A stretch of DNA of 39,130 nt from a bacterium. GTDB taxonomy: Bacteria > Latescibacterota > Latescibacteria > Latescibacterales > Latescibacteraceae. The notes under the pieces were generated by a model that had not been told where the DNA came from, did no database searches, and saw only the letters and a program-made list of their open reading frames with translations. The translations under genes were made by a program, and so were the position numbers. Shown piece by piece: positions 1 to 39,130 of this stretch (positions are counted from its first letter, which is position 1; every line of letters begins with the position of its first letter). The stretch lies in contig JAJFUH010000159.1 of assembly GCA_021372535.1 (NCBI GenBank), positions 1-39,130 of the forward strand, read 5' to 3'.

Positions 1-1311
1 AAAGAGCCTGCCGTTTGCCGCGACAAGCCGTTCAACAGAGCCGTCGACCGTCTTCGTCCATGCGATGGCCGGTTTTCCGCCGGATGAGGACAGTTGAATC
101 GCCGTGATCGTATGGCCGCCTGCCGCATAGAGGCGCGTCCCCGCCTTGATGAGATCGCCGGAGGCGTCCGCGGGCAGTTCCCAGAGAAAATTCTTTTTCA
201 TTTCCTCGAGGCCGAGACCGGAAATCGCGGTCACTTTCACCTCTTTTGTCTTCCATTCGGTTAAAGCGTTTTTGATCCATCCGAGCGAGTAGGCGCTCAC
301 GGTTTTCCCGGAATATATGCAGACATTGCCGTCAATGACGGGATACTGCCCGATCGGCGGAACGATCATTACACCCGTCCCGCTGTCGAACATGCCGGTC
401 ATCCGCTCGCGGAAGTGGTTGAAATACACATCCCCGGCGGCGCAGACAAACGATCCGCCGGACTTGTTATTGAGCGCGAGCTCGAAATGGAGCAGTTTCC
501 CGGTGCTGCGGTCGAAACAGGCGGGAACCGACCGTCCCCCCGGCACGAGCAGCCTGTCGCCATTCACAACGAGCGCACCCTGGGGAGCAACTCCGGCGAA
601 CGAGGGAGCGTTATGGGGCTGGAGCATGTACCGGGCGCCTTCGCCGTCGTTCATCCAGACAACCTTCCCCGTGTCCGCATCGAGCGCATGGATAAACGTT
701 CCCATGAACGGCCAGATGCTCGCCGAAAAGTACACGATGCCGTCCTCGATGACCGCCCCGCCTCGCGCGGGCCATGTGGAAATCAGGCGCTTGTTGCCGA
801 TAATCTTACGGTCGCCGGGACCGCCGCGGAATTTCCAGACGAGGCTGCCTTTCGATGCCGTTACACAGTAGAGATACCCGTCATCGCTCGTAAAATACAC
901 CTTATCCTTCCATACGGCGGGCGGGAAACGGATCGGGCCGTCCGTATAGAACGTCCATTTTTCGCCGCCGGTGCCCGTATCGATCGCCATGACCTTGTCG
1001 CTGTCGTTGAAGCCGATGATCAGTATTTTTCCCGCCACAACCGGCTCGAATACCTGGTCGTAGTGCATGAGGTCCTGGTTGAGCGGATCATCCCACGCCA
1101 TGACCCGTGGTGTGAACTGGCGCACCCATTCGAGATTGAGCTCGCCGGGCAGTTCCTCGGGGGAAGAGGCGCTCCGCCCGCTGTCGTACCGCCACATGGG
1201 CCAGTCGTAACAGGCAGCGGTCTCCGTTCCCGACATCAACAACAGAACCAACAGAACCATACAGAGCGTTCGAAAGGTATATACGGCGAAAATCGGGCAT
1301 TTTCTATCCAT
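1..1311 (-). CDS. PQQ-type beta-propeller protein (BamB-like), C-terminus beyond window
   Basis: The frame is open from ATG at 1311 to the left edge (437 codons), so the C-terminus is missing. The N-terminus has a hydrophobic signal segment (about residues 15-28) followed by the WPMWRYDSGRSA motif typical of secreted PQQ-propeller proteins. Propeller-like strands follow with recurring patterns such as VMAIDTGTGGEKWTF, YCVTASKGSLVWKF and HALDADTGKVVWM, i.e. the A-x-D-x-x-T-G-x-x-x-W blade signature. Such proteins are periplasmic scaffolds (BamB) or, rarely, quinoprotein enzymes; no cofactor or catalytic motif is evident. The ATG directly abuts the TAG stop of the ATPase gene (TAGATG), with AGGAGA about 10 nt upstream, so it is the last visible gene of a four-gene operon and is probably translationally coupled. 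Its likely job is periplasmic partner of that ABC system (inference). Confidence 0.85.
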   Translation of the reverse strand, partial: MDRKCPIFAVYTFRTLCMVLLVLLLMSGTETAACYDWPMWRYDSGRSASSPEELPGELNLEWVRQFTPRVMAWDDPLNQDLMHYDQVFEPVVAGKILIIGFNDSDKVMAIDTGTGGEKWTFYTDGPIRFPPAVWKDKVYFTSDDGYLYCVTASKGSLVWKFRGGPGDRKIIGNKRLISTWPARGGAVIEDGIVYFSASIWPFMGTFIHALDADTGKVVWMNDGEGARYMLQPHNAPSFAGVAPQGALVVNGDRLLVPGGRSVPACFDRSTGKLLHFELALNNKSGGSFVCAAGDVYFNHFRERMTGMFDSGTGVMIVPPIGQYPVIDGNVCIYSGKTVSAYSLGWIKNALTEWKTKEVKVTAISGLGLEEMKKNFLWELPADASGDLIKAGTRLYAAGGHTITAIQLSSSGGKPAIAWTKTVDGSVERLVAANGRLF

Positions 1312-1983
1312 CTACTTTTTTCTCCTGTCGGTGATTACTTTCCCGTCCCTGAGCTTTATTGTCCTGTGGGCGGCTTTGCCCACTATTTCATCATGGGTGA
1401 CAAGCAGCACGGCGCCGCCTGTCCGGGTGAATTCTTCGAATACGGAAAGGATGATTTCGGCGTTGTCGCTGTCGAGGTTGCCGGTGGGCTCATCGGCAAG
1501 CAGGAGCCGGGGCTTGTTGAGGAGCGCCCGCGCCATGGCGGTGCGCTGACGTTCCCCGGTGCTGAGCTCCGAAGGCACATGGTGGAGACGGCCGGTCATG
1601 TTGAGCCGTTCGAGCAGCCCGTGGGCACGGTTTTCCGCTTCCTTGTCACGCATCGCGACTGAAGGCACGAGCACGTTCTCCAGAACGTTCAGGTACGGTA
1701 CGAGATGAAACTGCTGAAAGACAAAGCCTATCTGGGATGCCCGGTACAGCGCCCGTTCATCGGACGGCAGCCGGTACATGTCGATGCCGTTGATTTCCAC
1801 CGTTCCCTCGTCGGGGACAAGGAGTCCTCCCGCGGTGAGCAGGAGGGTTGTTTTTCCGCATCCGCTCGCACCCTGGACTGCGACGAACTCACCCGGCCCG
1901 ACACGGAGCGAGACGGCTTCGAGGGCGACAACACTCCCCCGGCGGCCGTAGTAAATGGTGGTTACGGTGTCGATATCGAGCAT
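1312..1983 (-). CDS. ABC transporter ATP-binding protein (LolD/MacB type)
   Basis: 223 residues, the normal size for a stand-alone LolD/MacB-family ATPase. Visible motifs are Walker A GASGCGKTT (about residues 38-46), Q-loop FVFQQFHLVPYLNVLENV, Walker B LLLADEPTGNLD and H-loop LLVTHDE. The ABC signature reads LSTGERQR instead of LSGGQ; such degeneracy occurs in this family and the residues that matter most (S, G and the following Q/E-R) are partly kept. It energises the FtsX-type permease encoded immediately upstream (8 nt gap); systems of this type extract lipoproteins, export substrates, or act as mechanotransmitters across the envelope. Start ATG at 1983 with GAGGAA about 11 nt upstream. 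The substrate is unknown. Confidence 0.93.
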   Translation of the reverse strand: MLDIDTVTTIYYGRRGSVVALEAVSLRVGPGEFVAVQGASGCGKTTLLLTAGGLLVPDEGTVEINGIDMYRLPSDERALYRASQIGFVFQQFHLVPYLNVLENVLVPSVAMRDKEAENRAHGLLERLNMTGRLHHVPSELSTGERQRTAMARALLNKPRLLLADEPTGNLDSDNAEIILSVFEEFTRTGGAVLLVTHDEIVGKAAHRTIKLRDGKVITDRRKK

Positions 1984-1991
1984 GGCCGATT

Positions 1992-3272
1992 CTATTCCTC
2001 CCTCAGTATCGTTGCGGGGTCCTGACGGGCGGCAAGGAGCGCGGGAACCCAGCTCGCGGCGACAGTAAGAAACGGCGCCAGCACCAGAACGAGCAGGAGC
2101 AGCCGGGGATTGAAAAGCCTCTCGATATCAGCGGCTTTGGCAGCGACATCACCCGTGGCAATTCCGAGCGCATACCCGGCGGCATATCCGAGCAGCCCGC
2201 CGGTAAGGCCGATCAAAAAGGCTTTTATGAGAAATATTGAGAGAATCTGGCCCGATCTGAACCCGAGAGCCCGGAGAATCCCGATCTCGACCCTCCGCTC
2301 GCGCACGTTACCGAAGGCGAGCAGGCCGATCCATGCAGTGCACCCGAGCAGTATGAGCGGGATAAGCCACGAAGCGAACTCCTCGCGTTCGCCGCGCAGT
2401 TTCGCCCGGTAGAGACTTTCCGCCGCCAGCGCTGAATCCGCCGTTGCCTTTGCCCGGTCGCGGGCACGTGTCCGCGCAAGCGACTTGCTTTCGAATTCGA
2501 GAATCTGCGTTTCGGGGAGAATGCGGGCGACATCCTGGCGTATCGTTGCAAGATCGTTTCCGGGACAGAGGCATTTCAGCGCGAGTATACCGGTGATCCG
2601 GCCGGGACGGTTGAGCAGTTCCTGCGCCTCGGCGAGATCGATCCATGCGGTTATGTCATCCCTCGTTCCCCGTTCGGGATGGCATGCCCCGACCGTGAAC
2701 ACTCTGCCGAGCAGTTTGATACGGTCTCCGGGCCTGATCATCTGCGGTTTCCACAGGTCATACCCGAGCACTATGGACCCCGGGGGTACCGCATCGAGAA
2801 TGGGTGTCTGCGAGTCGAGATGCGAAGAAGGCATCTCGCCGCGCGTTCCGGCGAGAATGATCGAACGGTTTCCCTGCTCCGGCCACCGTATCTTCTGCTC
2901 GATGCTCGGCAGGATGTGCCGTATGGTCATGATATCCGCATCGGCAAGCCGCTTCACATATTCCTCGGGCATATCGGCGGAAGAAACGCCATCGGAGTAA
3001 AAATCGCCGAGCGCCTGTCCCCGGGGGAGCACAAGGAGATTGAAGCCCATGTCTTTTGTGATCTTACGGTAATCGTCCTCCATGCGCTTCATTTCCCCGT
3101 TCATCTCCGCTTCCTTTTTTGCGAGGATATTCCGGGTCTGGACATCATGCGCATCGAGGAGTGTCAGCTCTGCCACGAGCACCCCGACCGCTATCAGCAC
3201 GGACAGAACTCCGAGGATGAATCCGAGCTTACGGTGCCCGATTTCGCGGAATACAAGCTGGCGGATGGTCAT
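1992..3272 (-). CDS. ABC transporter permease, MacB/FtsX family
   Basis: 426 residues with the classical topology: one N-terminal membrane helix (about residues 17-40), a large periplasmic domain of about 260 residues with a coiled-coil-like charged stretch (about 50-75), then three C-terminal helices (about 305-325, 350-370 and 395-418). The C-terminal part carries the FtsX signature, FGNVRERRVEIGILRALGFR, followed by the terminal ALLAARQDPATILREE typical of MacB/LolC/LolE permeases. The ATG overlaps the stop of the upstream gene by four bases (ATGA), which indicates translational coupling. It pairs with the ATPase at 1312-1983. It is a mechanotransmission-type ABC permease; what it moves or signals to is not visible. 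Confidence 0.92.
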   Translation of the reverse strand: MTIRQLVFREIGHRKLGFILGVLSVLIAVGVLVAELTLLDAHDVQTRNILAKKEAEMNGEMKRMEDDYRKITKDMGFNLLVLPRGQALGDFYSDGVSSADMPEEYVKRLADADIMTIRHILPSIEQKIRWPEQGNRSIILAGTRGEMPSSHLDSQTPILDAVPPGSIVLGYDLWKPQMIRPGDRIKLLGRVFTVGACHPERGTRDDITAWIDLAEAQELLNRPGRITGILALKCLCPGNDLATIRQDVARILPETQILEFESKSLARTRARDRAKATADSALAAESLYRAKLRGEREEFASWLIPLILLGCTAWIGLLAFGNVRERRVEIGILRALGFRSGQILSIFLIKAFLIGLTGGLLGYAAGYALGIATGDVAAKAADIERLFNPRLLLLVLVLAPFLTVAASWVPALLAARQDPATILREE

Positions 3273-4570
3273 GGGAAATTCCTTTTATGAGGCCGTAACA
3301 CGGTCACGCTCAGGAGCACGGTTACGACGGCGATAAACCCGAAAACGATGAACAGGTTCCTGACCAGATGACCCGCCGATCCACCGAGCGAGGCTTCGGA
3401 CACCGGCGGCAGGGAAGCCCGCATTGTATCGGCCTCTGCCCCGTTCGGCGGTTCACCGCCTGATACAGCCGTGTGTTCGTCCGATGATCCGAAGGCTGCG
3501 GAAATGCTGTCGGCACGGGTGCTGTCCGGAATTGGTGCGGCGCCGGAGTTTTCACCGTTTCCCCGTTCCGCCTTTTTCACACTTGTTGCCTCACGGGCAA
3601 GCTCGGAAAGGCCGACAAGCGGCGGAAGCTCCAAATTCTGAACCAGACGGCCTTCGAGCCCTCCTTCCCAGTCGACCGGCATGAGAAGATCGACGCCGGG
3701 ATTCTGATCCTTGACCTGGCACGAGCACGGGCCGATGACAAACATGCACGATTCCATAATATTCTGCTTGTCGATACCTTTACCGACGAGAGCAAAAAGC
3801 ACCCTGCCCCTGCCGAACACCGGGAACGCCATGGGATAGGACGTGTAGTCGGTCAGGTCGGGCTCTGATTTCATGAGCATTTCAACGAGCATTGCCTCTT
3901 TCGGATCGCTCCGTGAGACCCGTATCATCGAAAATGCGATCCGCAGCTTCGGCCCTGTCTCGCGGATGGGTACGAATTCACCGGAGCCGAAATCGGCGGG
4001 GTCCGGCAGTTTGAGTGTACGCCCCATTTCGCCGAGCTGCGCTTCGAGCAGAGCCGAGGCGGTATTGTCCTTTTCACGGTCGCCGCTCTCGAGGAGCAGC
4101 CATACCGCCGATTCGCCGTCGAGAATTCTCCGGGCAATCTCTCTCCTCACCGGAGAATCGACGAGAACACGGGCATTCGCTTCGGTAAAACGTTCGACAC
4201 GGAGCGGAAGAAGCATCTGCGGATTGCCCGGATAAAAAATCGCCATGCAGGGCAGTTCGGGATTATCGAGACGTTCCCAGACACTCTTTTCCGGTTCATT
4301 CAACGCGGCATAGACATCGACGGTCCGAACGGAGAAATTCGAATAGGGAATCGCTTCCATCGAGGTGCGTTCGAGCCAGTTCACAAGTTCTCTATCGGAC
4401 GAGGACAATGCGCCGCGATGGAATACCATCACCGTATAGGTATCGGAGGGCCAGCGTTCGAGCCCATACCGGAATACCGGCACATTACAGGCCTCTGCCG
4501 GTGAAACGAAGAAAAAAACGTATACCAGAATCAGGTTGACGATTGCCGTTCCGACCGCTTTGTAAACCAT
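3269..4570 (-). CDS. Secreted, C-terminally membrane-anchored protein of unknown function, first gene of ABC operon
   Basis: 433 residues from the ATG at 4570, which has AGAGAAGGAA directly upstream; the frame is open 27 codons further but without comparable support. An N-terminal hydrophobic segment (about residues 6-24) ends before a Cys-containing motif ACNVPVFRYGLERW, which suggests export. The middle contains GPCSCQ and several alpha/beta stretches with faint thioredoxin-like character (inference only). A low-complexity Ser/Ala/Gly/Pro linker (about 340-400) leads to one C-terminal membrane helix (about 403-425) and a short basic tail. The product is therefore probably a periplasmic domain tethered by a C-terminal helix. 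It overlaps the permease start by ATGA, so it is surely co-expressed with the transporter. I do not recognise a named family; proteins opening with this CNVPVFR-like motif beside FtsX-type transporters seem to recur in Planctomycetes-like genomes, but that is recollection and not checked. Confidence 0.8.
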   Translation of the reverse strand: MVYKAVGTAIVNLILVYVFFFVSPAEACNVPVFRYGLERWPSDTYTVMVFHRGALSSSDRELVNWLERTSMEAIPYSNFSVRTVDVYAALNEPEKSVWERLDNPELPCMAIFYPGNPQMLLPLRVERFTEANARVLVDSPVRREIARRILDGESAVWLLLESGDREKDNTASALLEAQLGEMGRTLKLPDPADFGSGEFVPIRETGPKLRIAFSMIRVSRSDPKEAMLVEMLMKSEPDLTDYTSYPMAFPVFGRGRVLFALVGKGIDKQNIMESCMFVIGPCSCQVKDQNPGVDLLMPVDWEGGLEGRLVQNLELPPLVGLSELAREATSVKKAERGNGENSGAAPIPDSTRADSISAAFGSSDEHTAVSGGEPPNGAEADTMRASLPPVSEASLGGSAGHLVRNLFIVFGFIAVVTVLLSVTVLRPHKRNFP

Positions 4571-4750
4571 TTCCTTCTCTTCCTGCCAGAGACACCGCTG
4601 CCGGTTTCGGGGATACTCATATTCTACAACGAACACGGATATAATACTCATGTTTCCGGGAAAAATACACCTCTATTTCAACGCCTGGAAATCATTAAAG
4701 TTGCTGAGAGCTGTATTCCGGGTGCTATCCACAGCGGCCAACCGCATGAA

Positions 4751-7700
4751 CTATCCGTCTTTCCGGGAAGACCCGTCAATGTCGATGATCCGTGTTCCGG
4801 TAATATAATCCATTGTTTTATAGCGTGTTATTTTATTCAATTTCAGGGTTATTTCGCGGAGCCGTTTGACCTGCTCACCGATTACCCGCATAATCCCGGT
4901 GTCGGGTTTTTGGATGATTCCGGCGGTTATCATCTCGATGTAACCCGAAATAACCTGAAGCGGCTGATTCAATTCATGGCTTGCGGCGCCGGCCGTTTCG
5001 AGAACGCCGCGGAGCTTCTCCTGTTTGAGACGTTCTTCTTCGGCCCGTTTACGGTCGGTTACATCGATGCCGAGCTTGAGGACGCCCGGGGTCCCGTCGA
5101 TATCGGAAAACGGATACATGTATATCTGGAAAACACGTCTATCGGGAAGCATGCATTCACATGCCTCGGTTCCGCTTACTTCGAGGATTTTCTGAATCGA
5201 GCAGTCCGGGCATGGTTCTGTGTTTTCAGCAGTATGCCTCAAATACGAGCCGTCCTCGCACTCGCTTAAATCATCGAGAAAACGTTTGTTTGCATACGTG
5301 ATCGATTTATCGGGTGTCTGGAGTATAACAACCGCCGGAAGCCCGTCGAGCAGCGAAAAGAGCCGTTTCTGTTCAAGATGAAGGGCATCCGTGGTCTCCT
5401 TCAGCTCGCGTGTTCTGATCTGTACCTGCTCTTCGAGTACTCTCTGCTGTTTTTTCACATTCCGTACTCTCATCTGATGAAGTATCAGTACCGTGCCCGC
5501 CAGGGAAAAACCGGCGATAATTCTGAACCACTCTGCTTCCCAGAACGGAGGCACTATCCTGATTCTGATGGAGGAGCCCGTTTCATTCCAGACGCCGTCA
5601 TGGCTCGATCCCTTAACCCTGAACACGTACTTCCCGGGATTGAGATTGGTGTAGCTTGCATATCGCCGCGAGCCGGAATAAATCCAGTCTTGGTCGAATC
5701 CTTCCATCATGTAGGCATACTGATTTTTCCGGGGCGAGGAATAATCAAGAGCCGCAAACTCGAATGATATGAAGGTATCTTTATAGGAAAGATTGATTTC
5801 TGATACTTCCGAAACCGATTTATCAAGGGTGAGGTTACGGTCGAATTTCTTTATCGAGGTAATGACAACAGGGGGTACATAGAGGCTGTGTTCAAGAGCA
5901 TGGGGATTAAACCTGTTGAGTCCATCAACCCCGCCAAAATACATCTCTCCGCTTTTTGTCTTACAGCATGCTCCAGGGTAAAACCCGGCATTAAAGAGTC
6001 CATCCTGGTCGCTGTAGTTTGTTATTGATTCGTTTTTCCAGTCGAAGCAGGAAATCCCTCCGTTAGTGCTGATCCACAGGTTCCCGGCGTTATCCTCAAG
6101 CATTCCCGAGATGACATTGTTGATTAATCCGACTGTCGTGGTATATACGTAAAAGGTGTCATCGGCTCTGTTAAACCGATTCAGCCCATCCGCAGTTCCT
6201 ACCCAGAGCGTTCCCGACCTGTCCTCATGAAGCGTCGTGATCCTGTTGTTGCTCAGACTTCCCGGCTGCGCCGGATCGTACATGTACCGTTTGCATGTCC
6301 CCGATTCGGGATTGAAAAGGTTGAGACCCGAATTGGTGCCGAGCCACAGGTTCCCGGAACAGTCCTCGAGTATCGTTCTCACGATGTTATGGCTTAACGT
6401 GTTAGGGTCGGCGGGATCATGGCGGAAGTGAGTGAACGTACCACTTTTACTGTCGAATCTGTCGAGCCCTCCCCCCGTGCCGATCCAGATGATACCGCGG
6501 CTGTCCTCAATGATGTCCAGCACCCAGTTGTTACCAAGACTGCCGGGCTTATTGGGGTCGTGACGATACTGTCTGATCGCTCCCGTCCGGGGATTCATTC
6601 TGGCAATCCCATAACCCGTGCCAACCCAGATAAAGCCGTTTCCGTCCTCGCACACCGCGGTAACCCAGTCAGCCGGGATACTGTTCGTATCACCGGGCTT
6701 ATGCCTGTACCGTGTAAAACGTTCCGTGAGGGGATCGTACCTGTTGAGACCGCCACGGTCGGTGCCGATCCATATATATCCGTTTCTGTCCTCGTATACG
6801 GTCAGGACAAAATCGTCGCTCAGGCTGTTGGGATTTATATAATCGTGACGGTACAGGCGGAAACGGCTTTTCCCACGGTCGAACTTGTTTATTCCCCTGC
6901 TGGTTCCGAACCAGAGAATCTCCGACCAGTCTTCATAGAGCGTTTGAACCAGGTCGCTGCCCAGGGTACCGGAATTTCCGGGATCGTGACGGTAATGGGT
7001 GAAGCGTGTACGCTCAGGGTTCAGCGAATACACTCCATCATCCGTTGCCATCCACAGCACCTGAGATTTATCCTCATACAGTGTAAAAATGACCGAAGTG
7101 CTGGCATCTGTTCCGTGCGGTGAAGGAAGCGGGTATCGTTCGAACTTGTCCCGCGCCCGGTCGTAGCGGTTGATTGTGCCCTGGTTACCCACCCAGAGAA
7201 CACCTGACCGGTCTTCGACAATCGAGTAAACAAAATCACTCGAAATACTCCCGGAATCCCGTGGATCGTGGACATAATGTCTGAAAGTTTTATTGTGCGC
7301 ATCGAATCTGTCCAGACCGCCGCCGTTGGTTCCGATCCAGAGGATTCCCGATGAATCCTCATAAAGAGCATGGGTGAAATTTTCACTTATACTGTTCGGA
7401 TTTTCGGGATCATGAGAAAACAGGGTGAGTATTTCCCCGGACCCGTTACATTGAATGAGACCTTTATCTGTTCCTGCCCATATCGTTCCATCGCTGTCCT
7501 GAAATATGGGCATTGCATTGAGAATTTCAATCCCGCTCGAATCTCCGGGGCACACGGCACACTGGTAAAACATTTCGGTCGAGGGATCGTACCTGTTGAG
7601 ACCGCCGCCATACGTTCCGATCCATATAATGCCCGATCTGTCCTCATAGAGCCAGAGAATGAAATTATTCGACAGGGAGCGGGGATTATCTTTGTCGTGC

Positions 7701-7945
7701 CTGAATATGGTAAAGGTATACCCGTCATATTTGTTAAGCCCGTCCATGGTCCCGAACCACATGAATCCCTTTCTGTCCTGGATAATGCTGGTCACCATAC
7801 TCTGCGAAAGGCCGTCCTCAACGGTTATATGCTCGAACATCGCATATTCTCCCGACGCATGGAGAAGCGACGGGGCAAGCAGAATCAGAAAGAACGCGAG
7901 CACGGAAACAGTCCCGGCTGAGCATGACATAACAAAACGTTTCAT
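4751..7945 (-). CDS. Two-component-type sensor: double reg-propeller, Y_Y_Y, PAS and phosphoacceptor helix, no ATPase domain
   Basis: 1064 residues from ATG 7945 (CAGG about 8 nt upstream and a clean signal peptide, MKRFVMSC onward; ATG 7975 is an alternative). Fourteen two-component-regulator propeller repeats of the form G-x-[IL]-W-[IV]-G-T-x-x-G-[LI]-x-R-[FY] fill roughly residues 35-690, enough for two seven-bladed propellers. A Y_Y_Y domain (about 700-790) precedes one membrane helix (about 800-820), a coiled coil, a PAS domain with Cys pairs (PCPDC, EACEC) and a HisKA-like segment with ASHELNQPLQVISGY. The protein stops about 65 residues after that His, so the HATPase_c domain found in hybrid propeller kinases is absent. 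No adjacent open frame supplies it. It may act with a partner kinase or as a decoy/dimerisation module. The propeller class usually senses polysaccharide fragments in the periplasm (family knowledge). Confidence 0.9.
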   Translation of the reverse strand: MKRFVMSCSAGTVSVLAFFLILLAPSLLHASGEYAMFEHITVEDGLSQSMVTSIIQDRKGFMWFGTMDGLNKYDGYTFTIFRHDKDNPRSLSNNFILWLYEDRSGIIWIGTYGGGLNRYDPSTEMFYQCAVCPGDSSGIEILNAMPIFQDSDGTIWAGTDKGLIQCNGSGEILTLFSHDPENPNSISENFTHALYEDSSGILWIGTNGGGLDRFDAHNKTFRHYVHDPRDSGSISSDFVYSIVEDRSGVLWVGNQGTINRYDRARDKFERYPLPSPHGTDASTSVIFTLYEDKSQVLWMATDDGVYSLNPERTRFTHYRHDPGNSGTLGSDLVQTLYEDWSEILWFGTSRGINKFDRGKSRFRLYRHDYINPNSLSDDFVLTVYEDRNGYIWIGTDRGGLNRYDPLTERFTRYRHKPGDTNSIPADWVTAVCEDGNGFIWVGTGYGIARMNPRTGAIRQYRHDPNKPGSLGNNWVLDIIEDSRGIIWIGTGGGLDRFDSKSGTFTHFRHDPADPNTLSHNIVRTILEDCSGNLWLGTNSGLNLFNPESGTCKRYMYDPAQPGSLSNNRITTLHEDRSGTLWVGTADGLNRFNRADDTFYVYTTTVGLINNVISGMLEDNAGNLWISTNGGISCFDWKNESITNYSDQDGLFNAGFYPGACCKTKSGEMYFGGVDGLNRFNPHALEHSLYVPPVVITSIKKFDRNLTLDKSVSEVSEINLSYKDTFISFEFAALDYSSPRKNQYAYMMEGFDQDWIYSGSRRYASYTNLNPGKYVFRVKGSSHDGVWNETGSSIRIRIVPPFWEAEWFRIIAGFSLAGTVLILHQMRVRNVKKQQRVLEEQVQIRTRELKETTDALHLEQKRLFSLLDGLPAVVILQTPDKSITYANKRFLDDLSECEDGSYLRHTAENTEPCPDCSIQKILEVSGTEACECMLPDRRVFQIYMYPFSDIDGTPGVLKLGIDVTDRKRAEEERLKQEKLRGVLETAGAASHELNQPLQVISGYIEMITAGIIQKPDTGIMRVIGEQVKRLREITLKLNKITRYKTMDYITGTRIIDIDGSSRKDG

Positions 7946-8174
7946 ACGTTTACCTGCGGCACGATAACAATTCATCAATAATCAATATATTACACAACAT
8001 ATCATTATTGATTTCGGATGATATTGTTCCGGTGAATAAACAGTGGCATCGGAGACGTCATGCCGAACTTGTTTCGGCATCTATTCCAAATTATTATCAT
8101 TATTTAACCACGGGAGCAATAATAGCCATCACTTTATACCACGGAATGTGATTTTCTTTCTGCTCCTCGTACAA
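7946..8174. other. Intergenic region holding hairpin repeat family A
   Basis: About 230 bases between the receptor gene stop and the sensor start, both on the minus strand. It contains a family A inverted-repeat element (separate entry) and AT-rich DNA upstream of the sensor gene. No open frame with a ribosome binding site is seen. Confidence 0.6.
8023..8120. repeat. Hairpin repeat family A, copy 1 (MITE-like)
   Basis: A 98-bp element bounded by imperfect terminal inverted repeats (ATTGTTCCGG on the left, CGGGAGCAAT on the right). In its centre lies the hairpin ATGCCGAActtgTTTCGGCAT. Copy 2 at 35700-35800 matches closely over the whole length, including the central GTCATGCCGAAC, TTTCGGCATCTATTCCAAAT and ATCATTATTTA blocks. 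No coding capacity. Confidence 0.75.
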
Positions 8175-10868
8175 TTACTTCAATACCTGGCGTATTCCGA
8201 CCGTGAACCTTCTGCCGTAATCGGGGTACCCCACTACGGTCGAAAACCGTTTATCTGTAAGATTAAACGCCTCAATATACACTCTTGTGCGGAATTTTGT
8301 GCCGAATGTTCTCCCGGCCGTTATGTTCAATGTGGTGAAATCCCCGAGGGGCTGGGGAACCGGCGAGCTTGCCGCAAAACGGTCGTTTTCGTACGACGAG
8401 AGCGACTTCAGGTATACGTTGCAGTCGTAATCCGCCCGTGAAAGCATGATTCCTCCACCGGTGATGACGCGGGGAAATTCGTGGTCGCGCTTCATTGTGC
8501 CGTCAATTCTCGCGGTCGCCCGCATGACGGTGACGTTCATGAAGATACGGGCGGTATCGCAGAGACGCACCGAACGGGCTTCCATCTCGATGCCGGAGTG
8601 GTTACGGTCACGGTTATCATAGAGTTCCATGATGCGGCCGTTGACCTCTTTCGTTTTACCGCTCAGAACGATGGCGTTCTTCTGGTTGACGAAGAATCCC
8701 GTGACAGTCGCATCACCCGCTCCTTCGATACGGGCTTTCACACCCGCATCGACCATGATCCGGCGCTCGTTTACCGGCTCTTCAAGGCCGATGTCGAGCG
8801 TGCCGGGCCGGGGCTTGATATATCCCCCGGTGACATTGGCGCTGAGCGAAAGGGACGGCGTCAGAGCATACGATGCCCCCGCATTGGCATTATAGATCGG
8901 CTTCTCCCATGTATCCTTGATCTGGGGAACCTTGCCGAATCCCTGCGCACTGCCCTCGATGCTGAAGGCGCCGTATTCATCCATGTAGGTCCTGAGCATC
9001 TTGATACCGGCATCGACATCGAGCCTGCCGAACCGGTGCTCGTCCACGACCGCCAGGGAATATGTCGAAAGATCGCACCGTCTCCCGGCGTAAAAGCGCT
9101 TGCCATAGGGCGCCACCCACCGGTTGTAAAAGCCGCCTATCCGCAGAGTGTTCCGATCGGTGAGCGCAAGGGACTGCACGAGATTCATGCTCCACTCGAA
9201 ATCCCACTCGTGCGTGCTCGTGACAGTCGTGTCGGTCTGGCTTATGTAGGTGTTGTCACGGTTGGAATAGGTTGAGTGGAATTCGGTGGAAGTCCTCTGA
9301 TTCCAGATGTAGAGCGCCTTCGCCTGGACAAATGTCCCCTGAAGGGGATCGTACCGTTCATTTGTGTTCTGAAGCTTCTGTGTCGCCGGCGGTAAAGCCT
9401 GTACGAGCACCCGTTTCCCATACATATGGAACAGTGCGGTGCGGATGGAAAGCTTTTTAAAGGGCTGCCACCGGATATTCCCGAAGAAACTGGCCGTGTT
9501 CTCGTTTCCAAGCCTGCCCGCGGGCCCGTCGGTATGCGGAGCACCCAGGCCGAGAGCATATGAGCCGTTCCTGAATATCCCGCCGTGGGAGATGTGAAAC
9601 CGGTAGGAGTCGAAGCTTCCATAGGCAAGCTCCCATGATGTTTCGGGCTTGGTGTAATCGCGCGGGACAATATTGACAACGCCTCCCAGGCCGGAGATGC
9701 CGGTGAGCATGGCGGCGCTCGAACGCATGACTTCGATGCGCTCGATGTCCGAAGACGTGAAAAACGACGGCAGCTCGTGGAACTCACGGTACAGCGCGCC
9801 GTCCACTGCATAGTCGGGATAGGGGTACGTCTGGCCGCGGACGGAGAAGAAGTCCTTTACTTTCCGGCCCCGTGTTTCGACCCATGCTCCCGGAACATAT
9901 TCCATAGCCTCGATGACGGTGCTGGCTCCCTGTTTTTCGATGTCTTCGCGGTCAACGACGCTCACGGCGGACTGAAGGCCCGGCGATTCGATGAGCGGAT
10001 CATGGATAAGATCACGGACACCGGTTCCCGTCACCTCGATGGGTTCGAGAACGTAGACGGATTCCCTGTCTTTACGCGACGGCGGTGTTTCAGCGACCGC
10101 AGTGTCCGTGGCCTTCGTTCCCCGACCCTCCTTGGTGAATTCGAGCCAGATGCCGTACCTGACACCCTCGCTGTCCGGCGGTCTGGGCATGACGATCCTG
10201 TATTCCCGTATCCCGAGTGTTTTCATGATCGTTTCGAGCTCGTTCGCTGTTTCCGTGAGATCGTATTCCGGTTCGGAGCCCTGGTTGCGCTGACGGTCGC
10301 GGATGGCGCGGGCAGCTTCCACGGGCAGGTTCCCGGAAAATCCCCTGCCGATGAACGCCCTGCCGCCGGGCTTGAGCACACGGCAGATTTCGGAAAACGC
10401 CCGGGGCTTGTCTTTCCAGAGGTGGAAGGACCCCCGCGAGACGACGATATCGACCGATGCATCCCTGAGAGGAATGCTGTGGGCATCGGCGAGGAGCGTC
10501 CCGATACGGTACCCGACGCCGGCATCATCGGCAATCGTCCGCGTAAAAGGGAAAAAGAACGGATTGATATCGGCATTGATCCAGTACATGTGCCCGGTTC
10601 GTTTTGCGAGCTCGACCGCAAGGTTGCCGGGGCCTCCGCCGATGTCGACGCCGGTCCCGGAAAAGTCGGCGAGATTGAATCTCGAAACGATGTGTTCCGC
10701 CAGCGGCCCGTAAAGGGGAGCGAAAACGGTTGTCGCCGTGCGGGTGTACCGTTCAGCCTGTTCCTTCTGTGCTTTCTCCGAACCGGTGATTACAGCATCT
10801 TCTCCCATGCAATAGTGTGTGTGGAGCGCTGCAAGAAAAACCATGAAAAAAAGCGTGTTCCGTTTCAT
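8175..10868 (-). CDS. Fusion: exported SAM-methyltransferase domain + TonB-dependent outer-membrane receptor
   Basis: 897 residues in one uninterrupted frame. Start ATG 10868 has AAAGGA 7 nt upstream. Residues 1-22 look like a signal peptide. Residues about 45-245 form a class I SAM-dependent methyltransferase domain: motif I VDIGGGPGNLAVELA (74-88), acidic loop NADINP (98-103), motif near DAHSIPL (128-134), DIVVSRGSFHLW (140-151) and post-motif LKPGGRAFIG (165-174). A Pro/Ser linker (about 248-268) leads to VLEPIEVTGTGV (possible TonB box, about 273-284), a plug domain (about 293-405, with VDREDIEKQGASTVIEAM and RIEVMRSSAAMLTG) and a beta-barrel of about 490 residues ending GRRFTVGIRQVLK. 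N-terminal extensions of such receptors face the periplasm, where SAM is not known to be supplied, so the methyltransferase part may bind another ligand or act as a signalling/partner domain (inference). It is transcribed after the Nramp-like gene (53-nt gap), so metal or metal-chelate uptake is the natural guess; no substrate can be named. Confidence 0.9.
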   Translation of the reverse strand: MKRNTLFFMVFLAALHTHYCMGEDAVITGSEKAQKEQAERYTRTATTVFAPLYGPLAEHIVSRFNLADFSGTGVDIGGGPGNLAVELAKRTGHMYWINADINPFFFPFTRTIADDAGVGYRIGTLLADAHSIPLRDASVDIVVSRGSFHLWKDKPRAFSEICRVLKPGGRAFIGRGFSGNLPVEAARAIRDRQRNQGSEPEYDLTETANELETIMKTLGIREYRIVMPRPPDSEGVRYGIWLEFTKEGRGTKATDTAVAETPPSRKDRESVYVLEPIEVTGTGVRDLIHDPLIESPGLQSAVSVVDREDIEKQGASTVIEAMEYVPGAWVETRGRKVKDFFSVRGQTYPYPDYAVDGALYREFHELPSFFTSSDIERIEVMRSSAAMLTGISGLGGVVNIVPRDYTKPETSWELAYGSFDSYRFHISHGGIFRNGSYALGLGAPHTDGPAGRLGNENTASFFGNIRWQPFKKLSIRTALFHMYGKRVLVQALPPATQKLQNTNERYDPLQGTFVQAKALYIWNQRTSTEFHSTYSNRDNTYISQTDTTVTSTHEWDFEWSMNLVQSLALTDRNTLRIGGFYNRWVAPYGKRFYAGRRCDLSTYSLAVVDEHRFGRLDVDAGIKMLRTYMDEYGAFSIEGSAQGFGKVPQIKDTWEKPIYNANAGASYALTPSLSLSANVTGGYIKPRPGTLDIGLEEPVNERRIMVDAGVKARIEGAGDATVTGFFVNQKNAIVLSGKTKEVNGRIMELYDNRDRNHSGIEMEARSVRLCDTARIFMNVTVMRATARIDGTMKRDHEFPRVITGGGIMLSRADYDCNVYLKSLSSYENDRFAASSPVPQPLGDFTTLNITAGRTFGTKFRTRVYIEAFNLTDKRFSTVVGYPDYGRRFTVGIRQVLK

Positions 10869-10921
10869 TCAACAATCCTTTACTGGTGCTGTTTTCTGAT
10901 ACTGCCGCTCAGTTGTCCGAA

Positions 10922-12193
10922 TCACCGGAACAGCGGCGCAAATATATCGATGAGGGCCACAATTCCCATATATGTGGTAATAAATGCGTAGACAAGGGTC
11001 GCGGACATCCCGATGTTGAGCCAGAGCCCGGCGGTGTGCTCGCCCATGATTTTTTTGTTATTGATCATCACCATGATCGCGATGGTGGTCACCGGCATGA
11101 TCGTTGCCTGAAAGGCGCTCGCGGCTATCATGACAAACACGGGCCTCCCGCCGAACACCGGCACCGTGAGCCCCGCCAGAAAGGCGACAGCGCCGAGGAT
11201 GCGGAACATGGTGCTCTGTATGTTGCGCTCTGTGCCGCGGTAATCGCAGATGAGCCATGGCAGGATGAGAGCGATGGGGAATACGGTGCTCACCGCCGCG
11301 CCGATGATACCGACCACGAAAATACTGATCGCAAACCGTCCCGCCACAGGTTCGAGAATCCTGACCATATCGACGGCGCGCTCGACCGGAATTCCCATGC
11401 GGTACAGGGTTCCCGCGGCGCATGCCATGATTGCGGCGGAAACGAAGAGCATCATACCCGCGCTCACGAGAGCGTCGATTTTTTCATGGTGGAGCTCCTT
11501 GATCGTCCAGCCCTTTTCGGCGACAACGATACTCCGCATGACAAACACGATTGCCCCGCATGTCGTTCCGGTCATCCCCGCGATGATGAGAAACGCGTTC
11601 GGTTCATCGGGAATGCTCGGAACGAGACCTCTGATGAGCTCTCCCGGTTTGGGTATGACCATGATCATGCTGAGCAGAAAACTCAGTCCCATCAAAATGA
11701 CCAGCGTAATGAGGAATTTTTCGAATTTCGAATATTTCCCTGTCCACAGGAGATAATAACAGCCGGAAAGGATAACAACGGCTGAGATTATCATGTTCAA
11801 ACCTTCGCCGCCGAACAGAATCTTTGTCCACTCCCTGATAAGATCGGTCAGCACCCCCATGACTCCGGCAATACCGAGAAACTCGCCGAGCGAAAGGGTA
11901 AAAATCGAATAAATCGCGATCCATTTCCCGAACGGCAGATATTTCCGGTATCCCATGAGGGAGGTATCGCCGCTCACGAGCGTGAACTGCCCGTACGCGA
12001 CAAGCATGACATATGTAAAAACACAGGACAGTACGAGCACCCAGAACATACTCATACCATAACGGCTCCCTGCTGAAGCCATGTTGGTAATGCTGCCTGT
12101 ACCGATGTTATAGCCCATCATGAACAGTCCCGGCCCGACAGCGAGGAGCATCAGGCCGATCTTACTGAAAATTCCTGTGCGCTTTTTATCCAA
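10922..12193 (-). CDS. Nramp-fold (SLC11-like) transporter with non-canonical metal-site motifs
   Basis: 423 residues, about 11 hydrophobic segments, normal size for the Nramp family. Starts with TTG at 12193, backed by GAAAGGAG six bases upstream. TM1 begins with the family-typical GPG (residues 20-22), but the metal-binding DPGN motif is replaced by GTGS (about 31-34, within NIGTGSITNMASAGSRYG), and the TM6 M-P-H motif is missing: the matching stretch reads GMTGTTCGAIVFVMRS. The canonical Mn/Fe ligands (Asp, Asn, Met) are thus absent, and the substrate is unlikely to be bound as in MntH. Similar GTGS/GAGD-type Nramp relatives exist in other bacteria (family knowledge, not searched). It is the first gene of an operon with the methyltransferase-receptor fusion, behind a strong promoter at 12253-12281, implying a joint role in uptake across both membranes. 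Confidence 0.88.
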   Translation of the reverse strand: MDKKRTGIFSKIGLMLLAVGPGLFMMGYNIGTGSITNMASAGSRYGMSMFWVLVLSCVFTYVMLVAYGQFTLVSGDTSLMGYRKYLPFGKWIAIYSIFTLSLGEFLGIAGVMGVLTDLIREWTKILFGGEGLNMIISAVVILSGCYYLLWTGKYSKFEKFLITLVILMGLSFLLSMIMVIPKPGELIRGLVPSIPDEPNAFLIIAGMTGTTCGAIVFVMRSIVVAEKGWTIKELHHEKIDALVSAGMMLFVSAAIMACAAGTLYRMGIPVERAVDMVRILEPVAGRFAISIFVVGIIGAAVSTVFPIALILPWLICDYRGTERNIQSTMFRILGAVAFLAGLTVPVFGGRPVFVMIAASAFQATIMPVTTIAIMVMINNKKIMGEHTAGLWLNIGMSATLVYAFITTYMGIVALIDIFAPLFR

Positions 12194-12252
12194 GGAGAGC
12201 TCCTTTCGAGACCCCGCATTATGGAATTGATGTCCGAAAACGATATGAATAC

Positions 12253-12281
12253 AGAATATATAGTCATACGGTAACTGTCAA
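12253..12281 (-). promoter_or_regulatory. Sigma70-like promoter for the Nramp/receptor operon
   Basis: On the minus strand, TTGACA (12281-12276) is followed after exactly 17 bases by TATTCT (12258-12253). The -35 box is a perfect consensus and the spacing ideal. Transcription would start near 12246, giving a leader of about 50 bases before the TTG start codon at 12193. Confidence 0.65.
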
Positions 12282-12805
12282 AGCCCTTTTACAGAGAATC
12301 AATAAATTTTTTCATGAATTTGTTTTTTATCGATAAAACCGGTGAAGATACTTATATGCAGCCCGTTGCGGGGTAATTCATTTTTCGTTGCGGGGATGGA
12401 GAACATGTACAGGAGACATCAGATTGTAACCTCAACCTGATGAGTGGCAACGGTGAGCGGCATTCCCTGTTCTGAACGTACTTCCAGACATTCCCTGATG
12501 GCATCTTTATATTATTGCGTTGTGCATCCTCTTCCATCTTACCATGACGTATACAATCCTGAAACGAGGGACATTCGGCAATATACAACTAACGGATACA
12601 ATCGTACTGGCGCTATCCGGTGTTATTTCTCAGACACCGGAGCAATGACATATACTGCTTGCTATATATCGGTCAATGGTATACTTTCCTTAAGGAAACA
12701 AGCTTTTCAGGTGCTTTCCGGCAGCAGGCCGCAATCATGGGTGGCCGACAGATTTCGGAGCAATACTATCGTACGAACGAAATTTTATCAGCGAGGAGTG
12801 ACTGT
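12282..12805. other. Divergent intergenic region, no gene seen
   Basis: This stretch separates the minus-strand Nramp operon promoter from the plus-strand CBM9/FGE gene. Small open frames on both strands lack ribosome binding sites and protein-like composition. Promoters for the plus-strand gene must lie here but I cannot pick one confidently. Confidence 0.5.
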
Positions 12806-14494
12806 ATGACCAAACCGTTCATGTGTGGTATAGTAATGGTCTTCACGATATTTGTCAGTTTTCAGGAGGCCACCGGCCAGGTGTCGGTGACCAACGACCG
12901 GTGGGAAAGGGAACCGGGATTCACCTACCCGTCATCAACCGGCCCCTATTCCCCGCAGCCGTTCAAGCCGCGACAGTATGTCACCTACCGAACCATCGGT
13001 GAAATTATGGTGGACGGCAAGCTTGACGAACCCTCCTGGTTGAACGCCGACTGGACCGAAAACCATGTCCACATTGTGTTCAGGGGCTACCGCAACCCGA
13101 GCCTCAGTACGCGCTCAAAGGTTGTCTGGGACGATGACAACATTTATTTTAGCGGCTTCCTTGAAGAACCGAACATCTATGCCCACATTACGAAAAAAGA
13201 CACGATTGTCTGCCACGAAAGCGATTTCGAGATATTTATCGATGCTGACAGCGATGGCCGCAACTATATCGAGATCGAATTCAATGCGCTGGGGACAATC
13301 TGGGACATGACCTATGCCAAGGAACTCGACAAGGGCGCCCTGCCGAAAAGCTGGTGGTGGATACCCGGGAGCGAGCCCTGGGATGTCAGGGGAATGCGCC
13401 TCGCGGTCAGGACCGACGGCACCGTCAACTACCCGTTCGACCGGGATGTGGGCTGGACCTACGAATGCTCTATCCCCTGGTCGACACTCCAGGAAACGAG
13501 CCTCGCCGGAGAGCGACTCAACACAAACGGGAGTGCGATCCGGGTCAATTTCAGCCGTGTGCAGTTCAACATCAAAGAGGACTGGCCACTCGACGACTGG
13601 ACGCCGGTCAGGGGTGTGGACTGGCTCTGGTCACCCATGCTGACCTACCGCGCCCACATCACCGAGTGTTTCGGGCGGATCATCATGTCCTCACGGACAG
13701 TCATTCAGGACCGCGACGAAACTCTCGAAAACGCTTTTCCCTTTATCGAGCCGCCCAGGCCTTCTGCCCGTGTAAAACCCGGCGACATGGTCAAAATCAA
13801 GGGCGGGACCTATGTCATCGGGCCCGATGACGAGGACCCCAGCGGCGCATCACCAAAAGGCGAGGTCACGGTCAGGGACTTCTATATCGACCGGTACGAA
13901 ACGACTATCGGCGAGTACACGGCGTTCCTCAACGACGGCGGCCACGACGAATTCTACTGGGAGGACATGGCCGATCCAGACTGGTGCGGAATCGTGAAAA
14001 AGAGCGATGGCCGCTACGAAGCAGTCACGGGCAAGGAGCTGTACCCTGTCTGTCTCGTCAAGATCGAAGGAGCCAGGGCTTACGCCGCGTGGACGGGGAA
14101 ACGGCTGCCGACTGAATTCGAATGGGAGATTGCAGCCCGAGGCAGCGAAGGACGCGCCTATCCCTGGGGTAACGAGCCGCCTGACGACAGCCGTGCGAAT
14201 TACGACTTCCGTATCGGACATACCCTGCCGGTGGGGTCGTACCCCAAAGGACGGACACCCGAGGGTGTGTACGACATGGCCGGGAATGTCAACGAAATGA
14301 TCGATCTGATATGGGATGAATATCCCTGGGGAAAGAAACGCCCGGATATTCAGAAACCATGCCGGAATCCGGTCTGCCGGGGCGGGGCATGGACCGGTCA
14401 TGCAGCCATGCTGAAAACGACCTACCGCGATGTCGTCAAATCGCACTATATGGCACCCCTGGTGGGCTTCCGCTGCGCGAAAGATGCGGAGTGA
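12806..14494 (+). CDS. Secreted CBM9-like + FGE-sulfatase (SUMF1-fold) protein lacking the catalytic cysteines
   Basis: 562 residues from ATG 12806, chosen because GAGGAGTG lies 7 nt upstream and a signal peptide follows (about residues 1-24); the frame is open 62 codons further upstream without such support. Residues about 55-300 resemble a family 9 carbohydrate-binding/DOMON-like domain: GEIMVDGKLDEPSW, VVWDDDNIYFSGFLEEPN, FEIFIDADSDGRNYIEIEFNALG. Residues about 325-560 form an FGE-sulfatase domain: MVKIKGGTYVIGPDDED, DFYIDRYETTIGEYTAFLNDGG, GKRLPTEFEWEIAARG, YPWGNEPPD, GVYDMAGNVNEM, CRGGAW and the final LVGFRCA. Formylglycine-generating enzymes use two cysteines shortly after the RGGS/A-W motif; here that stretch (GHAAMLKTTYRD) has none, so sulfatase activation is unlikely. 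The pairing suggests a surface or periplasmic glycan-binding protein (inference). Confidence 0.88.
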   Translation: MTKPFMCGIVMVFTIFVSFQEATGQVSVTNDRWEREPGFTYPSSTGPYSPQPFKPRQYVTYRTIGEIMVDGKLDEPSWLNADWTENHVHIVFRGYRNPSLSTRSKVVWDDDNIYFSGFLEEPNIYAHITKKDTIVCHESDFEIFIDADSDGRNYIEIEFNALGTIWDMTYAKELDKGALPKSWWWIPGSEPWDVRGMRLAVRTDGTVNYPFDRDVGWTYECSIPWSTLQETSLAGERLNTNGSAIRVNFSRVQFNIKEDWPLDDWTPVRGVDWLWSPMLTYRAHITECFGRIIMSSRTVIQDRDETLENAFPFIEPPRPSARVKPGDMVKIKGGTYVIGPDDEDPSGASPKGEVTVRDFYIDRYETTIGEYTAFLNDGGHDEFYWEDMADPDWCGIVKKSDGRYEAVTGKELYPVCLVKIEGARAYAAWTGKRLPTEFEWEIAARGSEGRAYPWGNEPPDDSRANYDFRIGHTLPVGSYPKGRTPEGVYDMAGNVNEMIDLIWDEYPWGKKRPDIQKPCRNPVCRGGAWTGHAAMLKTTYRDVVKSHYMAPLVGFRCAKDAE

Positions 14495-14818
14495 GAGAAA
14501 AAAGTACCTGAGTGGCATAGTGACAAAGCGGATAAACAAAGCCGCAGGGACAGAGATTAACATACATATTTACTGTGGGAATTATCTCGCGGGTGCATGA
14601 AACTCTGGTGCCGACATTACGAAACTAAACAGAGTTATGACGGGATTAAACAAAGGGCAGGCATCTATTCCCTCCCTTTTCTATTCAGCGGCCACCGGTG
14701 TTTATGAATCGATGGCTTCGCAGAGAATCCCGATTATTATTAGGTAACAAAAAAAATCTTACATCCGTGTCAATCCGCCTGATCAGCGAAAAACAGCGTT
14801 CCATTTTTTCTTCGCGAT
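14495..14818. other. Convergent intergenic region, no gene seen
   Basis: 324 bases between the converging CBM9/FGE and MttB-family genes. No open frame with a ribosome binding site, no strong terminator hairpin and no copy of the window's repeat families was recognised. Confidence 0.5.
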
Positions 14819-16300
14819 CTATGTGTTCTTCATGCTCTTTTCCGCGCGGGCGACGATACGGTCGATTTCTCTTATTCGATGATCATCGAGCACCGGTTCG
14901 AGCAGCCCTGCCATGATCTCACGCGCCTGTTCCGCCGCCAGACGTTCCATTCCCCTGACTTGCCGATGGCTGTAAGTCTCCCAGTTCATACACTCGGTCA
15001 GGTCGCTGAGCCAGAATTCCTTACGGAAGTGGTCGAGGGTGTGCGGATCGCCGATGAAATTCCCTTCGGGGCCGATATGTTCTATGACATCGAGCGCCAG
15101 CGTGTCTTCACTGACCTCGAAGCCCGCCATCATGCGCCTCACCGAGCGCGCAAGCTCGGCATCGAGCACAAGCTGCACCGGGCTGAACGTCATACCGTAT
15201 TCAAGCTGCCCCACGGTGCCGATGCCGGATGCCCCGCAGAGCAGCGGGAACATCGTGGACGCCATCTTTTCCATGCCCGACTGGAATCCCGGCTCGTTCG
15301 CGTTGGTCTTGCCGCCGTGCACACCGCTCGTGATGCCGTAAAAGTCCCTGAGAAGCTGTATTCGTGCGCCGAGCAGCGCCATACGGTCGGGTCCGGCATA
15401 GGGGAACAGAAGGCTTTTCATGTCGCAGTAGCCGCCGGTGAAATCGAGGCTGAGGACGGCGTTCTCATCGACCGCATACCCGAGCACAAGCCCGGCCAGC
15501 GTCTCGGCGAATCCCAGAGCCAGCGTGCCCGCACCGGTCGCCGGGGCTGTCGTTCCCGCGCACGGCATGGTGTCGATCGACTGCGGCAGCCCGCACCGGA
15601 TATATTCTATAAAGATCGCCGTCATGTTCGTATCGAGCGCGAGAGGACTCCTGCACTCGCCATACCCGACAAGGCAGGGTTCACCGATGAGCCGCTCACG
15701 GCTTCCGCGGACAACGATCGCGATCTCTTCGATCCAGCGGACATCGTCCACGGTGAATGCCTCGATCCCGCCGAGCTTGGATGTGTACTTGACGAGCTCT
15801 GCGGCCATCCTGACCGGCCGGAGCTCCGGCGGCGTTCCGCTGTCTATGCAAGGGAGACCGGAATACGTTATGTCGTCGAGGGCGTTCACGAGTTTGAAAC
15901 TGTCGTGGACATCGTCCATGGTCGGAGCCCGTCGTTTTCCATCGAGGCCGTAAATGAGCGTGCAGAATCCCCCGGCGCTCGTGGTGAAATCGTGGTGGAG
16001 CTCTTCGTCCCGCCGATAGTAGCTGACCTCGGAATAGCGCACCGCCTGTTTGAGTCCCCTGCGGTCGGGGCGGAGATAATCGCTCCGCAGCTTCCGGACG
16101 GACTGCTCGACGATGTCCCTGGGGAAAAACACCCGGGAGCCCTCATCATCGACACTGCAGCCGAATCGCCGGAGGATATCACGGGCCTCGTCATGGTAGA
16201 TTTTCATTCCGACTTGTTCGAGTATCCGGAGGGAAGCATCGTGCACCATCTCCATCTCACCGTCCGTGAGAACTTTTATCCGTCCGAAAAGCCCGGCCAT
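14819..16300 (-). CDS. MttB-family (trimethylamine methyltransferase-like) corrinoid methyltransferase, non-pyrrolysine
   Basis: 493 residues, the full family length, with start ATG 16300 and AAAGGAG 7 nt upstream. Opening LTDGEMEMVHDASLRILEQVGMKI and later GCSVDDEGSRVFFP, TYSGLPCID, SPLALDTN, GAGTLALGFAETLAG, GGYCDMKSLLFPYAGPDR and EPGFQSGMEKMASTMFPLLCGASGIGTVGQLEYG are characteristic of the trimethylamine:corrinoid methyltransferase (MttB) superfamily. The frame has no internal TAG, so it belongs to the non-pyrrolysine branch, whose characterised members demethylate quaternary amines such as glycine betaine, proline betaine or carnitine and pass the methyl group to a corrinoid protein (family knowledge). 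No corrinoid protein, MttC or reactivase gene is adjacent, so the methyl acceptor must be encoded elsewhere. It appears to be a single-gene unit. The exact substrate cannot be told from sequence. Confidence 0.9.
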   Translation of the reverse strand: MAGLFGRIKVLTDGEMEMVHDASLRILEQVGMKIYHDEARDILRRFGCSVDDEGSRVFFPRDIVEQSVRKLRSDYLRPDRRGLKQAVRYSEVSYYRRDEELHHDFTTSAGGFCTLIYGLDGKRRAPTMDDVHDSFKLVNALDDITYSGLPCIDSGTPPELRPVRMAAELVKYTSKLGGIEAFTVDDVRWIEEIAIVVRGSRERLIGEPCLVGYGECRSPLALDTNMTAIFIEYIRCGLPQSIDTMPCAGTTAPATGAGTLALGFAETLAGLVLGYAVDENAVLSLDFTGGYCDMKSLLFPYAGPDRMALLGARIQLLRDFYGITSGVHGGKTNANEPGFQSGMEKMASTMFPLLCGASGIGTVGQLEYGMTFSPVQLVLDAELARSVRRMMAGFEVSEDTLALDVIEHIGPEGNFIGDPHTLDHFRKEFWLSDLTECMNWETYSHRQVRGMERLAAEQAREIMAGLLEPVLDDHRIREIDRIVARAEKSMKNT

Positions 16301-16818
16301 CGTAAACTCCTTTACCCGCGGGGCGGGTGGAACAATTATATGAATAGCCTGCCTGCGTAAGCTCGTAACAATAACGAATCTATATCATAACTCAGGTCAA
16401 TGTATATCGTATCCGGTAAAAATACAACATACAAAAATACATACAGCGATCACCCGTTCGACAAGAACGTCGAATGCTCCCCTTTCAGGGATAAACCTGT
16501 AATCGCAATAAAATCAGCATATTGCAGCGCAGAAAAGGATGAGATTCGACAATATCGAAGGATATGCCATCGGCCTGGAGCATTAAAAACACATGCTTAA
16601 CACTCGTAACATACTGTTTATAAACATAATAAGACTATATTATCAATCGGTATTTTTTTGGCATGTTCATTGCACTGCAAAACAGCGGTACTCTTTCCGT
16701 TCATTCCTTGACTTTTTCCGGATTCGCCCGATTTTATGGAGAGGGCTGCACATCATGAATATGAAATGGCGAACACCGGAAACGATACCATAACTGTAAT
16801 TCATACGAGGGGATTTAC
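16301..16818. other. Divergent intergenic region with a possible promoter, no gene seen
   Basis: About 520 AT-rich bases between the MttB-family gene (minus) and the lipoprotein gene (plus). Short open frames here have no ribosome binding site or recognisable content. A possible plus-strand promoter at 16708-16737 is listed separately. Confidence 0.5.
16708..16737 (+). promoter_or_regulatory. Possible promoter of the Cys-rich lipoprotein gene
   Basis: TTGACT (16708-16713) and TTTTAT (16732-16737) are separated by 18 bases, about 80 bases before the ATG at 16819. The -35 matches five of six consensus bases; the -10 is weaker. Confidence 0.35.
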
Positions 16819-17370
16819 ATGGTTGTACGACCGACATCATGTCTTGTTCTGGTGATTGTGCTCGGTACGCTCCTGTTTTCATCATGCGATTCCGATTCCC
16901 CGGTCAGTCAGATCGGCGAAATCGAGACAGCGGGTTCACAGGTGAGCGACTGCGGCGGCTTCGATAACATGACAAAACGGTCTGCCGGGGATATCCCGTT
17001 CGCGAGCGACCCGCAGACCTATCTCGATGCGGAAAAGCTCCTGTGGCTCTATGACGAATCCACCGGTATGCTGAGCCTGCTGGACAGACGGGTCAATCTG
17101 AACTGCTGCGGCGAACATGCGGTAACCGCGGAGCTGCTGGACGGCGTCGTTCTCATACGGGAGGACGACCAACCGCTCGATGGCACAGGGCGCTGCAAAT
17201 GCATGTGCACCTATGACTTTTTCATCGAGGTGACCGGCGTTCCCGAGACCGTTATCACGCTCCGTCTCGATCTGACAGTTGACACGACAACGGTGACGAA
17301 GTGGGAAGGCGATATCGATCTCCGCAAGGGAAGCGGCGAAATCGTCATCGACAGCAAACCCATGAGCTGA
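16819..17370 (+). CDS. Cys-rich lipoprotein of unknown function
   Basis: 183 residues. The N-terminus is a lipoprotein signal peptide: a hydrophobic stretch from about residue 8, then LLFSSC with lipidation at Cys23. The ATG has GAGGGG about 6 nt upstream. The mature part has further cysteines in two tight clusters, LNCCGEH (about residues 94-100) and CKCMCTYD (about 132-139), plus one near residue 43, spaced by beta-strand-like sequence; the rest is predicted beta-rich (LRLDLTVDTTTVTKWEGDIDL). The pattern of a CC pair followed by C-x-C-x-C-x-[YF]-D seems to recur in small lipoproteins of Bacteroidota-like bacteria, but this is recollection, not a search. Disulfides or metal binding are both possible. 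It stands alone and converges on rfbD. Confidence 0.82.
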   Translation: MVVRPTSCLVLVIVLGTLLFSSCDSDSPVSQIGEIETAGSQVSDCGGFDNMTKRSAGDIPFASDPQTYLDAEKLLWLYDESTGMLSLLDRRVNLNCCGEHAVTAELLDGVVLIREDDQPLDGTGRCKCMCTYDFFIEVTGVPETVITLRLDLTVDTTTVTKWEGDIDLRKGSGEIVIDSKPMS

Positions 17371-17430
17371 TACGGAAACGCTGTCGGCTTGTGATTGCAG
17401 GATAAAAATTCGGCTGAGCAGAAGATGTTT

Positions 17431-18315
17431 TCAGCAGCAATAGAGCTCGCCGAGCATGGCTTTCAGGCCTTCCCTCCACTCCAGCGGTTCAATGCCGAAA
17501 ACGCCGCTGATTTTTCCGGTATCGAGAACCGACCAGGAAGGGCGCCGCGCCGGAGCCGGGTACATATCGGATGTAATCGGCTGCACCGAACATACCGCAA
17601 GCTGCTCGTACCGTCCCGCCTCTTCAATGACCGCCCGGGCGAAACCGCACCAGGTGGTCTGTCCCGCGCCGCAGAAATGGTAGGTTCCCCAGGGGCTCTC
17701 GCCGGGCCGTGTGCGGACAAACAGGGCTATGCCGGTCAGTGCATACGCGAGGTCCCCGGCCCATGTGGGGCAGCCGGTCTGGTCATCGACAACACGCAGT
17801 TCCTTCCCTTCACGGGCGTTCCTGAGGATGGTTTTCACGAAGTTGCCGCCGTGCACGCCGAACAGCCATGCGGAGCGGACGATGATATGTTCGGTCAGCC
17901 CTGCCCGGACTGCCTCCTCGCCTTCGCACTTGCTTCTTCCGTAAATACTGAGCGGTCCGGTGGCATCGTTCTCACGGTACGGCCGGTCAAGGGAGCCGTC
18001 GAACACGAAATCGGTGGATATATGTATGAGCGGGATGCCGAGACGGCTGCATGCATCGGCGCAGGAAGCGGCACCGTCGCGGTTTACCCTGAACGCCGCT
18101 TCCTGCTCGGTTTCCGCCCTGTCAACGGCGGTATAGGCAGCGCAGTTGATCACCATATCGGGGTGTTCGGCTTCGAGATCACGGCGTAATTCTTCAGGGC
18201 GGGTGATATCGTGGCCGGGCATGTCGAATCCGGCAACCGGAAAACCGGACCGCTCAAGGCGCGGAATAAGATCGCCGGCAAGCATACCTTTGCTTCCTGT
18301 CACGACGATTTTCAT
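17431..18315 (-). CDS. rfbD: dTDP-4-dehydrorhamnose reductase
   Basis: About 294 residues from the ATG at 18315 (GGAGGGCGGA immediately before it); an ATG at 18330 that overlaps the rfbC stop is an alternative start. Rossmann NAD(P)-binding motif VVTGSKGMLAG (4-14), AAYTAVDRAE (59-68), STDFVFDG (100-107) and the catalytic Y-x-x-x-K as Y125-G-R-S-K129 are all present, as in short-chain-dehydrogenase-type RfbD/RmlD. It reduces dTDP-4-dehydro-L-rhamnose to dTDP-L-rhamnose, the last step of the pathway. It lies directly downstream of rfbC in one transcription unit. The first two pathway enzymes (rfbA, rfbB) are not in this window. Confidence 0.93.
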   Translation of the reverse strand: MKIVVTGSKGMLAGDLIPRLERSGFPVAGFDMPGHDITRPEELRRDLEAEHPDMVINCAAYTAVDRAETEQEAAFRVNRDGAASCADACSRLGIPLIHISTDFVFDGSLDRPYRENDATGPLSIYGRSKCEGEEAVRAGLTEHIIVRSAWLFGVHGGNFVKTILRNAREGKELRVVDDQTGCPTWAGDLAYALTGIALFVRTRPGESPWGTYHFCGAGQTTWCGFARAVIEEAGRYEQLAVCSVQPITSDMYPAPARRPSWSVLDTGKISGVFGIEPLEWREGLKAMLGELYCC

Positions 18316-18326
18316 TCCGCCCTCCA

Positions 18327-18902
18327 TCATGGGTTTTCGACCGGAGGGCTGTATACCGGCAGATCGTCTTCGGGCAGCTCACCGAGGGTCGGATAACGGC
18401 TGTCCTTTGGGGAAAGAACGGGGTGTTCGACAGGCCATGCAACGGCAAGGGATGGATCGTTCCAGATGATGCCCCGCTCAGATGAGGGATCGTAGAAGTC
18501 GGTGCACTTGTACATGATGCACGCCCGCTCGCTCGTCACGCAGAACCCGTGGGCGAATCCTTCGGGGATATAGAGCTGACGGTGATTGTCGGCGGAGAGC
18601 ACGATTCCCTGCCATTTCCCGAACATGGGCGAGCCTTTCCTGATATCGGCCATGACATCGAAAATCTCCCCCTCGACCGTATAGATAAGCTTTCCCTGCG
18701 GCCGCGCAAGCTGGTAATGGAGACCGCGGAGAGTCCCCCTGCGCGAAACGGAAAGATTATCCTGGACAAATTGAACAGGGACGCCCGAATCACTGTACCT
18801 GTCCAGCCTGTAGGTTTCGAGAAAATATCCCCGCGAATCCTTATACACATCGGGTTCGATGATAACAACCTCGGGGAATGTTTTCGATGGCGTGCATCTC
18901 AT
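18327..18902 (-). CDS. rfbC: dTDP-4-dehydrorhamnose 3,5-epimerase
   Basis: 191 residues from ATG 18902, preceded at 9 nt by AAGGAG; a TTG three codons upstream is possible but sits too near the Shine-Dalgarno. Cupin-fold RmlC signature: DSRGYFLETYR, QDNLSVSRRGTLRGLHYQ with catalytic His62, Lys71 in QGKLIYTVEGEIFDVMADIR, and YIPEGFAHGFCVTSE. It epimerises C3 and C5 of dTDP-4-dehydro-6-deoxyglucose, making the substrate for the next gene, rfbD. Length and motifs are standard. L-rhamnose made this way goes to surface polysaccharide. Confidence 0.94.
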   Translation of the reverse strand: MRCTPSKTFPEVVIIEPDVYKDSRGYFLETYRLDRYSDSGVPVQFVQDNLSVSRRGTLRGLHYQLARPQGKLIYTVEGEIFDVMADIRKGSPMFGKWQGIVLSADNHRQLYIPEGFAHGFCVTSERACIMYKCTDFYDPSSERGIIWNDPSLAVAWPVEHPVLSPKDSRYPTLGELPEDDLPVYSPPVENP

Positions 18903-19242
18903 GGCTGACAACTCCTTTTACCATGTTTCACGGCATTCCCGGAACACCGGATCAACGGGCGTACCCGGGCGCTGAAAGGATAACCGGAAGTACACAGGCC
19001 GACCACGTCAGCAACCGGTGCACATTCAATATAATATCTCATGAATCACATGGACAGGAAATAAACGATGCTCGGACGGGAAGAAGACATATCCTGACTT
19101 ACGGGGAGACAATATTCCGGAGTTCTATTCCGGGGAGGAATATGAGACGGAAGTTGTGAGAAACAGCGTGCTGAAACGCTGATATATGCGGAGTCATTGG
19201 ATAAGACCGGGCGTTTTTAAACCGTAAAAGCTGGAATACCTG
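18903..19242. other. Intergenic region, no gene seen
   Basis: 340 bases upstream of rfbC and downstream of the PspC-like gene. It should hold the rfbC promoter on the minus strand, but no convincing -35/-10 pair stands out. The plus-strand open frame here is without a ribosome binding site. Confidence 0.45.
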
Positions 19243-20049
19243 TCATCTGCCCGAACCCAGGAGACTGAAAATCAGCTTTATTCCACCGACAACGATAAGC
19301 ACCATGGCCAGAACCCCGAAAACCGGAATCAGGAAAATTTTGGGCATAAAGGGTACAAAGACGAGGAGCAGAATCGACCCGACCACGATAAAACCGCACC
19401 CTAAAAAAAACCTGACGAACCGTACACCGCCGATCAGAAGAAGTATCACCCCTCCGAGAATGAACATTGTCGTAAATCCGGGAAACCATCTCGTCCAGAT
19501 AAACGGGTTATAAGGCATGATATGAGGAAAACCGAAGCGCCCCATAAAGGGAATTGCAAAATGGCCTTTCGAGAGCGCAACAAAAAGGAGCATGGCACCG
19601 GCGAGCATGAGAATAACGCTCAGAGCGATATTCTGCGGTTTCTCCCGGGTATGACCGGATGACTGGTCAGGCTCGAAATAATTGTCATCATGGACAGGAG
19701 GGGCAGGAGCCTTATGACGGACTCTCCGTTCGGGTTCGTCGACCGGCGCGGGCATGAGGAGCCATAATACGATATAGACGATAAATCCGAACCCATAAAA
19801 GACCGTGGTCAGGATAAAAAAGAGCCTGAGCGGCAGGGTAAGCTGTTCCGAGTTGAATTCACGGGCGATTCCGGTGCATACACCCGCGATACGCTTCCCC
19901 TTGTTCACGCGGTACCAGTATCCGGTGGCTTTCGGGGAGGGCTTCGATGATCTTTCTCTCAAGTCACTGCCGCAGAAACGGCATTTGATGGCTTCGGTTT
20001 TAATCATCTCCGCGCAGTACGGGCATTTTTTCATTTCCCCTTGTTCCAT
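19243..20049 (-). CDS. Zinc-ribbon + PspC domain membrane protein (paralogue 1)
   Basis: 268 residues; ATG 20049 with GGGAGG 8 nt upstream. An N-terminal zinc ribbon has the four ligands Cys9, Cys12, Cys23 and Cys26 (CPYC...CRFC). A PspC domain follows (about residues 44-100) with the hallmark AGVCTGIAREF and LPLRLFFILTTVFYGFGFIVYIVLWLLMP. A polar linker (about 101-135) leads to further hydrophobic helices (about 140-265) rich in Gly/Ile/Leu, the sort of C-terminal extension often seen in PspC proteins. PspC domains take part in phage-shock/envelope-stress responses. It is a tandem paralogue of the next gene upstream, 55 nt away, and probably in the ECF sigma operon. A role in membrane stress is inference from domain and context. 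Confidence 0.88.
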   Translation of the reverse strand: MEQGEMKKCPYCAEMIKTEAIKCRFCGSDLRERSSKPSPKATGYWYRVNKGKRIAGVCTGIAREFNSEQLTLPLRLFFILTTVFYGFGFIVYIVLWLLMPAPVDEPERRVRHKAPAPPVHDDNYFEPDQSSGHTREKPQNIALSVILMLAGAMLLFVALSKGHFAIPFMGRFGFPHIMPYNPFIWTRWFPGFTTMFILGGVILLLIGGVRFVRFFLGCGFIVVGSILLLVFVPFMPKIFLIPVFGVLAMVLIVVGGIKLIFSLLGSGR

Positions 20050-20104
20050 GTCACATCCTCCCTGAAAACATTCACTCCAAAGAAAGAGTAATGCATCTTA
20101 TCCT

Positions 20105-20821
20105 TCATATACCTTCAGTGACACCGCAGCGTTTCATGAAAGAGCACTGCGAACCTGCCACCACCAGCATGATCACTACCACAGCGAACCCGGTGAGTAC
20201 AAACAGCGGAGGCAGGGTGACTCCCATGAGCGCCTCGATGCCGTGCATATAGAAGCGCGCCGCGAATAACACTCCCATGACGACAATTCCGGCGATTACA
20301 AGGGAAATCATCATGCGCCGTTCGCTCACCGGCTTGTCGGGCGATTCGTTCTCGACCGGGATTTCCGTGTAGTCGTCACGCGGCTCTTCAGTTTGCGGTT
20401 CCTCGTCGGTGATCGTGACCGTTTCTTCCGCCTTCACTTCAGATTCATCGGCCGGATGTGCTTCTTTCTGAACGGGTTTTCCCGGCATCGTTCCTCTCCC
20501 GGCAAAATCGGTGGGGGACGGCATGAGCAGCCACAGAATGACGTAGAGAATCAGCCCGAATCCGTAAAAAATCGTGGTGATGATGAAGAACAGCCTGAGC
20601 GGCATGATGAGTATGGGCGAATCGAGCTGCTCTGCAATACCGGTGCATACTCCGGCGATTATTTTACCTTCGTTTATCCTCTCCCAGTGACCGGGAGTGG
20701 AAAGAAAATCCAGGTTGATACCGCGCTTGACAAGATCGCTGCCGCAGTAGCGGCACTTGATCGCCTCTGCCCTGATCATTTCCGCGCAGTAGGGGCATTT
20801 TTTCATAGTTTCTTCTTCCAT
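20105..20821 (-). CDS. Zinc-ribbon + PspC domain membrane protein (paralogue 2)
   Basis: 238 residues; ATG 20821 with AAGGAG 9 nt upstream. It has the same architecture as the downstream neighbour: zinc ribbon (Cys9, Cys12, Cys23, Cys26), PspC domain (about residues 45-100, AGVCTGIAEQL and RLFFIITTIFYGFGLILYVILWLLMP), then a long acidic linker (about 105-165) rich in Glu/Asp/Thr/Pro, and two C-terminal membrane helices (about 170-225). The first 100 residues are clearly duplicated from, or to, paralogue 1, while linkers and tails have diverged, which suggests different partners. Probably an envelope-stress protein working with the ECF sigma factor upstream (inference). Confidence 0.88.
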   Translation of the reverse strand: MEEETMKKCPYCAEMIRAEAIKCRYCGSDLVKRGINLDFLSTPGHWERINEGKIIAGVCTGIAEQLDSPILIMPLRLFFIITTIFYGFGLILYVILWLLMPSPTDFAGRGTMPGKPVQKEAHPADESEVKAEETVTITDEEPQTEEPRDDYTEIPVENESPDKPVSERRMMISLVIAGIVVMGVLFAARFYMHGIEALMGVTLPPLFVLTGFAVVVIMLVVAGSQCSFMKRCGVTEGI

Positions 20822-20912
20822 GGTATATCATCTCCTTATTTTCATTCGCACGACGTTCGGAAACCGGAATTTCGGGTAAAAGTACCTGTCGGAATCCTCC
20901 GGTTCGCCATTA

Positions 20913-21293
20913 TTATCTGCTGCCGACCGCGCTTCTCAGAGGAGCTACATGGAACTGTTTAAAGTAAAAAACCATGACCATTCCCGCGATGAGAAGCCCG
21001 CCCGCGGCGGCAAATGCCGACATGGTATACCGCAGGTATTCGGTCAGGCCGGACGGCAGCGTGTAATTGAGAATCGTGCTGACCGTAAAGGTATAGAACA
21101 GTCCCATGCACATCACAAATGCCAGGCCGACAAGCATGAACACCCATTCAACCTGCCGTGCCGGTGCAACTGCAAGCAGAGCCAGCTCCTCTTTCATGAG
21201 CTGTTTCGTTTTGAACACGAGTTCCGGCCTGGGTTCGCATACTTCGTACAGGAGCAGCAGGTCCCGGAGTTCTTTTTCGATATTTTGATTCAT
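20913..21293 (-). CDS. Small two-helix membrane protein, candidate anti-sigma factor
   Basis: 126 residues from ATG 21293, chosen for AAGGAAGG about 6 nt upstream; this leaves a 20-nt gap after the ECF sigma gene stop. The N-terminal 45-50 residues are a charged, helical, probably cytosolic segment (NIEKELRDLLLLYEVCEPRPELVFKTK, residues 4-30), followed by two membrane helices (about 50-72 and 90-112). Genes directly after ECF sigma factors often encode their membrane-bound anti-sigma factors, and the short cytosolic helix plus membrane anchor fits. The zinc anti-sigma motif H-x3-C-x2-C is absent, so this would be a non-ZAS type. Unproven; it could equally be a target gene of the regulon. Confidence 0.75.
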   Translation of the reverse strand: MNQNIEKELRDLLLLYEVCEPRPELVFKTKQLMKEELALLAVAPARQVEWVFMLVGLAFVMCMGLFYTFTVSTILNYTLPSGLTEYLRYTMSAFAAAGGLLIAGMVMVFYFKQFHVAPLRSAVGSR

Positions 21294-21313
21294 AGTAAAC
21301 CTTCCTTTTATAC

Positions 21314-21961
21314 TTACTTGCGATTCATGAATGTCCATTTTTTCTGGAGTATTTTCGCAGCCCGGTGCAGGCGGCTTTTAACCGTTCCCGCCGGACATCC
21401 CGTTGCATCCGCTATTTCCTGATCGTTAAGATCGTGATAATATTTCAAGACAATCACCTCCCTCATCTTCGCCGGCAAACCGGCCACCATCTTCTTCACC
21501 TCTTCTGCCTTGAGTATCCGCTCGGCATCGAGCGTTTGGTCACACACCAGATTTTCAACTTCATCGATGGGTACGATGACATACCGTTTGTCCTTGCGCA
21601 TGGTGTCCCTGCACTGGTTCACCGCAATCTGGAAGAGCCATGTCGAAAGCTTCGATTCTCCCCGGAAATGTTTAATACTCCGTATCACCTTTATCCACGT
21701 TTCCTGGAAAATATCCTCCGCCAGCTCGTAGTTGTTGATCATACGCACGATGAAAGCGAACAGGGGACGTTTATACAGTTCCACAAGCTCATCGATTGCC
21801 CGGGAATCGCCTTCCCGCAGCCTCAGGATCAGTGCCTGCTCGTTCAGCCGGTCTTCAGAGGACACCGTTGTTGTTTCCTTTCCGGAGCACTGTTCCCTTC
21901 GATCTTCATCAATGCAGGGTCTGTCCTCAATTACCCCGGTTCCGCCCATGTAAACCTGCAT
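21314..21961 (-). CDS. ECF-type RNA polymerase sigma factor
   Basis: 215 residues, ATG 21961 with GAGGAG 8 nt upstream. Region 2 is seen as ELVELYKRPLFAFIVRMI, NYELAEDIFQETWIKVIRSI and ESKLSTWLFQIAVNQCRD (about residues 60-140); region 4 as LPAKMREVIVLKYYHDLNDQEIAD and GCPAGTVKSRLHRAAKIL (about 165-210). There is no region 3, as expected for the extracytoplasmic-function group. The first 35 residues are unusually Cys/Glu-rich and not part of either domain. It heads a run of four minus-strand genes with a small membrane protein and two PspC proteins. A possible ECF-type promoter lies upstream at 22049-22074, which would mean autoregulation. Confidence 0.93.
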   Translation of the reverse strand: MQVYMGGTGVIEDRPCIDEDRREQCSGKETTTVSSEDRLNEQALILRLREGDSRAIDELVELYKRPLFAFIVRMINNYELAEDIFQETWIKVIRSIKHFRGESKLSTWLFQIAVNQCRDTMRKDKRYVIVPIDEVENLVCDQTLDAERILKAEEVKKMVAGLPAKMREVIVLKYYHDLNDQEIADATGCPAGTVKSRLHRAAKILQKKWTFMNRK

Positions 21962-22048
21962 TCACCGAACTCCTCATCCCATTTCCCTGAAAATTCTGGT
22001 GTTTCGAGTGAGTCAACTCCAGGTTCTCTTCTCACTCTCTGTTACATA

Positions 22049-22074
22049 TGACGAAAATGAGCGATGGGAAGTTC
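22049..22074 (-). promoter_or_regulatory. Candidate ECF-type promoter upstream of the sigma gene
   Basis: On the minus strand GAACTT (22074-22069) and CGTCA (22053-22049) are separated by 15 bases, matching the general GAAC...CGTC form of ECF-dependent promoters. The predicted start lies about 80 bases upstream of the sigma gene ATG. Only one instance was found, so it could be chance. Confidence 0.35.
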
Positions 22075-22147
22075 ATTTTTTCTTTTTATATAGGATGGTG
22101 CATGTAATCGGATCAATTTATAAATTTGAATCTGTATTTCATCATAG

Positions 22148-22246
22148 AATCCCCCCTGCCTTCCGGCATCCCCCCTTGTTAAGGGACAAGACAGGGCGGC
22201 TCCCCTTTTGTTTTATAAGGGGGATACGGCGAAGCCGAGGAGGATC
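22148..22246. repeat. Hairpin repeat family B, copy 1 (MITE-like)
   Basis: A 99-bp imperfect palindrome. The left arm GAATCCCCCCTGCC and the right arm GGCGAAGCCGAGGAGGATC are inverted relatives, with internal TTAAGGG and TTTTATAAGGGGGA blocks. Copy 2 is at 31594-31690. About 50 bases to its right (to about 22296), including AAGCAGGAATAACG and TTGTTATTATTGAGA, are also shared with copy 2, so the mobile or duplicated unit is near 150 bp. Confidence 0.75.
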
Positions 22247-22387
22247 GGTTTAAGCAGGAATAACGCTATAGTATATTGTTATTATTGAGATAACATTAAC
22301 AGTAAATCAGCTTTTATTGATATTTATTAATAATCCGGGGTCATGCGCGTAAAACCGTGGTTCATTAAACTCTGTTAACAGCCCTGA

Positions 22388-23161
22388 TCAGTAAGCAGTC
22401 ATTATCTTCCTTGCATGTTCGCACCATGGGCACACGGGACGGCTGCAGAGAAGGAAGACGGGATTATCGCTGACCGCCTCATACGCTGTATCGATGACAT
22501 CACGGCCTTTCATCCATCGCACTTCGGCATCGCCGATCCGGTGTATCCCGATGGCGTGTTTTTTGACCAGGAGCGGCTCAAGGTTGTTGAATCCGCTGCT
22601 GCATCCCGGTATGAGCGCCCGTGTGATACGGCTGTTCCCTTCGTTGTCGGAAACCTCGATATCGCGCCAGGTATTGAGAAACGGAACCTGTGCCAGCTCG
22701 TGCGCGACATGTACCGTGGAGTTGCCGATGTGGTCGGCTCCCAGAAGCATGATCCAGCCATCCTCATCGGCAAGTTTGACCAGAGGCGAGCCAGGACCCA
22801 TCGGGGTCGTTTTCTCGTGGTCGGCGCATATCCGCGCGGCATCGGGTCCGATACCCGCAACGGAGTGCGAGGGATGGAGGCTCCGAACCGCTCCGGGCCG
22901 TTTCCGGAAAACCTCGGTTATCAGACCGACCACGGAGGGCGTCCGGTCAGGATTGAACGGCTTTCCGAATGTCATGGTCGGCACGAAAACCGTACCGCCC
23001 GGGCTCACGCTCTCGATCATCGCATCGATCACCGCATCCGGGCCGCCTTCGACATAACCAAGACTTTTCAGTGAGCTGTGCATGATGAATTTATGCCCCG
23101 GGCCGATTCCCATCTCACGGAATCCCGCGAGGATCATGTCTTTCGTTACCGTTGTCGCCAC
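22388..23161 (-). CDS. AAC(3)-family N-acetyltransferase
   Basis: 257 residues, full family length, with GTG start at 23161 (weak Shine-Dalgarno; ATG 23137 is an alternative). Family hallmarks: MHSSLKSLGYVEGGPDAVIDA (27-47), GGTVFVPTMTFGKPF, SLHPSHSVAGIGPDA, PMGPGSPLVKLADEDGWIMLLGADHIGNSTVHVAHELA. These belong to the aminoglycoside 3-N-acetyltransferase superfamily (antibiotic_NAT), which acetylates an amino group from acetyl-CoA. Many chromosomal members act on other amino sugars or metabolites, not on drugs, and I would not call resistance from this sequence. It lies downstream of an aminotransferase and a nucleotidyltransferase-like gene on the same strand, though a 360-bp gap with repeats separates them. 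Confidence 0.88.
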   Translation of the reverse strand: MATTVTKDMILAGFREMGIGPGHKFIMHSSLKSLGYVEGGPDAVIDAMIESVSPGGTVFVPTMTFGKPFNPDRTPSVVGLITEVFRKRPGAVRSLHPSHSVAGIGPDAARICADHEKTTPMGPGSPLVKLADEDGWIMLLGADHIGNSTVHVAHELAQVPFLNTWRDIEVSDNEGNSRITRALIPGCSSGFNNLEPLLVKKHAIGIHRIGDAEVRWMKGRDVIDTAYEAVSDNPVFLLCSRPVCPWCEHARKIMTAY

Positions 23162-23265
23162 AACAGGCCTCGTCTTAATTCAGGGTTTATCTGAAAATAT
23201 TCATAAATAACTTTGCCACAAAGACACAAATAGATATAAAAGATTATGTATACTATCTTTAGTAA

Positions 23266-23429
23266 TTATTTCTCCGGCGAATAAAGAATGACACCGGAAG
23301 TAAAAAACATGGATTCCCGCTTTCGCGGGAATGACGGTTTGGTGCGCAATTACACAGATTGTATCGAATCACCTTTATAGGGCTCAATTTCCAAAATTTA
23401 TTTCACTGTTTAATCGCCGGACCAATAAT
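23266..23429. repeat. Divergent hairpin repeat family A, copy 3, interrupted by a family C hairpin
   Basis: The left end TATTTCTCCGGCGAATAAA and right end CGCCGGACCAAT resemble the ends of family A copies 1 and 2, and TTCCAAAATTTATTTCA resembles their right-middle block. The family A core hairpin is replaced by a family C palindrome (23309-23336), making the unit about 164 bp against about 100 bp. Similarity is judged by eye. Confidence 0.45.
23309..23336. repeat. Hairpin repeat family C, copy 1
   Basis: The sequence ATGGATTCCCGCTTTCGCGGG followed by AATGACG is a short palindrome: GATTCCCGC pairs with GCGGGAAT around a TTTC loop. Three other copies occur at 26119, 33131 (inverted) and 33191. 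Confidence 0.7.
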
Positions 23430-23520
23430 AATCGTTCCCGTCCAGAAAGAAATAAAAAAATCCGTATTCCATTGAATTCACAAATGGATTGAATTGAAGA
23501 TTATCCCGAATATACAATAC

Positions 23521-24795
23521 TTACAAATCGGACTCTTTATCGATTTTCCCATAAACGACCGGGGTCAGTTTTTCGAGCACGACCTGGAACGGGCCCATGG
23601 TCACGGCGACCTCACGGGCATACGCCTTTATGGTGGAGGCATCGTACGGTTTTCCGAAAACATCGGCATAAGCCTTCACCGCTGAATACTCTTTTTCCGT
23701 GATATACTTTCCGCGGCACCGGTCGAGCGCTTCTTCCGGGGACATCTCCTCGCCCCATATGATCTGTCCGAACGCGCCGAATGTCGTCTCGAAAAAGAGG
23801 TTCCTGATCCGCTTCAGCTCGTTTTCGATAAGCCACATGCTGTCGAAACGGGGGATGGACTCGGCGTAAAAATTGAGACGGCCCATCATGAGACGGCAGA
23901 ATTTGGCGCCGTCGAAAAACCTGTTCCGGAGCCCGGCTTTCACCGAACGGAGCTTGTCTTTCAACTGCTTCGAGGTGTCTTCGGCCCCCGCATCTATGAC
24001 AGAGATATCCGGCGCGATAATCCGCAGTGTGTCCTTGAGGTAGCCGAAGAGGAGCGTCTCGAATCCGGAAAGGGCAGGCTCTTCGTACAGCCCGGGAACT
24101 TCAAAGTGGCGGTCGAGAATATCCATGACCGTGTCGATGACGTGTCCGCCGGGAAATATATCACGCGCGAGCCTGAAACTCTCGATCTTGCCCCTGACCA
24201 TCCGCCTGAGCCGTATGCTCACCGCGCTCTGCACCGGCGGGCAGAAGTAGTGCATGATACGGCTGTGGAGCGGGTACTTGCTTTCGAACTCGTGCATATT
24301 GATGGGGGGGTCGATGGAACGGTCGTAGGGGGTGAAATAGAGGGCGAACTTTTTGACATTGAAGAGCTCCTCGATTTCGTCCCAGGGCCTTTCCGCAAGA
24401 TATATCCCGAATTCCGCCCGTCGTTCCGCCGGCGCATGATACACGGTCCACTGCTTGAACTCGGGATAATAGGACTGCGGTTCGAGGGCTTCAGCCCATT
24501 TCAGGTTGATGCCGGGGAGGTGTTCGAGAATACGGGCGCGTTCCGGAAATTCGCGGCACAGATCGGTATGCATACGGCCGATTGCATGCGATATTCCGGG
24601 CCATGCTTCGGACGGCGTGTCGTCGGAAAACATGAACCGTGTGTCGAAATCCGAAAGACCGGGTATGAGGTCCTCGAACAGCCATTTCCCGCAGATTGCC
24701 TCGATGTACGGTGTCCCGGCCTTTGCGCGCTCGAAATAATCGGCGATATGCCGTGTGAAGATATTATCGGGCCGCGGTGTAAATACGGGATTCAC
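23521..24795 (-). CDS. Nucleotidyltransferase-like protein of unknown function
   Basis: 424 residues from the GTG at 24795, chosen because AAGGAG lies about 11 nt upstream and the start then falls 16 nt after the aminotransferase stop; the frame is open further into that gene but there it is a shadow. Near the N-terminus, CGKW followed by GLSDFDTRF (residues 35-54) fits the nucleotidyltransferase-fold pattern in which a Gly-x pair is followed 9-13 residues later by D-h-D (Asp49, Asp51), with Lys where Gly/Ser is usual. The remaining 370 residues are mainly alpha-helical (LFNVKKFALYFTPYDRSIDPP, SIRLRRMVRGKIESFRLARD) and match no family I recognise. Coupled to the DegT-type aminotransferase, it may act on an amino-sugar or related small molecule; this is inference. 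Confidence 0.72.
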   Translation of the reverse strand: MNPVFTPRPDNIFTRHIADYFERAKAGTPYIEAICGKWLFEDLIPGLSDFDTRFMFSDDTPSEAWPGISHAIGRMHTDLCREFPERARILEHLPGINLKWAEALEPQSYYPEFKQWTVYHAPAERRAEFGIYLAERPWDEIEELFNVKKFALYFTPYDRSIDPPINMHEFESKYPLHSRIMHYFCPPVQSAVSIRLRRMVRGKIESFRLARDIFPGGHVIDTVMDILDRHFEVPGLYEEPALSGFETLLFGYLKDTLRIIAPDISVIDAGAEDTSKQLKDKLRSVKAGLRNRFFDGAKFCRLMMGRLNFYAESIPRFDSMWLIENELKRIRNLFFETTFGAFGQIIWGEEMSPEEALDRCRGKYITEKEYSAVKAYADVFGKPYDASTIKAYAREVAVTMGPFQVVLEKLTPVVYGKIDKESDL

Positions 24796-24811
24796 GGTCG
24801 TTCTTTCTCCT

Positions 24812-25960
24812 TCATCGAAGCGCCGCGATCGATTCCCCGAGCGCATGGGCGATATACGAGATATCGTCTTCGGTGGTCGAGGCGAACACCGGAAGGCTGA
24901 ATACCTGCGCGCATGCCTTTTCCGCCCCGGGACAGCCGCCGGGGCCATACCCGGCATCCGTCATCACTTCCCAGCTCCAGACCGGGGGATAATGCCAGAC
25001 GGTGCCGACTCCCCATTCGTCCTTCAGGTGAGCGGTCAGCGTGTCGCGGGTGAACGAAACCCTGTCCGTATCGAGGCGCACCACATGCATGAGAGCGCCG
25101 TGATCCTCCGAAAGGCCGGGCGCCGGAACGATCTCGTCTATGCCATCGAGCGCACGGTTCATTGCCATGAAATTTTCGCGTTTCCGGGCGATGATACGGT
25201 CGATTTTCCTCAGCTGACTGATTCCTGCGGCGAGCTGCGGCTTGGTCATCCGGTAGTTGAAGCCGATACGGACGACACGGGTCGGTTTGCCGTAAACGAA
25301 ACCGAAAGTTTTCATCTGGCGGACTGTCTCGGCGAACTCGGGATCGTTCGTGGTCACTGCGCCGCCCTCGCCGAGGGTGGTCATGTTCTTGTTGGACTGG
25401 AAACTGTAGCATGAGGCGGTGCCATACCCTCCCACGGGCGTTCCCCGGAAGCGCGTACAGACCGCGTGCGCGGCGTCGTAGATCACCGCAATACCGTGCT
25501 TGCGGGCGATGCCCTCGAAACGGCCGCAGTCGCAGGAGAGCCCGGCGAAATGAACAGGGATGACCGCCTTCGTTCGTCCGGTGATGCGCTCCTCAACCGA
25601 GCCGGGATCGATAGTGAGCGTTGAGGGATCGATATCCGCAAGCACCACCCGCGCTCCGCGCGCCATCGCAGTCGTCGCCGAGCATACGAACGTGAGCGGT
25701 GTCGTGATGACCTCGTCACCGGGACCGATACCGAGCGCCATCATGCAGAGATCGAGCGCAGTCCCCGCCGAATTGACCGCGACAGCCTTCTGCGCCCCCT
25801 CGTGGCGGGCGAACGTCTCCTGGAACTCGCTCTCCTCGGGCAGCGGAAAGAAATCCCCGCCTGTCCGCGCCGCTGCGGCAACGACTTTCGTCACAGCCTG
25901 AACGTCCTCGTCGTCATACACGCCCCCGAGGGCGAGATACGGCATTGTCCTCTTTTCCAT
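24812..25960 (-). CDS. DegT/DnrJ/EryC1/StrS-family PLP aminotransferase
   Basis: About 382 residues from ATG 25960 (GAGGAC about 11 nt upstream; ATG 25945 is equally possible). Fold-type I, sugar aminotransferase family: AVNSAGTALDLCMMALGIGPGDEV (about 61-84), TPLTFVCSATTAMARGA, PVHFAGLSCD, the PLP-contacting Asp162 in IYDAAHA and the Schiff-base Lys191 in CYSFQSNKNMTTLGEGGA, then NYRMTKPQLAAGISQL. Members convert keto-sugars of nucleotide sugars, or keto-inositols, to amino derivatives. It is the first gene of a minus-strand pair with the nucleotidyltransferase-like gene. Which ketone it aminates is not visible. Confidence 0.92.
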   Translation of the reverse strand: MEKRTMPYLALGGVYDDEDVQAVTKVVAAAARTGGDFFPLPEESEFQETFARHEGAQKAVAVNSAGTALDLCMMALGIGPGDEVITTPLTFVCSATTAMARGARVVLADIDPSTLTIDPGSVEERITGRTKAVIPVHFAGLSCDCGRFEGIARKHGIAVIYDAAHAVCTRFRGTPVGGYGTASCYSFQSNKNMTTLGEGGAVTTNDPEFAETVRQMKTFGFVYGKPTRVVRIGFNYRMTKPQLAAGISQLRKIDRIIARKRENFMAMNRALDGIDEIVPAPGLSEDHGALMHVVRLDTDRVSFTRDTLTAHLKDEWGVGTVWHYPPVWSWEVMTDAGYGPGGCPGAEKACAQVFSLPVFASTTEDDISYIAHALGESIAALR

Positions 25961-26118
25961 AACCGGTATTGTCCTCTTCCTTTCACGAACACGGCAAGCA
26001 GACCACAGTCTCATGATTGTAAATCAAGATACACGTTCGTTTCACAGAAATCAATGGAGGAACTTTTAAAAAAAGTGGCAGAGGGACAAAGAGACAGAGG
26101 GGAAAAAACAGACTGCAT

Positions 26119-26150
26119 ATGGATTCCCGATAAAAGATTCGGGAATGACG
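26119..26150. repeat. Hairpin repeat family C, copy 2
   Basis: ATGGATTCCCGA and TCGGGAATGACG form an inverted repeat around a TAAAAGAT-type loop. Same family as the copies at 23309, 33131 and 33191. Confidence 0.65.
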
Positions 26151-26235
26151 TCGTTACAGCGACTCCCGACACCAGACCGAGGCTTCAGCACCGGGAACTG
26201 AAGATGCATTTTCAGATAAATTCCCCGACAAGTCC

Positions 26236-26264
26236 TTGACAATACGGGAAAAAACAAGTAGCAT
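26236..26264 (+). promoter_or_regulatory. Sigma70-like promoter of the GH116-like gene
   Basis: TTGACA (26236-26241) and TAGCAT (26259-26264) are separated by 17 bases. The -35 is perfect and the -10 fair. Transcription would begin near 26271, about 100 bases before the ATG at 26375. Confidence 0.5.
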
Positions 26265-26374
26265 ACGTTCAGATAATGGTTAAAGGGAATACAGTGTTCG
26301 ATATACGATAGATAAAATTCGGCATAAGCTGAAAACCGGCCAGCGGGAGCCGGCTGCTCTTCAGGGAGGGAGTC

Positions 26375-28927
26375 ATGAAACGACGCACGTTTTTGGAAAC
26401 ATCCGCGGGAACAGCCGCGGCTTTTGCGGGGTTGGACGGCTGTACGAAACCGCCGAGAACCAAACAAAAACAGTACGGCAAATCATATAACGGCCCCTAT
26501 ACCGGTCCATACCTGAACCGTGTCGCCTTACCCATCGGCGGTATCGGCGCGGGCATGATATGCCTCGAGGGTTCCGGCGCCATATCCCATGTATCGGTCA
26601 GAAACGTCATGCAGATTTACAACGAACCCTGTTCATTCGCCGCGCTCTGTATCAAAGGGAAGCAAAATACGGCAAAAATCCTCGAAGGCCCCGTGCCGGA
26701 CTGGAAAATTTTCGGCGCTCCCGGCACAGGCAACGGCGCCGCCGGCACAAGCTACGGGCTTCCGCGATTCGACGAGGCTTCGTTTCTCACCCGGTTCCCC
26801 TTCGGAATCGTAACGCTCAAAGACAGCGAAGTACCCCTCGAGGTCGAACTCACCGGCTGGAGCCCGTTCATTCCCGGCGACCCCGACAATGCGAGCCTCC
26901 CGGTCGGGGCGCTCGAATACCGTTTCAAGAATACCTCCGGCTCAGCCATCGACGCCGTATTCTCCTACAACTCCAAAAATTTCATGACAATCGGGAACGT
27001 GGGCAACACGATTCTCCCCATTAAAAACGGATTCATACTCCACCAGGACGGCACCACGGAGAAGCCTGAAAACCAGGGCGATTACGCCGTCTTTATCGAT
27101 GACAGCGCAGTCGTGGTCGACCACTGCTGGTTCAAGGGCGGCTGGTGGGATTCCCTCACCCTCGCATGGAGAAATGTCCGCGAGGGCATCCTCCTCGACA
27201 ATCCGCCGGTGGAAGGCGCATGCCCCGGAGCATCGCTCTTCGTGCCGTTCAAGCTTTCAGCGGGCCAGGAAAAGACCATCCGGGTCATGGTCGCATGGTA
27301 TGTCCCCAAAACCGACCTTCGGCTCGGCAACGATCCCGAAAAAACCACGGCAGCAGCTCCAAAAGGAAAAGAAAGCTCCTGCTGCGCCTCCCGGTTTCAT
27401 GTCCCGTGGTACGCCGGCCGGTTCACCGACATCAAGGAAACGGCGAAGTACTGGATGACCGGCTACGACGATCTCCGGGCAAAAACAAAGCTCTTCAGCG
27501 ACACCTTCTACGATACGACGCTCCCTCCGGAGGTTGTCGAGGCGGTCGCCGCGAACCTGACCATTCTCAAATCGCCCACGGTGCTCAGGACGACCTGCGG
27601 GCGGCTCTGGTGTTTCGAGGGCTGCTCCGACAACCGGGGCTGCTGTCACGGCACCTGTACCCATGTGTGGAACTACGCCCAGGCGATACCGCACCTGTTC
27701 CCCTCGCTCGAACGGAGCCTCCGCAAGACCGAGTTCAACGAGAGCCAGGATGAGCGCGGCCACCAGACGTTCCGTGCCTCGCTCCCCATCCGTCCGGTCG
27801 ACCACACGTTCCATGCGGCTTCGGACGGTCAGCTGGGCGGCATCATGAAGGTGTACCGCGAATGGCGCATCTCCGGCGACACCGAATGGCTCAGGGAGCT
27901 CTGGCCGAAGGTCAAAAAGAGCCTCGAATACTGCATCACCACATGGGACCCGCGCGGGCACGGCGTCCTCGAAGAGCCTCACCACAACACGTACGACATC
28001 GAATACTGGGGTCCGGACGGCCACTGTTCGAGCTTCTACCTCGGCGCGCTCACCGCTGCCATCGAGATGGGCACGGCGCTCGGCGAGGATGTCACGCAGT
28101 ACCGCACGCTCCTCGAAAAGGGCAAAACCTGCCTCGAAACGGAGCTCTGGGACGGCGAGTACTTCTTCCAGAAGATCATGACCACGGGGCTCAACGCCGA
28201 GTTCAAGCCGCTCGATGTATCATCGAACGGGTCAGGCTACAAGGATGTGGTCGATATGCTCAACACGCAGGGGCCGAAATACCAGTACGGCACCGGGTGC
28301 CTGTCGGACGGCGTTCTCGGATTCTGGATGGCGCGCATGTGCGGTCTCGGCGAGATTGTCGACCCGGTTAAGGTCAGGAGCAGCCTCAAAGCTATCCATA
28401 CCTACAACCTCAAGCGCGACCTGTCCGACCACTCCAACCCGCAGCGTCCCGCCTACGCTCTCGGCAAAGAGGGCGGTCTCCTGCTCTGCACATGGCCGAA
28501 GGGCGGCGCGCTCTCCATCCCCTTCGTTTACAGCGACGAGGTCTGGACGGGCATCGAGTACCAGGTCGCCTCTCACCTCATGCTCGAAGGCATGGTGAAC
28601 GAGGGCCTCGAAATCGTCCGAATCGCCCGAGACCGTTACGACGGCCGTGTACGGAACCCGTTCAACGAGTACGAGTGCGGTCACTGGTACGCCCGCGCGC
28701 TGTCGAGCTGGGGCCTCATCCAGGGGCTGACCGGCGTCCGGTACGACGCTGTGGACAACACGCTCTTTATCGACTCGAAGGTCGGGGATACGTTCACATG
28801 CTTCATCGCGACCGAGTACGGTTTCGGCAGAACGGGCCTCAACAGGGGAAAACCGTTCCTCGAAGTCAGACAGGGAACCATCGATGTGAAGAAGGTCGTC
28901 GTATCGGGGAAGGAAATGACACTGTAA
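26375..28927 (+). CDS. GH116-like (GBA2-type) glycoside hydrolase, Tat-exported lipoprotein
   Basis: 850 residues; ATG 26375 with GGGAGGG just upstream. The N-terminus KRRTFLE is a twin-arginine motif, and DGC (Cys23) after an Ala-rich stretch suggests a Tat lipoprotein. Residues about 40-330 form the N-terminal beta-sandwich (LPIGGIGAGMICLEGSGAISHVSVRN), residues about 370-830 the (alpha/alpha)6 domain. LWCFEGCSD with Glu415 sits where GH116 enzymes carry the nucleophile, and NTYDIEYWGPDG with Asp541 matches the acid/base. A cluster of cysteines (CSDNRGCCHGTCTHVWNYAQ, starting at about residue 417) is characteristic of this bacterial subgroup. Known relatives cleave beta-glucosides or beta-xylosides; substrate here is unknown. 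It is followed by two hairpins, so it is probably monocistronic. Confidence 0.88.
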   Translation: MKRRTFLETSAGTAAAFAGLDGCTKPPRTKQKQYGKSYNGPYTGPYLNRVALPIGGIGAGMICLEGSGAISHVSVRNVMQIYNEPCSFAALCIKGKQNTAKILEGPVPDWKIFGAPGTGNGAAGTSYGLPRFDEASFLTRFPFGIVTLKDSEVPLEVELTGWSPFIPGDPDNASLPVGALEYRFKNTSGSAIDAVFSYNSKNFMTIGNVGNTILPIKNGFILHQDGTTEKPENQGDYAVFIDDSAVVVDHCWFKGGWWDSLTLAWRNVREGILLDNPPVEGACPGASLFVPFKLSAGQEKTIRVMVAWYVPKTDLRLGNDPEKTTAAAPKGKESSCCASRFHVPWYAGRFTDIKETAKYWMTGYDDLRAKTKLFSDTFYDTTLPPEVVEAVAANLTILKSPTVLRTTCGRLWCFEGCSDNRGCCHGTCTHVWNYAQAIPHLFPSLERSLRKTEFNESQDERGHQTFRASLPIRPVDHTFHAASDGQLGGIMKVYREWRISGDTEWLRELWPKVKKSLEYCITTWDPRGHGVLEEPHHNTYDIEYWGPDGHCSSFYLGALTAAIEMGTALGEDVTQYRTLLEKGKTCLETELWDGEYFFQKIMTTGLNAEFKPLDVSSNGSGYKDVVDMLNTQGPKYQYGTGCLSDGVLGFWMARMCGLGEIVDPVKVRSSLKAIHTYNLKRDLSDHSNPQRPAYALGKEGGLLLCTWPKGGALSIPFVYSDEVWTGIEYQVASHLMLEGMVNEGLEIVRIARDRYDGRVRNPFNEYECGHWYARALSSWGLIQGLTGVRYDAVDNTLFIDSKVGDTFTCFIATEYGFGRTGLNRGKPFLEVRQGTIDVKKVVVSGKEMTL

Positions 28928-28957
28928 AAAACTAAAGATGTCTGAACCTCTGATTAC

Positions 28958-28992
28958 GGGGGCTGTGAAAAAGTATATTTTTCACGAGCCCC
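28958..28992 (+). terminator. Hairpin after the GH116-like gene, probable terminator
   Basis: GGGGGCTGTGAAAAA pairs with TTTTTCACGAGCCCC around GTATA, a stem of about 14 base pairs with one mismatch, 31 bases after the stop codon. No long T run follows directly, so it could also be an mRNA-stabilising end. Confidence 0.55.
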
Positions 28993-29015
28993 ATGACGAA
29001 ATGTGTTTTTTCGAT

Positions 29016-29062
29016 GCTGTCAAGGGCGTGTAAATCGGTACTTTGTACCGACCCTTGACAGC
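29016..29062. repeat. Strong two-part hairpin
   Basis: GCTGTCAAGGG (29016-29026) pairs perfectly with CCCTTGACAGC (29052-29062). Inside, TCGGTAC pairs with GTACCGA (29035-29051), leaving an eight-base bulge on the left. It follows directly after the GH116 terminator-like hairpin and could be a second terminator, an attachment-like site, or the remnant of a small palindromic element. Confidence 0.6.
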
Positions 29063-29204
29063 TTATATCCACACTTTCAGACTTTATCACAAGACTTTAC
29101 ATGATTGATATGATTAGTGTGGGTGTGCTTGTGACACATCATGGTAATCAGTTAATCGGACAAATCAGCGGTTCAGACAGTTTTATCACCAATCAAGGAG
29201 CTTC

Positions 29205-30188
29205 ATGATGAAACAGCTGAAATGGGGACTTATCGGCTGCGGCGACATAGCACGGAAACGGGTGGCGCCTGCCCTGAGAGACCTGCCGAACTGCGATTTC
29301 ACCGCGGTGAGCCGTGAACGGTTCGACCTCGCGGAACCGTTCGCGCGCGAGTACGGCGCCCGGAGATGGTTCAGGTCATGGAAGGAGCTTCTCGGTGACA
29401 GTGAGATCGAAGCCGTCTACATTGCCACTCCGGTGGACCTGCACTGCGAGCAGACAATTGTTGCCGCCGGGGCGGGCAAGCATGTCCTGTGCGAAAAACC
29501 GATGGGATTGACTCCCGGCGAGTGCGACAGCATGATCTCCGCCTGCCGTTCCGGCGGTGTGAAACTCGGTATCGCCTATTACCGCCATTTCTACCCGGTC
29601 GTGGCGCGCATCAGGGAAATCATCGCGTCCGGCGAGATCGGTCAGGCCGTTACGGCGCAGATAAACGCCTTCGAGTACTACGATCCCCAGCCGGGCGGCA
29701 GCCGTTACTGGTTCATGGAGAAAGCCCGTTCAGGCGGCGGGCCGATGTTCGATTTCGGCTGCCACCGTATCGAGGTGCTCCTCAACATCTTCGGCGAGGT
29801 CACGTTCGCGAGGGGATTTATCAGCAGGCTTGCCTTCGACCGTGAGGTGGAGGACACCGCCACGGCGTTTTTACACTTCAAAAACGGCCCGAATGCCATT
29901 CTGAACGTCACCCATGCCTCGTTTGAGTTTCAGGATACGCTGGACATATTCGGAACCCAGGGTTCGATTCATGTTCCGGTGCTCAATGCCGGGACTGTCA
30001 CGGTGAAAACACGGAACGGCGAGCGGACGGAGAAACACCCGCCTCATACCAACTTTCACCTCCCGCTCATCGACGATTTCACCCGTGCGGTGCTCGAAAA
30101 CCGCGAATCCGGTGTCGGCGGCGACACAGGCCGCGAGGTGAACCGTATCGAGGAAGCGATATACGGGGACTGGACAATGATCGGATAA
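29205..30188 (+). CDS. Gfo/Idh/MocA-family NAD(P)-dependent oxidoreductase
   Basis: 327 residues; ATG 29205 or, with better spacing from AAGGAG, ATG 29208. Rossmann motif GLIGCGDIARKRVAPAL at residues 9-25, AVYIATPVDLH, and the family signature CEKPMGLTPGEC; the substrate-binding half includes GGGPMFDFGCHRIEVLLNIFG with the conserved D-x-G-x-H arrangement. Such enzymes oxidise or reduce sugars, inositols or sugar acids at the expense of NAD(P). The product lacks a signal peptide and is cytosolic. It converges on a YiaK/DlgD-type reductase gene, with a shared terminator between them, and is flanked by glycan-processing genes, so a role in catabolism of an imported sugar or sugar acid is likely (inference). 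Confidence 0.92.
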   Translation: MMKQLKWGLIGCGDIARKRVAPALRDLPNCDFTAVSRERFDLAEPFAREYGARRWFRSWKELLGDSEIEAVYIATPVDLHCEQTIVAAGAGKHVLCEKPMGLTPGECDSMISACRSGGVKLGIAYYRHFYPVVARIREIIASGEIGQAVTAQINAFEYYDPQPGGSRYWFMEKARSGGGPMFDFGCHRIEVLLNIFGEVTFARGFISRLAFDREVEDTATAFLHFKNGPNAILNVTHASFEFQDTLDIFGTQGSIHVPVLNAGTVTVKTRNGERTEKHPPHTNFHLPLIDDFTRAVLENRESGVGGDTGREVNRIEEAIYGDWTMIG

Positions 30189-30200
30189 ATATTCCGGGCG

Positions 30201-30220
30201 CCCGGGGATTCATCCCCGGG
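30201..30220. terminator. Bidirectional terminator between convergent genes
   Basis: CCCGGGGATTCATCCCCGGG, a perfect 8-bp stem with a four-base loop, lies 12 bases after the oxidoreductase stop and 28 bases from the dlgD stop. A T-rich run (TTCTCCTTTTCGTTT) follows on the plus strand. Confidence 0.7.
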
Positions 30221-30248
30221 TGGTTCTCCTTTTCGTTTCATTCTGCAA

Positions 30249-31250
30249 TCACAGCCCGATGATTTGCTCCCAGACGGCTTCCTGTACGGGGATGCCGTGT
30301 TCTCTGTTGTCTTTCCGGGTCAGGAGCGTCCGTTCGCCGGGATAGTAAACGCGCCCGCCCTCCTGCTCCGGGGCAGCGTCATGGATAAAATCGAGCACCT
30401 CGCGGGTAATGGCTTCGAGCGCCTGTGTGCTTTCCAGTTTTTCCGCGCTCCATGCCATGAATACCTGTGAAACGCCGTATTCATCGCCCTCATGTCCGAG
30501 GTGCCGCGTGGACTGACCCTCCGACAGTATCGCCGCGAAAAGGTCGAGCATAATCGCCAGACCCGATCCCTTCCAGTAGCCCATGGGGAGGAACCGCCCC
30601 GACTTCAGAATCGAGCCCGGCTCATCGGTGAGGGCGCCACTGCTGTCGAAACCTCCCAGAACAGGCAGCTTTTTCCCGGTCATTTGGTATTCGTGCATCT
30701 TACCGTAGGAAAACTGCGACATCGCCATATCGAGGACAATATGCCCTCCGCTGCGGGGAACCGCCAGAATGAGGGGATTGTTCCCGACCCGTTTATCCGT
30801 GGCGCCCCAGGGCGGCATGTTCGGCAGAGTGTTGGTGAAGCAGACGGCAAGACAGTTCGCCTCAGCAGCCTGCCAGCCGTAGGTTCCGCCGCGCATCCAG
30901 TGGTTTGTATTCCTGAGGGCGACGCATCCCATGCCGTGTGCACGGGCAAGGGCGATTGCCCGGTTCATGCACTCGTACGCGTTGAGGTTGCCGGGCCCGA
31001 GGTTACCTTCCCAGCGCTCGAGGGGACCGAATCCGGAAACCAGCTCCGGCCTGTTATGAATCCTGACTATGCCCCGCCTGATGTAATCGACAAACACGGG
31101 GAACCGGTTGACACCGTGGGAATAGACACCGTCCAGGCTCGATTCCGCAAAAAGCCGCGCGCACAGACAGGCCCTGTCCTCGGTGAAACCCGTTTTCGTG
31201 AGTATGCGGAGAAATTCGTTGTACATGGTATTGAAGGGTATTCTCATCAT
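30249..31250 (-). CDS. dlgD: 2,3-diketo-L-gulonate reductase-like (YiaK/DlgD) of the malate/L-lactate dehydrogenase family
   Basis: 333 residues; ATG 31250 with a weak Shine-Dalgarno. It parallels E. coli YiaK along its length as I remember it: SLDGVYSHGVNRFPVFVDYIRRG, ALRNTNHWMRGGTYGWQAAEANC, MPPWGATDKRVGNNPLILAVP, MAMSQFSYGKM, LPMGYWKGSGLAIMLDL, GDEYGVSQVFMA. The histidine of SHGVNR is the expected catalytic residue of this non-Rossmann NAD(P)H-dependent family. YiaK reduces 2,3-diketo-L-gulonate in the L-ascorbate/L-gulonate-related pathway (family knowledge). No other yia genes are present, so the precise keto-acid is uncertain. It faces the Gfo/Idh/MocA oxidoreductase across a shared terminator; the two may handle the same sugar acid. 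Confidence 0.85.
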   Translation of the reverse strand: MMRIPFNTMYNEFLRILTKTGFTEDRACLCARLFAESSLDGVYSHGVNRFPVFVDYIRRGIVRIHNRPELVSGFGPLERWEGNLGPGNLNAYECMNRAIALARAHGMGCVALRNTNHWMRGGTYGWQAAEANCLAVCFTNTLPNMPPWGATDKRVGNNPLILAVPRSGGHIVLDMAMSQFSYGKMHEYQMTGKKLPVLGGFDSSGALTDEPGSILKSGRFLPMGYWKGSGLAIMLDLFAAILSEGQSTRHLGHEGDEYGVSQVFMAWSAEKLESTQALEAITREVLDFIHDAAPEQEGGRVYYPGERTLLTRKDNREHGIPVQEAVWEQIIGL

Positions 31251-31413
31251 GGCATGTTCCCGGTTGTTGATAGACCAATCAATTTAAATTTGTATTTATT
31301 TCTGAATAGTGTCCGGTTAAAATTGTTATAAAAGTTCGAAATATCCTGTAAACAAGGCATTTACCGGCATATGGATTGTTTTAGATTTAATTGTTACCCC
31401 TTTTCTCCACCCT

Positions 31414-31502
31414 AACTCACCCCCTGCCCCCTCTCTTGCCACAAGAGAGGGGAAGCGCCCGCTAACATCTATTTTATCAAGGTGTTATGCGCGGGGTGAG
31501 TT
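31414..31502. repeat. Nested inverted repeat (family D)
   Basis: The outer arms AACTCACCCC (31414-31423) and GGGGTGAGTT (31493-31502) are perfectly complementary. Inside, CCCCTCTCTTG (31428-31438) pairs perfectly with CAAGAGAGGGG (31442-31452) around a CCA loop. The 89-bp unit has no coding capacity and looks like a small palindromic element. Confidence 0.65.
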
Positions 31503-31593
31503 GCCATGGTTAAGAGTGGCAACTATCATATTCTACTGCAAATAAAAGGTACTCAGTAGTTTAACCAGACAGTTCTGTTTATTTCTCATTAAT

Positions 31594-31690
31594 GATCCCC
31601 TCTGCCTTTGGCATTCCCCTTTTTAAGGGAGGAGATGGTGCGGCTCCCCCTTTGTTTTATAAGGGGGAAACGGCGAAGCCGAGAGGGATC
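31594..31690. repeat. Hairpin repeat family B, copy 2 (MITE-like)
   Basis: A 97-bp imperfect palindrome from GATCCCCTCTGCC to GGCGAAGCCGAGAGGGATC. It matches copy 1 (22148-22246) through the right half almost base for base, and about 50 further bases to its right (to 31742) are also shared. In both places it sits just downstream of a minus-strand gene. Confidence 0.78.
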
Positions 31691-31751
31691 ATTCTAAAGC
31701 AGGAATAACGTTATAGCACATTGTTATTATTGAGATTACATCACCGCCTGC

Positions 31752-33098
31752 TCAATACAGTGTGTAATTGACTCCGCAGCCGAGCGGCACGGGCTTTTCC
31801 GCCTTCCGGCCGTTCGCGTTTCTAAAGATATGAACCATTGCGGGTGTGGTTATGGCAATATCGATAACACCATCGCCCGTCATATCGCCGGTCTGGACGG
31901 TGACACCGCTGTCGTCGCACGCAAGCGTTGCGATTCGGGCGCCCGTACGGTCGAATATCCCGCGGGCATGGGCAATGATGATTTCGTCGTATCCGTCACC
32001 CGTCCAGTCGAGGAGTGCATGGTGACGGCAGTAATCGGAAACGATCTGCCCGAGTTTACGGCCGTTTTCGTCAAACACCCACACGGGACTTTCCCCTTCG
32101 GGAACATGGTCGATATCGAAGAGAATCTGAGGCCCGGCAATATCGGGGAAAATCCGCCCGACATTCAGAGACTCGAAATGGTATCCGGTGCGTTCCCACA
32201 CGGTCGCTCCGTTGCCGTCGATGCAGGCGATGGCAAGTGCGCCGCAGTAGGTGACCACAAAGCGCCATTCGTCTGCGCCTTTGACGCCTTTTCTCATCAG
32301 ACGGCAGCAGTCGAGGTGCCCTTTGGTGAGATCGACCTGCGATGACGATACCGTCCACCGCACCGTTCCATCAGGATTGAGCATGGAATATCCTGCCATG
32401 ATTTCATCCCTGCCGTCGCCGTCGATGTCATAAGGTCGCGGCTGGTGCGCAGTCCTGTATCCGCCCGGCATGGTGACAGTCCACAGCAATGTACCACCAT
32501 AATCATACACCCATATCTGCTCGTAACGGTTCTTGACAAGCACATCGGCGGCGCGCGAGTTGCCGGACACATTGCAGAACACGAGACAGTCGGTGGCATC
32601 CTCCGCGATGGGTATCCGCCTGCGTTCCGTACCGGTCGCGCCGTCCAGCTCGACGAGGAATCCCTTTGTCAGGAGAACGACTTCATTGCGCCCGTCGCCA
32701 TCCCAGTCATAAATCTGGCAGGCGACATCATGATGCCATTCCTTGCGGCCGATTTCCGGATTTCCCCACCGCCATATGACACTGCCGTCGAGGCGCTGAG
32801 CCACGGCGGTGCTCGTATAGTGGACATCGACGTTGTTCACATTCTCCGAGCTGACCACATCGACCACGCCGTCGCCGTCCACATCACCCGTAACGACCCA
32901 CCAGCCGCCGTATTCGGGATCGAGGGCTATGCTCTTCCACGGCTTCACGACAGGCGCCCTGTCGCCGGGTTCGCCATGATCCGAGGTATCGAAACGGAGC
33001 GGCAGCGGCTCGTCGGCTGCGGGATTTTTCCAATTTACGATACAGAGGGTGAACAGAGCGGATAACACACAATATTTCATGACGGAATACCGTTTCAT
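31752..33098 (-). CDS. Secreted FG-GAP/VCBS-type beta-propeller protein
   Basis: 448 residues; ATG 33098 with AAAAGGTG about 6 nt upstream. A signal peptide spans about residues 1-28. The rest is built from repeats with calcium-binding-type loops D-x-[DT]-G-D-G-x-x-[DE]: DVDGDGVVDVVSS, DWDGDGRNEVVLL, DIDGDGRDEIMAG, DWTGDGYDEIIIAH and DMTGDGVIDIAITT. Interspersed blade strands such as RLDGSVIWRWGN and VWVYDYGGTLLWTV-like stretches indicate a propeller similar to those in rhamnogalacturonan-lyase-associated and integrin-like proteins. No catalytic motif is recognised. It lies downstream of the DUF4838 gene on the same strand (235 bp apart), suggesting a joint role at the cell surface in glycan binding or processing (inference). 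Confidence 0.85.
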   Translation of the reverse strand: MKRYSVMKYCVLSALFTLCIVNWKNPAADEPLPLRFDTSDHGEPGDRAPVVKPWKSIALDPEYGGWWVVTGDVDGDGVVDVVSSENVNNVDVHYTSTAVAQRLDGSVIWRWGNPEIGRKEWHHDVACQIYDWDGDGRNEVVLLTKGFLVELDGATGTERRRIPIAEDATDCLVFCNVSGNSRAADVLVKNRYEQIWVYDYGGTLLWTVTMPGGYRTAHQPRPYDIDGDGRDEIMAGYSMLNPDGTVRWTVSSSQVDLTKGHLDCCRLMRKGVKGADEWRFVVTYCGALAIACIDGNGATVWERTGYHFESLNVGRIFPDIAGPQILFDIDHVPEGESPVWVFDENGRKLGQIVSDYCRHHALLDWTGDGYDEIIIAHARGIFDRTGARIATLACDDSGVTVQTGDMTGDGVIDIAITTPAMVHIFRNANGRKAEKPVPLGCGVNYTLY

Positions 33099-33130
33099 AG
33101 CGCACCTTTTGCGTTAATTCGTGTTAAAGT

Positions 33131-33157
33131 GTCATTCCCGTGAAAACGGGAATCCAT
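33131..33157. repeat. Hairpin repeat family C, copy 3 (inverted)
   Basis: GTCATTCCCG and CGGGAATCCAT form a palindrome around TGAAAA. It is the reverse orientation of the family C copies at 23309 and 26119 and lies about 35 bases from copy 4. Confidence 0.65.
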
Positions 33158-33190
33158 CATCTCATGGTTATGGCAGAGTAATGGTAACAC

Positions 33191-33223
33191 TGGATTCCCA
33201 ATTCACTTCGTTCTTGGGAATGA
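33191..33223. repeat. Hairpin repeat family C, copy 4
   Basis: TGGATTCCCAA and TTGGGAATGACA flank a loop containing TTCACTTCGTTC. With copy 3 it forms an inverted pair in a 235-base gap between two minus-strand genes. Confidence 0.6.
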
Positions 33224-33333
33224 CAACCATTGTACAATACATTAGCGATTATGAGCTCATTGAATAACTAAAATAGATTATTAATACTTTCTTTCCCCGA
33301 TAATTTCATCTCTTGGGATACCCTTGATCAAGC

Positions 33334-35544
33334 TCATTTCCCGTACTTTTCCACAAAGAATTCATAGACATCCGCAGCCTGCGTGGCATCGAGACCATCC
33401 TTTGCGTTCGCATGGCTCGAGGAGACCTGAACGAGATCGGTCATGCCCCGAAGCTGTTCCGCATACCGCATGAGTTCGGCGCATTCGCGGCGCGCGGCTG
33501 GTTCGTCTTTACGCTGGTTGAAGAGGGCCGTGCGGAAAAGATGATAGTGAAAATAGAACATCGCCTCGCCGTAGGCAAACCGTTTCCCGTCCTCGAGGAG
33601 CCGCAGGCGCTCCGTTTCATCGGTGCACATGAGAAGCGCCGCATCGAAGTGTGTCCGGGCGCGTTCCATGTAGTCCTTCATTTCGAGGAGGTCGACCCCG
33701 TCATCGGTCAGCGGGTGGCATGGTTCGTACTGAAAATGCTTTTTCGGAAAAAGCGGGGCCTTGTCCGATTTGAGGCTTGTTTTCCAGCCCCAGTACCTGA
33801 TCGCCTTGAAGCTTTCCATGGCCGTTTCGAGGTCACGGTAAAAACACCGGGTCTCTCCTGAGGTCGTGGGATAGTACCGGCTGAAGTACTCGTCGAGGAG
33901 AGCGTCCGCATCGGTTCCGGCATTCCAGAGGAGACGGGCGAGCAGATACTGGTTGAGCGTCCAGGTCCCCCAGAGGGCTGTCGGTGTATGCATGTAGTGG
34001 AGGTGACGGGTTCCCGTGCGGTAATACCACGGTATATCCGCCGCCATGATGCGGGTATAGAGCATGGGCAGCGATTTTAGGTAGCTGATGTTGTAATACT
34101 CGCCGATAAACATCGTCCCCCTGTAGTACTGCCCCGTCACCCATGCCTGGTAGCTCCTGCAGAGACGATCGTTGTACTCGGTGCACGAGGGATCGGCGAG
34201 GGTATGGTTGTAACAGCGCTCGATAGGGAAGAAGGTGATGGAAAAATGCGCGTAGTCGAATCCGCGGGGGAGCGGCCGCGTCGGTGGTGTGATCGTATCG
34301 AGATACGCGAGCGAGGAAAGCTCGACATCGCGTTTGAGCCGGCCGTCACCGCGCGCTTTCCGTATCTCTTCGAGTACCGCATGAACGACGAGAAAAAGCC
34401 GGTCGGTATAACTTCCCTGCTGTGCGCAGACATCGCACTCGCACCACCGGTCGCGGTTGTCCATCATCCAGAAATTAAGGATATCCACATACCGCCACCG
34501 GCCGTCGATGAGCTCCTGCACGACATTCTTCGCGAGCTCCTTCGTCGCATCGGCGTTGGAAGTACAGTAATTGTCGCCGAACTCGTCCTTGATGTTGTCG
34601 CTCCGCTTGCCCTTACGGAGGCCGTACCACTCGGGGTGCGCCTCGAAATAGGAGAGTTTTCCGTCCCCGTTCGTGTCGGCGGTGTACTCTTTCCCCGGCG
34701 CATAGGGGTCTTTCGGCTTGTTCTCGTCACCCTTGAACTTCGGGTGGTTGTACGGGTATTCCGCCTGCGGGTTGAGGCAGATCATCTGTATCGTATGACC
34801 GCCGTCCGCGCACTTCATTCCGAGCTTTTTCATGAGGTGAATTTCCTTCTCGGCGGCGGTCCAGAAGTTCATACGGTTCCGCGCCATCCAGAGGAAGAAA
34901 TCATCGCTGCCGCGATCCTCCCATGCATGATACCCGCGGGTCAGGAACGAGGGGTTCCCGACAGTGGTGAGATTCGCCGGAAGCTCTCCCTTCTTTACCG
35001 GGTACACCGTCCCCGTTTCGCCGAGACCGTAAAACCGCATCCCGAGCAGTTCGAGATAGCCGTAAACCCCGTAAAGCGTTCCGATACGGTCCCTGCCCTC
35101 GATTACGGTCACCGTTCTGCCGTTATCGGAAAACGCCCTGATACAGAACGATTCATCGGTCGCAAGCCCGATGCTGTCCGGGAGAGGAAATGAAGCGACG
35201 AGCTTGTTCGACTTCCGGTTCCCGACGAGGATGACATCTCCGGTCTGAGGCAGCTTTACGGATGGCTGAACCTGCACCGCGCTCTCCGGAATCACCGTAC
35301 AGGCAGGCAGGAAGCGGAGGAGTTCCATGGCGGCGAAACATTCGGTGCATGCACGGTCGTCGAAAAGATTGTCGTCCCACCAGTCGATTGTTTCCTCGCC
35401 GGTCGCCGCCTGCTCTATTCCCGGAAACGACCCGGGATCGACCATGATGGTGACACCGGCCCCGACGGAAGCGGCGGACAGCGCCAGACCCGCCAGCACG
35501 ATGAAGAAAAGCGCCGCAACGCATTGTCTGATCGCTGGGCTCAT
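33334..35544 (-). CDS. Secreted DUF4838 / GH67-like protein with an EF-hand-type calcium loop
   Basis: 736 residues from ATG 35544, chosen because AGGAG lies 9 nt upstream and a signal peptide follows (about residues 1-28); the frame is open 28 codons further up. Residues about 60-190 resemble the N-terminal alpha-glucuronidase-type beta domain (CTECFAAMELLRFLP, ILVGNRKSNKL, GRDRIGTLYGVYGYLELLGMRFYG), followed by a TIM-barrel-like DUF4838 region (FFLWMARNRMNFW, NFWMMDNRDRWCECDVC, SYTDRLFLVVHAVLEEIRKA, YAHFSITFFPIERCYNHTL) and a helical C-terminus. A 12-residue loop DTNGDGKLSYFE (encoded at 34642-34677) fits the EF-hand pattern exactly. DUF4838 proteins are widespread in polysaccharide degraders and likely act on acidic or complex glycans, but activity is largely undocumented. 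Confidence 0.85.
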   Translation of the reverse strand: MSPAIRQCVAALFFIVLAGLALSAASVGAGVTIMVDPGSFPGIEQAATGEETIDWWDDNLFDDRACTECFAAMELLRFLPACTVIPESAVQVQPSVKLPQTGDVILVGNRKSNKLVASFPLPDSIGLATDESFCIRAFSDNGRTVTVIEGRDRIGTLYGVYGYLELLGMRFYGLGETGTVYPVKKGELPANLTTVGNPSFLTRGYHAWEDRGSDDFFLWMARNRMNFWTAAEKEIHLMKKLGMKCADGGHTIQMICLNPQAEYPYNHPKFKGDENKPKDPYAPGKEYTADTNGDGKLSYFEAHPEWYGLRKGKRSDNIKDEFGDNYCTSNADATKELAKNVVQELIDGRWRYVDILNFWMMDNRDRWCECDVCAQQGSYTDRLFLVVHAVLEEIRKARGDGRLKRDVELSSLAYLDTITPPTRPLPRGFDYAHFSITFFPIERCYNHTLADPSCTEYNDRLCRSYQAWVTGQYYRGTMFIGEYYNISYLKSLPMLYTRIMAADIPWYYRTGTRHLHYMHTPTALWGTWTLNQYLLARLLWNAGTDADALLDEYFSRYYPTTSGETRCFYRDLETAMESFKAIRYWGWKTSLKSDKAPLFPKKHFQYEPCHPLTDDGVDLLEMKDYMERARTHFDAALLMCTDETERLRLLEDGKRFAYGEAMFYFHYHLFRTALFNQRKDEPAARRECAELMRYAEQLRGMTDLVQVSSSHANAKDGLDATQAADVYEFFVEKYGK

Positions 35545-35889
35545 ATGTTGAATCTCCTGTAAATAATGGCTCGATGTTTTTTTGGGTTCCAATGAAATGT
35601 GCCCCTTCTGAAAAATGTCGGGATACATACCTACCCGGATTATTCATTAAAATATTTAATCACAAAGACACATAATAGATTATTAATAATATTTTTATTA
35701 TTGCTTCGGTGGTAAAACAGTGACAAAAGATTGTGTCATGCCGAACATGTTTCGGCATCTATTCCAAATATTAGTATCATTATTTATTTGCCGGAGCAAT
35801 AACAATAAACCATCCACATCAAAGAAATGATATTCAAAATACAAATCCGCGTAAATCCGCGTTCTATTGAATTTTGTGAATAGAACGGG
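35545..35889. other. Intergenic region with hairpin repeat family A
   Basis: 345 AT-rich bases between the DUF4838 gene start and the patatin gene stop. It contains family A copy 2 and a short direct repeat (AAATCCGCG twice near 35843-35860). No gene seen. Confidence 0.55.
35700..35800. repeat. Hairpin repeat family A, copy 2 (MITE-like)
   Basis: A 101-bp element bounded by ATTGCTTCGG and CCGGAGCAAT, nearly perfect terminal inverted repeats, with the central hairpin ATGCCGAAcatgTTTCGGCAT. It aligns over its length with copy 1 (8023-8120). Confidence 0.75.
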
Positions 35890-38118
35890 CTAAAACCGGA
35901 AGCCGATATTCACATAGGTCAGCAATCCACGGCTGCCGCTGCCCTTCATGACCGTATAATCGATGGGGCCGATCGGGCTCAGCATGCCCGCTGTCAAACC
36001 GACGCCGTTGTTCAAACCCTCGTTTGAGAAGATATCCTCAAACGAAAGAACGGCTTTCCCCCTGTTTCCCCTGAGAATGAGAAACATGTCCTTCCGGAAT
36101 TCATACTGAATCCCCCCTTCGGAAACATACGCGGTCGACCCGGTTTTTTCCATGAATTTCAACCCGGCAAACGGAAAAAAGGTTGTCCGGGCCGGGTGAA
36201 ATCCTCCGATATAAAAGTAGTAATCCGGCGGCAAATCGTCCTTCGAGGACATGCCACCATAGAAACTGCCGAACAGCGAAATACGGTTGTGTACGGGCAG
36301 AACCTCCGTAAACATGAGGGCATAACGCTTGAACGGCTTCATGTCCGGAAAATCGTCGATTTTCAGCAGATCGGTGACCGAGAGAGCCTCGCCGTAGAAT
36401 TGAAAACCGTTCCGGGGAAATACCGACCGGTCGAGCGTATCGAGGGTGATGTATCCCATAAAATTCAACTGCCCGAAATGCATATCTTCCCAGTCCTCGG
36501 GAACGATTTTGCTCTCGATCTCCGAATAGTGGTACTGAACACCGGCGCCGAGCGAAAAAGTATTTGCAAAAATAGTCTGTAAAAGAATGTTCGTTTCAAA
36601 CAGCGAATAATCGAGGCTCGACTCGAGTTTGCCGTTCGGCTTGTATGTGTAGACTTCAAACTTGTCATACGATGTCTGTATTGACAGCCCGACTCCCGGC
36701 CTCCAGTTCGTGGAGACAAAATACGAGCCGCTGTACCCGGGATTCTGGCTCAGCCGGGCATTGAACATGAGTTTTGAACCCTGTCCCAGTACATTGCGGA
36801 ATGTCGTATTGAGCAGGAGCGCCGATTTCATATTGGAATCGTAATGAAACCCGAATTTGAAAAAACTCTCATCCTGTTCGACAACCCGTATGATGAGCCG
36901 GTATCCCTCCCGAAACGGTTCGAGCTTGTAGGTGATCCGCTCGAAAAACTGGCTGCCGTAAGCGCTTTCTATCGCCCGTTCGAGCCCGGTCGGTGTCATG
37001 TGCGACGGCACCTCGATATTGAGCTTTCCCATGAGCAGGTAGCTGGAGACATTTCGGAGACCCTCAAACCTGAGATCGGTCACATATATATCACGCGGAA
37101 CAGCAGGCGGAGCGGACTGTTTCTGCTCTCGGGGATACTGCTTCAGGGAATCGGCAAGAGCCTTGAGGCGGGGCAGTTGTTCACGGGCGGCGCGCTTACC
37201 CCGAACGATCAGCGAATCGATGGCTCCGAAGCTTGAAACGCCGTATTCGCCGACATCGGGCATGATCAGTATGTCGCAGAGCCGATGCTGCTCTTCTGTT
37301 GCGGCCGCTCCCCTGAAACGCATCACCTGCTCAAGAACCTTTACAAGCGAGTCGATGTCTTCCTTCCCATACAGGGGGGCGCCGACATCGACTCCGATCA
37401 CGATATCCGCGCCGAGCGCCCTCACATCGGAGGCAGGCAGGTTCCGGACAAGATATCCGTCGGCAAGGAGACGGCCGTTCAGTTCCACCGGCGCGAAAAT
37501 CGTCGGAAGGGACATGCTTGCCCGCAGGGCATCGGGCAGAAAACCTCTGTCGAGGACAACAGCTTCCCCGGTCTCGATATCGGTGGCAACACAGGCAAAA
37601 GGGATGGGCAGTTTTCTGAAATCATCGACAGCATGAACCGGAAGCGTCAACCGCGAAAGCACCGCCGACAGTTTCTGACCCGCTGTCAATCCGGCAGGCA
37701 GCGAGATTTTACCGTGACGGATGGGAAAGGCGCCCACATACCGTTCCAGCTCATCCTTTTCCTCGATCGACACGTTCCTTCTCGATATCGTATCGCCGAG
37801 TATCTCGCCCCAGTTCTGCTCGCGGGCGATTTTCTCAATATCGGCTGCCTTATAACCGATCGCATACAGTGCGCCGACAGCCGCACCCATGCTCGTGCCC
37901 GAAATGCAGTCAACCTCGATGCCTGCCTCTTCCAGAACCTCGATCACTCCGATCTGGGCAAGACCCTTTGCGCCGCCGCCGCTCAGAACGAGCCCGATTT
38001 TCGGTCGCGCCGCCGTACCGGTATCGGAAGCGTGCGAGCCCCCGGAAAATGCAAGGGCGCATATACAAAGCACAACCGCCAAGCCTGCTGTTTTTATCAT
38101 CCCGCCTGAAAACCTCAT
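35890..38118 (-). CDS. Patatin-like phospholipase with POTRA and outer-membrane barrel (PlpD-like, type Vd)
   Basis: 742 residues; ATG 38118 has a weak ribosome site, and ATG 38100 is an alternative. After a signal peptide (about 1-30), a patatin domain runs from about 40 to 320: oxyanion loop GGGAKG (47-52), nucleophile Ser76 in GTSMG (74-78) and the catalytic Asp220 in DGYLVRNLP. A single POTRA-like unit follows (about 350-425: IYVTDLRFEGLRNVSSYLLMG and FERITYKLEPFREGYRLIIRV), then a 16-strand-type BamA/Omp85 barrel (about 430-742) ending in Phe (YVNIGFRF), as outer-membrane proteins do. This is the PlpD/type Vd secretion layout, in which the lipase is carried across or displayed at the outer membrane. 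Residues needed for lipase action are all present. Context does not reveal its role. Confidence 0.93.
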   Translation of the reverse strand: MRFSGGMIKTAGLAVVLCICALAFSGGSHASDTGTAARPKIGLVLSGGGAKGLAQIGVIEVLEEAGIEVDCISGTSMGAAVGALYAIGYKAADIEKIAREQNWGEILGDTISRRNVSIEEKDELERYVGAFPIRHGKISLPAGLTAGQKLSAVLSRLTLPVHAVDDFRKLPIPFACVATDIETGEAVVLDRGFLPDALRASMSLPTIFAPVELNGRLLADGYLVRNLPASDVRALGADIVIGVDVGAPLYGKEDIDSLVKVLEQVMRFRGAAATEEQHRLCDILIMPDVGEYGVSSFGAIDSLIVRGKRAAREQLPRLKALADSLKQYPREQKQSAPPAVPRDIYVTDLRFEGLRNVSSYLLMGKLNIEVPSHMTPTGLERAIESAYGSQFFERITYKLEPFREGYRLIIRVVEQDESFFKFGFHYDSNMKSALLLNTTFRNVLGQGSKLMFNARLSQNPGYSGSYFVSTNWRPGVGLSIQTSYDKFEVYTYKPNGKLESSLDYSLFETNILLQTIFANTFSLGAGVQYHYSEIESKIVPEDWEDMHFGQLNFMGYITLDTLDRSVFPRNGFQFYGEALSVTDLLKIDDFPDMKPFKRYALMFTEVLPVHNRISLFGSFYGGMSSKDDLPPDYYFYIGGFHPARTTFFPFAGLKFMEKTGSTAYVSEGGIQYEFRKDMFLILRGNRGKAVLSFEDIFSNEGLNNGVGLTAGMLSPIGPIDYTVMKGSGSRGLLTYVNIGFRF

Positions 38119-38167
38119 ATCCGCTGTTTGCTCATATCTGCCGCAGGAGTGTCACATCCGCTTTCTG

Positions 38168-38980
38168 CTACGGTTTCCGCGCGATGCACGACACGTAATC
38201 GTGCACGACATCGTACCGGGCGCTGTGTTCGTTCCGTTCGGCGAGAACACCGAGAAACCGCTTTTCAAGTTTGTCGCGCATCGCGGGATCGACAGCATCG
38301 TAGAACGCCGTTCCCGCGCCCGATTTCAAAAGGTGTTCGAGCACCGCTTCCGGGCTGTCGTAACGGAAGGTGATTTTCCCTTCCCGGAGAGACTCGATTT
38401 CGAATCCGGGGGCTTTTACCTCGTCACGAGCATGGTTCATATCGCGGGGAAAATCGAACGCTACCCGCTTCGTCAGCACAGACGGGTCTTGGGCGACAAG
38501 CTCCCCGAATATGCCGAGTTCCCGTGACGGCGAGTTTTCCCGGTGCACGACGAAGGCGAGACGGCCTCCGGGCCCGAGCGCACGGTACGCGGCGGCAAAA
38601 AAGGGCTTCAGGGGAATATATCCCAGCACCCAACTCGTAAAGACGAGGTCGAACGTTCCTTCCGAACCCAGTTTTTCGAGCGCATCCCCGGCGATAAACC
38701 GTATGGCATGAAATCCTGCGGCGTGGGCGCGTTTTCGCGCTTCTTCGAGCATACCCTCCGAAAGATCGACAGCGACCAGTTCCGCCCCTTTGTCGAGCCT
38801 GCCCGCAAGCAGCACTGTGGCGAACCCTGTCCCGCATCCGGCCTCGATAACCCGCCGGACACCCTCAAACCTGAGCTGCGCCGCGAGTTCCTCGACAGGC
38901 CTGCCCGCCTCGCTCACCCAGAACTCGTCATAGAACCCGTGAATACGGTTGTAGGCGGAACGAAGCTCCTGACCGCCCAC
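38168..38980 (-). CDS. Class I SAM-dependent methyltransferase (UbiE-like), start uncertain
   Basis: 270 residues from GTG 38980 (GAGGAA about 12 nt upstream, weak). Motif I VIEAGCGTGFATVLLAG (44-60), acidic VAVDLSEGMLEEARKRA, DALEKLGSEGTFDLVFTSWVLGYIPLKPF, and post-motif ALGPGGRLAFVVHRENS define a Methyltransf_11/25-type domain. The substrate-binding C-terminal half is not diagnostic. The same reading frame stays open from 38981 to the right edge (50 more codons, without ATG), so the gene may begin outside the window as part of a longer protein. Its 3' end lies 49 bases before the start of the patatin gene on the same strand, which suggests cotranscription. Confidence 0.82.
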   Translation of the reverse strand: MGGQELRSAYNRIHGFYDEFWVSEAGRPVEELAAQLRFEGVRRVIEAGCGTGFATVLLAGRLDKGAELVAVDLSEGMLEEARKRAHAAGFHAIRFIAGDALEKLGSEGTFDLVFTSWVLGYIPLKPFFAAAYRALGPGGRLAFVVHRENSPSRELGIFGELVAQDPSVLTKRVAFDFPRDMNHARDEVKAPGFEIESLREGKITFRYDSPEAVLEHLLKSGAGTAFYDAVDPAMRDKLEKRFLGVLAERNEHSARYDVVHDYVSCIARKP

Positions 38981-39130
38981 ATCGCCGCGCGATTCCTCGC
39001 GAATCCGGAAAAATCGAGGAATGGAATGCCTGCGCGGAAGGTGCTTTTCGCAGAGCTCAGTCGATTGTTCGGGCGGAGTCGGCAGGCCGGTCTCGGGGAT
39101 ATGTCTCGAAAGTGTCCGCCCGGCGCAGAC
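38981..39130 (-). other. Open frame continuous with the methyltransferase, to window edge
   Basis: Fifty codons without a stop and without ATG precede the methyltransferase in frame. This may be the 5' part of that gene or non-coding GC-rich DNA; the window ends before it can be decided. Confidence 0.3.

Follow-up and report, generated by a model that had tools for sequence, protein, structure and literature searches.

We have identified, in a bacterium of the family Latescibacteraceae, a single gene that joins a signal peptide and a class I methyltransferase (MTase) domain to a TonB-dependent receptor. What is new here is that this MTase domain sits in a strongly supported clade of twelve proteins, all of them with export signals. 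SAM chemistry is regarded as cytoplasmic, and the surprise exceeds the fusion itself, because in other phyla the whole MTase clade is exported without an attached receptor. The reading that fits best is that of a periplasmic, SAM-competent domain placed where other TonB-dependent receptors carry an STN domain and acting on or sensing an imported ligand, with catalysis, the SAM source and the ligand all being inferred.

Architecture of the fused gene

The gene lies in a window of 39,130 nucleotides (the whole stretch of DNA that was analysed). A sequence-only reading of this window had reported an uninterrupted 897-codon frame without giving its strand; the frame is borne out as a single open frame on the minus strand, with its ATG at 10868, and the plus strand has several stops across the same interval. 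The choice of start codon is backed by the AAGGA upstream of it and by the N-terminal hydrophobic segment (TLFFMVFLAAL, Kyte-Doolittle mean 2.62). The features of the gene are as follows.

8175..10868, minus strand: fused gene (897 aa) encoding signal peptide, class I MTase, TonB-box-like segment, plug and barrel (Pfam, TIGR01783, recurrence)
10876..10880, minus strand: Shine-Dalgarno-like AAGGA, 7 nt before the ATG, read from the sequence
10803..10868, minus strand: putative Sec signal peptide, residues 1-22, without twin arginine (hydropathy; counterpart in G001)
10125..10778, minus strand: 3dlc-like class I MTase domain, residues 31-248 (Pfam, AF2, Foldseek)
10626..10646, minus strand: SAM motif I, DIGGGPG, residues 75-81 (D75, G77, G79 and G81 invariant in the exported clade)
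10026..10046, minus strand: TonB-box-like heptapeptide EPIEVTG, residues 275-281, between MTase and plug (pattern only)
9678..9974, minus strand: TonB-dependent receptor plug, residues 299-397 (PF07715, E=9.6e-18, far above cut-off)
8178..9677, minus strand: beta-barrel, residues 398-897 (TIGR01783 partial; PF00593 in the G001 orthologue; low-confidence strand-rich model)

The Pfam match to Methyltransf_11 covers residues 74-173 (E=1.2e-17, far above cut-off), and the NCBIfam model TIGR01783 spans residues 300-611. The barrel of this protein has no Pfam match in its own sequence, and in the full-length fold prediction the MTase domain is good and the barrel is poor, with strands that cannot be counted, because the alignment is shallow. 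We nevertheless regard the receptor part as complete because the Pfam barrel model PF00593 matches the orthologue in G001 (residues 497-867, E=9.8e-13).

The source genome (G000) has a single copy of the fusion, which also occurs in two others, G001 and G002, among the 64 genomes of the phylum that were searched. The G001 protein (JAFGMP010000167.1, Candidatus Latescibacterota isolate Zod_Metabat.481) is 894 aa long, comes from the same genus and is about 64-65% identical; loci L007 and L026 are one and the same G001 locus and were counted once. The G002 protein, from another genus of the same family, is 56% identical and has a complete MTase-plug junction, although its frame leaves the 3.2 kb contig inside the barrel. 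The architecture and its conservation are observed directly, and the earlier proposal of an exported protein composed of signal peptide, MTase with DIGGGPG, plug and barrel is backed by three independent genomes. No second start or internal signal peptide is visible between MTase and plug in the three fusion linkers. EPIEVTG aligns with EPLEVRG (G001), EPISVKA (G002) and EPAEVIG (in a related receptor of G027), which share an EP-hydrophobic-x-V pattern and are recognised by that pattern only.

The MTase domain retains the residues of a SAM-type pocket

By sequence, the best solved relative of the MTase domain is PDB 3dlc (E 8e-29), which is MMP1179 of Methanococcus maripaludis, solved with SAM in the pocket (PMC5289526). 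Structure prediction, which had been proposed as a check on the sequence-only reading, supports this assignment: the AF2 model of the domain (pLDDT 94.3, pTM 0.91) is a confident Rossmann-like class I fold, and its best Foldseek match in the PDB is again 3dlc (E 7.8e-20, TM 0.79 and 0.82).

Both the subfamily and the retention of its motifs are plain in the alignments. Across the twelve rows of the exported clade 44 positions are invariant, including D75, G77, G79, G81, D100, S144, R145, G146, S147, W151, G174 and G176, a set that is mostly common to SAM-bound 3dlc; D100 is the acidic residue after strand 2, and S-R-G-S (S144-S147) and W151 are the 3dlc-subfamily motifs after strand 4. Six residues (W96, R175, S178, N180, A186 and Y238) never vary within the exported clade and are absent from all eight outside relatives, and after strand 5 the clade has IGRGFSxN where cytosolic relatives usually have IGGGFG. 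This conservation suggests that the cofactor pocket has been kept together with a conserved, clade-specific substrate side, although residue conservation does not show activity; a distinct substrate side is suggested because W96, R175, S178, N180 and Y238 are fixed within the clade and missing outside it.

A clade of 3dlc-like methyltransferases with predicted export signals

The domain was searched for in 386 genomes, followed by a profile search of the phyla with matches, other phyla being only sampled. Free relatives were found in G118, in eight genomes of the 14-genome phylum to which G344 and G207 belong, and, in a third phylum, in G242 and G402. Maximum-likelihood analysis places the three fusions, the G118 protein and the eight in a single long-stemmed group (support 100/100); G242/G402 and 3dlc fall outside this 12-member group. 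The branching order inside the group is weakly supported, and whether the fusion is ancestral is therefore weakly supported as well.

Export to the periplasm, and binding of a SAM-type ligand, are strong inferences; the former rests on signal peptides recognised by hydropathy and on the consideration that an outer-membrane barrel must pass the inner membrane. The N-terminal 11-residue hydropathy is 2.0-3.3 in all twelve clade members versus 1.1-1.9 in cytosolic relatives, and with predicted signal peptides in twelve of twelve the clade apparently departs from the cytoplasmic location that is customary for the 3dlc subfamily, though not a strict criterion for it. From these signal peptides, the nine non-fused members, which belong to two other phyla, would be free periplasmic proteins or a lipoprotein. 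Nearly all of the free relatives start with a hydrophobic export signal, with a lipobox in some (G388, G242), although for the G402a protein, whose called start is too far upstream, the signal was read by eye; the relatives in G174, G084 and G027 have no such signal. Tat export with bound SAM was considered and rejected, since the signal peptides have no twin arginine.

In G207 the free exported MTase gene is divergent to a gene of a different TonB receptor family. The exported MTase of G118 (L043 196-1062) has a short C-terminal tail weakly like the G001 receptor linker, followed by a stop; 13 of 1000 shuffles were as good, and a fusion-type receptor was not found in the G118 genome. The G118 protein could perhaps be a lost fusion, but the likeness of the tail is weak.

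Proposed modification or sensing of an imported ligand

We favor a model, with a probability of roughly 0.4, in which the exported 3dlc-like domain tethered to the receptor modifies an imported ligand with SAM or a SAM-like nucleoside. The receptor, powered by TonB-ExbBD, would import the ligand; the tethered domain, with its complete SAM pocket, would receive it in the periplasm; and methyl transfer would then proceed from SAM, or from a SAM-like nucleoside entering from outside. Eight ExbD matches above cut-off are present in the source genome (only ExbD was searched for, not TonB or ExbB). The inference is weak for catalysis, for what ligand is imported and for where SAM comes from. The supply of SAM is the main difficulty. 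We know of no periplasmic SAM source, and a search of a literature library gave nothing relevant on exported or periplasmic SAM methyltransferases or on such a source. Sec exports unfolded chains, so SAM cannot travel along with the exported domain. With no known extracytoplasmic supply of SAM, the export of such an MTase clade is puzzling.

Binding of a SAM-type cofactor and action on an imported ligand are most likely, but only by a small margin over a sensor or binding role without catalysis. The sequence-only reading had listed methylation, sensing and binding without choosing among them. A non-catalytic domain would have as its ligand the imported chelate, or SAM, SAH or some other nucleoside, and would gate access to TonB or signal occupancy as an STN domain does. 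Such a role would account for the placement of the domain at the STN position, before the TonB-box-like segment, it would be compatible with SAM having no known periplasmic source, and it has parallels in the degenerate MTase domains of neighbouring exported proteins. However, the full set of catalytic motifs is invariant, other members of the clade are free-standing and would have no receptor to act on, and we recognised no FecR-type partner beside the fusion, nor any adjacent FecI/FecR pair; the nearest ECF sigma gene (21314-21961) is 10 kb off, and its neighbour has no Pfam match.

More tentatively than for the tethered domain alone, we propose that the exported clade carries out periplasmic chemistry dependent on SAM or an alternative donor, with the fused enzyme methylating an incoming molecule, which would imply an extracytoplasmic pool of SAM or a SAM analogue. 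A conserved exported clade whose SAM pocket is untouched, present in at least three phyla and joined to a receptor in one of them, provides a testable case of methyl transfer, or of SAM/SAH sensing, beyond the inner membrane.

Gene neighborhood

The immediate neighbors of the fusion are an Nramp-family gene and a Reg_prop sensor kinase gene, and downstream of it the kinase gene is accompanied by genes for an exported Cys membrane-anchored protein, an FtsX/MacB-like permease and an ABC ATPase. The neighboring features are as follows.

10922..12193, minus strand: Nramp-family transporter without DPGN and MPH motifs, 53 nt upstream of the fusion
14819..16300, minus strand: MttB-superfamily corrinoid methyltransferase gene, a homologue of which lies directly before Nramp and fusion in G001
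1312..4651, minus strand: ABC ATPase, FtsX/MacB-like permease and an exported, Cys-rich protein anchored in the membrane; comparable genes lie near exported MTases in G118, G388, G390 and G393

The Nramp-family gene and the fusion are likely to form an operon. In G001 an MttB homologue comes first, followed by Nramp and then the fusion, at spacings of 47 and 238 nt, and in G002 a PQQ/malectin protein gene lies just upstream of the fusion. The absence of the DPGN and MPH motifs speaks against metal uptake via a classical Nramp and leaves a classical Mn/Fe role of this transporter without support; its substrate is probably not a classical divalent metal.

This arrangement raises the possibility that the domain, together with the Nramp-like and MttB-like products, handles a metal chelate or corrinoid as its chaperone. 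The MttB-Nramp-fusion order in G001 and the short gap upstream of the fusion lend this some weight, as does the finding that cytosolic relatives of the domain adjoin MOT1-type molybdate and CobW/SBP/ABC genes. We consider this role unlikely, since the missing metal motifs of the Nramp-family protein count against it, the loci of other phyla have no Nramp/MttB neighborhood, and the receptor matches only generic siderophore, B12 and FhuA-type plugs.

Several other observations concern the surrounding genes. The Reg_prop/Y_Y_Y sensor kinase at 4751-7978 has a HisKA match near its end and no HATPase in frame, and is possibly truncated. Exported membrane-anchored Cys proteins of the CNVPVFRYALERW and CRYNVRDVGFVDL types occur in the window (3269-4651) and at L060 8040-9320, L062 1440-2681 and L043 7699-8919; they have no Pfam match, and are associated with both exported MTases and ABC transporters of the FtsX type. 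In G118 exported Cys proteins, permease, ATPase and a large PQQ-propeller protein adjoin the exported MTase, and G390, G393 and G388 have some of these genes beside theirs. In three of nine genomes, a member of one Cys-protein subfamily, which has about one full-length copy per genome, lies no more than about 8 kb from the MTase, a proximity above chance expectation. The window also encodes a second enzyme-barrel fusion, of a known kind, in which a patatin phospholipase is fused to an Omp85-type barrel (35890-38118; type Vd-like).

Constraint on the fusion

Between G000 and G001 the MTase is 64.5% and the receptor 65.1% identical, with dN of 0.27 for the MTase and 0.29 for the barrel (dS is saturated), and by this codon-level comparison the two parts are under equal constraint. 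The signal peptide is only 26% identical and, though strongly diverged, is still a signal peptide in G001. G027, in another family of the phylum, has a related receptor (46% identity) with its own signal peptide and without the MTase domain, and a separate cytosolic MTase of the 3dlc subfamily that adjoins a MOT1-type molybdate transporter gene. The receptor part had no match at E 1e-25 in the 385 other genomes, which is uninformative alone, and a plasmid search gave only generic MTases.

That the domain is an evolutionary passenger, accidentally fused and merely tolerated, is improbable: the fusion is confined to one bacterial family and a homologous receptor manages without the MTase in G027, but the MTase is as conserved as the receptor, and its pocket residues are invariant over three species and the 12-member clade. 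An assembly or annotation artefact can be dismissed, because although the fusion-bearing genomes are fragmented drafts that look like metagenome-type assemblies (G001 alone has a record that identifies it as a MAG), independent continuous frames with a common junction occur in three species at 56-64% identity, a result under which neither a false join nor homologues always encoded by separate genes, the two outcomes that would have refuted the sequence-only reading, is upheld.

Comparison with known systems

The closest structural counterpart, MMP1179, has the motifs DIGxGPG, VSRGS, W and G-G-F in common with the domain of the fusion, and its function is likewise unknown, but it has no export signal in the aligned chain, is unfused, and has IGGGFG where the fusion has IGRGFS. 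The small-molecule C-methyltransferases CouO, NovO and those of Coq5/UbiE type are also SAM-dependent and have a class I fold with a two-helix cap, although these are cytosolic or mitochondrial biosynthetic enzymes with only distant similarity to the fusion's domain.

Exported PQQ-propeller proteins (contig C234 of the source genome; G118, G388, G390, G393) are similar in having an extracytoplasmic MTase fold and are linked to free exported MTases, but their MTase domain lies between two propellers, belongs to a different subfamily and often has a degenerate motif I. Loss of the motif I aspartate in G118, G390 and G393 indicates that extracytoplasmic MTase folds can be retained for purposes other than SAM catalysis. 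C234 (1-7200) encodes two tandem exported PQQ-MTase-PQQ proteins (L069 516-3647 and 3983-7153), the second with a lipobox and an intact DVGCGDG, and motif I is retained in the one whose sequence was read throughout; these proteins point to a wider class of exported MTase domains.

Among TonB-dependent receptors the nearest parallel is with FecA, FpvA and FoxA, whose STN domain is periplasmic and precedes the TonB box (PMC11658791). As in the fusion, an extra globular domain facing the periplasm lies between signal peptide and TonB box (in the fusion, the TonB-box-like heptapeptide) and is followed by plug and barrel; however, the STN domain has about 80 residues and the fusion a 220-residue MTase fold, with no match to STN in a Pfam scan. 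TonB-dependent receptors gain a new class of N-terminal domain.
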